DNA of 64,000 nucleotides from Bacteriovorax sp. BAL6_X (lineage in GTDB: Bacteria > Bdellovibrionota > Bacteriovoracia > Bacteriovoracales > Bacteriovoracaceae): positions 248,001 to 312,000 of the forward strand of contig NZ_AUMC01000003.1 of the NCBI RefSeq assembly GCF_000443995.1, read 5' to 3'. The notes below the pieces were generated by a model that worked only from the letters and a program-made list of their open reading frames with translations, made no database searches and had not been told where the DNA came from. A program made the translations under genes and the position numbers. Position 1 is the first letter of the stretch; every line of letters starts with the position of its first letter. Shown here piece by piece: positions 1 to 64,000 of the stretch.

Positions 1-263
1 TCTACTTCTCCACCAAAGTCCGCGTGGCCTGGAGTATCAAGTAGGTTAATCTTTGTGTCTTTGTAAAAGAAAGAACAGTTCTTAGCTGTAATTGTAATCC
101 CGCGTTCTTTTTCGATCTCGCCAGAGTCCATTACTCTCTCTTCAACTTCAGCGCGTTCGTCAAAAGTGTTTGATTGCTTTAGGATTTCATCAACCATGGT
201 TGTTTTACCGTGGTCAACGTGCGCAACTACTGCGATGTTTTTTAATTTCTCGAATTGACTCAT
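1..263 (-). CDS. typA: TypA/BipA ribosome-associated GTPase, N-terminal part (runs off the window)
   Basis: The minus-strand frame begins at an ATG at 263 and stays open to the window edge (about 87 codons). It opens with a translational-GTPase P-loop of the form AHVDHGKTT, followed by the switch I stretch EKERGITI and the G3 motif [12 protein letters not shown]. The variant 'DFGGEV' after DTPGHA is typical of TypA/BipA rather than EF-G or LepA, which reads DFSYEV (compare the lepA gene at 41941). BipA is a ribosome-binding GTPase involved in stress adaptation and 50S maturation. The C-terminal two thirds lie outside the window. It is divergent from the ABC-F gene, with 64 bases between the start codons. 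Confidence 0.93.
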
Positions 264-327
264 TGTGCCCCTTTCTTGTCTGTCTTATCTGCTTTCTATT
301 AATGAATTTATTTGCTACACAATATAT

Positions 328-2064
328 ATGATTCAGCTTGTAAATGTAACTAAATCTTTTGGTGGCCGAACGCTTTTTGAAGAAGTGACCTTCTCCCTCA
401 ATACGGGTGAAAGAATAGGCCTAGTCGGACGTAACGGAACTGGTAAATCGACTTTGTTTAAGGTTATTACTGGTGCTGAGTCCTATGATAGTGGTGAGGT
501 GAAGATACCAAAATCTTATAAAATCGGTACTTTAGATCAGCATATCCACTTTGCACATGAGACAGTATTGGCCGAATGTATGTCGGCATTAGGTCCAGAG
601 TTTGAATATGAAACTTATCGAGCTGAAAAACTCTTAACTGGACTAGGCTTTTCTGATGAAGATTTCCTCAAGAGTCCCCAAAGTTTCTCTGGTGGCTATC
701 AGATTCGAATTAATTTAGTTAAAACTCTTTTAACTGAGCCAGATTGCCTATTATTAGATGAGCCAACAAATTATCTTGATATTGTTTCACTTCAGTGGCT
801 TCGTTCATTTTTAAGAACATTCCAAGGTGAAGTGATTATTATTACTCACGACCGCTCTTTTATGGATTCGGTGACAACGCATACAATGGGTGTTCATCGT
901 GGAAAGCTTAGAAAAATAAAGGGGCCGACCAAGAAGTACTACGAGCAGCTTGAACAAGATGAGATAATTTATGAACAAACTCGTGTGAATCAAGAAAAGA
1001 AAATAAAGCATATGATGGATTACGTGGATAAGTACCGCGTAAGTGCTAGGGGAGCATCGCAAGCTCAGTCGCGTCTTAAGGCGATTGAAAAAATGCAAGA
1101 TATGAAGCAGCTTGAAAAAATTGCTGACTTAGACTTCTCGTTTAATCATACTTCTTGTCCAGGAAAACAGATTATGAAAGTTCGTGACCTAAGCTTTGGC
1201 TATGATCATGAAGACTTATTTTCAGGCGTTAGCTTTGAAGTCGACCGCGAAGATCGAATTGGGATTATTGGAAAAAATGGAAAGGGGAAGTCGACTCTTC
1301 TCAATGTTCTCTCCCATGAACTTAAGCAAAGGACTGGAGAGATTTGGGAACACCCAAGTCTTGCTCTTGGTCACTTCGGCCAGACAAATGTAAAACGCCT
1401 GCACGCTGAAAATACAATTGCTCAAGAGATTCAAGAAGTTAATACAGAACTTCCTATTACAAGAGTAAAGGCCATTGCTGGGACCATGCTCTTTACTGGT
1501 GAAGATTCTGATAAGAGAATCTCTGTGCTGTCAGGTGGTGAGAAAGCAAGAGTTATGCTTGGAAAGATTTTAGCAAAAAAAACAAACTTACTTTTCTTGG
1601 ATGAGCCGACAAACCACTTGGATATGGAAAGCATCGAGTCTCTTGGTGAGGCCATAAATGATTATGAAGGGGCATGTCTTATTGTTACCCACAATGAAGA
1701 TCTTCTAAGATCTTGTGTTAATAAGCTTGTGATCTTTAGAAGAGATGGCGCTGAGTTTTTTGAAGGTACTTATGACGAGTTCCTTGAAAAGATTGGTTGG
1801 GAAGAAGATGTTAAACCATTAAAAGAAAAGTCTGTGCCTGTAAAGGTGGAACCAGCTAAGGAAGAAGAGCCTAAAGTATCTGGAAATAAATACAAAGAAG
1901 AAGAGGTTATGGCCCAGATCGAAACTTTGGAAAAATATCAAGCAGTTCTTGAAGAAAAAATTCAGAATGCATCAGCTGCCGGTGACACCGATGCAATAAC
2001 TAGCGCAGGCCATGAGCTTGAACTAGTTAATGCAAAAATCGATGAATTATTAGAGCTATTATAA
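328..2064 (+). CDS. ABC-F family ATPase (ribosome-associated, Uup/EttA type)
   Basis: Two ABC ATPase domains lie in one soluble chain with no membrane segments, the hallmark of ABC-F translation factors. Domain 1 has Walker A GRNGTGKST, signature FSGGYQ and Walker B LLLDEPTNYLD. Domain 2 has GKNGKGKST, LSGGEKARV and LFLDEPTNHLD. A charged linker separates them, and a C-terminal Lys/Glu-rich stretch of about 80 residues predicts a coiled coil, as in Uup. The frame is open upstream to 265, but the ABC fold starts at MIQLVNVTKSFGG, so the ATG at 328 is chosen (578 residues); no clear Shine-Dalgarno sequence precedes it. The stop abuts the stop of the convergent gene with no spacer. The exact subfamily (Uup, EttA, YheS) cannot be fixed by eye. 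Confidence 0.9.
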   Translation: MIQLVNVTKSFGGRTLFEEVTFSLNTGERIGLVGRNGTGKSTLFKVITGAESYDSGEVKIPKSYKIGTLDQHIHFAHETVLAECMSALGPEFEYETYRAEKLLTGLGFSDEDFLKSPQSFSGGYQIRINLVKTLLTEPDCLLLDEPTNYLDIVSLQWLRSFLRTFQGEVIIITHDRSFMDSVTTHTMGVHRGKLRKIKGPTKKYYEQLEQDEIIYEQTRVNQEKKIKHMMDYVDKYRVSARGASQAQSRLKAIEKMQDMKQLEKIADLDFSFNHTSCPGKQIMKVRDLSFGYDHEDLFSGVSFEVDREDRIGIIGKNGKGKSTLLNVLSHELKQRTGEIWEHPSLALGHFGQTNVKRLHAENTIAQEIQEVNTELPITRVKAIAGTMLFTGEDSDKRISVLSGGEKARVMLGKILAKKTNLLFLDEPTNHLDMESIESLGEAINDYEGACLIVTHNEDLLRSCVNKLVIFRRDGAEFFEGTYDEFLEKIGWEEDVKPLKEKSVPVKVEPAKEEEPKVSGNKYKEEEVMAQIETLEKYQAVLEEKIQNASAAGDTDAITSAGHELELVNAKIDELLELL

Positions 2065-3429
2065 TTACTGTTCTTGTACAGAGGTTGAATTTGATGAATC
2101 AGGAGTACCTGTTCGAATGGCCTTATCTGCTTTGGCATTCGCACATTGAGTGGCATCGTTTTCATCACAAGGGCAGTAGGCCAGAAGTTTTGATTTGATA
2201 TCAAATTTCTTCTGCTTCTCAGAGTGTGCTTCACAAATTAGCTTCTTTAGACATACTCCTTTATTTGAGCAATTAGCGTTCTTTCCTTCAAATAACTTTT
2301 CATTCGAATCAAAGTTGCAATTATAATAGATTAAGTCATCTGGGAGAAGTTCTTCTTCTTGTTCAATTTCAACTTGCTCAGGAACAAATTTCTCTTCGTC
2401 TCCACCATCTGCTTCACGTGGAATTGACTCCGGAATTGCCTCCGGTTCTTTCTCTTCTACTTGTGGAGGTGTCGGTTCTTCAGCTGATTCTTGAACAACT
2501 TGGGCCTCTGGTATTTCAGGCTTTTCAAAAATTGTTGCAAGTCTCTCTTTTAGAGCGTTACAGCTAAAGGCCTTCTTAGGTGTACTCTTTGATTCACAAA
2601 AACAATTTACATTATCAATGATCTTTTCAAATGTTTCTTTATTATTATTGTAGCGTTCTTTTAAAGATTCTTTAAAGTTAGGAACTTTTGCAGAAGCCTC
2701 AAGACATTGCGCTGTTGCATGAGCATAAGAGGGTGAGACTTTTATACAAATACCAGCTTCACTATTTCTCTTTGAATTTCTTGTTGCAACAAACTGTATC
2801 GGGTCTAGACTTGAGTCGTAAGCTCCGAAGATTTTTGGATTACAACGAAAAAGGTTTTTTCCACCACAGCTATAGTTATTTGTATAAACTTCAGAATCGA
2901 CACTCTTAACCTTATCAAGCCCCGAAACCTTCCAAGGTGCTTGGCAATAACTACCTTTTCTTGTAGATGCCCAACCTCCAAAGTAACACATATTATTGCA
3001 ATCCTGTCCTTCTGCACAGGCAGTTGGGATTAGGATATCCATAACAAAGTTAAATGAATACTTACCACCATTTGTACTTTCAACTTTATAAAGTCCATTA
3101 CGTGATACTTCGGCAAGAGTTTTCAGGTAAGCTTCGATAATATCAGAAGTATATTCACTTTGTGGAAGCATCGTTAAAGCTTTCTGATAAATATAATTAT
3201 CTGAAACTGCAACATCTGTTGTTGAAATAGGGTAGGTTACTTGAACCCCTATTTTGGGGTTCTTCAAAAATGGTTTAACCTTGATGTACTTCTTTGACTT
3301 CGTTTGAATTAAGTAGTGTTCTTTCGTAACATTAATTAATTTTCCCGTATTGTATACAGTGGGAACCGTAAATGCGTATGTATTAAAAATTGAAGTAATT
3401 GAAAATAGAACAGAAATTAAAAGCTTCAT
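2065..3429 (-). CDS. Secreted Cys-rich protein with acidic Pro/Glu linker, unknown function
   Basis: I do not recognise a named family. The 454-residue product begins with a signal peptide (MKLLISVLFSITSIFNTYAF). Its middle region (about residues 135-300) has paired cysteines and a motif CGGKNLFRCNPKIFG; similar 'RCNP..FG' segments occur, to my recollection, in secreted proteins of Bdellovibrio-type bacteria. An acidic Glu/Pro-rich linker covers about residues 305-370. A second Cys-rich module follows (CNFDS...NCSNKGVCLKKLICEA...CPCDEN). An even number of cysteines after export suggests disulfides and a periplasmic or surface location. It starts 2 bases after the stop of the upstream secreted gene (3431-4516), so the two are probably co-transcribed. 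Confidence 0.75.
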   Translation of the reverse strand: MKLLISVLFSITSIFNTYAFTVPTVYNTGKLINVTKEHYLIQTKSKKYIKVKPFLKNPKIGVQVTYPISTTDVAVSDNYIYQKALTMLPQSEYTSDIIEAYLKTLAEVSRNGLYKVESTNGGKYSFNFVMDILIPTACAEGQDCNNMCYFGGWASTRKGSYCQAPWKVSGLDKVKSVDSEVYTNNYSCGGKNLFRCNPKIFGAYDSSLDPIQFVATRNSKRNSEAGICIKVSPSYAHATAQCLEASAKVPNFKESLKERYNNNKETFEKIIDNVNCFCESKSTPKKAFSCNALKERLATIFEKPEIPEAQVVQESAEEPTPPQVEEKEPEAIPESIPREADGGDEEKFVPEQVEIEQEEELLPDDLIYYNCNFDSNEKLFEGKNANCSNKGVCLKKLICEAHSEKQKKFDIKSKLLAYCPCDENDATQCANAKADKAIRTGTPDSSNSTSVQEQ

Positions 3430-3430
3430 T

Positions 3431-4516
3431 TTATACCTCCGTTCCTAGTTCAATAACACTACACTTGTTCTCAATGGTTGAATTGAGAATTGTTTTTACG
3501 TGACATGGATTTTCGTCAACAGTCTCCTCATCATTGAACTCACAAGTAATTTGGTAAGTTTGATTTTTGCACTTATATGTTTGAGCACACACTCGAGACT
3601 TTGAGTTATCATCGATACATTGCTTTGGATCTTCTTTTGAGAAAGATATCAATTCAAAATTTGCAAAATCAATTTGTTCACTTTGATTTGTACAGATCTC
3701 ATCACGACACTTTCCGTATAGCTTCGCTGTCGGCGTGAAGCCATCTTTAGGGTCGTACTTATAACTTTGATCGATTGGATAACAATTACTTCGTCCAACT
3801 TTTTCAAGCTCTTCTTTAGAGAGCTGTAATCTCTTTGGTCGACAATTACTCTCTTTTGCTAAGATATTCTTTGTTCTCTCGTAACAGAAATAATACCTTC
3901 TTTCAATTTCTGGAATTTGTTCCTCAACTGGTTTGGGCCTAGTAGCAGAAGTCGTTTTCACATCAAGGGCACTACGATCCTTTGGGTTTAGTTGGGCCAC
4001 CTTTACAATATTGTGAGCACTTTCATTTTGAATACAACGAATAGTCATCTCTCCATTTGTGACGATTCTAAGAGTCGTTTGTGAATTATCATAACAATAA
4101 TTACTTTCTTTATTCACTTCCTCTTCTTTGACCTCATGGTAGAGCTTTCTTACTTCTTCTCTATCGCGATATACATCGAGTTTTGCACGAATACTATTAA
4201 GAGAATCACGGGTACTTGTCGATGTATCCCCTTTTGTAATCTTATCTATTAAGGCCCTTTCTTCTTGTAGAAGAGGTTCTGCTCTTTCCATAATTAATTC
4301 TGTGAGCTTTGCTTTTAAATGTGCTGTAAATGCAGTTTTGTAGGCATCTGACTCTAGAATATTAATCTTAGAACCGTGAACACTTGCTTCATAGTACTCA
4401 TGACCTTCAATGATTTGATCCACGACCTTATCGTCATTTGCAAGCAAGTGAGTTGAGAAGAGTAGTGGAGCTATAAATCCACATAGTTTTAAAACTTTTT
4501 TCTTTGAATAAGTCAT
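3431..4516 (-). CDS. Secreted Cys-containing protein, unknown function
   Basis: A 361-residue product with an N-terminal signal sequence (Lys-rich start, hydrophobic LCGFIAPLLFSTHLLA). The mature part starts with a helical, charged region (about residues 30-135). It continues with several short Cys-spaced segments (NYCYDNSQTT, IRCIQNES, YYFCYERTK, SNCRPK, CRDEICTNQ, RVCAQTYKCKNQ, CEFNDEE, NPCHVK). No catalytic motif is evident. It lies immediately upstream of the other Cys-rich secreted gene with a 1-base gap, implying an operon and possibly partner proteins. A FliA-like promoter element lies about 34 bases before the start. Function unknown. Confidence 0.72.
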   Translation of the reverse strand: MTYSKKKVLKLCGFIAPLLFSTHLLANDDKVVDQIIEGHEYYEASVHGSKINILESDAYKTAFTAHLKAKLTELIMERAEPLLQEERALIDKITKGDTSTSTRDSLNSIRAKLDVYRDREEVRKLYHEVKEEEVNKESNYCYDNSQTTLRIVTNGEMTIRCIQNESAHNIVKVAQLNPKDRSALDVKTTSATRPKPVEEQIPEIERRYYFCYERTKNILAKESNCRPKRLQLSKEELEKVGRSNCYPIDQSYKYDPKDGFTPTAKLYGKCRDEICTNQSEQIDFANFELISFSKEDPKQCIDDNSKSRVCAQTYKCKNQTYQITCEFNDEETVDENPCHVKTILNSTIENKCSVIELGTEV

Positions 4517-4549
4517 TATGATAATTCCCTTTCTCTCATTACTTTGTTC

Positions 4550-4576
4550 TTATCGGAATGATGAGGGAATACTTGA
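4550..4576 (-). promoter_or_regulatory. Candidate sigma-28 (FliA)-type promoter for the 3431-4516 gene
   Basis: On the minus strand TCCGATAA (4550-4557) matches 7 of 8 bases of the FliA -10 consensus GCCGATAA. TCAA sits exactly 15 bases upstream (4573-4576) against the consensus TAAA. It ends 34 bases before the ATG at 4516. The -35 match is weak in such AT-rich DNA; the support comes mainly from recurrence of the same -10 word before other secreted genes here. Confidence 0.4.
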
Positions 4577-4610
4577 GCAAATATGTACTTTCTTATAAGT
4601 ATATAAAATC

Positions 4611-5165
4611 TTATTGATTCTTAGACTTAGAATTACTTCCCTTGTGATTTTTGTGTTCATTATGATTGTTAATTTTTTGATTAGATTGTGATTGATTAAT
4701 AACATGATCACGTGACTCTAAAGTCACTTTTGTTGCGCTAAACCAAGGGTCCTCAATCTTTATCTGATCTTCGTTACCATCAAGTATTGTGATAACAGGA
4801 ACGATATCGTAAGAATTTTTCTTTTTTTGTTTTACCGAAATTCTTAGTGATTGTGGGCCCTTGCCCTTTTTAGCACTTGATTCTCCAAGTTCTATAATAA
4901 ACTTACTTTCTTCTCTATGAGTCTTATACTTTTTAAATGGACAGCCGCCAAGCTTATAAGCAGTAATGACATTAGCTGCACATCCGTCGCTGATGTAGTA
5001 CATAAGATCGTATTCAACGATGATTCGGTCAGGTGAGTCGGCATCAATAGTAATCTCTTTCTTAGGAAAGAAGCTTTTACTTAGCTTAATCTTCATCTCT
5101 GAAGCTTGAAGGGTTAGAGATAAAAATATAACTATTGAAAATTTGAAGACAATAAACAGCCTCAT
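4611..5165 (-). CDS. Small secreted protein with Asn/Lys/His-rich tail, unknown function
   Basis: A 184-residue product with an N-terminal signal peptide (FKFSIVIFLSLTLQASE). The body is predicted mostly beta, with alternating hydrophobic residues and two cysteines (DGCAANV, GGCPFKKY) that could form a disulfide. The last 30 residues are low-complexity Asn/Lys/Ser/His and probably disordered or nucleic-acid/surface binding. A Shine-Dalgarno AAGGTGG precedes the ATG at 5165. It lies between the phospholipase D-like gene and the Cys-rich genes, all on the same strand, and has its own FliA-like motif upstream. No family recognised. Confidence 0.68.
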   Translation of the reverse strand: MRLFIVFKFSIVIFLSLTLQASEMKIKLSKSFFPKKEITIDADSPDRIIVEYDLMYYISDGCAANVITAYKLGGCPFKKYKTHREESKFIIELGESSAKKGKGPQSLRISVKQKKKNSYDIVPVITILDGNEDQIKIEDPWFSATKVTLESRDHVINQSQSNQKINNHNEHKNHKGSNSKSKNQ

Positions 5166-5195
5166 AGTACCACCTTAGAATAGTTTCTACCTTTC

Positions 5196-5222
5196 TTATC
5201 GGAAATTATTCTAATTTATTAA
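5196..5222 (-). promoter_or_regulatory. Candidate FliA-type promoter for the 4611-5165 gene
   Basis: Minus strand TCCGATAA at 5196-5203 (7/8 match to GCCGATAA) with TTAA 15 bases upstream (5219-5222). The leader to the ATG at 5165 would be short. It overlaps the 3' end of the upstream phospholipase D-like gene, so an internal promoter within a same-strand block is implied. Confidence 0.4.
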
Positions 5223-6999
5223 ATTTTAGTGGGACTGAATTTGCCATATCCCTAATAAAGACTTCATCTAGTTCTTTATTAAGTTCTTTGTCTAGGCAGA
5301 GAAGGGTGTTTTCGTATGAGTGATCGGTTGCATTGTGTTGAAAATTATAGCTACCAATACTTGCTAAAATTCTATCAAAATAAAAAACCTTAGAGTGAAG
5401 AAAGCTTATATGTAGCCAGACACGTGTATTATTAAAGGCGGAGTAGTCGTTAATTAAATTCTCAAAGTGTGCTTCACCAAAGTAGTCATTCCATTTCTTT
5501 ATACTTTTAAGTCTTTTCTTAATCTTCTTGATAAGGGCCTTGTCACTAATCTTTTTGTTTAAAATAAGCTTCTTAATTTCTTCATTATTTATATCAATAA
5601 TCTCATTACCAGTCATGTCTGTGCCTGTTGTGATGAAATCAAGAGAGACACCTCTTTCTTGAAGGTCTTTTATTTTGTTGTGTAATTTATTGAATACTTT
5701 AAAAGTATCAAATTTTTCAATTAAAGGTGCATCTTTAAGAACTGACTTGTAATATGTGTCAGAACGAATTGGGTCCATAATTCCTAAGTATTTATCGATG
5801 TTGTTAAGGGCCAAAAGATATGCATCTCCAATATTAGTTTGATGTTCATACGGTGATTGTTGTATAAAGCGACAAACGCCCTTCATTCGAGTTTCTTTAT
5901 TTTTTAAAACTTCGTGGTAATGATCTTGACCTCTTAAATTGTTGTCTTTCTCCCATTTTAACCTTGCTTTATAATAGTTAAGCTCACTACTTAGGTCTGC
6001 TCGATTTACAAGAAAAATTTTCTTTCTAAAATATTGCCAATCTTTTAAGAAGCCGATGGCAATGTCTGTAACAATTGGGCCTTCGATGAGAACATCGATA
6101 TCTTTATTTTTAAAATCAGTATCTTGCGATAAGTTATCTGCATTTAACTGATTTTGACCGCCTATAATTGCAATCTTTCCGTCGACGACAAGTTTTTTAT
6201 GGTGGTAAACAGTACGTCCATTATGATTCCAAAAATCATTAGCTCTGATAATTTGTACACCATTCTTTTTAAGTTTATTTGGACATTCATTATGGCCTAA
6301 CGCCTTAGACATCATCTTGTCATCCATGACATAGACTTTTACATCTCTGTGGTGTGCTTTTATTAGTTCATTAATAAGTGTTTTTACTGATGAATCACAC
6401 ACAAAACTAAGTGAAGACATAAGTATTTCTGATTTGGCATTTTGTATCAAATCTATTTTCTTCTTATAAGAATGACTATTTTCTAGAACTTTAATTTTAT
6501 TTCCAAAACTTAATTGAGACTTGGATACTTCATCCATTCTATTTTGAAAGTCTATTGTGAAGTATGGATGTACTAAATTATTATAATCAATTTTATTATA
6601 GTCTTTTGAGAACAAAGAGAGATTGTTAAGCTTTTTTCTAATTGGTGAATGGTTCAAAAAGCCCCACTCCTTAAGTGGGTATTCGTCAACCAGATGGTGT
6701 CTCATTTCATTAGAAAAGTTGAATTGAGAGTAGTAGTTGATCTTTGCCTCATTAAAAGTCGTACCACTATACTCATTAATATAAGCTTTATAATTTGTTT
6801 GGTAGTCATCTTGTAATAGGTGCCAATCTAGCTCAAACCATTTTGTATTTTCGAGTCTTCCATATTCATCTTTTTTATAGCTGTATGTTGCTCTGTTCTC
6901 GCTTGAGTGATCAATAATGTAATCACGATCTATAAATGGGATCTGAAGCGCAAGGGCGTTAGTGGCCATAATGAATATGAGAATAAATTTTTCATACAT
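5206..6999 (-). CDS. Secreted phospholipase D-like protein with two HKD motifs
   Basis: A 597-residue product with a cleavable signal peptide (KFILIFIMATNALA). It carries both catalytic HxKx4Dx6G motifs of the phospholipase D superfamily. HKD1, near residues 265-280, reads HHKKLVVDGKIAIIGGQN; HKD2, near residues 534-549, reads HSKVFYFDRILASIGS. The first is preceded by the usual strand-helix 'IDLIQNAKSEILMSS'. Two intact motifs imply an active phosphodiesterase or transphosphatidylase acting on phospholipid or nucleic acid. The signal peptide places it in the periplasm or outside, unlike membrane-bound cardiolipin synthases. An insertion of about 200 residues separates the two halves. It leads a same-strand block of secreted genes. 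In a predator it would be a plausible prey-lipid or prey-DNA hydrolase; that is inference. Confidence 0.85.
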   Translation of the reverse strand: MYEKFILIFIMATNALALQIPFIDRDYIIDHSSENRATYSYKKDEYGRLENTKWFELDWHLLQDDYQTNYKAYINEYSGTTFNEAKINYYSQFNFSNEMRHHLVDEYPLKEWGFLNHSPIRKKLNNLSLFSKDYNKIDYNNLVHPYFTIDFQNRMDEVSKSQLSFGNKIKVLENSHSYKKKIDLIQNAKSEILMSSLSFVCDSSVKTLINELIKAHHRDVKVYVMDDKMMSKALGHNECPNKLKKNGVQIIRANDFWNHNGRTVYHHKKLVVDGKIAIIGGQNQLNADNLSQDTDFKNKDIDVLIEGPIVTDIAIGFLKDWQYFRKKIFLVNRADLSSELNYYKARLKWEKDNNLRGQDHYHEVLKNKETRMKGVCRFIQQSPYEHQTNIGDAYLLALNNIDKYLGIMDPIRSDTYYKSVLKDAPLIEKFDTFKVFNKLHNKIKDLQERGVSLDFITTGTDMTGNEIIDINNEEIKKLILNKKISDKALIKKIKKRLKSIKKWNDYFGEAHFENLINDYSAFNNTRVWLHISFLHSKVFYFDRILASIGSYNFQHNATDHSYENTLLCLDKELNKELDEVFIRDMANSVPLKFNKLE

Positions 7000-7082
7000 A
7001 CTTAGATACTATGGCCAATTAAGGAAAATATATTGAATTTTGAAAGATCTACTAACCTGTTTAAAAAGAAAACAACTGTAAT

Positions 7083-7877
7083 TTAAAGTAGTTGTGGATT
7101 TTCAGTGTACTTCTTTATTGCTGCAATGATCTTGCTTGCATAAACTCCATCAATAATTCGATGATCGAGAGTTGCTCCAACTGTTAAAGTAGGTCTTGCA
7201 ACTATTTCACCATTTTCAACGATGGCCTCTTCCTTGACTTTAAATAGGCTTAAAACAATTGGAACATGAGAGATTGTTGGTATTGGTGCAAAGGCAAATT
7301 CAGCTCCAAAGTTTCCTACACTAGTAATCATACATGAGCCAAATGGATCGCGTTTAACACTAAAAAGCCCTGTATAGAAATTGAATCGATACATTGCAAT
7401 ATCAAGTAGCATAAGAGCTGGCCTTGCAAGAAAGTTAGGAATAAGTGCAACAATTTTTTTTACTTTCTTAAACGACTTGTCCTTATCATCTCTTATATTC
7501 TTTGCACTATTCATGAGTTCTTTTTTTATTTCAAAAACACTCTTTTTATCGGCATCTCTAATAACTGTGCCAGAAAGGTCACGGCCGCTATGATCCACCG
7601 AGACTTGTAAGAAGATATCGACGCTTTCTCTTTGATAAAGATGCGCTCCTCTTATCATACGGTTTATCTGCGGGTTTTCGTGAAAAACTTGCGCAATAAT
7701 CTTTGTGAATAGGTGAGTAGGTGTAATCCCTTTCTCTTTTGTATATTCTTGAAAATTTGTTGCATCAAATTTTAAGAGTCCATATGTCGAGGGATCAACA
7801 GGCATTTTCCATGTATTCATGGACACTTTACGCCACGATGAAAGATGCTTTACCTTTTTAAGTTTAATATGTCTCAT
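7083..7877 (-). CDS. Stand-alone 2-oxoacid dehydrogenase-type acyltransferase catalytic domain
   Basis: The 264-residue protein matches the catalytic (E2/CAT-like) domain of 2-oxoacid dehydrogenase acyltransferases. The active-site motif near the C-terminus is VGATLDHRIIDGVYASK (family HRxxDG). Upstream landmarks such as LFTKIIAQVFHENPQINR and VSVDHSGRDLSGTVI also fit. It lacks the lipoyl and subunit-binding domains, so it is unlikely to be part of a classical dehydrogenase complex. Lone domains of this type are usually annotated as CoA-dependent acyltransferases of unknown substrate. Its ATG overlaps the stop of the DUF1653 gene (ATGA), indicating translational coupling as the last gene of the pckA operon. 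Confidence 0.8.
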   Translation of the reverse strand: MRHIKLKKVKHLSSWRKVSMNTWKMPVDPSTYGLLKFDATNFQEYTKEKGITPTHLFTKIIAQVFHENPQINRMIRGAHLYQRESVDIFLQVSVDHSGRDLSGTVIRDADKKSVFEIKKELMNSAKNIRDDKDKSFKKVKKIVALIPNFLARPALMLLDIAMYRFNFYTGLFSVKRDPFGSCMITSVGNFGAEFAFAPIPTISHVPIVLSLFKVKEEAIVENGEIVARPTLTVGATLDHRIIDGVYASKIIAAIKKYTENPQLL

Positions 7878-8119
7878 AAGCGAGAGTTGGCCTTTTGGTC
7901 TCCAATATACTTAAAGCGAGGTGTTTCGACACCATCGATTAGAACTGATTCCAGAAACATCTCAAGAGGACGTACCCACAGCTTACCAAGATCGTTTTCA
8001 TAAAGGCACTCGTAGTAAACTAATTCTTCTAAAGTTTCAGAGTGGCGTACGATATCGTGAACGATATAATTCATGCCTTTATAATGCTGGTATAGTCCAC
8101 CTTTAACGATCTTATTCAT
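7874..8119 (-). CDS. DUF1653 family small protein
   Basis: An 81-residue protein that matches the DUF1653 pattern. It has GGLYQHYKGMNYIVHDIVRHSETLEELVYYE, of which the core 'YxHYKG..Y.V...A.HSET.E..V.Y' is typical, followed by LWVRPLEMFLE and a C-terminal PRFKYI. DUF1653 proteins are small beta-rich proteins of unknown function. The start overlaps the hemJ stop by one base (TAATG) and the stop overlaps the acyltransferase start by four. No signal peptide; presumably cytoplasmic. Confidence 0.85.
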   Translation of the reverse strand: MNKIVKGGLYQHYKGMNYIVHDIVRHSETLEELVYYECLYENDLGKLWVRPLEMFLESVLIDGVETPRFKYIGDQKANSRL

Positions 8120-8655
8120 TAGTCTTTTCTCACTTTTCGATAAAATTTTATTGCGGCCATAAGAATAACTCCTAAAGCAATTATTCCACCAACTCCGTAA
8201 AGAATACCTTCTAAGCTTTTAATCACTGCAAGAAAAACAATGGCAAAAAGAAAGAGAGTGGCTACTTCATTCCACACTCGTAAGAACTTTGCAGAGTGAG
8301 GAAATGTGTTGTTTTGAAGTGCCTTAAATATCTTATGACACTTAAATTGATATACTAATAATAGAAGAACTAAAGTTAACTTAAGGTGAAGCCAGTAGTG
8401 ACCTTTCATTGGCCAATAAGTTGTATAAACTAACGAGGCCCCAAAGAGAACTGTGGCAATACAAGCAGGCCAGGTAATTCCATACCAAAGCCTGCGAGAC
8501 ATAATTTTAAATTGAGCACTTAATATAGATCGTTCACTATTACTCTTATCTTGGGCCTCCGTATGGTAAATAAAGAGACGGACAATATAGAAAAGTCCAG
8601 CAAACCAACAAACGATACTAATTAAATGTAATGCTTTTAAATACTCGTAACTCAT
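8119..8655 (-). CDS. hemJ: HemJ-type protoporphyrinogen oxidase (membrane protein)
   Basis: A 178-residue integral membrane protein with four or five hydrophobic helices. It carries the HemJ/UPF0093 signature: KALHLISIVCWFAGLFYIVRLFIYH near the N-terminus (conserved His and Arg), then RRLWYGITWPA, GHYWLHLKL and LRVWNEVATLFLF. HemJ converts protoporphyrinogen IX to protoporphyrin IX in haem synthesis in bacteria lacking HemG or HemY. Its start is fused to the pckA stop (TAATG), and it is followed without a gap by the DUF1653 gene. The family is recognised from motifs; activity is inferred from the family. Confidence 0.88.
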   Translation of the reverse strand: MSYEYLKALHLISIVCWFAGLFYIVRLFIYHTEAQDKSNSERSILSAQFKIMSRRLWYGITWPACIATVLFGASLVYTTYWPMKGHYWLHLKLTLVLLLLVYQFKCHKIFKALQNNTFPHSAKFLRVWNEVATLFLFAIVFLAVIKSLEGILYGVGGIIALGVILMAAIKFYRKVRKD

Positions 8656-10238
8656 TACTTTCCAAATGTTGGAGCACCAGCGATATTTTCTTCGTAGAAA
8701 TTACCGAATGATCTCATTTGCTTGTGGAAGCTTATAGCTAATTCTTGTGCCTTAGCTGTGTAAGCACCTTGATCTTCCCATGATTTTTTTGGATTTAAAA
8801 TTGTGCTTGGAATTTCTCCTACAATTTTAGGAATATTCAGACCAAAGACTGGATCTTTTTCAGTTTCTACATTTTGTAGATTATTTGCCTGAATATTGCG
8901 AATGATTTGTCTTGTTATATTAAGAGGGAAGCGCTGACCTGTTCCATATGCACCACCGGTCCAACCAGTGTTTACCATCCAAACATTAAACCCTAGCTTG
9001 TCGATATACTCACCAAGAAGTTTTGCGTATTCGCTCGGGTGGCGAAGCATGAAAGGTGCTCCGAAGCATGAAGAGAAAGTTGCTGTTGGCTCTTTAACTC
9101 CTATTTCTGTTCCAGCAAGTTTCGCTGTATAACCTAGAACAAAGTAGAACATTGCTTGTTCTTTTGTCAGTTTCGCTACTGGTGGAAGAACTCCAAAGGC
9201 ATCTGCGGATAAGAAGAAAACATGTTTTGGAATATCTCCACGTGATGTCTTTTCTAGCTCAGAAATAAACTCTAGAGGGTAGGATGCACGACCATTTTCA
9301 GATAAGGACTTGTCGTAGAAATCAACTCGGCCCGTACTCTCATCAAGAACAACATTTTCTAGAAGTGCTCCAAAACGATTTGATGCTTCATAGATTTCAG
9401 GTTCACCTTCTTTGGAAAGTTTATATGTTTTAGCGTAACATCCACCTTCAAAATTGAAAGTTCCTGCTTCACTAATGCCATGCTCATCGTCACCAATTAG
9501 AAATGTTCCAGTATCTGTTGATAGAGTTGTTTTACCAGTTCCTGATAGACCAAAGAAGATTGAAACTTCTCCATTATCTAGGCGAGATGCTCCTGAGTGA
9601 GTTGGCATAATATTGGACTCTGGTAAAAGATAGTTCATTGCTGCAAACATACTCTTCTTGATTTCACCAGCGTAAAGTGTTCCTGCAATGATTGTAATCT
9701 TAGACTTTAGACAAGTAACGACAGCTGTCTCTGATCTTAGATCAAAGTCTGCGGGGTTAAGAAGAAGCTCTGGTGCATGCAGAATTGTGAAATCATTTTC
9801 GTTAAAGTCCCTTACTTTCTCTCGAAATAAGTGAGTTGAGAAAAGTGCGTGATTTGGATTTGTTGTAACAAGCCTTGCTCCAAGGTTGTGTACTTCATCT
9901 GCTCCTACACTTCTTTCTGTAATGAAGAGATCACGGTCTTTATTTAGATAATTAGTGACATGTGACTTTAGCTTAGCAAAAGTTTCTGGCGTCATTGCTT
10001 TAAAGTTATTATCCCACCATATTGTATTTTCTGTTGTCTCATCACGAACGATATAACGGTCATTGGCGCTACGCCCTGTATGTTTTCCTGTCTCAACAAC
10101 TAGGGCCCCATCTTTCGTTAATTTTCCGATGCCACGAGCTACCGTTTCTTGAATTAAAAAGCTTCTTGCGGAGTTTACAAATATCTTATTATTTGGTCGC
10201 TCCATATTAATTCCCATGTCTGTATAAAATTGCGTCAT
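8655..10238 (-). CDS. pckA: Phosphoenolpyruvate carboxykinase (ATP)
   Basis: The 527-residue product is full length for ATP-dependent PEP carboxykinase, which converts oxaloacetate and ATP to PEP, CO2 and ADP in gluconeogenesis. Visible motifs are the kinase-1a P-loop GLSGTGKTTLSTD (about residues 230-242), the following LIGDDEHG metal-binding stretch, and NFEGGCYAKT. The N-terminal region includes ETGKHTGRSANDRYIV, and late in the chain MVNTGWTGGAYGTG and PFMLRHP occur. The start at 10238 has an upstream GGAG. It heads a coupled operon with hemJ, DUF1653 and an acyltransferase. ppdK (58381) elsewhere in the window would supply a second PEP/pyruvate node. Confidence 0.97.
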   Translation of the reverse strand: MTQFYTDMGINMERPNNKIFVNSARSFLIQETVARGIGKLTKDGALVVETGKHTGRSANDRYIVRDETTENTIWWDNNFKAMTPETFAKLKSHVTNYLNKDRDLFITERSVGADEVHNLGARLVTTNPNHALFSTHLFREKVRDFNENDFTILHAPELLLNPADFDLRSETAVVTCLKSKITIIAGTLYAGEIKKSMFAAMNYLLPESNIMPTHSGASRLDNGEVSIFFGLSGTGKTTLSTDTGTFLIGDDEHGISEAGTFNFEGGCYAKTYKLSKEGEPEIYEASNRFGALLENVVLDESTGRVDFYDKSLSENGRASYPLEFISELEKTSRGDIPKHVFFLSADAFGVLPPVAKLTKEQAMFYFVLGYTAKLAGTEIGVKEPTATFSSCFGAPFMLRHPSEYAKLLGEYIDKLGFNVWMVNTGWTGGAYGTGQRFPLNITRQIIRNIQANNLQNVETEKDPVFGLNIPKIVGEIPSTILNPKKSWEDQGAYTAKAQELAISFHKQMRSFGNFYEENIAGAPTFGK

Positions 10239-10304
10239 ACATCATCTCCGGTTCGATTTTTACAGTCCATAATTATTCTTGTTCTTAGTTCTTTTATGCC
10301 TCTA

Positions 10305-10333
10305 AATATATGCTTTAAAAACTGTATTGATAA
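10305..10333 (-). promoter_or_regulatory. Candidate sigma-70 promoter for the pckA operon
   Basis: On the minus strand TTATCA (10328-10333) and TATATT (10305-10310) are separated by exactly 17 bases. The -10 matches 5/6 and the -35 4/6. The leader to the pckA ATG at 10238 would be about 60 bases and ends in a GGAG ribosome-binding site. Confidence 0.4.
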
Positions 10334-10469
10334 CCATTTTTATTCTAATTCAGTTCATATTTTTTAACGCTAGAAGTAGTCGGAACAGCGATTTTATAGT
10401 ATATTTTGGGGACTTATACACAATAGATATGATGCACTTAGTTGTGCTTTGAATTATAAGGAAGAAAAT

Positions 10470-13040
10470 ATGCAGCCATTATCATCTCGTGAGATCAGAG
10501 AGAGATTCCTAGATTACTTTGAAAAGATGGATCACTTAAAAATTAGTGCATCTTCAATCGTTCCTCAAAATGATCCGACACTACTTTTTATTAACTCTGG
10601 GATGGCCCCATTAAAAAATTATTTTCTTGGAAAGGAGACACCTCCGTCTCCAAGGCTAGCAAATTACCAACCTTGTATTCGCACTAAAGATATTGATGAT
10701 GTTGGTGATCGTCACCACTTAACAATTTTTGAAATGCTAGGTTCTTGGTCAATTGGTGACTATTACAAAGAAAGGGCCTGTAAGCTTGCTTATGATCTTC
10801 TTGTTCACGAGTTAAATTTTGATCCAAAAAGACTATATTTTACAGTTTACGGTGGAAATGAAGATTTAGGGATCAAACCAGATACTGAGTCAATTGAAGC
10901 ATGGAAGAAGTGTGGAGTTCCAGAGGACCACATTGTTGTACTAGGCGAAGATAACTTTTGGGGACCAGCTGGAGACCATGGACCATGTGGGCCATGTACT
11001 GAAGTATTCTATGATACTGGAGCAGAGTATGGGCCGGAATACAAACCAGGTGGACACTTTGATGATGTAAGTCGCTACATTGAAATCTGGAATGCCGGTG
11101 TATTTATGGAGCTTAATAAGAAGAAGGATGCAACATTTGAGCCTCTGCCTCTTAAATCTGTAGATACTGGATCTGGTCTTGAAAGACTTGCAATGGTGAT
11201 GAATGGCTGTGACTCTGTATATGAAACAGATCTTCTGGAACCTTTAATGAAGCTTTCAAAAGAACTTCTTGGAAAAAATACTGATGTTCAAACAGAACGA
11301 ATGATTTCTGATCATATGCGTGCAAGTATTATGATTCTTGCTGAAGGTGTAATGCCTGGAAATGAGGGGCAGGGGTATATTCCACGTCGTCTTATTCGAA
11401 AGTGTGTTGCTGCATGTATCTCAAGAGGCGTTAAGCCAAACTTTAAAAATCATATTCAAAAAACAATTGAAATGCTTGGAGATTTTTACCCTCAACTCAA
11501 GTCTGCTCGTGAAGCAATTATCTACAATATGGAACAAGAAATTAATGAATTTGTTCCAATTGTTGAAAATGGACTTAAAAAAATTGAAGAAGAATTATCA
11601 ACAAACTCAAAATCAAAAGAGTTATTTCCAGGGCATGTTGCTTTTGAACTTGTAACAACTCATGGACTTCCTTTAGAAGTAATTAAAGCTGAGCTTGCTT
11701 CAAAGAATATTGAATTTGCTGAAATCGAATATAACGAGTGCTATGAAGCTCACAGAAAAGCTTCTCGTGTAATCTCTCGTAAAAGTTCTGTAGGAGCTGA
11801 CCAAGAAAGAATTGAACTAGAATTTATAGAAGTTGCTGATACTAAATTTACAGGTTACGACTCACTAGAAACAGATAGTGAAATTCTAAAGATATACCGT
11901 ACAGAAGATGAAGTTTATTTTGCAACAATGGAAACACCATTTTATGGAGAGTCAGGTGGGCAGGCCGGAGATATTGGAATGGCCAGAACTTCAACTGGTG
12001 AAATTCAGATTATCGATACGATGAAAGTGAAGAATACACATGTTCATATCGCTAAGATTATTTCTGGAGAAATTGAGACAGGTGAAAAAATTGAATTAAT
12101 CGTTGATGGTGAAAATAGAAAAGCGTCGATGAGAAATCACTCGGCAACACACTTACTACATGCAGCTCTTCACGAAGTTATTGGTAAGCATGCAATTCAA
12201 AAAGGCTCTATGGTTACTGCTGAGCGCTTACGTTTTGACTTCCAAAACCCACAGGCTGTTTCTGCGGCCGAGCTGGCCAAGGTTGAAGCACTTGTTAACA
12301 AGTGGATAATGCAAAACGACTCACGTACAACAAAGCTTTGTTCTTATGAAGAAGCAATTGATAGCGGAGCAATGGCATTATTTGGTGAAAAATATGATAG
12401 TGATGTTCGTGTTATCGCTTTTGGGAAAGACAGTGTTGAGCTTTGTGGAGGAACTCACGTTGGTCGCACTGGAGATATTGGATTATTCGTTATTACATCT
12501 GAGACTTCTGTTGCAAAAGGGATTCGTCGTATCGAGGCCGTAACAGGAACTGCTGCTGTGAGAGTTATGCAAGAAAGATCGGCCCTTTTAAATGCTGCTG
12601 CAAAAGAGTTGAGTACTAAACCTTCAGATGTACCAGCTCGTATTAAAGATCTTCGCTCAGAGATGAAAAAGAAGATTAAAGAAGCGAGTGAGAAGGCCGC
12701 AAGGAATGGCACAACTAATTTCACAAAAGAAGTTAAGCGTGATTACGAAGGCTTTAAAATGTTAGCTGCGACACTTGAAGCAGATGCTAAGGCCGTAAAA
12801 GAACTAGGTGATAATTTAATTAATAAGGGCGAGGTACAAATTGTGTGTCTTCTTTCCAAAGACGATAAAGGAATGAAATCATTTGTATGGTCTAACTCAG
12901 ACGTTAAGGCCGGTGACTTCCTAAAAAAGATCCTGGAGCCAGTATCAGGCCGTGGTGGTGGACGTCCTAACTTTGCTCAAGGTGGAGCTCCTGATGAAAA
13001 TGCAGGAGTCCAAGTGCTTGAATTTATTGAGAAAATGTAA
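10470..13040 (+). CDS. alaS: Alanyl-tRNA synthetase
   Basis: The 856-residue product covers all AlaRS domains. The class II aminoacylation core contains NDPTLLFINSGMAPLKNYFLG and FEMLGSWSIGDYYK. The editing domain has the zinc-type site HSATHLLHAALHEV (about residue 560) and CGGTHVGRTGDIG (about residue 657). A C-terminal C-Ala domain ends in GGRGGGRPNFAQGGA. A frame extension to a TTG at 10449 exists, but AAGGAAG at 10458-10464 sits 5 bases before the ATG at 10470, and the family N-terminus (SSREIRERFLDYFE) begins there. A -10-like TATGAT lies at 10428. It charges tRNA-Ala and hydrolyses mischarged Ser or Gly. Confidence 0.97.
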   Translation: MQPLSSREIRERFLDYFEKMDHLKISASSIVPQNDPTLLFINSGMAPLKNYFLGKETPPSPRLANYQPCIRTKDIDDVGDRHHLTIFEMLGSWSIGDYYKERACKLAYDLLVHELNFDPKRLYFTVYGGNEDLGIKPDTESIEAWKKCGVPEDHIVVLGEDNFWGPAGDHGPCGPCTEVFYDTGAEYGPEYKPGGHFDDVSRYIEIWNAGVFMELNKKKDATFEPLPLKSVDTGSGLERLAMVMNGCDSVYETDLLEPLMKLSKELLGKNTDVQTERMISDHMRASIMILAEGVMPGNEGQGYIPRRLIRKCVAACISRGVKPNFKNHIQKTIEMLGDFYPQLKSAREAIIYNMEQEINEFVPIVENGLKKIEEELSTNSKSKELFPGHVAFELVTTHGLPLEVIKAELASKNIEFAEIEYNECYEAHRKASRVISRKSSVGADQERIELEFIEVADTKFTGYDSLETDSEILKIYRTEDEVYFATMETPFYGESGGQAGDIGMARTSTGEIQIIDTMKVKNTHVHIAKIISGEIETGEKIELIVDGENRKASMRNHSATHLLHAALHEVIGKHAIQKGSMVTAERLRFDFQNPQAVSAAELAKVEALVNKWIMQNDSRTTKLCSYEEAIDSGAMALFGEKYDSDVRVIAFGKDSVELCGGTHVGRTGDIGLFVITSETSVAKGIRRIEAVTGTAAVRVMQERSALLNAAAKELSTKPSDVPARIKDLRSEMKKKIKEASEKAARNGTTNFTKEVKRDYEGFKMLAATLEADAKAVKELGDNLINKGEVQIVCLLSKDDKGMKSFVWSNSDVKAGDFLKKILEPVSGRGGGRPNFAQGGAPDENAGVQVLEFIEKM

Positions 13041-13053
13041 TTCTGTTCAAAAT

Positions 13054-13080
13054 AGACACGGGTTCAAAGAACCTGTGTCT
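13054..13080 (+). terminator. Hairpin after alaS
   Basis: A 12-bp stem (13054-13065 with 13069-13080, one G-T pair) and a 3-base loop lie 14 bases past the alaS stop. The following tract (AATTTCC) has few T residues, so intrinsic termination may be weak. Confidence 0.55.
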
Positions 13081-13176
13081 AATTTCCTAACATCCCTATA
13101 CTTAATTTCAATCCATAGTCGTTAGCAAGACATTCTGGTGTATAAAGAATCTGTCTTAAATTTATGGAGTGTAGAC

Positions 13177-13530
13177 GTGATTAAAACTATATTACCAACA
13201 GATGCTCTTTCTCGTGAGCTTCGTCGCTTAACAATGCAACTTGAACTTATTGAAAATCATCTAGATGCTGCTGAGATAGAAGAGAAAAGAGAAATTGTTG
13301 AAAAATCCATTATTCTTAAGATGAGTGATATGACCTCATCAAATATTAACTACCTTGGCAAGCTTAAGGGAGTTAGAAAAACTAGCCTAAAGAAACGTTT
13401 CGTTCAGGCCGAAATTAACTTACTAAGTAAGGGAATTGGCCGTTTTCCACAAAAAAATGAATTACGCTTAAAAGTGATCAAAGATCGTTTTGATGGTGTT
13501 GTTCATCGATTCAATAAAATTTCTGCATAA
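13177..13530 (+). CDS. Small helical cytoplasmic protein, unknown function
   Basis: A GTG at 13177 preceded by GGAG at 13166-13169 (7-base spacing) is the best start, giving 117 residues; the frame is open back to a GTG at 13138 without a good ribosome-binding site. The protein is highly charged and predicted all-helical (SRELRRLTMQLELIENHL, AAEIEEKREIVEKS), with a Lys/Arg-rich second half (GVRKTSLKKRFVQAE). There are no cysteines, signal peptide or membrane segment. I recognise no family. Its separate position after the alaS hairpin suggests its own transcription unit. Confidence 0.6.
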   Translation: MIKTILPTDALSRELRRLTMQLELIENHLDAAEIEEKREIVEKSIILKMSDMTSSNINYLGKLKGVRKTSLKKRFVQAEINLLSKGIGRFPQKNELRLKVIKDRFDGVVHRFNKISA

Positions 13531-13595
13531 CCTGTTCATAATTAAGTATTTGTTAACTTTGCTCCGAAATAATCTTGAGAGATTTGGAGTAAATT

Positions 13596-13895
13596 ATGAG
13601 AGATTATGATCCTAGAGTTTCATTTGCACAGAAGGTAGTTGTGGCCATCCACTACACACGAGAACAACGCTCGCATGTAAACGATGTCTTCTACTTCTCT
13701 TCTCTAAAACACTTAGATAAGGCCTATCTTGATGCTAATATTATACCTATTGATATTGCGGAGAAGATTCGTGAGGGGTGGGTTGAGTGCTACAAGAGCA
13801 TTTGCCAAGAGTCTTTTAGCTTAAGCGATAAGGCCAAGAAGCATCTCAGGTTTTGGAGTGAATTGCTTACGCTGCCTAATGAAAGTATGCATTAA
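13596..13895 (+). CDS. Small protein of unknown function
   Basis: A 99-residue product whose ATG follows a GGAG (TTTGGAGTAAATT). The sequence is mixed helical with many aromatic and charged residues (VVVAIHYTREQRSHVNDVFYF, EKIREGWVECYKSICQE). No export signal or known motif is seen. A TCCGAAAT word at 13563-13570 with TAAG 16 bases upstream loosely resembles the FliA-type elements seen elsewhere in the window. The stop overlaps that of the convergent histidine kinase by 4 bases (TTAA). Confidence 0.6.
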   Translation: MRDYDPRVSFAQKVVVAIHYTREQRSHVNDVFYFSSLKHLDKAYLDANIIPIDIAEKIREGWVECYKSICQESFSLSDKAKKHLRFWSELLTLPNESMH

Positions 13896-15127
13896 TTCTT
13901 TGCGACTTGAAATGATAGCGACACTCTCGTTCCGATGTTGACGTCTGAGATGACTTTAATTTTTCCATTTGAAAAGTCTGTAAAGTATTTGACGATAGGA
14001 AGTCCGTAACCTGTACCTATTTTACCCTTACTTCCAAGGCGACTTGTTTTTCTATCAAAATGAAAGAGGCCTTCAATGATATCTTTAGGTATCCCTATTC
14101 CTTTATCAACGATGTCGATATAGAGGTGGCCAGCATCTTCATAAAGTTTAATGAGAATATCTTGTCCCTCATAGCTAAACTTAATGGCGTTTGAAATTAA
14201 ATTACTAAGTATATGATCGAAGAAAATCTTCTGTTCGCAAAAAAATCCGCTATTTGTTCGAATATCAAAATGGAGTTTAAGGTCTTTATCATTTAAAAGC
14301 TTAAAGTGTTGCTCAGAATAATCCTTGATTAACTTCGGATAAATAATACTCTTTTCTGTAAGAAGGCTTTCAGAATCCAGTTGAAAGCTTCTAACATTAG
14401 AAATAATTTCCTGTACTTTCTTAAGAGAGTTATTAATTTGTGTATAAGAAGAGTCATCAATAACACTTTTTCTGAGTAAGCTAGAAATCTTAAGCTTTAG
14501 AATTGTAACAGGATTTGAGAGGTCATGTAATACTACATGAAGTAGCGTATCAAGCTGTTTATTAGAAAGTGCTAGTTTTAGTCGTGAATTCGACTCAAGC
14601 CAAACGTAGAAGAAGAAATAAATTGTCGTAAGGATTGAGAATTGTACAATATTAAACTTCAACAGTGTGTAGTATTGTATAGGCGTTAGTGGGTAAGAGA
14701 GAGAGCTAATGGTATGATCGAGTATAAAAAAAGATGCAAACGTTGAGATCATAGCAAGCACTCCAAAGAGAAGACCTGAGCGCTTATAGAAGACTCCAAA
14801 GAAAATTGGTGTTCCTGTAATCCAGAGGATCCCTGGTGACTTAACTCCTCCAAAAGTAAAAACTATAATTATCATGATAAAGACTGAAGGGAGAACACAG
14901 ATGGCCTTGGCGAGCCTATGCTTACCTAGGAAACATGAAATGATAAAAAGTGATACCTGCCCAGCTGTATATGTGTAAAAGAACTCTTTTGGAATTTTGT
15001 GAAAGAGAACTTGTGGGTAAGCTATATAGTAATAGCAAACAGTTACTGAAGCTAAAATCAGTGTAAAAATAATCAGATAGCGCTGAATAAGGAATTCGCG
15101 TTTATAACTTAATTTCATTTGGGCCAC
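13892..15127 (-). CDS. Membrane-bound sensor histidine kinase (orphan)
   Basis: A 411-residue protein with about six N-terminal membrane helices (roughly residues 12-180) forming an integral membrane sensor. A dimerisation/phosphoacceptor helix follows with the H-box LLHVVLHDLSNPVTILK (His near residue 198). The HATPase domain has N-box HILSNLISNAIKFS, G1 VDKGIGIP, F-box FHFDRKTSRLGSKG and G2 GTGYGLPIV. All boxes look intact, so it should be active. No receiver or response-regulator gene is adjacent, so the partner is unknown. The start is a GTG at 15127 or the ATG at 15118; neither has a clear ribosome-binding site. It lies downstream of the tRNA-fMet array on the same strand, so read-through could feed it. 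Confidence 0.88.
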   Translation of the reverse strand: MAQMKLSYKREFLIQRYLIIFTLILASVTVCYYYIAYPQVLFHKIPKEFFYTYTAGQVSLFIISCFLGKHRLAKAICVLPSVFIMIIIVFTFGGVKSPGILWITGTPIFFGVFYKRSGLLFGVLAMISTFASFFILDHTISSLSYPLTPIQYYTLLKFNIVQFSILTTIYFFFYVWLESNSRLKLALSNKQLDTLLHVVLHDLSNPVTILKLKISSLLRKSVIDDSSYTQINNSLKKVQEIISNVRSFQLDSESLLTEKSIIYPKLIKDYSEQHFKLLNDKDLKLHFDIRTNSGFFCEQKIFFDHILSNLISNAIKFSYEGQDILIKLYEDAGHLYIDIVDKGIGIPKDIIEGLFHFDRKTSRLGSKGKIGTGYGLPIVKYFTDFSNGKIKVISDVNIGTRVSLSFQVAKN

Positions 15128-15171
15128 AATAGTTCAAAAGAACATCTTATTCCATTAAAGTGAAATTTATT

Positions 15172-15491
15172 TATGGTAAATGACTGGATTTTTTAAGTAA
15201 GGAATTGGTTGCGGGTTGTCCCTGCGTTCATGAAGCGAAGCTTTATGACGCTGAGGAGCTTAATATGCAAAATTTAAAAACAAGCGTTAGCGCCAGTTTT
15301 TAAATGACGGTATATATGGTAAATGACTGGATTTTTTAAGTAAGGAATTGGTTGCGGGTTGTCCCTGCGTTCATGAAGCGAAGCTTTATGACGCTGAGGA
15401 GCTTAATATGCAAAATTTAAAAACAAGCGTTAGCGCCAGTTTTTAAATGACGGTATATATGGTAAATGACTGGATTTTTTAAGTAAGGAAT

Positions 15492-15501
<10 letters not shown>
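15172..15501 (-). repeat. Tandem 143-bp repeat derived from the tRNA-fMet 3' end (2.3 copies)
   Basis: Two identical 143-base units (15172-15314 and 15315-15457) are followed by the first 44 bases of a third (15458-15501), which runs into the real tRNA gene. Read on the minus strand, each junction contains CCCGCAACCA, the last 10 bases of the tRNA including CCA, plus its trailer. These copies lie at 15206-15215 and 15349-15358; the genuine end is 15492-15501. Each unit also holds two hairpins. One is a terminator-like stem of 10 bp followed by T residues (15272-15305, 15415-15448). The other is a bulged hairpin GCGT-T-CATGAAGC/GCTTTATG-ACGC (15224-15251, 15367-15394). Perfect identity implies recent duplication or continuing homogenisation. 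Confidence 0.95.
15415..15448 (-). terminator. Terminator-like hairpin in the repeat unit, 44 bases after tRNA-fMet
   Basis: ATTTAAAAAC pairs with GTTTTTAAAT over 10 bp, topped by a 2x2 internal loop and a GCG/CGC stem with a CTAA loop. On the minus strand it is followed by further T residues. An identical copy is at 15272-15305. The tRNA transcript could end at the first copy, or read on and give processed repeat RNA. Confidence 0.6.
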
Positions 15502-15567
<66 letters not shown>

Positions 15568-15580
15568 ACAAAGTAAAATC

Positions 15581-15609
15581 AATATATTATCAGAAAGGTC
15601 TTATGTCAA
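15581..15609 (-). promoter_or_regulatory. Strong sigma-70 promoter of tRNA-fMet
   Basis: A consensus TTGACA (minus strand, 15604-15609) lies exactly 17 bases from TATATT (15581-15586); the predicted start is about 6-8 bases before the tRNA 5' end at 15567. The -35 box overlaps one arm of an inverted repeat, TTATGTC (15601-15607) / GACATAA (15623-15629), which might be an operator or only an accident of AT-rich DNA. Confidence 0.85.
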
Positions 15610-15634
15610 ATTAAATTTGTCAGACATAAATTAC

Positions 15635-15661
15635 TAAAATTTCTAGAAGACGCTCCGATAT
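15635..15661 (+). promoter_or_regulatory. Candidate FliA-type promoter for the 15711 gene
   Basis: TAAA (15635-15638), a 15-base spacer and TCCGATAT (15654-15661) match the sigma-28 layout TAAA-N15-GCCGATAA at 4/4 and 6/8 positions. The leader to the ATG at 15711 would be about 40 bases and contains TTTTGGAG as ribosome-binding site. Confidence 0.45.
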
Positions 15662-15710
15662 GAACTCTGTATGAGGGATGTTAAAAAATAAAATTTTTGG
15701 AGTTTAGAAG

Positions 15711-16013
15711 ATGGAAATGCAAAATCATAGCAAGCTAACGATTGATATCGATACTACAGAGCTTACACCTGCACAACTTCGCGCGATTAAAACAATTAAT
15801 ATGCTGATGGCCCATATTGTGACGACGGAAGATGAAGCGGACTTTTTTGATGGTACTGCTGAGGTTATGAGAATTTGTGCTTCACTAGTTAAACAGTCCA
15901 AATTTTGCCAAGGCAATTCTTCAATTCCATACGGTGATCAAGCATTGGAGTTTTCAATTGAGCTACTAACTGAACTAATGGAATCTTCTTCAGTTGTAAA
16001 ATATGATAATTAA
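15711..16013 (+). CDS. Small acidic protein of unknown function
   Basis: A 100-residue product with a good Shine-Dalgarno (GGAG, 9 bases before the ATG). After a short polar N-terminus it is predicted helical (LTPAQLRAIKTINMLMAHIV, EVMRICASLVKQ, ALEFSIELLTELMES) and acidic overall. It has no export signal or membrane segment. Two cysteines are not in a metal-binding arrangement. It is monocistronic, with a FliA-like promoter in front and a strong terminator behind, which argues that it is a real gene. No family recognised. Confidence 0.65.
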   Translation: MEMQNHSKLTIDIDTTELTPAQLRAIKTINMLMAHIVTTEDEADFFDGTAEVMRICASLVKQSKFCQGNSSIPYGDQALEFSIELLTELMESSSVVKYDN

Positions 16014-16033
16014 AAGAGTAGATATTTTGTTAG

Positions 16034-16063
16034 AAAAGGGCCTGCAGAGGGCCCTTTTTTTTT
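16034..16063 (+). terminator. Intrinsic terminator after the 15711 gene
   Basis: AAAAGGGCC (16034-16042) pairs with GGCCCTTTT (16050-16058), followed by an uninterrupted T run. A classical Rho-independent terminator. Confidence 0.92.
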
Positions 16064-16115
16064 GTGTAAATATTAGCTATAAAGGACTGTGAACTTTTAT
16101 AATTAGGCTTTTAAA

Positions 16116-17132
16116 ATGAGTGACTCAAGTAAAAAGAAAATTTGTCTTACTGGTGTTAAACCAACAGGAATGCCACATTTAGGAAACTATATTGGCGCTA
16201 TCAAACCAGCAATTGAAAATGTGAAGAATTCTGAAATGAATGGATACTTTTTTATTGCGGATTATCACTCGCTAATTACAGTTCATGACGGTGAGACTTT
16301 ACGTAACGATATTTACGAAGTTGCTGCAACTTGGTTAGCAGCAGGTCTTGATCCTGAAAAGGCCGTTCTTTATAAGCAAAGTGACATTCCTGAGATTACA
16401 GAACTTAACTGGATTATTTCTTGTTTTGCTTCTAAGGGTTTAATGAACCGTGCTCACGCATATAAAGCTAAAAAAGATAAAAATGCTGAAGAGAATCGTG
16501 ATGAGGACTTTGGAATTAATATAGGCCTATTCTCGTATCCTGTTCTTATGGCCGCAGATATTCTTTTTATGAATACGAATTATGTTCCAGTAGGTGAGGA
16601 TCAACTTCAGCATATCGAGATTGCCCGTGATATCGCTTCAAGTTTTAATCATAAATATGGTGATCTCCTAACACTTCCAGAAGCTATTGTAAGTAAGGAA
16701 GAAGTGAAGCTGCTTCCTGGTCTTGATGGCCGTAAGATGAGTAAGTCATATGGTAATCATATTCCTTGTTTTGTTCCTGAGAAGAAATTAAAGAAGATGA
16801 TTAATAAGATTACGACAGACTCAACTCCACCAGAGGCTCCAAAGAATCCTGATGATTCTTTAATTTTTGATATCTATAAATTCTTTGCTACCAAAGAAGA
16901 GCAAGATGCCTTAGCAAAACGCTACCAAGAAGGAATTGGATGGGGTTATGCTAAGCTTGAGCTTTTTGAAATCGTAAATCGTGAGATGAAAGAAGCTCGT
17001 GGAAAATACGATGCTCTTATGGCCGATAAATCTCAAATTGATAAGATTCTAGCTGAAGGTGCTGCAAAGGTTCGTCCAATTGCTCAAGAGAACCTAAGAC
17101 GAATTAAGAAGGCCATTGGCGTTTCTAATTAA
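16116..17132 (+). CDS. trpS: Tryptophanyl-tRNA synthetase
   Basis: A 338-residue class I synthetase of normal bacterial TrpRS length. The HIGH-region is PTGMPHLGNYIGA near residue 14-26, with the Trp-specific NYIGA. The KMSKS loop is GRKMSKSYGNHIP near residue 204. LFSYPVLMAADILFM and VPVGEDQLQHIEIARDIA are characteristic of TrpRS. It charges tRNA-Trp with tryptophan in the cytoplasm. The next gene (rlmH) is convergent with only 5 bases between the stops. Confidence 0.97.
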   Translation: MSDSSKKKICLTGVKPTGMPHLGNYIGAIKPAIENVKNSEMNGYFFIADYHSLITVHDGETLRNDIYEVAATWLAAGLDPEKAVLYKQSDIPEITELNWIISCFASKGLMNRAHAYKAKKDKNAEENRDEDFGINIGLFSYPVLMAADILFMNTNYVPVGEDQLQHIEIARDIASSFNHKYGDLLTLPEAIVSKEEVKLLPGLDGRKMSKSYGNHIPCFVPEKKLKKMINKITTDSTPPEAPKNPDDSLIFDIYKFFATKEEQDALAKRYQEGIGWGYAKLELFEIVNREMKEARGKYDALMADKSQIDKILAEGAAKVRPIAQENLRRIKKAIGVSN

Positions 17133-17137
17133 ATCTT

Positions 17138-17605
17138 TTAGTTCTTATGGTAAGGGTGGTCTTGCTTGATCGTCTGCGCTCGATATATTTGCTCAATAAG
17201 AACAAGTCGTGCAATTTTATGAGGGAATGTCATTGGAGAAAGGGAGAGTTGATAATCAACTGTCTTTAGAAATTCTTTTGGAAAGCCTGCCGCTCCACCG
17301 ATTAAGAAGCAAACACCTTTTTGCTGAGTTTCAATAACATTATAGATAAACTTACTTAGCTTTTCACTATCACAAGTTTTCCCATGCTCAGTCATGGCAA
17401 CGATATGTTGGTTTCCAAACTTAGCTTTTATAGATTCGACTTTATTTAGAAGTTCTTTTAGTTCAAGATCGATATTTTCTTGATGGCCTTTACATTCGTG
17501 GATGTGAAGTTTTGGGAAGTTAATTCGCTTTAAGTATTCACTTTCAAGCGCGATAAGATGCTTATCCTTTAACTTCCCAATGACAATAACGTGATTGTCT
17601 TTCAT
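17138..17605 (-). CDS. rlmH: 23S rRNA (pseudouridine-1915-N3)-methyltransferase RlmH
   Basis: A 155-residue SPOUT methyltransferase. The C-terminal trefoil-knot region is visible: FLIGGAAGFPKEF (SAM-binding loop), LSLSPMTFPHKIARLVLIEQIYRAQTI and the diagnostic C-terminus HPYHK. N-terminal VIGKLKDKHLIALESEYLKRI also fits. It methylates pseudouridine 1915 in helix 69 of 23S rRNA using SAM. It lies 6 bases after the rsfS stop as the last gene of the obgE-rsfS-rlmH string; the rsfS-rlmH neighbourhood is conserved in many bacteria. Confidence 0.95.
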   Translation of the reverse strand: MKDNHVIVIGKLKDKHLIALESEYLKRINFPKLHIHECKGHQENIDLELKELLNKVESIKAKFGNQHIVAMTEHGKTCDSEKLSKFIYNVIETQQKGVCFLIGGAAGFPKEFLKTVDYQLSLSPMTFPHKIARLVLIEQIYRAQTIKQDHPYHKN

Positions 17606-17611
17606 GGATTA

Positions 17612-18076
17612 CTAGAAGTAACCTTTATCTGAGTCTGCAGATGCTGCAGCTTCTTCAGAAGAGTAATAGTACTCATTTGGAATTTCAACTGTTGGTACTG
17701 ACCATAAATTATCAATATCGTAAGCTTCACGAGCTGACTCATCAAAGATATGAACAATGATGTCACCAAGGTCAATTAGAATCCAATCCGTTTGTTGGTG
17801 TAGACCTTCTTTAGAGATGACTGTTTGTCCTTTTCTCTTCATTTGCTTTGCAATCTCATCAGACATAGCATTTGCCATTGAAGAGTTTGTTGCAGAAGCA
17901 AGAATGAAGTAATCAGCAAGAGCAGTAGTTTTTCTCATATCAAGAACTTTAAGGTTGATACCTTTAAAGTTTCCAAGAATCCAAGCACTTGCCATTGCAA
18001 TATTTAGAGGAAATTCTAGTTTTGAATTATCTGCAATTTCATCTACATTTTTTGTGATAAATTCATTTTGTGACAT
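17612..18076 (-). CDS. rsfS: Ribosomal silencing factor RsfS
   Basis: A 154-residue protein with the RsfS (Iojap/DUF143) core. Characteristic pieces are KVLDMRKTTALADYFILASATNSSMANAMSDEIAKQMK, QQTDWILIDLGDIIVHIF and REAYDIDNLW. RsfS binds ribosomal protein uL14 and blocks subunit joining during starvation. The N-terminal 20 residues and the C-terminal acidic Glu/Ala/Ser tail are extra to the conserved domain. It is spaced 3 bases from the obgE stop and 6 from rlmH, consistent with one ribosome-related operon. Confidence 0.93.
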   Translation of the reverse strand: MSQNEFITKNVDEIADNSKLEFPLNIAMASAWILGNFKGINLKVLDMRKTTALADYFILASATNSSMANAMSDEIAKQMKRKGQTVISKEGLHQQTDWILIDLGDIIVHIFDESAREAYDIDNLWSVPTVEIPNEYYYSSEEAAASADSDKGYF

Positions 18077-18079
18077 TGG

Positions 18080-19090
<1,011 letters not shown>

Positions 19091-19097
19091 TTATATA

Positions 19098-19130
19098 AAA
19101 AAAGGGAGCACTATGTATAGGCTCCCTTTA
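19098..19130 (-). terminator. Intrinsic terminator/attenuator between rpmA and obgE
   Basis: On the minus strand AAAGGGAGC pairs with GCTCCCTTT around a 10-base loop, followed by TTTT and AT-rich sequence. It lies only about 20 bases upstream of the obgE start, so either partial read-through or a promoter nearby must serve obgE. Confidence 0.85.
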
Positions 19131-19170
19131 ATATTTACAACTAATTAATAGCGTAAAATGGTAATTTTAA

Positions 19171-19425
19171 TTAAGCTTCAACAACAGAAACGATTTGTTT
19201 CTTCTTGTTATAGAAACCAAATTGAACTTTACCTTCTTTCGTAGCGAATAGAGTAAAGTCTTTTCCAACTTTTACGTTTTTTCCAGCGTGGAACTTAGAT
19301 CCCGCTTGTCTTACAATGATGTTTCCTGGAACAACTGCTTCACCACCAAACTTCTTAACACCATACATATTTGGGTTTGAATCACGACCGTTACTTGTTG
19401 AACCACCGGCTTTTTTGTGTGCCAT
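19171..19425 (-). CDS. rpmA: Ribosomal protein bL27
   Basis: An 84-residue protein matching bL27 over its full length: [19 protein letters not shown] (the universal N-terminal tail reaching the peptidyl-transferase centre), RLGVK-equivalent [26 protein letters not shown] and [11 protein letters not shown]. It has no cleavable Firmicutes-type N-terminal extension. It is the second gene of rplU-rpmA, 26 bases after the rplU stop. Confidence 0.98.
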
Positions 19426-19451
19426 ATCTAACTCCTAAAATTGATAATTAA

Positions 19452-19757
19452 TTAAGCTTTAACTTCTTTGATTTTTAAAGTTGTAAAGTGTTGTCTGTGT
19501 CCGTTCTTCTTGATGTACTTACCTGGCTTTCTTTTAGAAACGATAACTTTTCTTGAACGATCATGTCTTACTACTTCAGCAACAACTTTAGCACCAGCAA
19601 CAGTTGGAGCACCAACTTTTGCACTTTCACCACCAACAAATAGAACCTTGTCGAACTCTACTGTTGAACCAGCTTCTTGATCTAATTTCTGAACATCAAT
19701 AGTCATACCAGCTTCTACTCTGTACTGGTGACCTGAGATCTCTACTACTCCGTACAT
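19452..19757 (-). CDS. rplU: Ribosomal protein bL21
   Basis: A 101-residue protein of standard bL21 length: MYGVVEISGHQYRVEAGMTIDVQKL at the start, FDKVLFVGG in the middle, and the RNA-binding C-terminal part KRKPGKYIKKNGHRQHFTTLKI. It heads the rplU-rpmA-(terminator)-obgE-rsfS-rlmH run on the minus strand and is divergent from the 20002 gene. Confidence 0.97.
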   Translation of the reverse strand: MYGVVEISGHQYRVEAGMTIDVQKLDQEAGSTVEFDKVLFVGGESAKVGAPTVAGAKVVAEVVRHDRSRKVIVSKRKPGKYIKKNGHRQHFTTLKIKEVKA

Positions 19758-19796
19758 ACTTTCTCCTAATGAAAGGCAGTCTTTGGGGGTTGCTAT

Positions 19797-19802
19797 ATTA
19801 TA
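19797..19802 (-). promoter_or_regulatory. Likely -10 element of the rplU promoter
   Basis: A perfect TATAAT on the minus strand, about 40 bases before the rplU ATG. No convincing -35 box is found at the usual distance, so the call rests on the -10 and its position. Confidence 0.35.
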
Positions 19803-20001
19803 TCGCGAACTCTTTTTTCCCTCGGACTGAAATTAACTTTATGAAACTAGGATTTTTATTAATAATTGGGCCTGTTGTCAAGGACTAAGACGCAATTACA
19901 CTCCTTTATTTGAGGATTTTTTGCCTAGCGCTAAGCGGAAGTGCCTCCGAGCTTATTTTGTCGGAGAAAATACCGAAAAATTAAGTTGAATGGAGGCTCT
20001 A

Positions 20002-20811
20002 ATGCAATCTGTAAGTAATGAAAAATACACATATTATCAATATGCTAAGGAACAGGCCCTGCCTGTTTATATTAGACTGCGCGTTGCGGAGTTCGATCCT
20101 GAGATCGCGGGATTTTTACAAATCATGAATTTTACCGAACTAGGTGAAAAAGAGAGTGAGCTGGCCCAACAAAATTTAGCGTCTAATCAGATGGCCAAGG
20201 TCATGACAATTGATGAGGCTACACCAATGGTTGCCGCTCAAATTAGATCAAATTTTGATAACGATAAGTACGGCAAAGAGTCTATTGTTCAAAAGCCAGG
20301 CTATAATGTCTACCGCTATAAGAATATGGCCATGATTGTTCTCTCTTTAGCTTCAAATGAGTGGATAATGGGAACATTTCCTGAACTTGGTCACACTGAA
20401 AGAGAATTTGAAAGTCGAGTGGTAATTAATCGCTTTCTTACATGGGCGTTGGCACCAATGGGCATAATTGGACTTTGGGGACACAAAACTAAGCAAGGAA
20501 TCATCTTAGGTCGTATGGCCGAGGTAAAAGGTGAGGTGATCTATATTGATTACCGTAATCAGAATATATTTACGATGAGTGAAGTTCATAAGCTTAGAAA
20601 ATCTGAAATATTCATCAAGCAAGATGCCCTTCATAAGTTGGGGCCAGTAAGAATGAGATTTGAAGATGCTCAAGCATTTCTAGCAATTCATTCGGCCTAC
20701 TTTGGCGCCAACGGAATGCCAATGGCAACAAGACAAGCTGTGGCCACTCTTGCCAAGAATATTATGAGCTATAAGTTTGCAGTCAACGATATAGCAAAAG
20801 AGCTAAATTAA
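20002..20811 (+). CDS. Protein of unknown function (269 aa)
   Basis: The ATG at 20002 is chosen because GGAGG at 19992-19996 lies 5 bases upstream; the in-frame ATG at 19990 overlaps that site. The product is cytoplasmic by appearance and mixed alpha/beta. It has one moderately hydrophobic stretch (VVINRFLTWALAPMGIIGLWG) that could be a buried helix or single membrane segment, then a beta-rich part (GIILGRMAEVKGEVIYIDYR). No catalytic or binding motif is recognised. A hairpin CTCCGA/TCGGAG (19945-19966) lies in its leader. It is convergent with the next gene, sharing a TTAA at the stops. Confidence 0.7.
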   Translation: MQSVSNEKYTYYQYAKEQALPVYIRLRVAEFDPEIAGFLQIMNFTELGEKESELAQQNLASNQMAKVMTIDEATPMVAAQIRSNFDNDKYGKESIVQKPGYNVYRYKNMAMIVLSLASNEWIMGTFPELGHTEREFESRVVINRFLTWALAPMGIIGLWGHKTKQGIILGRMAEVKGEVIYIDYRNQNIFTMSEVHKLRKSEIFIKQDALHKLGPVRMRFEDAQAFLAIHSAYFGANGMPMATRQAVATLAKNIMSYKFAVNDIAKELN

Positions 20812-21350
20812 TTTTTTAAAAGTTTAATGAGAAAAGAATCCTTAATTTTCACATCATCTTTTTTTATCATATGAATGAATATCGGGAAGCATGTAATTGT
20901 ACATGCTCCTGAATATGTTATGGCAAGTCCGGCTTCATCGTTCCAGATATAGACCGATGTGCCGTCATTATTGATGAATTTATCCTGCTTACCATAGCGA
21001 TTGATCAGTGACTGGTGAAAAGTATTGTGAAGAAAATAATTGGGAAGTCTTGCATAGAAATCTAAAACGATTTCATCTCGAACATGAATAAAAACGGGAA
21101 AGAAGTAACTTTGGTGGCGAATTTGAATTTCATATGTTGCCACTGGTTTCTTATCATTAATAAGCCTAATTGCTTTGTAGTCTTTTTTTATATCTGACAG
21201 TTTTTGTCCAGGATGGAAAGGCTTGAATTTATCGAAAGTAAAATCGTAATTTGGTTCTTCTACCTTAGCTTTTGCCGGATTGATAAATATGCAAAATGAT
21301 AAGAGAATAAATGAACATGTTAGAATTTTGTTAAGATTTTTTTCAACCAT
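20808..21350 (-). CDS. Small secreted protein, unknown function
   Basis: A 180-residue product with an N-terminal signal peptide (KILTCSFILLSFCIFINPAKA). The mature protein is beta-rich with many aromatic residues (FTFDKFKPFHPGQKLSDIKKDY, HQSYFFPVFIHVRDEIVLDFYARLP). Two cysteines in SGACTITCFP could form a tight disulfide. The phrase 'GQKLSDIKKDYKA' resembles the calculated start of small beta-lactamase-inhibitor-like folds, but I cannot support that assignment. Monocistronic and convergent with the 20002 gene. Confidence 0.65.
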   Translation of the reverse strand: MVEKNLNKILTCSFILLSFCIFINPAKAKVEEPNYDFTFDKFKPFHPGQKLSDIKKDYKAIRLINDKKPVATYEIQIRHQSYFFPVFIHVRDEIVLDFYARLPNYFLHNTFHQSLINRYGKQDKFINNDGTSVYIWNDEAGLAITYSGACTITCFPIFIHMIKKDDVKIKDSFLIKLLKN

Positions 21351-21397
21351 ACGTTATTTTAAACGATTTGAATTTTTATAGTTAAAAGGGGAATTTA

Positions 21398-22654
21398 ATG
21401 CAACCAGCAGCAAAGAAGGAAGCGCAGAAGATTGGTATTGCAATGGTGCTCGGATTAATTTTGGGTCTTCTGTTACATTATTTTGGAAAGGGTGAATATG
21501 TAAAATTTATTTCTCCTATTGGAGATGCCTTTATCTCCCTTTTAAAAATGGTAATTATTCCTCTTGTTTTCTCTTCAATCTTTATGGCGATGTATCACTT
21601 AGGAACTCCTGAATCTCTAGGTCGAATGGGTGTAAGAGCTGTTGCATACTACTTTGTGACAACATGTATTGCGGTTTTATTTGGTATCATTTTTGTAAAT
21701 CTAATCAATCCTGGCGTTGGTGCAGACCTTGGAGCCGCCGGAGTACAAGGCTTATCAGAGGCGATGCAATCTAAGGTTGCAAGTAGCTCTGGTGGTTGGG
21801 CATCATTATTTGCTTCAATTAAGGAAGTTCTTCTAGGCGCTATACCTACTAATCCATTTGGCTCAATGGCCGATGGTAATATCCTTCAGGTAATTGTCTT
21901 CTCTATTTTAATGGGAATGACTGCATTATTCATTCCTAAAGATAGTGAGCCATTTGTTAAAGTTGTTGGTGCTCTAGAGGCCCTTTCAAATAAACTAACA
22001 ATGGGGGTGATGAGTTTAGCACCTTACGGAATTTTTGTTTTAATGACAGGCGTCCTTGCTAAGTCTGGTTTTGGTGCGATTATTTCACTTTCAAAATATA
22101 TGGTTACAGTAATCTTAGGTCTTATATGCCATGGTATTTTCCTTCTAATTGTAGGAAGTATTCGTAGTAAGACTTCTCCTTTCGAAATATTAAAAGGTGT
22201 GGGACCAGCTATTATCACGGCATTCTCGACAGCTTCTTCTGCGGCAACTCTACCAATTACGATGATGAATGTTGAAGAGAATCTTGGTGTTGATAAGGAC
22301 ACTGCAAAGTTTGTTCTACCTCTAGGTGCGACTGTAAATATGGATGGGACTGCTTTATATGAATCAGTTGCGGCCATCTTTATTGCACAAGCATATGGCT
22401 ATGACTTAGGTCTTACACAACAAATAATTATTTTTATGACAGCTTCTCTTGCGGCCATTGGTGCTGCTGCGATTCCTGGAGCTGGACTCATTACAATGTC
22501 GATTGTTCTTTCGGCCGTTGGTCTTCCTATTGAGGGGATCGGTCTTATCCTGGCCGTTGACAGAATTCTGGATATGTTCAGAACAGCTGTTAATGTATTT
22601 GGTGATGCCATGGGAACAGTTGTTGTTGACTCGATGCTAAGAAATAAAGAGTAA
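21398..22654 (+). CDS. gltP: Dicarboxylate/amino acid:cation symporter (DAACS/GltP type)
   Basis: A 418-residue membrane protein of the glutamate/dicarboxylate transporter family. It shows the family landmarks of the transport domain. The HP1 serine-rich loop is FSTASSAATLPITM, TM7 reads LGATVNMDGTALYE (the family NMDGT motif), and HP2 is IPGAGLITMSIVL; TM8 follows with LAVDRILDMFRTAVNVFGD. It would take up glutamate, aspartate or C4-dicarboxylates with Na+ or H+. The gene symbol is tentative because substrate and ion cannot be read from sequence. It is a single gene with a strong palindromic hairpin downstream. Confidence 0.88.
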   Translation: MQPAAKKEAQKIGIAMVLGLILGLLLHYFGKGEYVKFISPIGDAFISLLKMVIIPLVFSSIFMAMYHLGTPESLGRMGVRAVAYYFVTTCIAVLFGIIFVNLINPGVGADLGAAGVQGLSEAMQSKVASSSGGWASLFASIKEVLLGAIPTNPFGSMADGNILQVIVFSILMGMTALFIPKDSEPFVKVVGALEALSNKLTMGVMSLAPYGIFVLMTGVLAKSGFGAIISLSKYMVTVILGLICHGIFLLIVGSIRSKTSPFEILKGVGPAIITAFSTASSAATLPITMMNVEENLGVDKDTAKFVLPLGATVNMDGTALYESVAAIFIAQAYGYDLGLTQQIIIFMTASLAAIGAAAIPGAGLITMSIVLSAVGLPIEGIGLILAVDRILDMFRTAVNVFGDAMGTVVVDSMLRNKE

Positions 22655-22740
22655 ACAATACAAACTATTGATTTTAGTGCGGAACTTAACCGAAAAAATC
22701 TTTTCCTCGTTGACTCAGACATGACAATTTGAAAAAATAT

Positions 22741-22764
22741 GAGAACCCTAAATTTAGGGTTCTC
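22741..22764 (+). terminator. Perfect palindromic hairpin after the symporter gene
   Basis: A 24-base perfect palindrome (GAGAACCCTAAA and its complement) lies 86 bases past the stop, followed by a short T-containing tract. Probably a terminator, and usable from either strand. Confidence 0.6.
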
Positions 22765-22808
22765 TAATATTTATGAACGCTGAATACACATATAGTTAAG
22801 GATGATCG

Positions 22809-24338
22809 ATGAGAATTAATGGATTAATTTTACTGGTAGCCTCCCAACTGCTCTTTTCATGTATCTCTGTTGAGAAAGATGTCCCGAGCCCGAAGGACAT
22901 TTCTGAAATAGTTGAAACAGATACGGAAATCGAAGCTGATGCGGAGTTCTCAGAAGAGAAGATCATTGCACGCAGTGCTAAGCACGGTGCAGAGTTCTCA
23001 AGTGATCAAATTGTAGGGTCTGCAAAGATCGAACATCCAACATCTCACGAACTTAAGACATACTTCCTATATGGAGCTGAGCACTTAAACCTTGAGAATA
23101 ATTATTTTGATATTCCTGTTGTTTACAATGCTGCTGTAAAAAAATGGATTAAGTATTTTACTACTCGTGGCCGTGGTTTCTTTGAAAGGTACTCTGCGAG
23201 AGCTGGAAGGTATGCACCAATACTTTCTAAGGTTTTAAAAGACAACGGACTTCCACAGGATTTAATTTTCTTAGCAATGGCCGAGTCTGGTTTTCAAACG
23301 AAGGCAAAGTCTTGGGCAAAAGCAGTCGGCCCTTGGCAGTTCATGCCATATACTGGACGTCGTTATGGACTTGAAGTTAATTGGTACGTTGACGAAAGAC
23401 GTGACCCAATTAAATCTTCATATGCAGCTTCAAAATACCTAAGAAAGCTATTTAACCAATTTGGTTCTTGGGAACTTGCTGCTGCTTCGTATAATGCTGG
23501 TGAAGGGAAGATGTCTCGTGCGATTCGCCGCTACCGTACAAAGAACTTTTGGAAAATTAGAAAGGGACGCTACCTTAAGCCAGAAACAAAAAACTATGTT
23601 CCAAAAATTATGGCCCTTGCGATTATCGGAAAGAACCTTAAATCATTTGGTTTTGAAGAAATCGATTGGCATGAGCCTTTAGACTTTCAAGAGATTTCTG
23701 TTCCAGGTGGAGCTGACTTATTTGAAATAGCAAAAGACTTAAATGTTGAATTTGATGATCTACACTACTTAAACCCTGAGATTCAAAGATGGTTTACGCC
23801 ACCAACTCATAAGACCTATACTCTAAGAGTTCCTGTTGGAAAAAGAGAACAGTGGGCCGCTTGTTGTACACAGAAGAACTACGTTGCAAGTCAGGACGTT
23901 TTTCAAAAGTACCGCGTAAGAGGAAAAAGAACTCGACTTGATGATGTTGCAAGAAAGTTCAAGATTAAGGATAAAGAAGTTCTTACTTGGCTAAATGATG
24001 ATTACCGCTCTCATCGCTCTAGAGTTAAACGTGGATCATATGTAACGCTACCTTTCAGAATTGGTCAGAGTAAAAAAGATAATATGTATGCTGACCTTTA
24101 CGATAAACCACGTAAGTCAGTAGTGAGGAAGAGAAAGTATCGCAATCGTATTCGCCTAGCTAAACAACGTGGAAAGAAAATTAGTAATCCAACTAAATAC
24201 TATACAGTTCAACGTGGTGACTCTCTGTGGTCAGTATCACGAAAAACTGGAGTTAGTCTTGATACGCTTATTGTTTCTAACTTAAACATTATTAAGAAGA
24301 GACAAATAAGAGCAGGTGATAGACTCGTCATTAAATAA
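22809..24338 (+). CDS. mltD: MltD-like membrane-bound lytic murein transglycosylase with LysM
   Basis: A 509-residue lipoprotein: signal peptide with lipobox LLFSC. The SLT catalytic domain (about residues 130-260) contains FLAMAESGFQTKAKSWAKAVGPWQFM with the catalytic Glu near residue 159, and later AAASYNAGEG. After it come a LysM-like segment (about 290-345) and a clear C-terminal LysM (YYTVQRGDSLWSVSRKTGVSL). The middle part is very basic. MltD enzymes cleave peptidoglycan glycan strands to 1,6-anhydro-MurNAc products at the inner face of the outer membrane. In a predator it could act on its own or on prey wall; the sequence does not tell. Confidence 0.93.
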   Translation: MRINGLILLVASQLLFSCISVEKDVPSPKDISEIVETDTEIEADAEFSEEKIIARSAKHGAEFSSDQIVGSAKIEHPTSHELKTYFLYGAEHLNLENNYFDIPVVYNAAVKKWIKYFTTRGRGFFERYSARAGRYAPILSKVLKDNGLPQDLIFLAMAESGFQTKAKSWAKAVGPWQFMPYTGRRYGLEVNWYVDERRDPIKSSYAASKYLRKLFNQFGSWELAAASYNAGEGKMSRAIRRYRTKNFWKIRKGRYLKPETKNYVPKIMALAIIGKNLKSFGFEEIDWHEPLDFQEISVPGGADLFEIAKDLNVEFDDLHYLNPEIQRWFTPPTHKTYTLRVPVGKREQWAACCTQKNYVASQDVFQKYRVRGKRTRLDDVARKFKIKDKEVLTWLNDDYRSHRSRVKRGSYVTLPFRIGQSKKDNMYADLYDKPRKSVVRKRKYRNRIRLAKQRGKKISNPTKYYTVQRGDSLWSVSRKTGVSLDTLIVSNLNIIKKRQIRAGDRLVIK

Positions 24339-24378
24339 TCTAAAAAAATGTAAGAAAAAAATAGTGAAAAATATCTGG

Positions 24379-24410
24379 AACCACGCTTTAATGCGTGGTT
24401 TCGCTATTTT
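24379..24410 (+). terminator. Intrinsic terminator after mltD
   Basis: AACCACGC (24379-24386) pairs with GCGTGGTT (24393-24400) around a 6-base loop, followed by TTCGCTATTTT. It lies inside the open frame that extends upstream of the 24469 gene, supporting the later start for that gene. Confidence 0.85.
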
Positions 24411-24468
24411 AATTCCAAAAAAAATAAGCTATTGTATTGCCAAACACAACACACAAGGAATTTGGTAC

Positions 24469-25608
24469 ATGGCCTATAGCGATATTCTAAAGCTTAAAAA
24501 AGTCGAAGTTAAACAAGAAGAGAAAACATTTATTAAAAATTTAATTGTTGGAAATGATATCTTTGCGATCGATTTATTTGACCATTTAAATAACTTAGAT
24601 GCGACAAGTGTGAAGCTTCTTTCAGAGGAAGAAATTACTGAAGATAATTTTAAACTGATGGGGCCATCATTAATTCGCGGTGAAGAAAATATTTCAATCT
24701 TTAAAGAGCTAGGCTTAGTTGAAGAAGCTCAAATTAGTGGCTCTTGTTTTTATAAAGACTCAAAATTTCATGCTTTTGGCTCACGTACAAAGCCAATGCC
24801 ACTACTTTGGGGAGAAGAAAGTTATATTGATAATCATATTCAATTATCACCTTCTCAAATCCTTCCCTCACTTAAGAAAGAAGGGCTTCTTGAGAGAATT
24901 AAAGAAAAAAATTACGGCCTAAGAATCAAAGAAATTTTCCGCACAACTCCTGAAGAATTAATTGATCAGGCCTTCTGGAAAGTATGCCTAACAAATGGGC
25001 TAATTATTGAATGTGAAAATCTTTACTGGGGAGAGTCTCCATCTAAATTCTTAGAGCTTTTCCAAGAAAAGAAAACGCTTTCTAGTGAATTTATCGAATT
25101 TTGTGAAAGCACGACAACACCATGCTCTTTATATGTTCACTTAGATTTAGAAGAGAAGATTACAAAGGATGAGGAAGCAGAGCAGACTTACTTCTTTCCA
25201 CTTTCGTTTACCCACGACTGGGGACATTTTATTGGTGAAATCTGTGAATCAGAGAGCGAAGGTTATGCTCAAACTGCTAAATTTGTCACTTTTGTCGATA
25301 AAGAAGAGAGTTCAGAGGAAGATATTTCTAAAAAAATCAATCTTTTGAAGAAAAACTTGGCTAAGAATTTTGACGCTTTTGATGAGAATAAGTCAAAGGA
25401 GCGCGTGGTTTTAAGAGATTATTCTTATTGTCCAGATATTGACGATTCTTCAATTGCAGATGGAACCCTAAATGAAGATCATCTAATCTTCTTTAGTTTT
25501 AACGCTCCTTTGAAGCAAGCGGCGACAAAAAATGTTACGTTCGTAGATTCTTGGATGTCGTCAAAATTTCTCGCACGTGGTGTGGCCGTCCAAGCAAAGA
25601 TAAAATAA
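24469..25608 (+). CDS. Protein of unknown function (379 aa)
   Basis: The ATG at 24469 follows AAGGAA (24455-24460) with 8-base spacing; the frame is open upstream to 24316 but that part crosses the mltD terminator. The product is cytoplasmic and acidic. It begins with a strand-helix stretch NLIVGNDIFAIDLFDHLN that resembles a Rossmann start but lacks the GxGxxG glycine pattern. It includes an ISGSCFYKDSKFHAFGSRTKPMPLLWGEE region and an LSFTHDWGHFIGE segment. I recognise no family. It has its own transcription unit between two terminator-like hairpins. Confidence 0.7.
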   Translation: MAYSDILKLKKVEVKQEEKTFIKNLIVGNDIFAIDLFDHLNNLDATSVKLLSEEEITEDNFKLMGPSLIRGEENISIFKELGLVEEAQISGSCFYKDSKFHAFGSRTKPMPLLWGEESYIDNHIQLSPSQILPSLKKEGLLERIKEKNYGLRIKEIFRTTPEELIDQAFWKVCLTNGLIIECENLYWGESPSKFLELFQEKKTLSSEFIEFCESTTTPCSLYVHLDLEEKITKDEEAEQTYFFPLSFTHDWGHFIGEICESESEGYAQTAKFVTFVDKEESSEEDISKKINLLKKNLAKNFDAFDENKSKERVVLRDYSYCPDIDDSSIADGTLNEDHLIFFSFNAPLKQAATKNVTFVDSWMSSKFLARGVAVQAKIK

Positions 25609-25760
25609 AAAATACTTATCAATACTCCGGAGTTGCGAATTCTTTAGCAATTTCGGGGTGTTGACATTCATCCCAACTCCTTTGAAAATTTAAGAACTAA
25701 CATTTATTAGAAGGGTTTAATTTTTAAACTCAAGGATTTTACTCACTCAAGGAGAGGAAT

Positions 25761-26942
25761 ATGAAAAAGGTATTTTTAGGAGCAGCAACGCTAGCACTTT
25801 TAAGTACAAGCGCTTACGCAACAAAAGCAAGACTTCTTGCTCTTGGTGATGAAGTTGAAGACAACTACTACACAATGGATGATCGTTACATCTTTACTAA
25901 CGCATCATTTGTAAACAACTTTGGTGACATGGTTGTACTTGAATATGGCTCAGAGGGAATTGGTTCTGGAGCATCAACACTTGATACTGATGGTGATCCA
26001 AAAGCAATGGGTGGATTCTTTAAGAAAATGGGGAACTTCACATATGGTCTTTACCTTGGAAATGAATCAAATATTTCATCATCTCTAAGAATTCTTGCAT
26101 CTGCGCCAGCATCAGGAGGCTATCTTGCTACATCTGATAATCAAGTAGAGCTTTTCATTGGTGGTAAAGCCGGTGTGAACTGGGGTGCTTCTTTTGTTTA
26201 CGCTTCCTCAGAAAGAAATGTTGAAAGTCTTCCGGCACCAGGTACTTTCCATGTGCATGAAGATAGTGCAATGGCAGTTAAGCTTGGTGTTAATAAAGAC
26301 AATTGGGATGCATATACAAATATCTCTCTTAACTCAGAATCAGAGAATAAAACGACAGGTAATAAATTTGATGGAACACTTGGTGTTCAAGTTGGTGGTT
26401 CTTACACAATCAATAATGACACTAAATTTTATGGTTCATATAAGACATTTACATGGGATCAAGAAAGAGGCTTAGGTGCTGAAGATGGAGATCTTTCTCG
26501 TCTAGATCTTGGAGCAGGTAAAGAATACAAAGTTGAAGGTGGAATGGTTTTCGTAAGAACTGCATTCCAAATGATCAATGTAGAAGTTAATGCTGCTCCT
26601 GGTAAAGCAAAGCTAGAAACTATGAATCTTCCAGTTATTATTGGTGCTGAAACTAAAGCAACTGATTGGTTAACTCTAAGAGGTTCTGTTTCTCAGTCTA
26701 TTTATTCAAATGCAAAATCTACTGACCTTGCAAATGCGACAGGCGGATCAACTAATATTTTAGCATCAGCTGTTGTTGCTGACTATAATGGATCTTACAC
26801 AAATGGTGATGCTTCTTTTGAAAATACAACAAGAGTTGCAGTAGGTGCTACTCTTACTTATAAAACTGTTGATATTGATGTTTACACTGGTTCAAACGGT
26901 GAAGACACTGATTCAAGAGTTGCTATGAAGTATAACTTCTAA
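25761..26942 (+). CDS. Outer-membrane beta-barrel (porin-like) protein
   Basis: A 393-residue protein with a signal peptide (KKVFLGAATLALLSTSAYA) and a mature part of alternating polar/hydrophobic strands rich in Gly, Asn and Thr. It ends in AMKYNF, the C-terminal Phe signature recognised by the BAM machinery. After the signal peptide, ARLLALGDEVEDNYYTMDDRYIFTNASFV resembles the N-terminal plug-like segment of a delta-proteobacterial outer-membrane protein group. A strong ribosome-binding site (GGAGAGG) precedes the ATG. It is not an obvious paralog of the four barrels that follow. TTGACA at 25671-25676 may be its -35 box, though no good -10 follows. Confidence 0.8.
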   Translation: MKKVFLGAATLALLSTSAYATKARLLALGDEVEDNYYTMDDRYIFTNASFVNNFGDMVVLEYGSEGIGSGASTLDTDGDPKAMGGFFKKMGNFTYGLYLGNESNISSSLRILASAPASGGYLATSDNQVELFIGGKAGVNWGASFVYASSERNVESLPAPGTFHVHEDSAMAVKLGVNKDNWDAYTNISLNSESENKTTGNKFDGTLGVQVGGSYTINNDTKFYGSYKTFTWDQERGLGAEDGDLSRLDLGAGKEYKVEGGMVFVRTAFQMINVEVNAAPGKAKLETMNLPVIIGAETKATDWLTLRGSVSQSIYSNAKSTDLANATGGSTNILASAVVADYNGSYTNGDASFENTTRVAVGATLTYKTVDIDVYTGSNGEDTDSRVAMKYNF

Positions 26943-26971
26943 TCAACTTTAAAATTTTTGATTATATACAG

Positions 26972-26999
26972 AAGGCCGTGGAAGCATAACCACGGCCTT
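26972..26999 (+). terminator. Terminator after the 25761 porin gene
   Basis: AAGGCCGTGG (26972-26981) pairs perfectly with CCACGGCCTT (26990-26999) around an 8-base loop, then TTCTT. GC-rich stem typical of an intrinsic terminator. Confidence 0.85.
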
Positions 27000-27022
27000 T
27001 CTTAAAAAAAAGTAAAAAAAAA

Positions 27023-27089
27023 TTGCACACAAAAACAAAAAGGGTATAATTTAGTAAATTATTTTTAAAATCGAACTAGAACGCTAGTT
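27023..27089 (+). promoter_or_regulatory. Promoter and 5' hairpin of the first tandem outer-membrane gene
   Basis: A perfect TATAAT at 27045-27050 has a poor -35 (TTGCAC, 27023-27028, spacing 16). The transcript would start near 27057. A small hairpin AACTAG-AACG-CTAGTT (27074-27089) then lies close to its 5' end, 15 bases before the AAGGAG ribosome-binding site at 27105. Such 5' stems often stabilise abundant porin mRNAs; that role here is inference. Confidence 0.55.
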
Positions 27090-27116
27090 TAAATAAAACA
27101 AAACAAGGAGTAAGTT

Positions 27117-28082
27117 TTGAAAAAAATGACAGGTATTATCGCAATGGCAGTACTTTCTTCTGCAGCATTTGCAAACACAATCGTTCCAGAAACTTCACGT
27201 GATGGAAAAACTAAAAATGATTCAGTAATCGCTACTACTGGTGAAATGAGAACTTTCGTAGCTGGTGAGTATAACTCAAAAACAACAGAGTCTGACGCTG
27301 CTGGTTCATCAGAAGTTGATACAACTAACATGAATGTTTATGGTGCATGGTCAAACAAAATGATCTCTGTTGAAGCAGATATCAACATGGGTGAGTTTGC
27401 CGATACTGATAATGATTCATATGGTGTAAAAGCTGCATATAGAATCAACAAGGATTTTGCTCTAGGTCTTGGATACACAATGATGTCTCAAGATACAGCT
27501 AATGATGATGAGCAAACAAAACTAGAAATCGCTGGTTCATACAATATGAATGACCTAGTAATCGGTGCTTCTTTTGCAATTAACTCTGAAGAAGATAATG
27601 CTGGTACAGACGGTTCATACAACACTCTTACAGTAGGTGTTGGTTCAAACGCTAACAATATGTCTTGGGAAGCAGGTCTTACTTACACAATGGAAGAAGA
27701 TACTGATCTAGATGTAGGTTCAAAATTTGAACTATTTGCTGGTATGACTAAAGTTGTTAACAACATCGAATTAGACGGTGATCTTTCTTATACAACTGGT
27801 GATGCTTCTGCAACTGCTGGTGGTGACTACACTAACCTAGAGCTTAACTTTGATGCTGAATTCCTAGTAGGGAAAATGTTCTACATCACTCCAGGTCTTA
27901 ACTACACAAGCGAAGATAATGATGGTTCAGAAACTAACCAACTTGATCTATCTGCTGACTTTGGTTACAGAGCTAACAAGATCGATGCAACTTTTGGTAT
28001 TGACTATGCTGTAATGGCTGAGTCTAACGATGTTGACTTTGATTCAATGGCTTGGAAAGTTAACGTAGCTTACAACTTCTAA
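27117..28082 (+). CDS. Outer-membrane protein, paralog 1 of a tandem family of four
   Basis: A 321-residue barrel protein with a TTG start at 27117, 6 bases after AAGGAG; an ATG at 27126 is possible but too far from the site. The signal peptide ends at AFA, followed by the family tag NTIVPETSRDGKTKNDS. The body shows repeated amphipathic strands and ends in AWKVNVAYNF. Compared with paralogs 2-4 it uses far more C-ending Asn, Tyr and Phe codons (AAC, TAC, TTC), a pattern expected of a highly expressed gene. Probably the major member of the family. Function (pore, structural or surface) unknown. Confidence 0.85.
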   Translation: MKKMTGIIAMAVLSSAAFANTIVPETSRDGKTKNDSVIATTGEMRTFVAGEYNSKTTESDAAGSSEVDTTNMNVYGAWSNKMISVEADINMGEFADTDNDSYGVKAAYRINKDFALGLGYTMMSQDTANDDEQTKLEIAGSYNMNDLVIGASFAINSEEDNAGTDGSYNTLTVGVGSNANNMSWEAGLTYTMEEDTDLDVGSKFELFAGMTKVVNNIELDGDLSYTTGDASATAGGDYTNLELNFDAEFLVGKMFYITPGLNYTSEDNDGSETNQLDLSADFGYRANKIDATFGIDYAVMAESNDVDFDSMAWKVNVAYNF

Positions 28083-28111
28083 TTTTAATTTTAAAATTTA
28101 GAATATACGTG

Positions 28112-28136
28112 AAGGGAGGCTTATGCCTCCCTTTTT
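28112..28136 (+). terminator. Intrinsic terminator after paralog 1
   Basis: AAGGGAGGC (28112-28120) and GCCTCCCTT (28125-28133) pair over 9 bp with a TTAT loop and a T run. Textbook terminator 30 bases past the stop. Confidence 0.93.
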
Positions 28137-28140
28137 GTTT

Positions 28141-28370
28141 GCGTGCATCCGCAGGAGCGGATGACGCAATTCAACCCAGCGAGTCCCAGGAAGGGACGAG
28201 TCGGGTAAGCAACTATGCAATCTCGCTTACTATTTATTGAATGAATTACTTTGCAAAAAAACGCAGGAGCGGATGACGCAATTCAACCCAGAGGCGACCA
28301 CGAAGAGAGCCTTCGGGTACAGTCTTTGCAAAATTAAGTAGCTCATTATTGAATGAAACTCTTAGTTGTA
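28141..28370 (+). repeat. Tandem 112-bp intergenic element (two copies), probably structured RNA
   Basis: A 30-base block starting CGCAGGAGCGG occurs at 28150-28179 and 28262-28291. The word ATTGAATGAA near the 3' end recurs at 28236 and 28348, giving an exact 112-base period. Copy 1 folds into hairpin A: GCGT-G-CATCCGC (28141-28152), AGGA loop, GCGGATG-ACGC. Its hairpin B has ACCC/GGGT at the base and GTCCC-AGGAA-GGGAC inside (28174-28206). Copy 2 keeps ACCC/GGGT, but the inner stem is AGGC/GCCT (28286-28318), so pairing is preserved though sequence differs. There is no open frame of note in this 395-base gap. An A/T-homopolymer stretch (28398-28440) follows. Confidence 0.8.
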
Positions 28371-28477
28371 AATATAGAATCCACACCCGTCTAAGTTTTT
28401 TTTTTTTAATTAATTTAAGTTTTTATTTTTTTCTTCTTAGTTGAAAATTTGCATATACAAATTTAATGGAGGAAGAA

Positions 28478-29443
28478 ATGAATAAAACATTTATGGCGGC
28501 AACTTTAGTTGGGCTTACAACATCAGCAGTATTTGCAAACACGATTGTTCCTGAAATATCACGTGATGGTAAAACTAAAAATGATTCAACAATTGCAGTA
28601 ACACAACAGATGAGATCTTTTATAGCAGCAGAATATAACTCTACTACGTTTGAGCCTGATGCAGGTGGCGAAATCGATACGACTAATTTTGATATATTTG
28701 GAGGCTGGTCAAATAAAATGCTTTCTATTGAGGCCGATCTCGATTTTGGTAATGTTGATACAGGTGCAGCTGACACTGATTTTACGACTTACGATATTAA
28801 GGCCGGCTTTAGATTAAATAAAGAATTCGCTCTAGGGCTTGGGTATCAGATGATAGACACTGATCCTAATAATGAAGTTTCTACAATTGAAATAGCGGCA
28901 TCATATAATATGAATAATTTTATAATTGGTGCATCATTTAGCATTGTTGATGAAGATACTGGTTCTGCTGATGGTTCTCACAGTAGAATTATATTTGGTG
29001 TAGGCTCAAATGAAACTGCAATGTCTTGGGAAGCAGGTCTTCAATTCGATTTAGAGGAGAAAGATGATGCAGTAACATCTCCTTCTAGAACGAAGTTATT
29101 TGCTGGTACGACAATGATTATAGGTGAAATGGAAATTGACGGAGATATCGATTATACAACTGGTGACTTTACTGTTGCTGGTGGAGATTTTTCTGAGTTA
29201 CATCTAAATATTGATGCTGAGTTCATGGTTGGTGGAATGTTTTATATTACACCAGGTATAGAGTACACAACTACAGATAATAATGGAACAGATACCGATC
29301 AATTAGATCTATCTGCAGATTTCGGATACCGAGCAAATATGATTGATGCTACATTCGGTATTGATTATGCTTTAATGGGTGAGGTCGGAATTGCTGACTA
29401 TGATGAAATGGCATGGAAGATTAATGTTGCTTACTTATTTTAA
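28478..29443 (+). CDS. Outer-membrane protein, paralog 2 of the tandem family
   Basis: The ATG at 28478 follows GGAGGAAG directly; the ATG at 28466 overlaps that site and is rejected. The 321-residue product has a signal peptide ending at AVFA and the tag NTIVPEISRDGKTKNDS, nearly the same as paralog 1. It aligns with paralog 1 along its length (for example GWSNKMLSIEADLDFG, FALGLGYQM, FYITPGIEYTT, QLDLSADFGYRAN) and ends in AYLF. It uses AT-rich codons, so it is likely expressed less. It is separated from paralog 1 by the 112-bp element. Confidence 0.85.
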   Translation: MNKTFMAATLVGLTTSAVFANTIVPEISRDGKTKNDSTIAVTQQMRSFIAAEYNSTTFEPDAGGEIDTTNFDIFGGWSNKMLSIEADLDFGNVDTGAADTDFTTYDIKAGFRLNKEFALGLGYQMIDTDPNNEVSTIEIAASYNMNNFIIGASFSIVDEDTGSADGSHSRIIFGVGSNETAMSWEAGLQFDLEEKDDAVTSPSRTKLFAGTTMIIGEMEIDGDIDYTTGDFTVAGGDFSELHLNIDAEFMVGGMFYITPGIEYTTTDNNGTDTDQLDLSADFGYRANMIDATFGIDYALMGEVGIADYDEMAWKINVAYLF

Positions 29444-29470
29444 AAACTAATTATGATCTAATACCTATTT

Positions 29471-29500
29471 GTAAAAGGGAGATTTTCATCTCCCTTTTAC
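29471..29500 (+). terminator. Terminator after paralog 2
   Basis: GTAAAAGGGAGA (29471-29482) pairs perfectly with TCTCCCTTTTAC (29489-29500); the T run is within the 3' arm. Confidence 0.8.
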
Positions 29501-29542
29501 AGTTGTATAATCGATGACAACATATACGCCTAGGAGCTTTAG

Positions 29543-30538
29543 TTGAAATCGATTACATTTTTAATACTTATTACTCTTTCACTGATTAGTGCTAGTGTAT
29601 CTGCAAATTTTATTCTTCCTGAAATTTCTCGTGATGGTAAAAGCTTAAACACTTCGGTTATTTCTGTCTCTCAAGAAAAAAGAAACTTTACCGCTATCAA
29701 GTATGAATTCTTAAGTGTTAAAAGTGATGCGACTCCAGCAGTTGAAATCAAACAAAGCTCTCCAGGGATTTTAGGCGGGTTTTCGACTAATAGCTTTAGT
29801 GGCCAGTTTAATATGGATATTCCTACCTATGATGTGGAAGGTGTAAAGAACCATGCAACTAATTTTTCATTCCTTGGTGGATACCAAGTAAATAATAAGC
29901 TAACTCTAGGGATTGGCTATACAAAGTCCGAATTAGATATTTCAACAGATGAAAACGTTATTGCAGCAGGTGGAAGTCTTAAAGTAAAAGACAAGGTTTT
30001 AGGTGGTTCTGTTGAATATGTTGAAAATAAAACTTCTAACACAAAAGGTGGATTCTTTGTTTTGAGTGCGGGCTTTGGTCAGCAGGATGCTAAAAATAGT
30101 GTTGAGGCAGGAGTGCAATTAATGACAGAAGGTTCTGGTGACTTAACTGTAGGAAAACGTTTCGCTCTCTTTAGTAGTATGACAAAAGTTGTTAATGGAA
30201 TTGAAATTGATGGTAGCTTCACATACGAGTTTGGAAATTACCTAAATGTTAATGATAATGCATTAGATGGAAATAATTATAATGCGCTTTTCTTTGAATT
30301 CGATGCAGAGTTCTTAGTAGGTTCAAACTTCTATATTACTCCAGGTATTAATTACTCTGCAGAGAATGCTCCAGGTATATCAAATGATACTTCTAATGTG
30401 AGTTTAAAAAGTGATTTTGGTTATCGCACAAAAAGACTAGATGCAACAATTGGTGCAAGTTATGTCTTTATTGGTGAAGAGAACGATATTGATTATGATG
30501 GCCTAGGCTGGTCACTAAATATTGGATATAAGCTTTAA
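29543..30538 (+). CDS. Outer-membrane protein, paralog 3 of the tandem family
   Basis: A 331-residue product starting at a TTG (29543) with TAGGAGC upstream. The signal peptide (ITFLILITLSLISASVSA) is followed by the family tag NFILPEISRDGKSLNTS. It is more diverged than paralogs 1 and 2 but keeps the strand pattern and blocks such as KLTLGIGYTKSE, FDAEFLVGSNFYITPGINY and SDFGYRTKRLDATIG. It ends in NIGYKL rather than Phe. Its own short leader and downstream terminator make it a separate transcription unit. Confidence 0.83.
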   Translation: MKSITFLILITLSLISASVSANFILPEISRDGKSLNTSVISVSQEKRNFTAIKYEFLSVKSDATPAVEIKQSSPGILGGFSTNSFSGQFNMDIPTYDVEGVKNHATNFSFLGGYQVNNKLTLGIGYTKSELDISTDENVIAAGGSLKVKDKVLGGSVEYVENKTSNTKGGFFVLSAGFGQQDAKNSVEAGVQLMTEGSGDLTVGKRFALFSSMTKVVNGIEIDGSFTYEFGNYLNVNDNALDGNNYNALFFEFDAEFLVGSNFYITPGINYSAENAPGISNDTSNVSLKSDFGYRTKRLDATIGASYVFIGEENDIDYDGLGWSLNIGYKL

Positions 30539-30568
30539 TCGATATATCGAAATAAATAAATTATGAGT

Positions 30569-30593
30569 AGGGAGGCTTTGACCTCCCTTTTTA
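30569..30593 (+). terminator. Terminator after paralog 3
   Basis: AGGGAGG (30569-30575) and CCTCCCT (30582-30588) form a 7-bp stem followed by TTTTTA. Confidence 0.85.
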
Positions 30594-30631
30594 TATCCTC
30601 TAAAATAAAAACAAATTATTTATGAGGTGTT

Positions 30632-31618
30632 ATGAATAAACAAATTTTTGTATTTTCGCTATTATTATCATCAACTGCATTTGCAAACCGAGTTATGCCT
30701 GAAATCTCTAAAGATGGTAAAACTAGACATAGCTCTTCAATGGCCGTGGCAAATGACCGCAGACAATTTTTTAATTCTCAATTCGAGGGTGGAAGTGCTG
30801 AGATTCAAGATATCGATACTCTTGATAGCTCTGATTTTGATATCAATGGTGCTTTTGGAAATCGTGTAATTTCGGCCGAATTTTCATATAACGACAATAT
30901 TGGCTTCGCTCAGACTAGGCCAATCATAACAGAGGTAGGTCATAATAGAGAGGCCGTTCTTCTATTAGGGTTTAGGCCTGTTGACTTAGTTTCTTTTGGT
31001 TTTGGTTATCGCAATATAGAAAGAGATATACAAAATAAGAATATAAATACTTTTGAAGTAGAAGCTTCAACAATGTTTAATATTAATCGCGTAAGTTTTG
31101 GCGGTGCTTATAAGTATGTAAAACCAAATTCACAAAGACATGGTTACTATGCGGACTTAACTCTTGCTGGCGGATATTTAGATGAGGTTCTTACTATAGA
31201 ATCTGGTTTAAGTGTTAAGACGAAAAGCCAAGAGCTTAATCGTGGAACACGCAAAGAATTCTTTATTGGTGGAACGCTAAAGCATAGTAACTTAGAATTT
31301 GATACTGATTTCGAATATGAGACTGGGGATAACGGCTACGAAACAGGAGATTATAAGAGAATGAAGTTTAACTTTGATCTTGAAGTTCTTTATACGAAAT
31401 ACCTATATGTAACCCCAGGAATTGATTATAGAAATCTTGAGATTAATAGCTCTAAATCTGAGCAAGTTTATACTTCTGTAGACCTTGGATACCGCGAAAC
31501 AGGAATGGATATTACGCTAGGACTCGATTACCTTGTAGACGGAAATCTAGAGATTTCAAGTCAAGATATTAAGCTTGATCAGTATAGGGTAACTTTAGGA
31601 ATGGGATACCAATTTTAG
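30632..31618 (+). CDS. Outer-membrane protein, paralog 4 of the tandem family
   Basis: A 328-residue product, ATG at 30632 with GAGGTG upstream. The signal peptide ends at AFA and is followed by NRVMPEISKDGKTRHSS, the most diverged form of the family tag (Lys for Arg). The body keeps amphipathic strands and the late block KMKFNFDLEV...YVTPGIDYRNLE; it ends in GMGYQF, the barrel C-terminal Phe. There is no terminator of its own: the stop interlocks with that of the convergent trmL in a TTAG, so transcripts must overlap. Confidence 0.83.
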   Translation: MNKQIFVFSLLLSSTAFANRVMPEISKDGKTRHSSSMAVANDRRQFFNSQFEGGSAEIQDIDTLDSSDFDINGAFGNRVISAEFSYNDNIGFAQTRPIITEVGHNREAVLLLGFRPVDLVSFGFGYRNIERDIQNKNINTFEVEASTMFNINRVSFGGAYKYVKPNSQRHGYYADLTLAGGYLDEVLTIESGLSVKTKSQELNRGTRKEFFIGGTLKHSNLEFDTDFEYETGDNGYETGDYKRMKFNFDLEVLYTKYLYVTPGIDYRNLEINSSKSEQVYTSVDLGYRETGMDITLGLDYLVDGNLEISSQDIKLDQYRVTLGMGYQF

Positions 31619-32091
31619 TATTGAATAACTCTTAATGCTTCGTAGGCTACGGCCGTGGCCACATTTGAGAGGTTCAACGATCTCACATGCTCTGAAAACA
31701 TCGGAAGACAAAATAATCGATTAGGGTGGCTATCAAAGATATGTTTTGGTAGCCCTTTTGTTTCGGAACCAAAGACTAAGTAACAACCATTAGAGTAGTT
31801 ACGGCCATAGAAGTGGTTTTCTTTAGCAGTCTTTGTATAGAAGAATAGATCTTCTTCTTGTGGTTTTTCATTATCAAGAAATTCTTCCCAGTTTTCATAT
31901 TCGGCAACTTCAACGTGTTTCCAGTAATCAAGTCCTGCTCGTCTAACGGCCTTCTCTGAAAGATCAAAACCATAAGGTTTTATAAGGACAAGTCTTGCAC
32001 CAAGAGCGATACAAGTGCGCCCAATACTCCCGGTGTTTCCGGGAATATCTGGCGCATATAGAACAATATTAAAAATTGCGTTACTACTCAC
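31615..32091 (-). CDS. trmL: tRNA (cytidine/uridine-34-2'-O)-methyltransferase TrmL
   Basis: A 158-residue SPOUT methyltransferase of the TrmL (YibK) type: FNIVLYAPDIPGNTGSIGRTCIALGARLVLIKP at the N-terminus, VRRAGLDYW, LVFGSETKGLP (SAM loop) and the C-terminal MFSEHVRSLNLSNVATAVAYEALR. TrmL methylates the wobble-base ribose of tRNA-Leu isoacceptors. It is 12 bases downstream of the pepA stop on the same strand, so probably co-transcribed. Confidence 0.93.
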   Translation of the reverse strand: MSSNAIFNIVLYAPDIPGNTGSIGRTCIALGARLVLIKPYGFDLSEKAVRRAGLDYWKHVEVAEYENWEEFLDNEKPQEEDLFFYTKTAKENHFYGRNYSNGCYLVFGSETKGLPKHIFDSHPNRLFCLPMFSEHVRSLNLSNVATAVAYEALRVIQY

Positions 32092-32103
32092 TGGGATGAC
32101 TTC

Positions 32104-33612
32104 TTATTTTTGCTTTAAGTACTCAACAAGAGATCTGATCACAGTTCCTGAAGCACCTTTTGGTGGACAGTATGGTAAGTGAGATTGAGAATCTCCAACA
32201 CCTGCGATATCAAGGTGTGCCCAAGCAATGTCATTTTTAATGAATTCTTGTAGGAATGCTGCTGCTTTAGCTGTCCCACCCCAACGTGAACCACCGATAT
32301 TCTTAAGGTCTGAAATAGTTCCTTTCATATCTTTTTGCCACTCAGGGATAATTGGAAGTTCCCACATATACTCATCTGCAGAGTCTGCAGCTTTTAGTAG
32401 GCTAGAAGCCAGTTTCTTGTCATTTGACATAAGACCACAAACCTCAGTACCAAGTGCCATTAGACATGCCCCTGTAAGTGTAGCAGCGTCGATGATTGCA
32501 TCTGGTTTTTGGTCACAAGCATAGTCTAGACAGTCAGCAAGAACTAAACGTCCTTCAGCATCAGTGTTTAGAATTTCAACTGTTTTACCATTTCTAGCTT
32601 TTACAATTGAGTCTGGCATTGTTGCTTTAGAGTTAACTGCGTTATCAGTCATACCTAGGATACAAGTGATTTTAACTGGAAGTTTCATTTTAGCAGCAGC
32701 TCTAAATGCAGCGTAAACAGTTGCTGAACCGGCCATATCAAACTTCATATTCATCATTGAACCACCTGGCTTAAGTGAGTATCCACCAGTATCAAAAACA
32801 AGTCCCTTTCCTACGAAAGCGATGTGCTTAGTGTTCTTAGTTGCTTTTGAAGGAGTGTAAGTTAGGTGAACTAACTGAGCATCAAATGCAGAACCGTCGT
32901 TAACAGATAGGAAAAGATCCATTTTTTCTTTCTTAAGTTCTTTTCTACCCATGATCTTACATTTTACACCGGCCATTCCTTCAACATCTTTTTTAACACG
33001 CTTAGCGTATTCTGTTGAACGAAGAACATTTGGTGGCTCGTTTACGAAGTCACGAGCAACGTTTACAGACTCAGCAACGATTTGTGCGTTTTTGATAGCT
33101 TTATCAAATTCTTTCTTTTTAGCTGCTTTTTCAGCAGTATCGATAATTACTTCTTTAAGCTTTGCTGGCTTTGAGTCAGAAAGGTACTTATCAAACTTAT
33201 ATGCAGTCATTTCGAAAGCTTCAACTAGAATAGCTAGAGACTCTTCTTTCTTTGACTTGTAAGTGAAAGTGTCAAAAGCTACAGCAACTTTCTTGTATTT
33301 AGAAACTGTTTTATAAGCTTTTGCTAACTCTTTTCTAATATCTTCAGTTGTTACTTTAGTCTTGTCACCAAGACCAATAACTAAAACATCGCTACCATAG
33401 TGGTTAAATGAGTAAGTTGTTCCTTTCGCTCCAGTGTAGTCTTCTGAGCTGCTCATTGATTCAAAAGTAGCCTTAAGCTCTTTTGGCCAACCTGTAAGTG
33501 CTACAGTTGCAACTTCTTTTTTCGCTTTCTTAGTCATTGTCGAGTAAGCACCAATTACATAGCAATCAGCACTTGAACTTTCTTTAGAATTTAAATTCAA
33601 AGTGAATTTCAT
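32104..33612 (-). CDS. pepA: Leucyl aminopeptidase (M17, PepA)
   Basis: A 502-residue M17 metallo-aminopeptidase. The catalytic C-terminal domain has the metal-binding motifs: GKGLVFDTGGYSLKPG, MKFDMAGSATVY, the family signature NTDAEGRLVLADCL (about residues 350-363), and AATLTGACLMALG. The N-terminal macro-like domain is Lys-rich. It removes N-terminal residues from peptides and contributes to amino-acid recycling, in line with growth on protein. The ATG at 33612 follows an AAGGAG. The product is cytoplasmic. It is divergent from the lptF/G gene, with 101 bases between. Confidence 0.95.
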   Translation of the reverse strand: MKFTLNLNSKESSSADCYVIGAYSTMTKKAKKEVATVALTGWPKELKATFESMSSSEDYTGAKGTTYSFNHYGSDVLVIGLGDKTKVTTEDIRKELAKAYKTVSKYKKVAVAFDTFTYKSKKEESLAILVEAFEMTAYKFDKYLSDSKPAKLKEVIIDTAEKAAKKKEFDKAIKNAQIVAESVNVARDFVNEPPNVLRSTEYAKRVKKDVEGMAGVKCKIMGRKELKKEKMDLFLSVNDGSAFDAQLVHLTYTPSKATKNTKHIAFVGKGLVFDTGGYSLKPGGSMMNMKFDMAGSATVYAAFRAAAKMKLPVKITCILGMTDNAVNSKATMPDSIVKARNGKTVEILNTDAEGRLVLADCLDYACDQKPDAIIDAATLTGACLMALGTEVCGLMSNDKKLASSLLKAADSADEYMWELPIIPEWQKDMKGTISDLKNIGGSRWGGTAKAAAFLQEFIKNDIAWAHLDIAGVGDSQSHLPYCPPKGASGTVIRSLVEYLKQK

Positions 33613-33713
33613 ATTTGCTCCTTAAAAGGGGGTTTCAAAGTGATTTAAGAGGGTATAAACTAACAGTAAGTATACAAAAAGACAAAGTATGACAAAAGTC
33701 GGCAAGGGTTTTC

Positions 33714-34895
33714 ATGGACGCAGTCAAAAAGATTAAAGATTTAATCCCAACGAAGATATTTCAAAGATACCTTGCGTCAAATTTTATTGTACCATTTACG
33801 ATGAGTCTTACATTCTTTGTTGCTTTCCTCTTAACGACACAACTCTTCAAATTCATGAGGCTTGTGACGAAAAAAGGGGTAGGAATCTTACAATTTTTAG
33901 AAATTCTTGGCCATATTTCGATTAGTTTCATCCCAATGGCGACTCCACTGTCAATTCTCTTTGCCATGATTTATACACTAAATAAATTAAGTGAAGACTC
34001 TGAAATTGTTGCCTTAAGGGCCATGGGAATAAATAAACATCGAATTTTTTCTCCTTTTTTCATTATTTCAATTCTAATTGCCGCTTCGGTTGTATCTCTG
34101 AATACAAATATGATTCCAACATCTAAGAAAATTTTTAGAAACACCTTTAAGCAACTTGGCTCAAAGGGGATTCTAACTGATATAAAAAAAGAACAATTTT
34201 TTACTGAAATTCCAGGAGTTATTCTATTTGCTGAAGATGTAAAAGAAGAAGGGAAGGTACTGGAGAATGTATTTTTAAGAATTTCCTCAAAAAATAGTGT
34301 TGATAAAGTTATTATGGCCAAAAAGGGAGTTCTAAATAAACCAAAAGTTGATGGTGACTCTATAGGCCTTAATATTCGTTTTGACTTCTTTAATGGCAGT
34401 ATTATTTCAATAGATAAAGAGGGACATGAGATAGAAAAAATTCTTTTTGAAACTTATGAGTATCCAATTGTTACTAGTCAAAGCTTTTCAACTGTTAATA
34501 AGGCCAGCATGATGTCATCTAATGAGCTTAGAAGACATCTTAGAAAATTGAACGGCCAGCTCAAGCAAGCGAAGACAAAGAGAATTAAAGATAATCTTGA
34601 AGATGATATTAGAAAGGGAAGTATTGAATATTGGGGACGTTATACGATACCAATTCAATGTATTATTTTCGCTCTTCTAGGCTTTGTTTTTGGTGTAAAG
34701 AAGGGACGTGGAGCGACAAGAAATACAAGTGCGCTGGCTCTTCTTGTGACGATTATCTACTACGCACTCTACTTTTCAGGGGTGTCCTTGGCCAAGAAAA
34801 ATAATGTTCCAATCCCCCTAGTCCTGTTTTTACCAGCGGTAATTACAGGAGCTATAGGAATTAGTTATTATAAAAAAATAGATTGGAATTCTTAG
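33714..34895 (+). CDS. LptF/LptG-family lipopolysaccharide export permease
   Basis: A 393-residue YjgP/YjgQ family protein. It has six predicted membrane helices: three in the first 130 residues, including the family phrases IPMATPLSILFAMIYTLNKLSEDSEIVALRAMGIN and RIFSPF. A periplasmic beta-jellyroll region follows (about 140-270), then three C-terminal helices with GFVFGVKKGRGA. Such proteins pair with LptB to extract LPS and feed the LptC-A-D bridge. Only one copy is visible in this window, so whether it is LptF or LptG is undecided. Its stop interlocks with that of the rodZ-like gene (TTAG). Confidence 0.9.
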   Translation: MDAVKKIKDLIPTKIFQRYLASNFIVPFTMSLTFFVAFLLTTQLFKFMRLVTKKGVGILQFLEILGHISISFIPMATPLSILFAMIYTLNKLSEDSEIVALRAMGINKHRIFSPFFIISILIAASVVSLNTNMIPTSKKIFRNTFKQLGSKGILTDIKKEQFFTEIPGVILFAEDVKEEGKVLENVFLRISSKNSVDKVIMAKKGVLNKPKVDGDSIGLNIRFDFFNGSIISIDKEGHEIEKILFETYEYPIVTSQSFSTVNKASMMSSNELRRHLRKLNGQLKQAKTKRIKDNLEDDIRKGSIEYWGRYTIPIQCIIFALLGFVFGVKKGRGATRNTSALALLVTIIYYALYFSGVSLAKKNNVPIPLVLFLPAVITGAIGISYYKKIDWNS

Positions 34896-36010
34896 TTTTG
34901 AGAGTTTGCTTTTTCCTCTAAGTATTGCTTAGAAGTTTTGACGCCACCGTTTTTATCAAAAATAAAAAGTGGGAGTTTGTGATCTTTTGCGATCTCTACA
35001 GGAAAAACTAAACTTTTAACACCTGAACGTGAAGACATTCCAAGTAGTTCTCCATTATAGAAAACATTTAATGCATCAATATTTCCAAGACGAAGAAGAA
35101 CTTGGTCACCTTTAATTAGTAAGTAGCGTCCCTCTTTTAGAGTGAACTTCTTAATTGGATCATTATCACTCTTATAAACAATCCAAGAGTCACCAGTCAT
35201 TGCCTTTAGAAAGATGTTTTGCTTGTCCTCTTCAAAAGCTGCTCTTATATTAGCTGGGATGATTTCATTTTTTTCTTCTTCTGAGATGTCCTTGAAGGCA
35301 AAGAGAGGAGAAGGTAAATTGTAAAAGCTTAGCTCTTTTTCCTTTTCTTCTTTTTTCTCAACAGGTTTTTCTTCTGCGGGTTTTTCTTCTACTTTTGTCT
35401 CAACTACTTCGGGCTTCTTTTCCTCAATTTCTTGAGATGGAGTTTCTTCATCCACAAGATCATTTGTTGTTTCATCAACTGCCGAATCTTGCATAGGAGT
35501 GTTCTCATCTAAGACCTGCGCCTCAAGAACAACTTCCTTAGTATCTTCTCCTGTGTCTACTTCTTTAGATTTATCGAGGTTTATGTAAACAAAGATACCT
35601 ATTGAAAAGGCCGCTACAACGCCAAGCAATTTGTATTTTAATGAATCAGAAATCTGAACTTCTTTTTTTACAAGGTCTTGTTTCTTTTCAACATTGGCCT
35701 GAGGGAAGTCATCTGCTTCAAGAGGTTGCGACTTCTCGCTTGCGATCTCTCCGTAAAGCTCTTCAAGTTTTTTTGTCGCTTCCTCTGCATCGATGTCGTA
35801 AGTCTTTGCTAGAGTTTTAACAAACCCTCTTACATATGCAATATTAGGAAGCCTTTCAATGTCATCTGCTTCAAGTGCCGATAGGTTGGTAAGATTAATT
35901 CTTGTATGTCTGCTTACTGCTTCGATACTTAGATCTTTCTTATCTCTGGCCTTTTGTAGGTACTGACCTAAAGATAGATTTGGGGCTTCTTTTGCAACTT
36001 CCTGTTCCAT
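34892..36010 (-). CDS. RodZ-like helix-turn-helix membrane protein
   Basis: A 372-residue protein with RodZ architecture. An N-terminal Xre-type HTH covers about residues 10-90 (LGQYLQKARDKKDLSIEAVSRHTRINLTNLSALEADDIERLPNIAYVRGFVK). One membrane segment (LLGVVAAFSIGIFVYINL) lies near residue 135, followed by a long Glu/Lys/Pro-rich periplasmic linker and a C-terminal DUF4115-type beta domain (DSWIVYKSDNDPIKKFTLKEGR). RodZ links MreB to the cell-wall elongation machinery. It is followed upstream by a TPR lipoprotein and an rlmD-like gene on the same strand; the PilF/TPR-rodZ pairing is common in proteobacteria. Confidence 0.88.
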   Translation of the reverse strand: MEQEVAKEAPNLSLGQYLQKARDKKDLSIEAVSRHTRINLTNLSALEADDIERLPNIAYVRGFVKTLAKTYDIDAEEATKKLEELYGEIASEKSQPLEADDFPQANVEKKQDLVKKEVQISDSLKYKLLGVVAAFSIGIFVYINLDKSKEVDTGEDTKEVVLEAQVLDENTPMQDSAVDETTNDLVDEETPSQEIEEKKPEVVETKVEEKPAEEKPVEKKEEKEKELSFYNLPSPLFAFKDISEEEKNEIIPANIRAAFEEDKQNIFLKAMTGDSWIVYKSDNDPIKKFTLKEGRYLLIKGDQVLLRLGNIDALNVFYNGELLGMSSRSGVKSLVFPVEIAKDHKLPLFIFDKNGGVKTSKQYLEEKANSQN

Positions 36011-36026
36011 TATTACGCCTTTTTAA

Positions 36027-36833
36027 TTATAAATTATCAGTTTCAAATTTGTTTGAATAATAAACGTTCTTCATTAGATTATTTTTTATTACTAAACTTC
36101 TTTTCGCATAATCAGTTCTTGGAAACTGCTCAATGATCTCATTATAAAGAGGTAACGCCTTTTTACTTTCTCCAAGAGAGCGATAAATCTCTGCAAGTTC
36201 AAACTTAGGTGCAATTTCTTTTTTACACTCACCAGTTGTTGCAATATTTAAATTCTTAATAGCATCTTTAATATTTCCATCTTTCTTGTAAATCATGGCA
36301 AGTTGAAATGGAGCCGGACAATAGTCTAAAGTATAGCCTATTACTTGTTGAAGGTATTTTATGGCCGCTTCTTTATTTCCTTTCTTTAGTTCAATTAGAG
36401 ATAGGTTGTACTTTACTCGGTAGTTGTAGCGATAGATAAGATCTTTAAGAACAACTTTATACTGCTCTTCGGCCTTATTATAGTCACCTTCCTTGAAGTA
36501 GATTGAAGCGATGTTATTTCTGGCATCAGAGTTCTTATTATCTACTTCAATTGCTTGTTTGAAATAGAACTTAGCTTTTTCAGGTCTATTTTTGAAATAA
36601 TAAGCAAGACCAAGATTGTTTAGCGTCTTTGTATCATTCGGCTTTAATTGGTTGGCGTTCTCTAAGGCTTCAAGTGCTTGAGAGTAATCCTTATCAATCA
36701 TCTTTTGAGTGCCATATGTATAGAAGAGTTCTGCTTTTTTCAACTGTTCAGATTTCTGACTTGAAGAACAAGAAGTTGTCATGATTCCAATTAATGTTGC
36801 AAATAGAAAAGTAACTGTTGTCTGTTTCATCAT
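36027..36833 (-). CDS. TPR-repeat lipoprotein (PilF/PilW-like)
   Basis: A 268-residue lipoprotein: signal peptide with lipobox MTTSC near residue 22. Tandem TPR motifs follow (FYTYGTQKMIDKDYSQALEALENANQLKPND, TLNNLGLAYYFKNRPEKAKFYFKQAIEV, ARNNIASIYFKEGDYNKAEEQY), with further TPRs to the end. PilF/PilW proteins of this layout help localise or assemble the type IV pilus secretin in the outer membrane. The order rlmN/rlmD-pilF-rodZ is similar to the conserved proteobacterial arrangement, which supports but does not prove the role. The stop is 16 bases before the rodZ-like start. Confidence 0.8.
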   Translation of the reverse strand: MMKQTTVTFLFATLIGIMTTSCSSSQKSEQLKKAELFYTYGTQKMIDKDYSQALEALENANQLKPNDTKTLNNLGLAYYFKNRPEKAKFYFKQAIEVDNKNSDARNNIASIYFKEGDYNKAEEQYKVVLKDLIYRYNYRVKYNLSLIELKKGNKEAAIKYLQQVIGYTLDYCPAPFQLAMIYKKDGNIKDAIKNLNIATTGECKKEIAPKFELAEIYRSLGESKKALPLYNEIIEQFPRTDYAKRSLVIKNNLMKNVYYSNKFETDNL

Positions 36834-36927
36834 TTCACCAAAAACGTTAGATTAAAAAGAGAATATACTCTTTAATTGTAATGGCATTCAGCGTCCATTA
36901 CAATGTTAATCTAAGAGCTTACAATCG

Positions 36928-38076
36928 TTACCTATGTTTAAAGAAGATAACTGATTCAAAATGTCGGGTACCTGGGAAGAAGTCGAACATGTGGGCTTCT
37001 TCAATAAGATAATTGTTAAGAATTTTATGAGTATCTCGGGCAAGTGTTTGATTATTACAGCTCACATATACGATATAATTTGGATTAAGTACCTTAGTAA
37101 ATTCATCAATATTTTTAAGGCCACTTCGAGGTGGATCAATAACGAGTAGATCGATATCTTTTATATTATAGGCTTGAAGCTTAGATACGGCCGCTTGATC
37201 ATAAATATCGAGCTCACAATACTCCTGATAATCTTTATTTTGTAACTGAATATATTTTGACGCAGTAGCATCCATAACAATCGTTCGATGAGAAAGGGAT
37301 TTTGTTATATTCCCATTTCCTCCGAATAGGTCGACTGTAATTGAAGAGTCACTTGTTACACTTTTCATTTTTTCATTAACTAATTTTAATAAGCGTTCAT
37401 TCATTGGCGGGTTTACTTGAAGAAATCCCTCCGCAGAATAATAAGAGTCAAAAGTTTTTAAGATCTTTCCATCACGTTGGAATAACTCAATATGTCCCTT
37501 TGATTTCTTTGCTTCACCCTGCCAATTGTCATGTAAGTTAGCTAACTCATTATTGATATCATCATTTGCCATTAAACATTTTTTAATAGAAGTGATTTTT
37601 GAATTTGAGTCATTAAAGAAACCAAGTGTGCCATATTTCTTATTGTAATGAAGCTGAATACGATTTCGATAATGGTAGCGATCACTTGCTTTGTGAATAA
37701 CTAGTGAATCACTAAGGTCAATCTTAAATTGTCGATGGAAATTGTCGAGATAAGCCTTTTTCTTAAATTCAATTTCATTCTCATAACTAGTATGTAAGAA
37801 GTGACATCCTCCGCATTCGTTATAATAAGGACATTCTGAATCGGTACGTAATTGAGACTTCTTAGTTAACTCAGTTAAACTTGCAAACTGAATACTTTTC
37901 TTAGACTTGTAGACAAGGGCCTTTCCTTCTTCTCCTGGTAGAGTTTTTTGGATAAAGGTAATTCCATTTAATTTTGAAACGCCTTGACCAAGAGAGTCGA
38001 GGTGTTCGACTTTGAAGTTCACTGGGAAATCTTTTGGAAACTTGATCTGTTTGTTTGGTTTCTTCTTTTTAGTCAT
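36928..38076 (-). CDS. rlmD: RlmD/RumA-like 23S rRNA (uracil-C5)-methyltransferase
   Basis: A 382-residue protein of the TrmA/RumA family. An N-terminal TRAM-like RNA-binding region (NFKVEHLDSLGQGVSKLNGITFIQKTLPGEEG) precedes an iron-sulfur cluster motif CPYYNECGGCHFLHTSY. The SAM-binding motif is LFGGNGNITKSL, the DPPRSGL motif is intact, and the catalytic motif VSCNNQTLARD contains the nucleophilic Cys. It transfers a methyl group to U1939 (RlmD) or U747 (RlmC) of 23S rRNA; the exact target is uncertain. Its start lies only 8 bases from the divergent ktrB-like start, so each promoter must lie inside the other gene. Confidence 0.85.
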   Translation of the reverse strand: MTKKKKPNKQIKFPKDFPVNFKVEHLDSLGQGVSKLNGITFIQKTLPGEEGKALVYKSKKSIQFASLTELTKKSQLRTDSECPYYNECGGCHFLHTSYENEIEFKKKAYLDNFHRQFKIDLSDSLVIHKASDRYHYRNRIQLHYNKKYGTLGFFNDSNSKITSIKKCLMANDDINNELANLHDNWQGEAKKSKGHIELFQRDGKILKTFDSYYSAEGFLQVNPPMNERLLKLVNEKMKSVTSDSSITVDLFGGNGNITKSLSHRTIVMDATASKYIQLQNKDYQEYCELDIYDQAAVSKLQAYNIKDIDLLVIDPPRSGLKNIDEFTKVLNPNYIVYVSCNNQTLARDTHKILNNYLIEEAHMFDFFPGTRHFESVIFFKHR

Positions 38077-38084
38077 AGGAAAAT

Positions 38085-39872
38085 ATGTCTCAATCTGCTA
38101 TAAGTATCAACTTAGCTAAATTAGTAATATTATTAAATAATATGGCATCATTATTACAAAAATTGTCATTCCTGTTTGAACTTTTTTTCAACGGTAGTTT
38201 TATCCTCTTATTCACTCTCTTTGATAATAAGAAGGTCCCTGCCAGTTGGAATCAAAAGTTTATCGTGAATACCCTAGACTTAATGGTTTGGGTAGTCCCA
38301 ATTGCTATTGCTTTAACGGTTATTAAGAACATGATTGAAGCAAAGAATGGTGAAGACTTTTTTCGTCGCTATTCATTTTCATTACTAGTATTTATCCCAA
38401 CACTAATTACTTGGGGTGACTTAAAGTTTACATATCTATTAGCGAGTGCTCACTTACTCTCAACAATCTTATCTTTATATGATGATGGGGGAGAGACAAC
38501 AAATCGGGAATATAAGAACCGATTTGATACGCTCTTTAGTAAAATAAAATTAACTTCTGCTCAGCTTGTACTCTTCACATTTGGTGGGGTTATTTTAGCT
38601 GGAACATTACTACTAATGCTTCCTCTATCTGCTGCGGATGGAGTCAGTATTAGTTTTGTAGACGCTCTTTTTACTGCAACCTCCGCAACATGTGTAACAG
38701 GTCTTTCCACACTTGGAACAAATACAAGTTTTAGTATTGTGGGACAACTTGTTATTTTAGGATTGATTCAAATTGGTGGGCTTTCCATCATGACTTTATA
38801 CTCTTCGATGGCCATCGTTCTTGGACGATCGATGAAGATGAAAGATCGTATCATCATGCAAGACCTTCTCGATGTCTCTTCGCTTGAAGAACTCTTTGCC
38901 ATGATTATCAATATTGTAAAGTACACTTTCATTATTGAACTTTGGGGAGCAATCATTCTAACGATTGGTTTTACTTTTGAAGGCTTTGAATTTGGTCAGG
39001 CAATGTACTACGGATTCTTCCATAGTGTTTCTGCTTTTTGTAACGCAGGCTTTGCTCTCTTTGATAACTCTCTAGAAAACTACGCAACTAATCCGTTAAT
39101 TCACGGAACAATAGCTATCCTGATCTCTCTTGGTGGGATTGGCTTTATTGCTCTTAAGGAGTTAAAGGAAGTTGTCACGAGAGAAAAGACTATTGTCAGA
39201 CTGGGAATGCACACAAAAGTCGTTCTCATTACTTCGCTTGCTCTAACTGTTGGTGGAGCAATCTTTATCTTCTTTGGAGAGTTCCTTGGTGCCCTTGATG
39301 GCTATAACCTTTGGGAGAAAATTCAAATATCTGTCTTCCAGTCGATTACTTTAAGAACGGCCGGGTTTAATACGATTCCACTAACAAATCTCCACTCATA
39401 TACGATTTATATGATGGCCATGTTTATGTTCATTGGTGGCTCTCCCGGTTCAACCGCCGGTGGGGTAAAGACAACAACTCTTGCAATTTTAGTGCAATCT
39501 ATAATTTCAACACTTAAAGGTGACAAGAACGTTATGATGTTTGATCGTAAGATCGCAGGCCCTGTTGTTGTTAAGGCAACTGCGCTAATGTTCATCTCTA
39601 TTGTTGTTTCAACATCATTTATTTTTGTCATGATGAAGATAGAGCCAAACCAAAACTTTCTGCCTCTCTTCTTTGAAGTATTGAGTGCTGGGGGAACTGT
39701 AGGGCTTACACTTGGAGTTACTCCATTTTTAACTGTCGCGGGAAAAATTGCGATTTCGATGCTAATGCTTATTGGACGTATTGGCCCTCTCACTTTAATC
39801 TTAGCTATTGGTGAGAGACAGAAATACTCAGGTAAATTAGACTATCCTGACGGACGAATAATGATTGGTTAA
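38085..39872 (+). CDS. ktrB: KtrB/TrkH-type potassium transporter with extra N-terminal helices
   Basis: A 595-residue membrane protein. The four selectivity-filter repeats of the Trk/Ktr fold are visible: SATCVTGLSTL, VSAFCNAGFALF, TLRTAGFNTI and SAGGTVGLTLG, together with GGSPGSTAGGVKTTT. This is the K+-conducting subunit. Standard KtrB is about 450 residues; here about 150 N-terminal residues with three or four additional hydrophobic segments precede the first filter repeat. The ATG at 38085 has an AGGAAA upstream; a shorter start at 38142 would not remove the extension. It is followed at 20 bases by the RCK-domain subunit, the usual Ktr pairing. Confidence 0.9.
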   Translation: MSQSAISINLAKLVILLNNMASLLQKLSFLFELFFNGSFILLFTLFDNKKVPASWNQKFIVNTLDLMVWVVPIAIALTVIKNMIEAKNGEDFFRRYSFSLLVFIPTLITWGDLKFTYLLASAHLLSTILSLYDDGGETTNREYKNRFDTLFSKIKLTSAQLVLFTFGGVILAGTLLLMLPLSAADGVSISFVDALFTATSATCVTGLSTLGTNTSFSIVGQLVILGLIQIGGLSIMTLYSSMAIVLGRSMKMKDRIIMQDLLDVSSLEELFAMIINIVKYTFIIELWGAIILTIGFTFEGFEFGQAMYYGFFHSVSAFCNAGFALFDNSLENYATNPLIHGTIAILISLGGIGFIALKELKEVVTREKTIVRLGMHTKVVLITSLALTVGGAIFIFFGEFLGALDGYNLWEKIQISVFQSITLRTAGFNTIPLTNLHSYTIYMMAMFMFIGGSPGSTAGGVKTTTLAILVQSIISTLKGDKNVMMFDRKIAGPVVVKATALMFISIVVSTSFIFVMMKIEPNQNFLPLFFEVLSAGGTVGLTLGVTPFLTVAGKIAISMLMLIGRIGPLTLILAIGERQKYSGKLDYPDGRIMIG

Positions 39873-39892
39873 AATTAAATAAAGGATTTTAT

Positions 39893-40588
39893 ATGCTAGT
39901 TGCTGTTATCGGGCTAGGGACATTTGGTGCAAAAACTGCTGTCGGACTATTTGAAAAAGGTGCCGAGGTAATTGCTATTGATAAGAATGATGAGCTCGTT
40001 GATAAAATTAAAGACCGAACAACTCACGCTGTTGCACTTGATGTAACAGATGAGAGATCGCTTCGATCAGTAAATATTTCTGACGTTGATACAGCAGTTG
40101 TGGCCATTGGGGATAATATTCAAATGTCGATTATGGCCGTTACGATGCTTCGAAAACTTGGAGTTGGTCGTGTAATTGCCCGTGCTACCTCAAAACTCCA
40201 TGAGCACGTTTTACATGAAATTGGTGCTTCTGAAATTATTAAAGTTGAAGAGGAGATGGGAGAGATTGTTGCTTCTAAGATTATTGCTCCACACGTTCTC
40301 CAGCGCTACAACTTTGCAGCAGGTTATTCAATTGTCGAGCTAAAGCTTGGGAAGAAGTTTGAAGGTAAAACTCTTGTTGAGAGTAAGATTCGTCAAAACT
40401 ATTCACTTAATATCGTTGCCCTTCAAAAGAAGGTTCCATATATCACTGAAGATGGTAAGTCCGCTTATCGTATGGAGATTAATGATTGTCCGATGCCGAT
40501 GGATATTATCGAATCAGATGACATCGTTGTTCTTGTCGGAAGTGAGAAAAACTTTAATAAACTTTTTGCTGATCTTGAGGATGCATAA
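39893..40588 (+). CDS. ktrA: KtrA/TrkA-type RCK regulatory subunit
   Basis: A 231-residue cytoplasmic protein with an N-terminal Rossmann domain (VIGLGTFGAKTAVGLFEKGAEVIAIDKNDE, GxGxxG intact). The conserved RCK phrase ARATSKLHEHVLHEIGASEIIKVEEEMG and a C-terminal RCK_C domain follow. One RCK unit, as in KtrA (TrkA has two). It binds ATP/ADP or NAD(H) and gates the KtrB channel ring. It sits between ktrB and a HAMP/PAS protein, apparently one operon. Confidence 0.93.
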   Translation: MLVAVIGLGTFGAKTAVGLFEKGAEVIAIDKNDELVDKIKDRTTHAVALDVTDERSLRSVNISDVDTAVVAIGDNIQMSIMAVTMLRKLGVGRVIARATSKLHEHVLHEIGASEIIKVEEEMGEIVASKIIAPHVLQRYNFAAGYSIVELKLGKKFEGKTLVESKIRQNYSLNIVALQKKVPYITEDGKSAYRMEINDCPMPMDIIESDDIVVLVGSEKNFNKLFADLEDA

Positions 40589-40618
40589 GTCTTTAACGTC
40601 GCATAAAGGGGAATAACT

Positions 40619-41851
40619 TTGAATTTATCACTAAGAAACCGAGTCGCATGGAGTTTTTCATTTGCCGCAGCTGTGGTAATCCTACTTGCGTTTATCGTTT
40701 TTTATCATTTAAATAATCTGAATAAAGAAATTGAGTCGATAACAGATCGTTCTAATAAAGTAACTCTTATTACTGACGAAGTTAGGATTTCGGCCGTTGC
40801 GATTCTAAAGAATCAAAGAAGAATTCTAACGAAGAAGCCTACTCCAGAAATGGTTGAAAGGATTCTAAATCTTTGTGAATCATTTACATCGCAACTTCAA
40901 AGACTGGATACTCACTATGATGAGCCTGAAGTTAAAAAGATTATTGGACAGATGCTCTCTTATACAGACTCTCTGAAAGTTATTCTAAGTAAAGCATCCT
41001 TATTCCATCGAAATAATATTGGAATGACTTCTATTGGGGAGCTTGCGGACAAAATCCTTGATGCTTTCTCCGAATTTCAAGATATTCAGTATTACCAAAA
41101 TGTTGAAAGAGAAGAGAAGATTAAGGGTATTATCAACGAAACAAAACGTAAGATGATGATTACTCTTATCATCGCATTTCTGTGGACAATAATTTTAGGT
41201 TTAGTAATTCCTGGAAAGATAGCTCTGCCATTTAAGAAAATTAAGGATGCAATTCGTGAGCTTCAAGATTGTAACTTTGATGTGTCCATTTATTACTCCC
41301 AAGATGACGAGATTGGTGAAATTGCCCAAGAGATGAATAAGATGATTCACTCTTTTAAGAAATTTGAAGAATTACGTGCGGATAAGATTGTTGTTGAGAA
41401 TAGAAAATTTGATGTACTCGCCAATATGGTTAAAAGGCCGGTTCTTTTAACAAATGCCAAGGGTGAGCTGATGTATATGAATAATCAGATTTACCAACTT
41501 CTTCAGGTTCAATCTGAGGATACAATTGGTAAGGTGATGACTGACTCAATTATTCCGCAGTGTATTATTGAGACCTATGAGCTTGCCATTAAGCGTCGTT
41601 CAAAGATTGAAAACCAGGAAATCAAAATCGCTAAGCGCGATGACTCAACTAAATCAGATAAAGAAGTTGGGGATAAGATTTCAGTAAAGGTTGATATTGA
41701 AGGTGATGAAGTTACCGAGGAACAGGAAGAGGCCGAGGAAGTCGTTGAATATATTTATGAAGGCTATGCGTCAGTTATTCCAATTCGTGGACGCGACTCG
41801 TCACTGGATTATTACCTTATGGTAATGTCTAAACAAGTTGAGGCATCATAA
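40619..41851 (+). CDS. Membrane HAMP/PAS sensor protein without output domain
   Basis: A 410-residue product from a TTG at 40619 (AAGGGGAA 5 bases upstream). It has two membrane segments (residues about 12-32 and 178-200) flanking a helical extracytoplasmic region of about 145 residues, then a HAMP linker (PGKIALPFKKIKDAIRELQ...DDEIGEIAQEMNKMI). A short coiled coil and a PAS-like domain follow (MVKRPVLLTNAKGELMYMNNQIYQLLQV). The C-terminal part is acidic (VTEEQEEAEEVVEY). There is no kinase, GGDEF, methyl-accepting or phosphatase domain. Position right after ktrAB suggests it senses a membrane or ionic state and acts by protein contact; that is inference. Confidence 0.8.
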   Translation: MNLSLRNRVAWSFSFAAAVVILLAFIVFYHLNNLNKEIESITDRSNKVTLITDEVRISAVAILKNQRRILTKKPTPEMVERILNLCESFTSQLQRLDTHYDEPEVKKIIGQMLSYTDSLKVILSKASLFHRNNIGMTSIGELADKILDAFSEFQDIQYYQNVEREEKIKGIINETKRKMMITLIIAFLWTIILGLVIPGKIALPFKKIKDAIRELQDCNFDVSIYYSQDDEIGEIAQEMNKMIHSFKKFEELRADKIVVENRKFDVLANMVKRPVLLTNAKGELMYMNNQIYQLLQVQSEDTIGKVMTDSIIPQCIIETYELAIKRRSKIENQEIKIAKRDDSTKSDKEVGDKISVKVDIEGDEVTEEQEEAEEVVEYIYEGYASVIPIRGRDSSLDYYLMVMSKQVEAS

Positions 41852-41940
41852 GTATTTAGGTGCCTCAAAACACTCGAAAATATAGTTATCCCTAGAAATC
41901 TGTGCTATGATTCGTGGAATTTAGCGGAGTTATAGATACA

Positions 41941-43764
41941 ATGATTGATAGGAAACTAATTCGAAATTTTTCCATTATTGCCCATATTGACCACGGGAAG
42001 TCGACACTTGCAGATCGATTAATTGAAAAAACAGGTTCAATTACTGATCGCGAGAAATCTGATCGTATTCTCGATAATATGGAACTTGAAAAAGAGCGTG
42101 GGATTACAATTAAGGCCCAGACTGTGCGCTTAAATTACAAGGCCCGTGATGGACAGACTTACTACCTAAATATCATCGATACTCCGGGGCACGTTGACTT
42201 TTCATATGAGGTTTCGAGGTCTCTTGCTTCTTGTGATGGAGCACTTCTTGTTGTTGATGCTTCTCAAGGTGTGGAAGCACAGACTCTTGCCAATGTTTAT
42301 ATGGCCATTGAAAATGATCTTGAAATTATGCCTGTACTGAACAAGATCGACCTTCCTCATGCAGACGCGGATCGTGTAAAGCAAGAAATTGAAGATGTTG
42401 TAGGAATTGAGGCTTTAGATGCTGATGAAGTATCTGCAAAGTCAGGTCTAGGCGTTGAAGACCTCCTTGAATCTATTGTTGAAAAAATTCCATGCCCGAA
42501 AGGTGATCCAAATAAAGACCTTCAAGGTTTAATTTTTGATTCGTGGTTTGACCCGTATCAAGGTGTAATCTTCTTACTGAGAGTTGTTGAAGGTACAATT
42601 AATAAGAAAGATATGATCTATCTTAAGAACTCTGATCAAGAGTATGAGGTTCTTAAGCTTGCTGTGAATACTCCATTTTTTACTGAGGTAAAAGAACTCG
42701 GTGCCGGTGAAGTAGGAATGGTAATATGTGGTATCAAAAATATCCGTGATGTAAAAGTTGGGGATACAGTTATCAATGCCAAGAAGAAAGATACACCAAG
42801 TTTAGGTGGATACGAAGAAGTAAAGCCAATGGTTTTTTGTGGTATCTTCCCAGTCGAGTCTAATGATTATGAAGTGTTAAAAGATGCACTTGAAAAGCTA
42901 GCTCTTAACGACTCTTCATTTACATATGAACCTGAAACTTCTCAGGCCCTAGGTTTTGGATTCCGTTGTGGTTTCCTAGGCCTTCTACACATGAATATTA
43001 TTCAAGAAAGACTAGAGCGTGAATTTAGTTTAAATTTAATTTCAACAGCACCTTCTGTGTCTTATAAAGTAAAGATGAATGATGGTGAGATTGTTGAAGT
43101 TGATAACCCTTCAATGATGCCAGAGCCTGGTAAATTTGAAGAGATTACTGAGCCAATCGTTTCAATTTCAATTCACGTACCAAATGAATATGTAGGGAAG
43201 ATCATTCGTCTTTGTGAAGAAAAACGCGGTATTCAAACAGATATGAAATATATTACGGAAGAGCGTGTACAAGTGACTTACGACCTTCCTCTTAGTGAAA
43301 TGGTTTTTGACTTCTACGATAAGTTAAAAAGTTATACTAAGGGATACGCATCAATGGACTATGACTTTAAAGGTTACGAGCCTTCGAAGTTAGTTAAGGT
43401 TGATGTACTACTTAATAGTGAAAAAGTTGATGCGCTATCAATTATTTGTCATGTTGATAACGCTTATTATAAGGGACGAGATCTTGTTGGTCGTTTAAGA
43501 AAGATTATTGATCGTCAACAATTTGATATTGCCATCCAGGCCGCAATTGGTGCTAAAATTGTTGCTCGTGAGACTGTTAAGGCACTTCGTAAGAACGTAC
43601 TTGCTAAGTGTTATGGTGGTGACGTTTCAAGAAAGAGAAAGCTTCTTGAAAAACAAAAAGAAGGTAAGAAGAGAATGAAGATGGTTGGATCTGTTGAGGT
43701 TCCACAGGAAGCATTCTTGGCCGTACTTGCTGTAGATGAAGACAGTAGTGGTGGGAAAAAATAA
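41941..43764 (+). CDS. lepA: Elongation factor 4 (LepA)
   Basis: A 607-residue translational GTPase. G1 is [16 protein letters not shown], followed by [13 protein letters not shown]3 [12 protein letters not shown] and G4 LNKIDLP. It has the LepA-specific C-terminal domain ([51 protein letters not shown]). The frame is open to a GTG at 41914, but the family start (IRNFSIIAH after a few residues) favours the ATG at 41941. GGAG is 11 bases upstream, a little far. LepA acts on ribosomes during initiation or back-translocation. The next gene begins 2 bases after its stop. Confidence 0.96.
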
Positions 43765-43766
43765 AC

Positions 43767-44384
43767 ATGGAAGAATTGAGAAGTATTTTAGATGATGCTG
43801 TAACGAAGTTTTCGTCAAATGAATACTATGACAAATTAAGGTCAGCAAAAGAAGAATACTTCAAGCTTGCTGGTAAGTTATCTGAAGAAGATGAAGACTA
43901 CGAATCTCGCATGAATGGTTTCGTCTATTGGTATATCACTCAGCGTGACTTCGATGATAATGGGCCATTAATTAAGAAATTTGTAAATGAAATCTCAATT
44001 GAAGAGAATCAAAAAGATTCAATGTTAGGTATTAACCACTCTCTTTTTGAATACCGTGGACAAAACCTTTTTAAAAAGCATGTCTTTAAAGACATTCTTC
44101 ACAATACAAAATTCTACATTCCTAAAAATGAGTTTACATTACAACTTGTAAAGGATGACTTATTTATTGCCCGTACAATTAGTTATGAGGGTAAGACAAT
44201 GCTACTTGATGATATTTCTGTTCTTCCATATGATGCGAGAGGGCCTCTCGTTAAGGAATCAAAAAAAGTCAGAAAGCTAAATGATCGTAAAAGAGATATG
44301 CAATTTCTTTTAAGAATTGAGTCCCTTAAAACAAAATGGCGTCAATACGGTCATATCGATCCGAAAAAGATTTTTGTTTTTTAG
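43767..44384 (+). CDS. Protein of unknown function, coupled to lepA
   Basis: A 205-residue cytoplasmic, charged protein (EELRSILDDAVTKFSSNEYYDKLRSAKEEYFKLAGK at the start) with a run of negatively charged residues and a basic C-terminus (KESKKVRKLNDRKRDMQFLLRIESLKTKWRQYG). The ATG lies 2 bases past the lepA stop, so translation is probably coupled. No known domain recognised. Its basic tail could contact RNA or ribosome, but nothing proves it. The stop interlocks with the convergent 44381-45319 gene (TTAG). Confidence 0.72.
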   Translation: MEELRSILDDAVTKFSSNEYYDKLRSAKEEYFKLAGKLSEEDEDYESRMNGFVYWYITQRDFDDNGPLIKKFVNEISIEENQKDSMLGINHSLFEYRGQNLFKKHVFKDILHNTKFYIPKNEFTLQLVKDDLFIARTISYEGKTMLLDDISVLPYDARGPLVKESKKVRKLNDRKRDMQFLLRIESLKTKWRQYGHIDPKKIFVF

Positions 44385-45319
44385 ATCTTATAGGAAATGG
44401 CCAAGGATATTATCGTTCCTTCGAAGTTACTTGTGTCATTTGAATAGTTGAAGAACTTCATTTTACCGTTTAGCCCAAAGGTATTTTTAAAAAAATAGTC
44501 TACAGAGAGAGTTACTTTACTACCGGAATATTCCTCTTCGTTTTCATTTTTTGCAAAAATTGTATTTGCATAAATGAGATTCATATCAAGCGCTCTAAAA
44601 TGTAAACCTAGCCCTAGCATACCTTGGTATAGATTATTTTGATTAAATGATAGCTTATTACTACTTAAAGTAGAGGTTTTAATAGTTTGAAAGTTTTCGC
44701 TATTTAAACCAATTGAAAAAGAAATTGTTTGATTTGTTGAGGAGAATATTCTGTCTAGAATTGTTAATTCGTAATCCGACAAGTTCTCATCTATTTCTTG
44801 GTTGCTTCCTTCTAAAGTGATCTCACTAAGTTTAGTATAGCTAGCAGTAAACTCGAGTCTATTATTATCAGAAAGGTAAGCTAAATATTCAATTTCAAGA
44901 CTTGGTGAAAAATTGACCTGGTACTTTGCTTCAATATTTGAAAGATATGTTTGATTATAAATTCTGTTTGAGAAGCCAGCCTTTAAGACTAGTTGGGTAC
45001 TCCGATCTTTACTCTCTTCAATATACTGAGCATTTAATGGTTCTGCATACTTCCACGAAAGAGCAGGAGAATAGGGACTTGTCAGGTAAATCGACTGTCC
45101 GGCCCTCGGTCCTTCTATGGAGTCAATGTGCTGATTCCAGTCCTTAAGTTGTGCTGCAAAATCACTAATGTGCCCATCCTTATATTCTTCATATTTTTTT
45201 GCAACTTCGCTCCAACTAGTATCATTCTTAAATCTAACTGTTTTTGGTTCTTGTGAAAGAGCAAAGGTAGTTAAGCTCAATATAAATGTAAATAAAGTAA
45301 ATACAGATCTAAGCATCAT
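44381..45319 (-). CDS. Secreted protein: LysM-like N-terminal module plus beta-barrel
   Basis: A 312-residue product with a signal peptide (FTLFTFILSLTTFALS). Residues about 25-80 (TVRFKNDTSWSEVAKKYEEY...LKDWNQHIDSIEGPRAGQSIYLTSPY) have the length and 'W..VA..Y ... W N ... i ... aGq.iyl' pattern of a LysM-type module. The remaining 220 residues are alternating beta strands rich in Ser, Asn, Tyr and Leu, consistent with an outer-membrane barrel of 10-12 strands, ending in AISYKI. The combination would attach an outer-membrane protein to peptidoglycan. The LysM call is by eye and moderate. Confidence 0.65.
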   Translation of the reverse strand: MMLRSVFTLFTFILSLTTFALSQEPKTVRFKNDTSWSEVAKKYEEYKDGHISDFAAQLKDWNQHIDSIEGPRAGQSIYLTSPYSPALSWKYAEPLNAQYIEESKDRSTQLVLKAGFSNRIYNQTYLSNIEAKYQVNFSPSLEIEYLAYLSDNNRLEFTASYTKLSEITLEGSNQEIDENLSDYELTILDRIFSSTNQTISFSIGLNSENFQTIKTSTLSSNKLSFNQNNLYQGMLGLGLHFRALDMNLIYANTIFAKNENEEEYSGSKVTLSVDYFFKNTFGLNGKMKFFNYSNDTSNFEGTIISLAISYKI

Positions 45320-45380
45320 TTTCTCCGTTAAACAAATTTTATCATATAAGAATGATTATGTAAGACGAAGAAATTTTTAT

Positions 45381-46373
45381 CTATTCACTCTCAAGTGCTT
45401 CTGCTTCTTTTAATGTGTGCTTTTTTTTCCAAAGAACATATGGGATTACACCTAAAAGATTCACTGAAATTGCTACTAAGAAGTAGAGGTTAAAGAATGA
45501 AGCTCCCTTATCTTGGCCTAAAGCTTTAAAGAGCTCTTCAAATACAAGGTGACCAACTCCTGCTCCCGCTGGTGAGATGGGAATAGCTATTGAGATAAGC
45601 CCTACTGGAATAATGCTAAAGAGTTGCTTGATTCCAATATTAACATGAAGGAATGAGTGTACTAGACTCCAAAAAGCAGTAATGGCGAAGATGTGGACAA
45701 TAATTGAAAGGCCGATGGATTTTAGGATAACTGTTCTACTTTCTCCAATCTTCCAAAAAGTCTCTGTAATGCTTGCAATTTTATCACCAACAATTGGAAA
45801 AACTTTAATTAGCTCAATTACATGTATCTTTATTCTTACAGGCATAAAGAGTACAAGAACAAATCCAAGGGCACCAAGTAACAACATAATATTAAATGAG
45901 ATAAGTGGCTTAACTTTTGGCGATAATACAGTTAACTCTGAATAGAAATAAATCGAAGATAGCCCACCAACAATTAGAAGGCCAATTAAGCCAATAATGC
46001 GATCAATCAGTGCGGTACTTAAGAGAAAAGATCTCTTCAAATTCTTGTCCGAATCCCTAACGTAGAGAAGTTTTAAAAAGTCTCCCGTGACAATACCTGG
46101 GAGAAAGGTTGAAAAGAATTGTCCTATTAAATTGATTGGGTAGATCTTTTTAATATGAATTTTATCACTCTTTGTTTTTAGAATTAGCGACCAACGAATT
46201 GCCGCAATAAATGAACTACATACTAAAAGAGCAAATGATATTAAGGCCCATGGGCCATTCTCAAGTACTTGTCCGATCAGACTAAGGTCAAGTTTATCAG
46301 ACTTTGCAAGCCATGTGAGAATTGCAGCTGCAAAAATAACCTTGAGTATTGTCTGAATTGACGCTTTGTGCAT
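45381..46373 (-). CDS. LPG-synthase-TM/flippase-like integral membrane protein (UPF0104 type)
   Basis: A 330-residue protein with about eight to nine membrane helices. The family-typical phrases are AIRWSLILK (helix 2 end), NLIGQFFSTFLPGIVTGDFLKLLYVRD (helix 3 loop with 'FLPG..GGD' pattern), LSTALIDRIIGLIGLL, and late IPVGLISIAIPISPAGAGVGHLVFEELFKALG. This matches the lysylphosphatidylglycerol synthase TM region family (also called UPF0104), which includes glycolipid and aminoacyl-lipid flippases. There is no aminoacyltransferase domain. It is divergent from ugd; together they may serve surface polysaccharide or lipid modification. Confidence 0.82.
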   Translation of the reverse strand: MHKASIQTILKVIFAAAILTWLAKSDKLDLSLIGQVLENGPWALISFALLVCSSFIAAIRWSLILKTKSDKIHIKKIYPINLIGQFFSTFLPGIVTGDFLKLLYVRDSDKNLKRSFLLSTALIDRIIGLIGLLIVGGLSSIYFYSELTVLSPKVKPLISFNIMLLLGALGFVLVLFMPVRIKIHVIELIKVFPIVGDKIASITETFWKIGESRTVILKSIGLSIIVHIFAITAFWSLVHSFLHVNIGIKQLFSIIPVGLISIAIPISPAGAGVGHLVFEELFKALGQDKGASFFNLYFLVAISVNLLGVIPYVLWKKKHTLKEAEALESE

Positions 46374-46453
46374 ATAGTTAAATTCCTTATTTAGGCTTAA
46401 AACTTAGCATAAAAGGTGCTAATCTAGTACCAATTTTTAAAAAGGATAAAAGC

Positions 46454-47767
46454 TTGAAAATTACAGTAATTGGAACGGGGTACGTTGGTTTAGTAAGTGG
46501 AACTTGTTTTGCAGAAATAGGTCACAAAGTAACTTGTGTTGATATTGACGAGAATAAAGTTGCCATGATGAGACGTGGTGAATCCCCAATTTTTGAACCA
46601 GGACTTAATGATCTATTAGAGAGAAATATAAAAGCAGAAAGGCTTACTTTCTCTACAGGTCTTGAATCAGTAAAAGACTCAAAATCTATTTTCTTAGCAG
46701 TTGGTACACCATCTGGAGATGATGGAAGTGCAAATCTTTCTTACTTATTTCAAGCTGCTGAAGATGTTGCAAAGAATATTTCTGATGATGCAATTATTGT
46801 TATTAAATCAACTGTACCAATCGGGACTTGTGAAAGAGTAAAAGAGATTGTTGCAAAGAATACTGATAAAAAGTTTCATATTGTAAATAACCCGGAATTT
46901 TTAAAAGAGGGTTCGGCAATTGAAGACTTTATGAGGCCAGATCGCGTTGTTATTGGTCATAATGATCAATACGCAGCAGAAGCTATGGAGGAACTTTACG
47001 AGCCATTAGTAAAACAAGGCAATCCAATTTATATGATGTCTAATCTTTCAGCAGAGATGACAAAGTATGCGGCCAACTGTTTCCTAGCAACTAAGATTTC
47101 TTTTATTAATGATATCGCAAGACTTTGTGATACTTTAGGTGCAGATATAAATGAAGTACGCCAAGGTATTTCAAGTGATCGAAGAATTGGTTCTCACTTC
47201 CTTTACCCAGGGCCTGGTTATGGTGGCTCTTGTTTTCCAAAAGATGTTAAGGCCCTTATTTATACTGCTAAAGAAAATGGTCATTCTCTAAGAGTTATCG
47301 AATCAACTGAAGATGTTAATGATGAGCAAAAGTTATATATGGCCACAAAGATTAAGAAGCACTTCGGTTCTGACCTAAGTGGAAAAACTTTTGCATTCTG
47401 GGGAGTAGCATTTAAAGCTAATACTGATGACGTTCGTGAGTCTCCAGCAATTTACATGGCAAAAGATCTAATCGATGCTGGTGCAAAGATTCGCTTCTTT
47501 GATCCTGAAGGCGGACCTAATTTCATGAGAGCGATTGATGAAAAATATCACGCTTCACTTGAAGAAGTTTCAAATAAGTACGACTGTTTAAGTGGATGTG
47601 ATGCAATGGTTACAGTGACTGAATGGAGAGAGTTTTCAACTCCTGACTTTACTGAAATTGCTACACGCTTAAATGAAAAGGTAATCTTTGATGCGAGAAA
47701 CCTATTTAAAACTGAAAAAGTTTTAGCTGAAGGTTTTACTTACTATGCGATTGGGAAGAAAATTTAA
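46454..47767 (+). CDS. ugd: UDP-glucose 6-dehydrogenase
   Basis: A 437-residue NAD-dependent dehydrogenase; TTG start with AAGGAT upstream. The Rossmann start is ITVIGTGYVGLVSGTCFAEIGHKVTCVDID. PIFEPGLNDLL and AVGTPSGDDGSANL follow. The catalytic cysteine lies in GPGYGGSCFPKD (near residue 260), and AFWGVAFKANTDDVRESPA is in the C-terminal UDP-binding domain. It oxidises UDP-glucose to UDP-glucuronate for capsule, exopolysaccharide or lipid A decoration. Its stop overlaps the nitrilase start by one base (TAATG). Confidence 0.96.
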   Translation: MKITVIGTGYVGLVSGTCFAEIGHKVTCVDIDENKVAMMRRGESPIFEPGLNDLLERNIKAERLTFSTGLESVKDSKSIFLAVGTPSGDDGSANLSYLFQAAEDVAKNISDDAIIVIKSTVPIGTCERVKEIVAKNTDKKFHIVNNPEFLKEGSAIEDFMRPDRVVIGHNDQYAAEAMEELYEPLVKQGNPIYMMSNLSAEMTKYAANCFLATKISFINDIARLCDTLGADINEVRQGISSDRRIGSHFLYPGPGYGGSCFPKDVKALIYTAKENGHSLRVIESTEDVNDEQKLYMATKIKKHFGSDLSGKTFAFWGVAFKANTDDVRESPAIYMAKDLIDAGAKIRFFDPEGGPNFMRAIDEKYHASLEEVSNKYDCLSGCDAMVTVTEWREFSTPDFTEIATRLNEKVIFDARNLFKTEKVLAEGFTYYAIGKKI

Positions 47768-48573
47768 TGAGTGAATTGGTTGTCGCCAACATTCAAATTT
47801 CATCAACTCTTGATTACAAATCAAATCTAGAAAAAATTAAAACATACTTATCACAGGCAAAAAGAGAAGGGGCCCAAGTGGCCTTCCTACCTGAATGTTT
47901 TTATTCAATTTCTAATGGCAGAGAGCCTAGCCCGCACCTTGTGGAGTGGAATAATGAACACTTTGATAACATCAGGCAATTGGCCGTTGATTCTGGGCTC
48001 TTCCTTATTGGGGGCTCTGTTGCTTTTAAAACTGATACAGGTATTCTTAATAAGGCCATTAACTTGGATCCTCAAGGTCGTGTTATTGGTAGCTACGACA
48101 AGTGCCATCTATTTTCTTGTGACATCACAACTGTAGATGAACAAGGAGAAACAAAACGTAAAAAAATTAATGAAGCCGATATTTATACCGCTGGAAAAGA
48201 TCCGCTAATTATTGATGTACTTGGGTGGAAGATCGGAATCGCAATTTGTTTTGATCTTCGCTATCCAAGTTTTCTTCAGTATTACTACGACAATAAAGTT
48301 GATCTTATTACTTTTGCTTCTGCATTCACTGTTCCAACAGGGATGGCCCATTGGCATACTTTATTACGAGCACGTTCGATTGAGGGACAATGCTATGTCG
48401 TCGCCAGTGCACAATGTGGCGAAAATAACCCCGGAATTCACACTTATGGACACTCTTTAATAATTAATCCGTGGGGAGAAGTCCTTTGTGATCAAAAAAA
48501 TGATGAGGGGACAACTATTGTTAGACTCAATAAAGAGCAAATTAGAGACACACGTTCTCGTGTTATCCTATAA
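47767..48573 (+). CDS. Carbon-nitrogen hydrolase (Nit-family amidase)
   Basis: A 268-residue protein of the nitrilase superfamily with all three catalytic residues: Glu in FLPECFYS (about residue 42), Lys in YDKCHLF (about residue 115) and Cys in GIAICFDLRYPSF (about residue 160). The length and the DLRYP motif resemble Nit1/Nit2 amidases (deaminated-glutathione or omega-amidase activity), but substrate is uncertain. Translationally coupled to ugd (TAATG); no metabolic link between them is evident. Confidence 0.9.
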   Translation: MSELVVANIQISSTLDYKSNLEKIKTYLSQAKREGAQVAFLPECFYSISNGREPSPHLVEWNNEHFDNIRQLAVDSGLFLIGGSVAFKTDTGILNKAINLDPQGRVIGSYDKCHLFSCDITTVDEQGETKRKKINEADIYTAGKDPLIIDVLGWKIGIAICFDLRYPSFLQYYYDNKVDLITFASAFTVPTGMAHWHTLLRARSIEGQCYVVASAQCGENNPGIHTYGHSLIINPWGEVLCDQKNDEGTTIVRLNKEQIRDTRSRVIL

Positions 48574-48632
48574 TCTAACTGTTTAAATTTATTGAAAATT
48601 GAGTAGAATTTGGAGGTATTTCATAATTACCT

Positions 48633-48640
48633 GCCGATAA
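48633..48640 (+). promoter_or_regulatory. FliA-type -10 word before the 48670 small gene
   Basis: An exact GCCGATAA lies 30 bases before the ATG at 48670. No TAAA is found 15 bases upstream (AGGT there), so only the -10 half is matched. Confidence 0.35.
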
Positions 48641-48669
48641 GTCTATATGATTAGATTTAGGAGGCAAAG

Positions 48670-48852
48670 ATGGAATTACTAGAAATTATACTCGTGACTA
48701 CAGTCATGGCATTTGCCACCAGCGGAAATATTATTCTTTCAGGGTTAAGCTATTGGGAGAATGAAGATAGGGTAAGAAGGTCCATTTCTCATGCTAATGA
48801 AGGGTATGGTATGCGCGAGTCAGAATTAGAAGAACACACAAAAGTTGCATAA
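48670..48852 (+). CDS. Small single-pass membrane protein, unknown function
   Basis: A 60-residue product with an excellent ribosome-binding site (TAGGAGG, 7 bases before the ATG). An N-terminal hydrophobic helix (LLEIILVTTVMAFATSGNIILSGLSYW) is followed by a charged cytoplasmic tail (ENEDRVRRSISHANEGYGMRESELEEHTKVA). The helix lacks a signal-peptidase site, so it probably stays in the membrane. Promoter-like and terminator elements on both sides support a genuine small gene. No family recognised. Confidence 0.65.
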   Translation: MELLEIILVTTVMAFATSGNIILSGLSYWENEDRVRRSISHANEGYGMRESELEEHTKVA

Positions 48853-48881
48853 CTAAGTGGCAATTAAGTACTTACTTGAGG

Positions 48882-48921
48882 AGAGCTTTCGATAAGCTTA
48901 AAGAACCTTATCGAGAGCTCT
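48882..48921. terminator. Bidirectional terminator between the small gene and nfu
   Basis: A 15-bp stem (48882-48896 with 48907-48921, one G-T pair) with a 10-base loop lies between two convergent genes, followed by TGTTTAAAA on the plus strand. It can serve both. Confidence 0.75.
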
Positions 48922-48940
48922 TGTTTAAAATTAGTTACAG

Positions 48941-49195
48941 TTACATAAATGGATTATCACCCTTAGAGTGATCTGTTACATCCACAACTTCAACAATATC
49001 TGGAAAATTTTGTTTTACAAGTCTTGCAACACCATCAGTAAGTGTTGCTTGTGAAGCAGAGCAACCTTGGCATCCACCTGTCATTTTTACGTAGAGCTTA
49101 TCATTATCATAATCAATAAGTTCGATATTTCCACCGTGGGCAGCTAGTGCTGGTCTGACTTGTTCATCAAATAGTTTTTCAATTTTTCTAAGCAT
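48941..49195 (-). CDS. NifU-like Fe-S scaffold protein
   Basis: An 84-residue protein consisting only of the NifU C-terminal (Nfu) domain. It has VRPALAAHGGNIELIDYDNDKLYVKMTGGCQGCSASQATLTDGVARLVKQNFPDIVEV, with the cluster-binding CxxC in GGCQGCSAS. Nfu domains carry [4Fe-4S] or [2Fe-2S] clusters to apoproteins. It lacks the N-terminal A-type domain of NfuA. It follows rsmE with a 1-base gap. A potential client is the Fe-S RlmD-like methyltransferase at 36928, but this is only a suggestion. Confidence 0.93.
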   Translation of the reverse strand: MLRKIEKLFDEQVRPALAAHGGNIELIDYDNDKLYVKMTGGCQGCSASQATLTDGVARLVKQNFPDIVEVVDVTDHSKGDNPFM

Positions 49196-49196
49196 A

Positions 49197-49901
49197 TTAA
49201 TTCCTATCCATTAATTGGTTTAAGTGGCCAAGAATGGCGATTGATGCATTTTCCACTCTCATGATTGAAGGGCCAATGCTTATTTCTTTAAAACCAAGAT
49301 TTTTAAATTCGTAAATCTCTTGGTTAGTCCATCCACGTTCAGGTCCAATAGCCAATTGTAATGGTCTTTCGATATCTATTTTAACATCTTTTAACTTAGT
49401 TGTGGCATAAGGTGAGAGAATAAATTTTTGAACACCTTGTGTTTGCATATCTTCGTATTGATAAGTCTTCTTAAGTTTAGGTGCCTTGTAGAAAACAGCT
49501 GACTGGCTTACACCAAGTTCAGATAGTTCTTGAAAACGTTCGTAAACTTTAGAAGTGAGATAGCTCTTATCACTTAGAATGGCCTTAAAGATATGAAAAC
49601 TATCTGCTCCCATTGCACTACAATGTTCGAAAACTTTTTTCATTGTAGGTGGCCTTGATGCCGCAATAATTAGCTCTATTGGGTAGTGGAGTCCTGGACG
49701 AATCAGGCCAACTTCTACCTCGACTGCTTCGTCGATTATTTTACTAACTTTAAGAGTTGTTAGCCCTTGCTCAAGAATTGTTCCCTTGAGTTCGTCACCA
49801 ATCTTTACTTTGACAACTTCACGTAAATGTCTCGATTGCTCTTGAGTGAGAACAACTTTTGATTCGCGAATTTGATTTTTTCTTATTATGACAGAGTTCA
49901 T
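49197..49901 (-). CDS. rsmE: 16S rRNA (uracil-1498-N3)-methyltransferase RsmE
   Basis: A 234-residue SPOUT-class protein. The N-terminal PUA-like part (QEQSRHLREVVKVKIGDELKG) precedes the SAM-binding knot with LIIAASRPPTMKKVFEHCSAMGADSFHIF, LAIGPERGWTNQEI and SIGPSIMRVENASIAILGHLNQ. The C-terminal 'LG..IMRVETA' pattern is diagnostic for RsmE. It methylates U1498 in 16S rRNA. The start is divergent from the helicase gene, 61 bases away. Confidence 0.93.
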   Translation of the reverse strand: MNSVIIRKNQIRESKVVLTQEQSRHLREVVKVKIGDELKGTILEQGLTTLKVSKIIDEAVEVEVGLIRPGLHYPIELIIAASRPPTMKKVFEHCSAMGADSFHIFKAILSDKSYLTSKVYERFQELSELGVSQSAVFYKAPKLKKTYQYEDMQTQGVQKFILSPYATTKLKDVKIDIERPLQLAIGPERGWTNQEIYEFKNLGFKEISIGPSIMRVENASIAILGHLNQLMDRN

Positions 49902-49962
49902 CTTCTTTAATTTTAATTAGTTATAGCTTTAATTCTTTTACCACTTCTTGCACTTCTTGGGT

Positions 49963-50925
49963 ATGGATTTTAAAGCAACTTTGTCACAGATCGTCAATAG
50001 AGAGCACTCATTCACATTATTTATGGCCCCGATGGGCTGGGGGAAAACAAGACTTATTTGGCAATTATTAGAAGACTTTGAAAGAATTATTATTGTCTCT
50101 CCATTGCGATCAATTCTGGAAGATTTGAAGGAGAGGGAATGTGTTGTGGATAATATTTCTGGCAAGGGAATCTTTTTAACAACTGTGGAGTCACTTTCTA
50201 AGGATGATCTTGATTTTGCTTTAAAATCCAACTCTCTTTTTGTATTAGATGAATTTCACCTCTTCTACGAATGGGGAGAGTCTTTTCGTCCGAGGTTACT
50301 TGATTTCCTTTATCAAATCTCATCTTCTAAAAATACCAAAGTGATAGGTTTGAGTGCAACGATTACTGATGAGTTGTATCGTGTGATCGAAAGAGATGTC
50401 GAAAATAATTTCAGGCATTTTTGTTTTCTTAATATTGGAAATTTTCAAAAAAAGAATATGTATAAGAAAAAGCGTATGTTGATTCGCCCACTTCTTCTAC
50501 TTAAGCTCATCTTTGAACAATTACTCTTTGAAAGGGGAAGAACCATTCTCTTTTGTTCATCACGAAAAGAAGTCTTCTTTTGGCACAAGTTTTTTAAAAG
50601 ATTAGGTATTTCATGTGATTACTGTGTTGGCGGAGAAGTTAAAGACTTTGTGGCCAGAGAGAATCAAAATCCTGCAGATTTGATTATTGCGACTAGTGCT
50701 TTGAGCCATGGAGTTAATTTACATGGAATTGAAAATATTTATATTAGTTATAGGCCTAATGAGTCCACAAATTTTCAAATGATCGGTCGTGGTGGTCGGT
50801 TTGGAGAAGAGTTTCAGTATTTTGGTGCCATAGAGAAAGGGAAGAAGTGGTGGGAAAGAATTCACTACAAGATATGTAATTATCTCTTTATAATGAGTCA
50901 GGACTTATTATTATGGTTGAATTAG
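49963..50925 (+). CDS. Compact SF2 (DEAD/DEAH-type) helicase
   Basis: A 320-residue superfamily 2 helicase core with both RecA-like lobes and little else. Motif I is APMGWGKT, motif II LDEFHL (DEFH), motif III LSATI, motif V SALSHGVNL and motif VI QMIGRGGR. The frame can start at a TTG at 49948; the ATG at 49963 is chosen, but neither has a clear ribosome-binding site. It resembles the viral/archaeal-style mini-helicases more than RecG or RecQ. Its 3' end overlaps the recO-like gene by 13 bases, suggesting a joint role in recombination or repair. Confidence 0.8.
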   Translation: MDFKATLSQIVNREHSFTLFMAPMGWGKTRLIWQLLEDFERIIIVSPLRSILEDLKERECVVDNISGKGIFLTTVESLSKDDLDFALKSNSLFVLDEFHLFYEWGESFRPRLLDFLYQISSSKNTKVIGLSATITDELYRVIERDVENNFRHFCFLNIGNFQKKNMYKKKRMLIRPLLLLKLIFEQLLFERGRTILFCSSRKEVFFWHKFFKRLGISCDYCVGGEVKDFVARENQNPADLIIATSALSHGVNLHGIENIYISYRPNESTNFQMIGRGGRFGEEFQYFGAIEKGKKWWERIHYKICNYLFIMSQDLLLWLN

Positions 50926-51710
50926 AAGGTATACTCATTAACAAGGTACCATATCAAGATAAACACTTGATTGGAAACTTACTCCTTAGGAACGGAAATA
51001 GAATTTCTGTGATGTTCTATGGTGGCCAAGGAGGGGGAAAGAAAAAAGTTTCTTCTATTTTACAAGTTGGTTATCTTTTTAAAGTTGGTTTTGGCAGAGT
51101 TAAGAGCAGTTTTGAAATCTTAACGAGTAAGGATCATGTTGAAAAATGGTGTCATAAAAATATTTCTCATAATCCAATGGCCTTCTACCTACTTTGCTTC
51201 TTCTGTGAATTTTGCCAGTCGTTTGCTCCACAAATTACACATAAAGATGATCTTGATTTAAGTGAAAAAAGTCATGAGGGGATTTTTCGACTTCTTTCAA
51301 ATGCCATTTTTCGACTAGAAAGCCGTGTGTTGGAGAGTGACTTTAATGCCAACCATGAACTTTTTATTTTTCTTGTAAAGGCAATGGTCGAACTTGGAAT
51401 TTTTCCAAGAACAGAGACATGTGCTGTCTCAGGCGTTGAAATTGGGGATAAAGACTTTGTTTCTCTTTCTATTGAACAAGGTGGCTTTATTCACTATTCT
51501 CACTTAAGCCTAGAAGAACAAAGGTTGGTAAATGGCCAAGAGGGAAAGAGCCTTAGAAGTGAAATGTTAAATGTTGCTGCAAGTAAGTACTCTGAGTATA
51601 AAGTAAGTATGCAAGTCCAAAAATCTGAATTAAACCAACTGGTTAATTATATTTGTTATCATCAGCACGTTCAACGTGAGCACTACAAGTCCTTAAGCTT
51701 ACTCTTATAG
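50913..51710 (+). CDS. recO: RecO-like recombination mediator
   Basis: A 265-residue protein with the RecO layout: an N-terminal OB-fold start (ELEGILINKVPYQDKHLIGNLLLRNGNRISVMFYGGQG), a helical middle region (YLLCFFCEFCQSFAPQ), and the C-terminal segment MVELGIFPRTETCAVSGVEIGDKDFVSLSIEQGGFIH. That segment matches the RecO zinc-site region in a degenerate form (CAVSG instead of CxxCG), so zinc is probably not bound. RecO anneals strands and loads RecA with RecR. The assignment is from overall pattern and is moderately firm. The start is inside the helicase gene. Confidence 0.75.
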   Translation: MVELEGILINKVPYQDKHLIGNLLLRNGNRISVMFYGGQGGGKKKVSSILQVGYLFKVGFGRVKSSFEILTSKDHVEKWCHKNISHNPMAFYLLCFFCEFCQSFAPQITHKDDLDLSEKSHEGIFRLLSNAIFRLESRVLESDFNANHELFIFLVKAMVELGIFPRTETCAVSGVEIGDKDFVSLSIEQGGFIHYSHLSLEEQRLVNGQEGKSLRSEMLNVAASKYSEYKVSMQVQKSELNQLVNYICYHQHVQREHYKSLSLLL

Positions 51711-52592
51711 GTCTTCAAATACTTTGTAAGTAAGTGAGATGGCCTTAGCTAGATTTGTATTCTTTGCTACGTTTAGGATGGTTTCATCTGAATAATTTAA
51801 AACGAGAGAACTTCTAGTAAACATATACGAGTAGTTAAAGTTTGTTGAAAGATAGTACTTATTTTCACCTTCATTACCATCGATCTTAACGGCACTATCT
51901 TGCCAATAGGTTAGTGAAGTACCAAAGCGCATTGTTGCACTTGGATTATATCCAAGGCCCAAAGATGATGAATAGCCGAACCCTGGCTCAACTTCTTTAT
52001 TATCAATCGTTCTTTTAAAACCGTAGTGTCCCTCTAATGTCACAGAGTAGTCGTAGTCGTAAACAACCTTAAATAGAGCAAGTCCTAGAGTTGATTCGTA
52101 GACTCCTCGACTTAGTGAGTCTGACAAGAGGGGATCATCATAACTATAAATAGAATTACCATTTGGAATAAGCTGCTTAAAGAATAGAAAGCCACGAGGC
52201 TTTAAAAGATTATAAGTGAGTTCAGGCAAAAACTCCCATGTAAATTGAAAACTTGGATCGACCATTTCAGTGGTACTTGTTTCTTTTATAGAAGACTCAA
52301 CTGTTCTTTTTTTAACTGGAATATCAAATGCGATTTGAAAATAGCTGTCAATGAGGTAGCTACCTTTAAACGCGATAGTTTCAGTTACTTCATTCTTAGA
52401 ATTAATATTATGAATCTTGCCATCAACCCCCGCTTCACTTGTTACTGCAGAGTTTGCATAGTTGATTTTTGCTTCCCACTGGTGGTCGCCTAAAATAATA
52501 TTAGGAATATTTGCGCCACCACCGCAGCATGAAGATGCATTAGTTGTTAATGAAAATAAGAATGTAAGTAGAACTAAAGCGTAAGTGGCCAT
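51705..52592 (-). CDS. Outer-membrane barrel with N-terminal SCCGGG motif
   Basis: A 295-residue protein: signal peptide (TYALVLLTFLFSLTTNA) then SCCGGGANIPNIILGDHQWE, an exposed cysteine-glycine motif at the mature N-terminus. The rest consists of alternating beta strands (WEAKINYANSAVT, GSYLIDSYFQIAFDIP, SLGLGYNPSATMRFG, YYLSTNFNYSYMF) consistent with a transporter-type barrel. A Cys pair next to a barrel N-terminus suggests metal or thiol chemistry. It is the last gene of a four-gene operon with a redoxin and two YtkA-like proteins, overlapping the preceding gene by 19 bases. Confidence 0.75.
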   Translation of the reverse strand: MATYALVLLTFLFSLTTNASSCCGGGANIPNIILGDHQWEAKINYANSAVTSEAGVDGKIHNINSKNEVTETIAFKGSYLIDSYFQIAFDIPVKKRTVESSIKETSTTEMVDPSFQFTWEFLPELTYNLLKPRGFLFFKQLIPNGNSIYSYDDPLLSDSLSRGVYESTLGLALFKVVYDYDYSVTLEGHYGFKRTIDNKEVEPGFGYSSSLGLGYNPSATMRFGTSLTYWQDSAVKIDGNEGENKYYLSTNFNYSYMFTRSSLVLNYSDETILNVAKNTNLAKAISLTYKVFEDL

Positions 52593-53005
52593 GAGACAGT
52601 ATCGTACAGGTTTCCGTTATCTTTTAATTGTAAGTGAAAGTCCCAAAGACCACCCATTGTGAAATAGATATCAGTTAGTTCATAGACTCCTGTGGCAATC
52701 TTCGTTACAGTTATTGGGTAGGAACCATGACCCATATCAGGCATCCAGATATAGGCTGAAAATTCCCCAATTGGATCTTTTAGGTTATCTGCTGAGTCTT
52801 TAAATTTGATTGTGATAGTTGAGCTGTCGTAGAGCAGTGGCCCTTTTTCCCATTGACGAGAAATTGTCAGGGCCTCTGTATTAAATTGCAATTCACTTGT
52901 AATATTATCACTTCCACCAACTAACTCTTTCAGATTTCCTGAAAATGGAGATTTTCCACAACTTGTGAATAGTAAGAATAGAAGTGCTAGTGATAATAAT
53001 CTCAT
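52574..53005 (-). CDS. YtkA/FixH-like lipoprotein
   Basis: A 143-residue lipoprotein (lipobox LFTSC near residue 16). The mature beta-sandwich shows the YtkA-like pattern. Strand STITIKFKDSADNLKDPIGEFSAYIWMPDMGHGS contains the family 'MPxMxHG' signature, and GVYELTDIYFTMGGLWDFHLQLKD is the matching C-terminal half. YtkA and FixH-like domains occur next to copper- or cytochrome-oxidase-related genes. Met and His in MPDMGHG are candidate Cu ligands. The start overlaps the stop of the preceding gene by one base (TAATG). Confidence 0.78.
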   Translation of the reverse strand: MRLLSLALLFLLFTSCGKSPFSGNLKELVGGSDNITSELQFNTEALTISRQWEKGPLLYDSSTITIKFKDSADNLKDPIGEFSAYIWMPDMGHGSYPITVTKIATGVYELTDIYFTMGGLWDFHLQLKDNGNLYDTVSWPLTL

Positions 53006-53391
53006 TACTTTTTAAGCTCCACATCAATTGCTGCAATGTCACCATTTAGCTCAAAACGAACTTGCCAGTAGCCTTTCATGTGACCCATGAAGAATTTTGC
53101 ATTTCCATTGATTACTTGATCTTCGTCAAATGACCAAGAAATAGCTGGACCACCGTGTTGGCGACCATTTGCCATCATCATCCATACATAAACTTTAAGT
53201 TCTTCTGGGGATACTCTTTCTCCGGAGTCTTTGTCATAAATAATTGCTTCAAATGCTGAAGGTTTTCCATCGTATGGCCCGTTTGTCCACTCGATATCTA
53301 CACATAGATTTTGTGATTCAATTTGAAATGGACATGCCATTACTGAAGCTGTGATAACTAGTACAATTAATGCTTTAAACGAATTTAACAT
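53005..53391 (-). CDS. Secreted YtkA-like protein with Met/His-rich motifs
   Basis: The ATG at 53391 is favoured by GAGGT just upstream, 2 bases after the redoxin stop, giving 128 residues; the frame extends to 53412 without support. The signal peptide (FKALIVLVITASVMA) is followed by CPFQIESQNLCVDIEWTNGP, with two cysteines. The beta-sandwich carries LKVYVWMMMANGRQHGG and NAKFFMGHMKGYWQVRFEL, which parallel the lipoprotein partner's MPDMGHG and FTMGGLWDFHLQL. The pair probably arose by duplication. Periplasmic or outer-membrane associated; the metal-binding role is inferred from the Met/His pattern. Confidence 0.72.
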   Translation of the reverse strand: MLNSFKALIVLVITASVMACPFQIESQNLCVDIEWTNGPYDGKPSAFEAIIYDKDSGERVSPEELKVYVWMMMANGRQHGGPAISWSFDEDQVINGNAKFFMGHMKGYWQVRFELNGDIAAIDVELKK

Positions 53392-53393
53392 AT

Positions 53394-53915
53394 TTACCTC
53401 GCGATATAGCACCCAAGTGCCTTTGATTCTTTATATGGTAGTTCTTTATTATTCTTTAGTGCTGTAAGCACATCATTTAGGTAGAATTTTGAAGATAGCT
53501 CAGGACTTCTCTTATTTGTAACTGCCCCCTGGTAGATAACTTCTTGTTTTTCATTTAATAAGAAGACATGAGGTGTTTTAAGAGCGTTCATTTTATTTGC
53601 GAACTTTAAGTCTTGATCAATGAAGATAGGGAAGTTGATTTTGAACTGGTCAAAATACTCAAGGGCCTTCTTCTTATTAATATGTTTATTAGAGCTAAAG
53701 CCAATGAACTCAAGATTTGTAAACTTCTTTGCAAGAGAGTTAATATAGTCGAATTGTTTTTGTGAACAAGGACAACTAGGTGAAAGAAAAATTAGAACTT
53801 TCTTTTTACTAGTTTGAGAGATTTGTTTCTCTTGATGAGTCGATAAATCGTAACGGACTTCAGTAAATGCCCCAAAAGTTGCGCTTGAGATAAGGAGTGC
53901 AATTAGTAATTTCAT
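53394..53915 (-). CDS. Secreted redoxin (AhpC/TSA-type thioredoxin fold)
   Basis: A 173-residue product with a signal peptide (KLLIALLISSATFGA) and a thioredoxin-like fold. The active-site region is LIFLSPSCPCSQKQFDYI (CPC with a preceding Ser-rich turn), the cis-Pro is in LKTPHVFLLNEKQEVIYQGAV, and a third conserved-looking Cys sits in the C-terminal KALGCYIAR. This 'SPxCPCS ... GCyI' form belongs to periplasmic redoxins close to Sco/AhpC proteins rather than thioredoxin proper. It is the first gene of the operon with two YtkA-like proteins and a CCGGG barrel. Oxidoreduction of cysteines in the barrel motif is a plausible partner function. Confidence 0.8.
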   Translation of the reverse strand: MKLLIALLISSATFGAFTEVRYDLSTHQEKQISQTSKKKVLIFLSPSCPCSQKQFDYINSLAKKFTNLEFIGFSSNKHINKKKALEYFDQFKINFPIFIDQDLKFANKMNALKTPHVFLLNEKQEVIYQGAVTNKRSPELSSKFYLNDVLTALKNNKELPYKESKALGCYIAR

Positions 53916-53979
53916 AGGTGTTATTTATAAAATCTCTAATTGAAGTACAAGAAATCAATACCCTAGTAGGTATTAATTT

Positions 53980-54240
53980 TTACGATACCTTGATTAAAGT
54001 CAGCTTTTGAGCACGAGTAAGCTTCTTAATTTGAGCTTCTCGCTTGCTCGCACTTGAGCGATCTGGGTGCTCCTCTGTAAAACGAATTTTTTTAGGTGGG
54101 TTGGCCTTGGTAAATTTAGCACCTTTAGGATCATTTTTATGTTCTTCAAATCTTCGTTCTACATCAGTTGTAATACCAGTGTAGAGCTTTCCATTCTTTG
54201 TTTCAATGATGTAAACAAACCACTTGTTGGCTTTAGCCAT
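53980..54240 (-). CDS. GIY-YIG nuclease-domain protein (UPF0213 type)
   Basis: An 86-residue protein containing only a GIY-YIG domain: WFVYIIETKNGKLYTGITTDVERRFEEH at the start (family 'vYil...g.lYtGit.d...R...H'), then KGAKFTKANPPKKI and SSASKREAQIKKLTR with the Arg and Glu of the catalytic set. UPF0213/YhbQ-like members are presumed DNA-processing nucleases of unknown role. The ATG overlaps the U32 peptidase stop by one base (TAATG), so the two are coupled. Confidence 0.9.
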   Translation of the reverse strand: MAKANKWFVYIIETKNGKLYTGITTDVERRFEEHKNDPKGAKFTKANPPKKIRFTEEHPDRSSASKREAQIKKLTRAQKLTLIKVS

Positions 54241-56693
54241 TAATTCTTTCTCGCTTGATATGTATCTTCTTTCATAAGCATTCCCGTACCAATTCCGTAC
54301 TTTTCTTGAGTGCCTAATAGAGACTTTAACTCATTCGTGGAAATCTTTCCATTAAAGAAGTTAAGGTAACTTTCAAGCTTACTTTTTAGCTTCTCACCAT
54401 GTTCGTTTAAAAGCTCGACTCTAAATTGAGAAACACCTTTTGCAATGAGTTCATCGATTAAGTCTGTCGAACTCTGTGCAATAGCATTAAACATTGTATT
54501 TCGACACTCTTGATCGGCCTTGATAAAATGCATATTCCCAAATTGGTCTTTTAGTTCCACATGATGCTTTTCACATGGTTTCCCACAGTCTTTAAATGAC
54601 GATCCTTCCGATAAAAAGGCAGCATACACACAATGTTCCATATGAAAACTTGGCATATATTGGTGAATATTAACCTCAATTCTCCCAGCATCAGTATTTT
54701 CAAGAAGATTCTCCAATTGCTTGGCATTTAAATCATATGACGAAGTTAAGGTTTCAAATCCTTTGTCTAGTAGATAGTTGGCCGTTTGTGAGTTGGCCAC
54801 GTTTAAAGAAAAGTCACCTTTAAGTTTAATGTTACATTTAGATCTCAAGTATTGGTAAGAGCCAAGATTACGACAAAGAATGAAATCAGGTTCTAATCGA
54901 GTTAGAACATTTAAATGGTGATATTCTTTCGGTTTCAAAATTCTATTCGTTGCAATACCAACTAGGCACTTTGGAAGTTGCTTTAAAAGCTCTAATGAAG
55001 GCTTGTAATCCTTTCCAAACTCAAAATCTAAAGTGATGAGTAGTCTTTCGTACTCGCATTTTTCTAAGACTTCAAATGCTTCTTTTACTTGATCAATATC
55101 TCTAAGAAGGAAATTAAGAGTAATATCGTTTTCAGAAACTTCTTTCTTAGTAAGGTTAAAGAAAGAAGTTTGAGGGGTCTTAACAAAGACTCGCTTACTA
55201 TTTAATTCTTCGATGGCCTCTTGTCTCAACTTCTTTAATGATTTTGAGTGAATGAAGGGTGACTTTTCATTTGATATTAATTTAAAGTTTGAAACAGCAT
55301 AAATTGTACGAGATAGGGCACAAGCATCTTTTTCAACTTTTTCAAAATCTACTGGCTTTCTCGCTTCTTCAACTAAGTCTTCGCTTTCAACTATAACTTG
55401 ATTAAATCCATCGTTAATTTTATAGGTCAGTTTCTCACCAATATTTGCAATAAGCGTAACTTGAATTGGAACGCGTTTTTGTTTATTTACATCACTTATT
55501 AATGACTCGCTCTCTTTTGCAACTTTCGGATCCGAGTTTAAATAGATATCCATACCGGGGCGAACTTGCTTCCACTTAAAATCGTGTGCAAGTGAAAGGC
55601 TTACGCGTTTTCCTTTTCTTTTTACACTAAAAATTGAAGATCCAATCTCGAGGCCCTTATTATCGTCGCATATCGCAACACCCATTCCATTTTCTAAATT
55701 ACGATCAGTATCGATTTCTAAAAATGGAGGTGAAACTCTTTTTACTTTTCCAAGTTCTATCCCTCGGTGGGCCCCGTAGTTACCTTTAACAAGTTGTTGG
55801 TGGTCTACCCCATGAAGCCACCCTGAGAAGAGACCTCGTGAGTATGTAAGGGCCATATTATCGAGTTCTTTTTGACCAACTTTCTTGCCTTCAAGTTTTG
55901 CCTTAAATGCACTTGCAGCGGTTGAAACGTAGGCCGCTCCTTTAAGACGTCCTTCAATTTTAAAAGAGTCAATTCCCATATCTTGGAGTTCATTAACTTC
56001 TTCAATTCCACAAAGGTCCTGAGGGGAAACGAGGTAACTCATTTTACGTCCATGTTTTGTGAGGTCTTGTTTTTCTCCATCAACAAACATTTCGTAAGAG
56101 AAGCGACAACTTTGGGCACATTGACCACGATTTGCAGAACGTCCACCGATGCTTTCTGACGTAAAACATTGGCCAGAGTACGCAACACATAAGGCACCGT
56201 GAGTGAAGACTTCAAGCTCACGCTCTGTATTTGATCTAATCTCTTTAATTTCAGGGATTGAGTTTTCACGTCCTAGGACAAATCGTTTGATATCAAGGTC
56301 TTCAAGAAATGTAATATGATCGTGATTGGTCACTGTCATTTGGGTCGAGCCGTGAATAACTTGCTCTGGATATAATTGTCGGACGATATTTGCTAGTCCG
56401 ATATCTTGAATGATTAGAGCATCAGGGCCTAGGCTCACAACTTCATTTAATCTTTTAATAGCATCAGAAATCTCTTCTTCAAAAATGAGAATATTAAATG
56501 CGACGTGTACCTTTACTCCATAGAGGTGGCACATATCGATAATCTCTTTTAATTCATTAACTGAGTGGTCGTGAGTCCTACCACGAGCATTGAATCCTGG
56601 CATTCCAACATAGATGGCATCTGCACCACCGTGAATTGCCGCAAGGCACATTTGCATATTACCCACAGGGGCGAGAATTTCTGATTTTTTCAT
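54240..56693 (-). CDS. U32 peptidase family protein, RlhA-like
   Basis: An 817-residue protein with the U32 signature: ELEVFTHGALCVAYSGQCFTSESIGGRSANRGQCAQSCRFSYEM (the E-HGA-C-SG-C-GGRSANRG-C-Q-C-R pattern). It starts SEILAPVGNMQMCLAAIHGGADAIYVG. The central and C-terminal parts contain a DUF3656-type region and another conserved segment (NIHQYMPSFHMEHCVYAAFL...CGKPCEKH) with cysteines. E. coli RlhA, of about 650 residues, hydroxylates C2501 of 23S rRNA with Fe-S or other help; this protein is longer. Cys positions suggest a bound cluster. The gene overlaps a GIY-YIG partner. Confidence 0.85.
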   Translation of the reverse strand: MKKSEILAPVGNMQMCLAAIHGGADAIYVGMPGFNARGRTHDHSVNELKEIIDMCHLYGVKVHVAFNILIFEEEISDAIKRLNEVVSLGPDALIIQDIGLANIVRQLYPEQVIHGSTQMTVTNHDHITFLEDLDIKRFVLGRENSIPEIKEIRSNTERELEVFTHGALCVAYSGQCFTSESIGGRSANRGQCAQSCRFSYEMFVDGEKQDLTKHGRKMSYLVSPQDLCGIEEVNELQDMGIDSFKIEGRLKGAAYVSTAASAFKAKLEGKKVGQKELDNMALTYSRGLFSGWLHGVDHQQLVKGNYGAHRGIELGKVKRVSPPFLEIDTDRNLENGMGVAICDDNKGLEIGSSIFSVKRKGKRVSLSLAHDFKWKQVRPGMDIYLNSDPKVAKESESLISDVNKQKRVPIQVTLIANIGEKLTYKINDGFNQVIVESEDLVEEARKPVDFEKVEKDACALSRTIYAVSNFKLISNEKSPFIHSKSLKKLRQEAIEELNSKRVFVKTPQTSFFNLTKKEVSENDITLNFLLRDIDQVKEAFEVLEKCEYERLLITLDFEFGKDYKPSLELLKQLPKCLVGIATNRILKPKEYHHLNVLTRLEPDFILCRNLGSYQYLRSKCNIKLKGDFSLNVANSQTANYLLDKGFETLTSSYDLNAKQLENLLENTDAGRIEVNIHQYMPSFHMEHCVYAAFLSEGSSFKDCGKPCEKHHVELKDQFGNMHFIKADQECRNTMFNAIAQSSTDLIDELIAKGVSQFRVELLNEHGEKLKSKLESYLNFFNGKISTNELKSLLGTQEKYGIGTGMLMKEDTYQARKN

Positions 56694-56997
56694 GAGCTGC
56701 TTTTAGCACGAGTAGAAAAGGTACGCGATACCAAATCGTGATTTCAGTAATTTATATATAGAAAATAAGAAAATTGATGATAAGTTTTCGCAACTATAAA
56801 GGCTACTTATTCAAATAGATATTAGTTATTAGGTAACACTTATAAAGTAGGTGAATACCAGATAACTTCAATGTAAATTGACGCATAAGTTAGTAATATT
56901 ACGAAAAGGTGGCACGTTCCTTAATGGGAAAATAATTAGCCGTTCGGCATTTCAAAAGGTATACTTTGTGCAATTATTTACCATAGTAGGGGGCATT
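56694..56997. other. 304-base intergenic region, glyS leader side
   Basis: Between the divergent U32 and glyS genes. The first half is AT-rich with no clear element. A TATACT at 56961-56966 has only a poor -35 partner. An open frame in the second half (from a TTG at 56878) merely extends glyS upstream and is not supported. A short GCCG-TT-CGGC inverted repeat lies near 56940. The stretch AAGGTGGCACG near 56904 superficially resembles a T-box motif but was not accepted. Confidence 0.5.
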
Positions 56998-58317
56998 GTG
57001 TCAGAAAGTAATATCAAAGACATGCAGCAAATTGTTAGTCTAGCTAAACGCCGTGGGTTTATTTTCCAAAGTTCGGAAATTTATGGCGGCCTATCTTCTT
57101 GTTGGGATTATGGCCCATACGGAATTGAGTTAAAAAGAAACTTAAAGAATAAGTGGTGGAAGGCCATGACTTTACGTTCAGATATCGTAGGTGTTGATGC
57201 TTCAATCTTTATGCACCCACAAGTTTGGAAAGCTTCAGGTCACGTGGATGGCTTCAATGATCCAATGGTTGATTGTAAGCAATGTAAATCTCGCTTCCGT
57301 GAAGATAAAATCGATACAACAGCTCCTTGTCAAAACTGCGGAGCAAAGGGTGAGTTTACTGAGCCTAGAGATTTTAACCTAATGTTTAATACACAGATGG
57401 GTCCTGTTGAAGATTCATCAGCAAAGGTCTACTTAAGACCAGAAACAGCTCAAGGGATTTTCGTAAATTTCTTGAATGTTCAATCAACAATGAGAAAGAA
57501 GCTTCCATTTGGTATCGCACAAATTGGAAAAGCATTTAGAAATGAAATTACTCCAGGTAACTTCATTTTTAGAACTCGTGAGTTTGAACAAATGGAAATG
57601 CAATACTTCATTAAGCCTGGTACTCAAATGGAGGCCATGGAACAGTGGAAAGAGATTCGATGGAATTGGCACTTATCAAATGGACTACGTCCTGAAAATT
57701 TAAGGTGGCATCCACACTTAGGTGATGAGCTTGCTCACTACGCAGATGCTGCTGAAGATATTGAGTATAAATTCCCACATGGTTGGGATGAAATGGAAGG
57801 TATCCACTCAAGAACTGACTTTGATTTACGTCAACATGAAGAGTTCTCAGGGAAGAACTTAAAGTATACAGATCTACAGGATGGAAATAAAAAATTCCTT
57901 CCATATGTTCTTGAAACTTCTGTTGGGTGTGATCGTTCACTTCTAGCAATTATGTGTGACGCTTTTAGAATTGAAAATGAAGGTGATAAAGAGAATGAAA
58001 GAGTGGTAATGAAGTTTCACCCATCTCTTGCACCTGTTAAAGTTGCTGTTCTTCCATTAACTAAAAAGTTAAACGAGCCAGCAACAAAGTTATTTAATGA
58101 ACTTCAGCAAGAATTTGCTGCTGAATACGATGTCGCAGGATCAATTGGTAAGCGCTACCGTCGTCAAGATGAGATTGGTACTCCGTTTTGTATCACTTTT
58201 GACTTCGATTCATTAGATGATAATGCAGTTACAATTCGTGACAGAGATTCGATGAATCAAGAGCGTATCGCCCTCGATAAAGTGAAAAACTATTTAAGAG
58301 ATAGAATCTACATTTAA
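56998..58317 (+). CDS. glyS: Glycyl-tRNA synthetase (class II, dimeric type)
   Basis: The start is taken as the GTG at 56998, preceded by AGGGGG and giving the family N-terminus [39 protein letters not shown] (439 residues); upstream codons back to 56878 are not conserved-looking. It has a zinc-ribbon insert DCKQCKSRF...CQNCGAKG, class II motif 2 ([28 protein letters not shown]) and motif 3 ([14 protein letters not shown]). The C-terminal anticodon-binding domain ends in RDRIYI. This is the single-chain dimeric GlyRS, not the alpha2beta2 form. It charges tRNA-Gly. Confidence 0.95.
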
Positions 58318-58332
58318 AATATTTTTTTGAAG

Positions 58333-58356
58333 GGCCACAGATTCGTGGCCTTTTTT
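58333..58356 (+). terminator. Intrinsic terminator after glyS
   Basis: GGCCAC (58333-58338) pairs with GTGGCC (58345-58350) and is followed by TTTTTT. Classical intrinsic terminator just before ppdK. Confidence 0.92.
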
Positions 58357-58380
58357 CTATACTAAGCAAGGAGCGCAGTT

Positions 58381-61032
58381 ATGAGTAAATGGGTTTACTC
58401 GTTTTCAAAAGAAAAAACTGAAGGTAATAGAAGCATGAAAAACCTTCTAGGTGGTAAAGGTGCCAACCTAGCTGAAATGTCTGCTCTTGGATTACCGGTC
58501 CCTCCAGGTTTTACAGTAACAACTGAAGCCTGTATCGATTATCAAAAAGCTAATGCAATAAATGAAGTAATTAAATCACAAGTTGTTGAGGCACTTAAAC
58601 TTGTCGAGTCATCATCTGACAAAACATTTGGTGGTGGAGAAAATCCACTTCTTTTCTCTGTTCGTTCTGGAGCAAGAGTTTCAATGCCTGGAATGATGGA
58701 TACTGTTCTTAACTTAGGTCTAAACGACGAAACAGTAGAGGCCCTAGCTAAGAAGTCTGATAACGAAAGATTTGCTTGGGACTCGTATAGAAGATTCATT
58801 CAAATGTATGCCAATGTTGTTATGGGTATGAGCCACTCTCTTCTCGAGTCAACTCTAGAAGATTTAAAAGAAGCTAAAGGTGTAGACTCTGATACAAAGT
58901 TAGATGCAAAAGATTTTAAAAATTTAGTTAAGGTTTATAAGCAAATTATTGCTCAAGAAACTGGAAAGCAATTTCCTACAGATCCAATGGAACAATTATG
59001 GCTAGCAATTGAAGCCGTTTTTGGATCGTGGAATAATCCACGAGCAATCAAATATCGTCAGCTGAATAATATTCCAGGAGACTGGGGAACTGCTGTAAAT
59101 GTGCAGGCAATGGTTTTTGGTAATATGGGTGATGACTGTGCAACTGGTGTTTGCTTCACTCGTGATCCATCGACTGGTGATAAGAAATTCTTTGGAGAGT
59201 ATCTTGTTAATGCTCAAGGTGAAGACGTTGTTGCAGGGATTAGGACACCGGCACCAATTAATGAATGTTCAAAGAATGATTCAAATAGAAATGAAAAAAC
59301 TCTAGAAGAGTATATGCCTAAGGCATTTGCTGAGCTTACAGACCTTTATCAGCAACTAGAGAAACACTACAAAGATATGCAAGATATCGAGTTTACGATT
59401 GAAGCTGATAAACTTTACCTACTACAAACTCGTAATGGGAAAAGAACTGCAGCTGCTGCTTTAAAGATCGCTGTTGATCTTGAGAAAGAAGGTATTGTGA
59501 CGAAGGAAGAAGCGATTATGCAAATCGACCCTGAAGCACTAAATCAACTTCTTCACCCAAGACTTGATCCAGATGCAACGAAGAAAATTATCGCTAAAGG
59601 TCTTCCAGCTTCTCCTGGTGCAGGTGCAGGGAAAATTGTTTTCCACTCAGACGATGCAACTAGTATGAATGAAAATGGGGTGAAAGTTATTCTTGTTCGC
59701 CAAGAAACTTCTCCTGAAGATATTGCGGGAATGGCGGCTGCTCAAGCGATTCTAACTGCACGTGGTGGGATGACTTCACACGCGGCCGTTGTTGCTCGTG
59801 GAATGGGGAAACCATGTGTTGCAGGATGTTCTGAAATTTTAGTTGATAGTAAAAATCGTACAATGATTATTGGCGATAAGAAATATGTTGAAGGTGACTT
59901 CATTACACTTGATGGTGGAACAGGTGAAGTTATTGAAGGTGAAGTTCCAACTCTAGATGCTGAAATCAATGCTGACTTTGCAGAGTTCATGTCTTGGGCA
60001 GATGAGATTAGAACGCTAAAAGTTCGTACTAATGCTGACAATCCAGAAGACAGTGAAACGGCCGTAAAGTTTGGTGCTGAAGGTATTGGTCTTTGTCGAA
60101 CAGAACATATGTTTTTTGAGCCAGAAAGAATCCTTGCAGTTCGTGAGATGATCTTTGCAGATTCGACGATTCAAAGAGAAAAGGCACTTGCAAAACTACT
60201 TCCGTATCAGAAAGAAGATTTTAAAGGAATCTTTAAGGCCCTTGACGGTATGCCTGTTAATATTAGACTTCTTGACCCTCCTTTACACGAGTTCTTACCT
60301 CATTCTGAAGAAGAAAAGAAAGAACTTGCTGAGTATATTGATGTAGAAGTGAAAACGATTGAAGATGGATGTGAAAGGCTTCATGAGTTCAACCCAATGC
60401 TTGGTCACCGTGGTTGTCGTTTAGGTATCACTTATCCTGAGATCTATACAATGCAGGTTACTGCTATTACTCAAGCCGCTCTTGAATCTCTTGCTGAAGG
60501 GATTGATGTGAGACCTGAGATTATGGTTCCTCTTGTTGCAACAGCTAAAGAATTATCAATTCTTAGAGAAATCTTAGTGGCAACAATTGATAAGATAAAA
60601 GGAGATAAGGAATTTAAGTACAAGCTAGGAACAATGATTGAGCTTCCACGTGCAGCGATTACAGCTGCAGAGATTGCTGATCATGCAGATTTCTTCTCGT
60701 TTGGAACAAATGACTTAACTCAAACAACTTTTGGTCTTTCTCGTGATGATGCTGGACGTTTCTTAACTGAGTATATTTCCAAATCAGTTCTTCCAAATGA
60801 TCCATTTGTTTCACTTGATCAAGAAGGTGTTGGTTATCTTGTTAAGTTTGCAACTGAGCAAGGACGAAGTGCTAACAAAGAAATTCACGTTGGAATTTGT
60901 GGTGAGCACGGAGGTGAGCCTCAGTCAATCGACTTCTGTCATCGAATTGGATTAGACTATGTATCTTGTTCTCCGTATCGAGTGCCTATTGCTCGTCTGG
61001 CAGCTGCTCAGGCCGTAATTCGTAACAAGTAA
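58381..61032 (+). CDS. ppdK: Pyruvate, phosphate dikinase
   Basis: An 883-residue enzyme of full PPDK length. The N-terminal nucleotide-binding domain starts NLLGGKGANLAEMSALGLPVPPGF, with VRSGARVSMPGMMDTVLNLGLN. The phosphohistidine domain reads ARGGMTSHAAVVARGMGKPCVAG (His near residue 467). The C-terminal PEP/pyruvate domain has GLCRTEHMFFE and ends with VGICGEHGGEP (catalytic Cys region near 840). It interconverts pyruvate, ATP and Pi with PEP, AMP and PPi. Together with pckA this gives the cell flexible gluconeogenesis from amino acids. AAGGAGCGC precedes the ATG. Confidence 0.97.
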   Translation: MSKWVYSFSKEKTEGNRSMKNLLGGKGANLAEMSALGLPVPPGFTVTTEACIDYQKANAINEVIKSQVVEALKLVESSSDKTFGGGENPLLFSVRSGARVSMPGMMDTVLNLGLNDETVEALAKKSDNERFAWDSYRRFIQMYANVVMGMSHSLLESTLEDLKEAKGVDSDTKLDAKDFKNLVKVYKQIIAQETGKQFPTDPMEQLWLAIEAVFGSWNNPRAIKYRQLNNIPGDWGTAVNVQAMVFGNMGDDCATGVCFTRDPSTGDKKFFGEYLVNAQGEDVVAGIRTPAPINECSKNDSNRNEKTLEEYMPKAFAELTDLYQQLEKHYKDMQDIEFTIEADKLYLLQTRNGKRTAAAALKIAVDLEKEGIVTKEEAIMQIDPEALNQLLHPRLDPDATKKIIAKGLPASPGAGAGKIVFHSDDATSMNENGVKVILVRQETSPEDIAGMAAAQAILTARGGMTSHAAVVARGMGKPCVAGCSEILVDSKNRTMIIGDKKYVEGDFITLDGGTGEVIEGEVPTLDAEINADFAEFMSWADEIRTLKVRTNADNPEDSETAVKFGAEGIGLCRTEHMFFEPERILAVREMIFADSTIQREKALAKLLPYQKEDFKGIFKALDGMPVNIRLLDPPLHEFLPHSEEEKKELAEYIDVEVKTIEDGCERLHEFNPMLGHRGCRLGITYPEIYTMQVTAITQAALESLAEGIDVRPEIMVPLVATAKELSILREILVATIDKIKGDKEFKYKLGTMIELPRAAITAAEIADHADFFSFGTNDLTQTTFGLSRDDAGRFLTEYISKSVLPNDPFVSLDQEGVGYLVKFATEQGRSANKEIHVGICGEHGGEPQSIDFCHRIGLDYVSCSPYRVPIARLAAAQAVIRNK

Positions 61033-61919
61033 TGTCGATAGAAGAATTAACAAAAAAAATAAAAGCAGAGTTTGGCAGTTATAATTTTAACTGCCTTGCT
61101 TTTGCCTATATTGATTTTAAAAATGAATCTTATGAATCATTTTCATTTTTTGAAAATCCTTTTTTAAAAGATCAGAGAGTTTATTTTGATCTTGCTTCTC
61201 TGACAAAGCCGTTAACACTTGGTTTTGCCTATTTAAATAAACCTGAAATCTTTTCTGAAGATATGAAGCTTCTTCTAAATCATCGTGGAGGATTAAAGGC
61301 CTGGGGAAGACTTTCTTTTGATAATTGGCGAGAACAAATCCTTTCTTATCCAATTAAAGAAAGTGAGACTCTTTATTCAGACTTTAGCGCACTAAGGCTT
61401 CAGCTTGAAATTGAAAAGGAGCAAGGTCTTTATGATCTTGTCTCACCAATGTGGGATGAAGGAATTAAGCACTGGCTTGATATTAAAGAAGAGGTTTGTG
61501 TACCTACTGGCCGTAGAAATAGAGAGATTATCGACGGGGAAGTTCACGATGATAACGCCTTTGTAATAGCTGAAAAAGTTTCTCATGCTGGACTTTTTGG
61601 AACGATTGATGGTGTTTGTAAAACACTCTTAAAAGTAAATGGTGACTATCAATTAATTAATAAAACGAAGCGTGAAAGCGATCAGCGATTTATTAATGGT
61701 TGGGATAGCGTGACAAACCCTGCAACTTCTCTTGCTGGTAAGTGTTCCAATAAAGATACTTTTGGTCATCTTGGTTTTACTGGGACATCAATTTGGATCG
61801 ATCCTCATTCACAAAAAGGTGTTGTGATACTTGCAAATGAGGTCATTAAATATTGGTATGATCGAAAGAAGCTGAGTGAAATTCGAAAGGAAATTGCAAA
61901 TTATTACTTTTGTAACTAG
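61032..61919 (+). CDS. Beta-lactamase-like serine hydrolase (class C/esterase family)
   Basis: A 295-residue protein without signal peptide. The nucleophile motif SxxK is in YFDLASLTKPLTLG (near residue 56), a Tyr-based second motif is LYSDFSALRLQ (YSD in place of YxN), and the third motif is FGHLGFTGTS (HxG form). AEKVSHAGLFGTIDGVCK also fits the family. This is the PF00144 group that includes class C beta-lactamases, DD-peptidases and esterases; a cytoplasmic location and short length argue against a true beta-lactamase. The start overlaps the ppdK stop by one base (TAATG), which is unusual company. Substrate unknown. Confidence 0.82.
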   Translation: MSIEELTKKIKAEFGSYNFNCLAFAYIDFKNESYESFSFFENPFLKDQRVYFDLASLTKPLTLGFAYLNKPEIFSEDMKLLLNHRGGLKAWGRLSFDNWREQILSYPIKESETLYSDFSALRLQLEIEKEQGLYDLVSPMWDEGIKHWLDIKEEVCVPTGRRNREIIDGEVHDDNAFVIAEKVSHAGLFGTIDGVCKTLLKVNGDYQLINKTKRESDQRFINGWDSVTNPATSLAGKCSNKDTFGHLGFTGTSIWIDPHSQKGVVILANEVIKYWYDRKKLSEIRKEIANYYFCN

Positions 61920-61950
61920 TTGATTTTGCACATCCTCTTACACCTTAAAT

Positions 61951-61977
61951 TAAGAAATTGTTAATAATTGCCGATAA
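61951..61977 (+). promoter_or_regulatory. Candidate FliA-type promoter for the 62006 lipoprotein
   Basis: An exact GCCGATAA (61970-61977) with TAAG exactly 15 bases upstream (61951-61954) fits TAAA-N15-GCCGATAA at 11 of 12 positions. The leader is short, with GGAG at 61995-61998. CCGATAAA is also inverted 10 bases on as TTTATCGG, giving an imperfect palindrome around the predicted start site. Confidence 0.55.
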
Positions 61978-62005
61978 ATATCAAGTATTTTATCGGAGAT
62001 GAAAA

Positions 62006-63688
62006 ATGGGACTCGTCCTTAAGCGATTTCAATTATTATTTTTAGTACTTTCGTTCTTACTGGTTTCTTGCCAGCAAACGAAAAGATCAATTTCTAGTAT
62101 CGAAGACCAGGTTGATAATCAACCGGCGCTTTATTTGAATACGATTTCAGAAGCACCTGATCTATTTGACCGAAATCTTGAAGAGTTAGTTGCTCATTAT
62201 AATGTTAACCTCCAAAAACGTGCTTATGACTCGAGTGAAACGAGGGCCGTTCTAATCTCACTAGACTCAATGGAGCTTCCAGAGGGACAGGCTTTTGCTA
62301 TTGATACGTCTATTGAAGACAATGGCGTCCATGTCTTAAAGATTTATCGTTCAACAAATGATGCAGCTATTACTAAGGCATCAAAAAGTCTACTCTTTAA
62401 CTTTCTTTCTGAAATTAATGAAAAAAAGAATATTGTAAATATCTACTCTTTCTTTGAAATTGCTCACAATGCTAAAGCAGGAGATCTTCGTGCAAAGATT
62501 GCGTTAGAGAATTTAAAGATGAAGGCATTAGGTGATTCTGCAATTTATGATGAAGATCGCAAAATTATTGAAGAAGGTATCTCTGAACTAGAAAGCGACT
62601 TTAAGGTTGTAAAAAAAGAAATGAAGGCCAAAGAAACAGCTCGTAAGAGTGCAATGGCCGCACTTGATAAAGCTTCTGAGAATCATCAGTTAAAGGCATT
62701 AATTCAAAATAATGATCGCAAAGGTGTTGCAGATCTTTTAGAGAAATATCTTCCTTGGGAACAGATGACTCCAATTGAAGATTCATATTGGAGTCATATT
62801 CTTAAACGTATGAGAAACCCAATTGCTGCAAAAGATAAGGTTCTGGTTTACCGTGGGACATACGGTGACCGCTTATTCCCTCAGATTGTTGATGGCCAAG
62901 AGCTTGAGTATGAAGATGCTGTAAAGAAAGCAAATCTCGGTTCAATGTCTACTATCTTAACTCGAAATCAAGGAACTTATAATCGTAGACTTCGCTCTCT
63001 TCAAACAATGTATGGAAAAAAAATTGCTTCTAATCCAAGTAATACAGATTCTAAGTTTGTTGAAACTGCACGCTTAACAACAATGCTTAAGCAGCACTCT
63101 ATTGAAGCGCAGGGAAGTCCATTCCTTTCGTTCACTTCAAATTTTGATACAGGTTATACCTTTGGATTTTCAATTGCTGATGACAAAACTGTAGCCGATG
63201 CGAAAGGTGCTATGGGGGCATTCTTAATTGATCCAGAACTTCTTATGTTTAATCAAATGTCGGGATTTAAATCTGAGATGGAATACTTAGCACCATTAAT
63301 TACGTTTCCTGATGAAATGGTTGGCTTCTATGATGAAGACTATATGGAAAAGGTTAATCGTTCAGCTATTAAAGATGCACTTCATGATGGCCTTAAGAAA
63401 GAAATGGTTAGGATTTATGGAGATGCGCAAGGAACTGAAATCGCTGAAGAAATCCTTTCTCGTTCAAGTGAATTTAATGATTATGAAAGGGCATATCTTG
63501 TTCCAAAATTAAAATCAAATTTGACTGGGGCAGCTAATGAGAACGTCGGAATAGCAAAGAAGATTAGTAATTTCTTTAGTAATTTAAAAAATAAATTTTC
63601 CTCTTCCAGTAAGGGGAAAGTTAAAGTGATTGATGAAATGCCTAAAATTAATAATTGTTTATACGCTATTAAAAGCTTCTTACAATAA
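62006..63688 (+). CDS. Lipoprotein with ADP-ribosyltransferase-like R/S/ExE triad
   Basis: A 560-residue product with a lipoprotein signal (LLFLVLSFLLVSCQQ). Residues 40-260 are mostly helical and charged, with a coiled-coil-like KKEMKAKETARKSAMAALD. From about residue 278 the chain shows three motifs of arginine-type mono-ADP-ribosyltransferases: VYRGTYG (Arg283), SPFLSFTSNFDTGYTFG (Ser375-Ser378, the STS region) and KSEMEYLAPLITF with Glu424-x-Glu426 (ExE). Spacing and local context (YRG; F-S-x-[ST]-S; E-x-E-[YV]-L-x-P) fit the family. The basic C-terminal 60 residues may be a tail. If active it could be a self-anchored or prey-directed toxin. No known family name was confirmed. Confidence 0.6.
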   Translation: MGLVLKRFQLLFLVLSFLLVSCQQTKRSISSIEDQVDNQPALYLNTISEAPDLFDRNLEELVAHYNVNLQKRAYDSSETRAVLISLDSMELPEGQAFAIDTSIEDNGVHVLKIYRSTNDAAITKASKSLLFNFLSEINEKKNIVNIYSFFEIAHNAKAGDLRAKIALENLKMKALGDSAIYDEDRKIIEEGISELESDFKVVKKEMKAKETARKSAMAALDKASENHQLKALIQNNDRKGVADLLEKYLPWEQMTPIEDSYWSHILKRMRNPIAAKDKVLVYRGTYGDRLFPQIVDGQELEYEDAVKKANLGSMSTILTRNQGTYNRRLRSLQTMYGKKIASNPSNTDSKFVETARLTTMLKQHSIEAQGSPFLSFTSNFDTGYTFGFSIADDKTVADAKGAMGAFLIDPELLMFNQMSGFKSEMEYLAPLITFPDEMVGFYDEDYMEKVNRSAIKDALHDGLKKEMVRIYGDAQGTEIAEEILSRSSEFNDYERAYLVPKLKSNLTGAANENVGIAKKISNFFSNLKNKFSSSSKGKVKVIDEMPKINNCLYAIKSFLQ

Positions 63689-63699
63689 AAGAGGAATTC

Positions 63700-64000
63700 A
63701 TGCATAAGAAAGCATTTGGTTTACTTTCCGTCTTACTTCTAACACTTACTGTTCTTACACAGTATTCGCAAGTAGATCGTTCTGAGTATTCATACTTCAG
63801 CACTCGAGCACCAGCTTCCGTTGCTGATATGGAACGTTTAGAGACGTTACTAGCTGTTGATAAACTCGATTACTATATCGGTGAATATATCAATAACTTT
63901 GGTAAGAAGATTGATGATGAAGCACTAGGAGAACTTAAGAAAGTTGAGCTTGATTATATTGTTGATAAGTACTCAACTGACTCTCGAATCTTTGATGCAA
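63700..64000 (+). CDS. Secreted protein, N-terminal part (runs off the window)
   Basis: An ATG at 63700 with GAGGAA upstream opens a frame that stays open to the window edge (about 100 codons). It begins with an N-terminal signal sequence (HKKAFGLLSVLLLTLTVLTQ). The visible mature part is charged and helical (VADMERLETLLAVDKLDYYIGEYINNFGKK, LGELKKVELDYIVDKYS). It starts 11 bases after the stop of the ADP-ribosyltransferase-like lipoprotein gene, so the two are probably co-transcribed and might function together. No family can be assigned from the fragment. Confidence 0.7.
   Translation, partial: MHKKAFGLLSVLLLTLTVLTQYSQVDRSEYSYFSTRAPASVADMERLETLLAVDKLDYYIGEYINNFGKKIDDEALGELKKVELDYIVDKYSTDSRIFDA

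Follow-up and report, generated by a model that had tools for sequence, protein, structure and literature searches.

A structured double-hairpin repeat behind intrinsic terminators in Bacteriovorax and its relatives

The window, a stretch of 64,000 nucleotides from contig NZ_AUMC01000003.1 of Bacteriovorax sp. BAL6_X, carries a short tandem array in the gap between two porin-like genes. As had been claimed from the letters of the sequence, this gap is gene-free: a scan for ORFs of at least 80 aa on both strands found none from 28083 to about 28422. The features of the array and of its upstream neighbor are as follows, in window coordinates.

27117..28082, + strand: upstream host gene for a beta-barrel, porin-like outer-membrane protein (Pfam Porin_4), the first of four tandem paralogues
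28111..28136, + strand: intrinsic terminator of the porin gene, the docking site (10 pairs, 6 of them G-C; hairpin score 7)
28137..28208, + strand: copy 1, a complete double-hairpin unit (model R3, 63.2 bits, E 9.1e-16, full-length scoring with filters off)
28139..28169, + strand: hairpin A of copy 1, from folding, with the loop AGGA at 28153-28156
28170..28173, + strand: linker TTCA of copy 1, from the family alignment A5 (family consensus GAACAAC, in which CAA is nearly invariant)
28174..28206, + strand: hairpin B of copy 1, from folding, with outer stem ACCC/GGGT and top stem GTCCC/GGGAC
28234..28245, + strand: TTATTGAATGAA following copy 1, from repeat comparison and folding
28250..28335, + strand: copy 2, with a degraded hairpin A whose 5′ arm is replaced (R1 match; R3 27.7 bits at 28266-28320)
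28286..28318, + strand: hairpin B of copy 2, with ACCC/GGGT, AGGC/GCCT, tandem G.A and the loop ACGAA
28346..28357, + strand: TTATTGAATGAA following copy 2, from repeat comparison

The terminator previously noticed at the start of the gap is indeed present as a terminator-like hairpin and T-run; it closes with five T at 28132-28136, and copy 1 begins on the very next base, 28137, and not at 28141 as originally placed. The exact period of 112 nt that had been reported was recovered both for a 58-nt block (28150-28207, repeated at 28262-28319 with 81% identity) and for the word TTATTGAATGAA, which occurs at 28234 and again at 28346. The stems were likewise said to be preserved, and this is true of hairpin B, in which ACCC/GGGT is constant while the inner stem differs between the copies, but not of hairpin A, whose 5′ arm in copy 2 has been swapped for a sequence beginning with TTTGCAAAAAAACGCAGG. 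Later copies in several other arrays are similarly altered in hairpin A. In copy 1, hairpin B contains a tandem G.A motif (28181-28182 with 28198-28199) and the loop AGGAA at 28188-28192. Loops exposing GGA, another element of the original prediction, are thus found in copy 1 (AGGA and AGGAA), but the ACGAA loop of hairpin B in copy 2 lacks GGA; the top stem of this hairpin is imperfect, and its arrangement matches that of the C10 copy (AAGC-GA-CC-ACGAT-GG-GA-GCTT). When compared with shuffled sequences, the fold of copy 1 had a z-score of -3.8, with 0 of 200 shuffles as good, and that of copy 2 a modest -1.9, with 9 of 200 as good. The first TTATTGAATGAA can pair with the linker ATTCAA at the window locus only and not family-wide, and a closing stem ATTCAA/TTGAAT enclosing hairpin B was rejected as feasible in the window copies but not across the family. 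The porin-like paralogues occupy 27117-31618, the first sharing 60%, 37% and 32% identity with the others, and one distant match alone was seen for them in other genomes of the genus. Two long T-runs (TAAGTTTTTTTTTTTT and TAAGTTTTTATTTTTT, at a spacing of 24) lie at 28399-28431, ahead of the second porin gene.

The array had been regarded as a local, two-copy element, and what this missed is a family spread over many loci and genomes. The window genome alone holds at least five further loci: contig 8 has a second tandem array, and units occur singly on contig 6 and 3′ of the tRNA-Asp, tRNA-fMet and tRNA-Leu genes. A first covariance model, built on the four copies present at the window and contig 8 loci, already returned weak relatives in other genera with a shared layout of T-run, G, hairpin A, (GAA)CAAC and hairpin B. 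A second model of 13 sequences (R2), which included five T of the T-run, found units in about 17 genera at E values up to 0.1. A third model of 36 sequences (R3), trained on matches of R2 but without the T-run, identified at least 88 units at E 0.001 or better. They are spread over 12 genera and 22 genomes, every one of which belongs to the same family as the window; about 107 other genomes of that family carried none, nor did any of the rest among the 369 searched in the phylum. Copy number is low, at 1-11 units per genome as a minimum. At the Rfam gathering threshold, the window yielded only a tRNA elsewhere and nothing over the element, and at a lax threshold the best match over the element was a chance one of 21.4 bits, against 58.7 required. 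A short-pattern search in relatives gave only chance coding matches, collections of phages, plasmids, viral contigs and genome contigs contained no convincing relative, and a literature search found no description of the present family. The contig 8 array (L003, 1383-1644) lies beside a marC-like gene; its third unit is degenerate, and in one unit the hairpin B loop is interrupted by an insertion of ~48 nt that itself contains two hairpins.

The unit measures ~72 nt and consists of hairpin A, a CAA linker and hairpin B with its tandem G.A motif. In a MAFFT alignment of 36 units that was not fitted to structure, 20 of 25 pairs showed two-sided changes in at least one sequence (160 cells, compared with 53 +/- 6 in shuffles), and 74.5% of cells were paired, compared with 27-42% for slid partners or structures. 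The helix of hairpin A, of 11-13 pairs, is 91% paired and shows two-sided changes in 9 of 12 pairs, the stem sequence itself being widely divergent. Hairpin B has a stem of fixed length, within which the position of a 2x2 GA/GA internal loop shifts (GC-GA-GTCCC versus GAAGC-GA-CC), and the strict pattern GA-stem-loop-stem-GA is found in 34 of 52 units. The loops of both hairpins are mostly ANGA, with AGGA commonest, ACGA frequent and ATGA occasional; loops of the GGA type were counted in 28 of 36 A hairpins and in 22 of 36 B hairpins. Where paired columns are mismatched, G.A is seen 124 times and C.T 10 times, which indicates that the folding strand is the + strand, the one that runs in the direction of the upstream gene. 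Taken together, the covariation across the family and the strand-specific mismatches strongly support the double-hairpin unit as a real structured element whose structure is under selection. The compensatory change described between the two window copies would have been insufficient proof by itself, and it is the wider family that supplies it; the search of related genomes with covariance models, suggested at the outset as a check, returned further homologs and massive covariation in favor of the claim.

Units sit immediately 3′ of terminator T-tracts, mostly those of highly expressed or RNA genes. Since R3 contains no T-run, the flank of its matches could be tested: at least four T directly precede 58 of 67 R3 units, compared with 2.6% of random positions, although training on matches of R2, with its five T, leaves a residual T-run bias. 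A terminator hairpin plus T-run precedes 45 of the 67, compared with 0.4% of random positions. The host genes encode porins, flagellin, ribosomal proteins S1, S21, L19, L20 and L21, HU, NqrF and ribonucleotide reductase, in addition to tRNAs, 5S rRNA and tmRNA; EF-Tu, S1 and some other identities were assigned by eye. Exceptions are the contig 8 locus (C8) and a locus common to G088 and G089 (L338/L321), both of which have a T-run but no terminator hairpin, the T-run at the latter being the end of an ORF. It had been supposed that the element is a small RNA expressed independently, from a promoter of its own, and this finds no support: a scan for promoter-like sites between the porin terminator and copy 1 found none, units abut host T-runs at dozens of unrelated loci, and with zero spacing from the host T-run there is no stretch in which a shared promoter could lie.

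Presence and absence at one site between relatives, as expected of a mobile element, was observed between rplS and rnhB, which are neighbors in many of these genomes; only 1 of 16 genomes is occupied there. That genome (G007) has a three-unit array between the T-run of the rplS terminator and rnhB, and the site is empty in its congener G094 and in 14 other genomes. Units are more alike within a genome than between genomes (identity of 0.71 versus 0.56), and 28 of 52 have their nearest neighbor in their own genome, compared with a permutation mean of 2.5 and a maximum of 9. For example, G059 and G015 both carry an element at the 5S site, but these are just 57% identical, whereas the 5S and S21 elements of G059 are 96% identical to each other. 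This grouping of copies by genome and not by site implies repeated insertion or conversion within genomes, and gene conversion could be an alternative source of the likeness.

With somewhat better than even confidence, then, the window array is read as two units of a dispersed, non-autonomous, structured mobile repeat, REP- or MITE-like in behavior, that docks on terminator T-tracts. Fold, docking and gain are seen directly in the genomes; for the means of spread, we infer an intermediate that is single-stranded, either ssDNA or RNA, and whose pair of ANGA-loop hairpins would be bound by a putative enzyme or other protein, with integration occurring at T-tracts laid open by transcription. Tandem arrays might then arise through repeated insertion or local duplication, and an inserted unit would be transcribed only through terminator read-through. 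No autonomous version of the element was seen, and inspection of Y1 transposase loci turned up no mobilizing gene.

Two known kinds of element share part of this behavior. Group IIC introns insert directly behind intrinsic terminators (PMC3898094, citing Robart et al. 2007), and 45 of 67 units likewise lie after a terminator T-tract. However, the unit is ~72 nt long and non-coding, the window has no Rfam group II match, and neither intron domains V/VI nor a reverse transcriptase was found in the unit, by Rfam over the region and given its short, non-coding nature. In IS200/IS605 elements, a subterminal hairpin whose 5′ foot is short and variable adjoins a fixed short target on one DNA strand (PMC6006769). 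The unit shares this arrangement, but it has no transposase nearby, two tandem hairpins and a T-tract flank.

A bolder version of the mobile reading places the repeat in a new class of mobile nucleic acids targeting transcription termination, in which a double hairpin with tandem G.A and ANGA loops would be mobilized in trans by a putative enzyme and integrate at the T-tracts of active terminators and at the 3′ ends of tRNA and tmRNA genes; this is conceivable, but improbable. In any case, Rfam lacks this family of structured repeats, which is tied very precisely to intrinsic terminators, those of the most active genes. Should it be mobile, it would land on terminators as group IIC introns do, and would provide a system for asking whether DNA becomes open to integration as transcription terminates; should it instead work in place, it would be a read-through RNA element of a new kind. 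Covariance models for the unit family can be rebuilt from the present alignments.

The main rival is such a cis-acting RNA element of terminators, on the whole unlikely, and it may hold together with mobility. The hairpins would work in read-through RNA, with slow spread and a fold kept by selection, and candidate roles include protection or trimming of the 3′ end, recycling of the polymerase, or blocking of read-through into the next gene. The zero gap to the T-run, the same-sense orientation, the maintained sense-strand fold with RNA-like tandem G.A and the strongly transcribed host genes are all as it would predict; several sites are, moreover, common to species (5S and tRNA-His in G059/G015, S1 in G007/G094), and stems still paired in old, diverged copies also fit a function in place. 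However, few terminators per genome bear a unit, most relatives lack one at the same gene, the C8 and L338/L321 loci dispense with the terminator hairpin altogether, and G-T versus A-C mismatches, at 33 to 26 in the unfitted alignment, are not clearly skewed.

One elaboration of the regulatory idea initially put forward, that of GGA loops as the kind of site bound by CsrA/RsmA, is a small RNA made of such hairpins that would sequester CsrA/RsmA in the manner of CsrB or RsmZ. It is now weakened to the point of being very improbable, and is disfavored along with a free sRNA. Like those RNAs, the arrays present several hairpins with AGGA loops (2-6 in an array, AGGA being found in most hairpins), csrA is present, and GCAGGATGC is similar to the CAGGA(U/A/C)G repeat of CsrB (PMC7652899). 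Yet GGA is not required, for some hairpins keep their structure with ACGA or ATGA in its place: about 8 of the 36 A hairpins, and roughly a third of the B hairpins. The 11-13 pairs of hairpin A also contrast with CsrA SELEX hairpins, mostly of four or fewer (PMC7652899). Finally, these long-stemmed units are dispersed behind other genes' terminators with neither a common promoter nor a terminator of their own, and CsrA is encoded in element-free genomes too.

It seems similarly implausible that the units are a REP family mobilized by RAYT (TnpA-REP) transposases. REPs and BIMEs are small, intergenic, palindromic, mostly 3′ of genes, likely non-autonomous and divided into genome-specific subfamilies (PMC3733652, PMC2817692), and the unit resembles them (GTAG and CGTC REPs and BIMEs alike) as a small intergenic palindrome with a sense-strand hairpin, a position 3′ of genes and genome-specific subfamilies; it can also have a GGAG-type head before a near-palindrome, and the window genome has Y1 transposases. 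It departs from them in having a second, distinct conserved hairpin, tandem G.A, ANGA loops and T-tract docking. No GTAG-like head was found 5′ of the palindrome, the head being variable (GGAG, GTTT, GTTA, GCTT, GTCT, GGAA, GGAT, GAAG, TAAG). GTAG REPs occur in high copy number and in inverted pairs, whereas the unit forms direct tandem copies at low number. No RAYT gene flanked by the repeats was found: nine Y1_Tnp loci inspected in the window genome had neither a unit nearby nor a matching hairpin, and G016 has six units yet no Y1 match. In CGTC REPs, the CGTC is an unpaired terminal tag on a stem of 8-9 bp, whereas in the unit it lies inside a paired stem of 11-13 bp.

Mere local tandem duplication with chance hairpins, which would account for two copies at an exact period, is refuted by at least 88 units elsewhere with strong covariation and has next to no prospect of being right. 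A riboswitch or leader was rejected on the grounds that the genes downstream have no relation to one another and can face either way. An integron attC site came into question through the likeness of ATTCAAC to an inverse core site, and was dropped when no matching core was found to follow.

Direct flanking repeats are visible at very few sites. A single unit on contig 9 of G012 (L320) lies between exact direct repeats of 24 bp, or about 33 bp with mismatches, and the repeat rebuilds the 3′ end of a convergent gene. Behind tRNA-fMet on contig 9 of G003 (L327) and tmRNA in G089 (L339) and G111 (L356), the last 21 bp of the RNA gene recur immediately after the unit, and a different terminator stands in front of it, as if terminator and unit had been integrated together as a cassette of ~150 bp. 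Units and flanks are repeated together at several contig ends of G035 (L340-L343, L362), forming a larger dispersed repeat. Finally, a nearly identical terminator region plus unit is found on contig 9 of G003 (L536) and contig 47 of G059 (L530), downstream of tmRNA in one genus and of an argF-like gene (by eye) with a CCACCA remnant in another.
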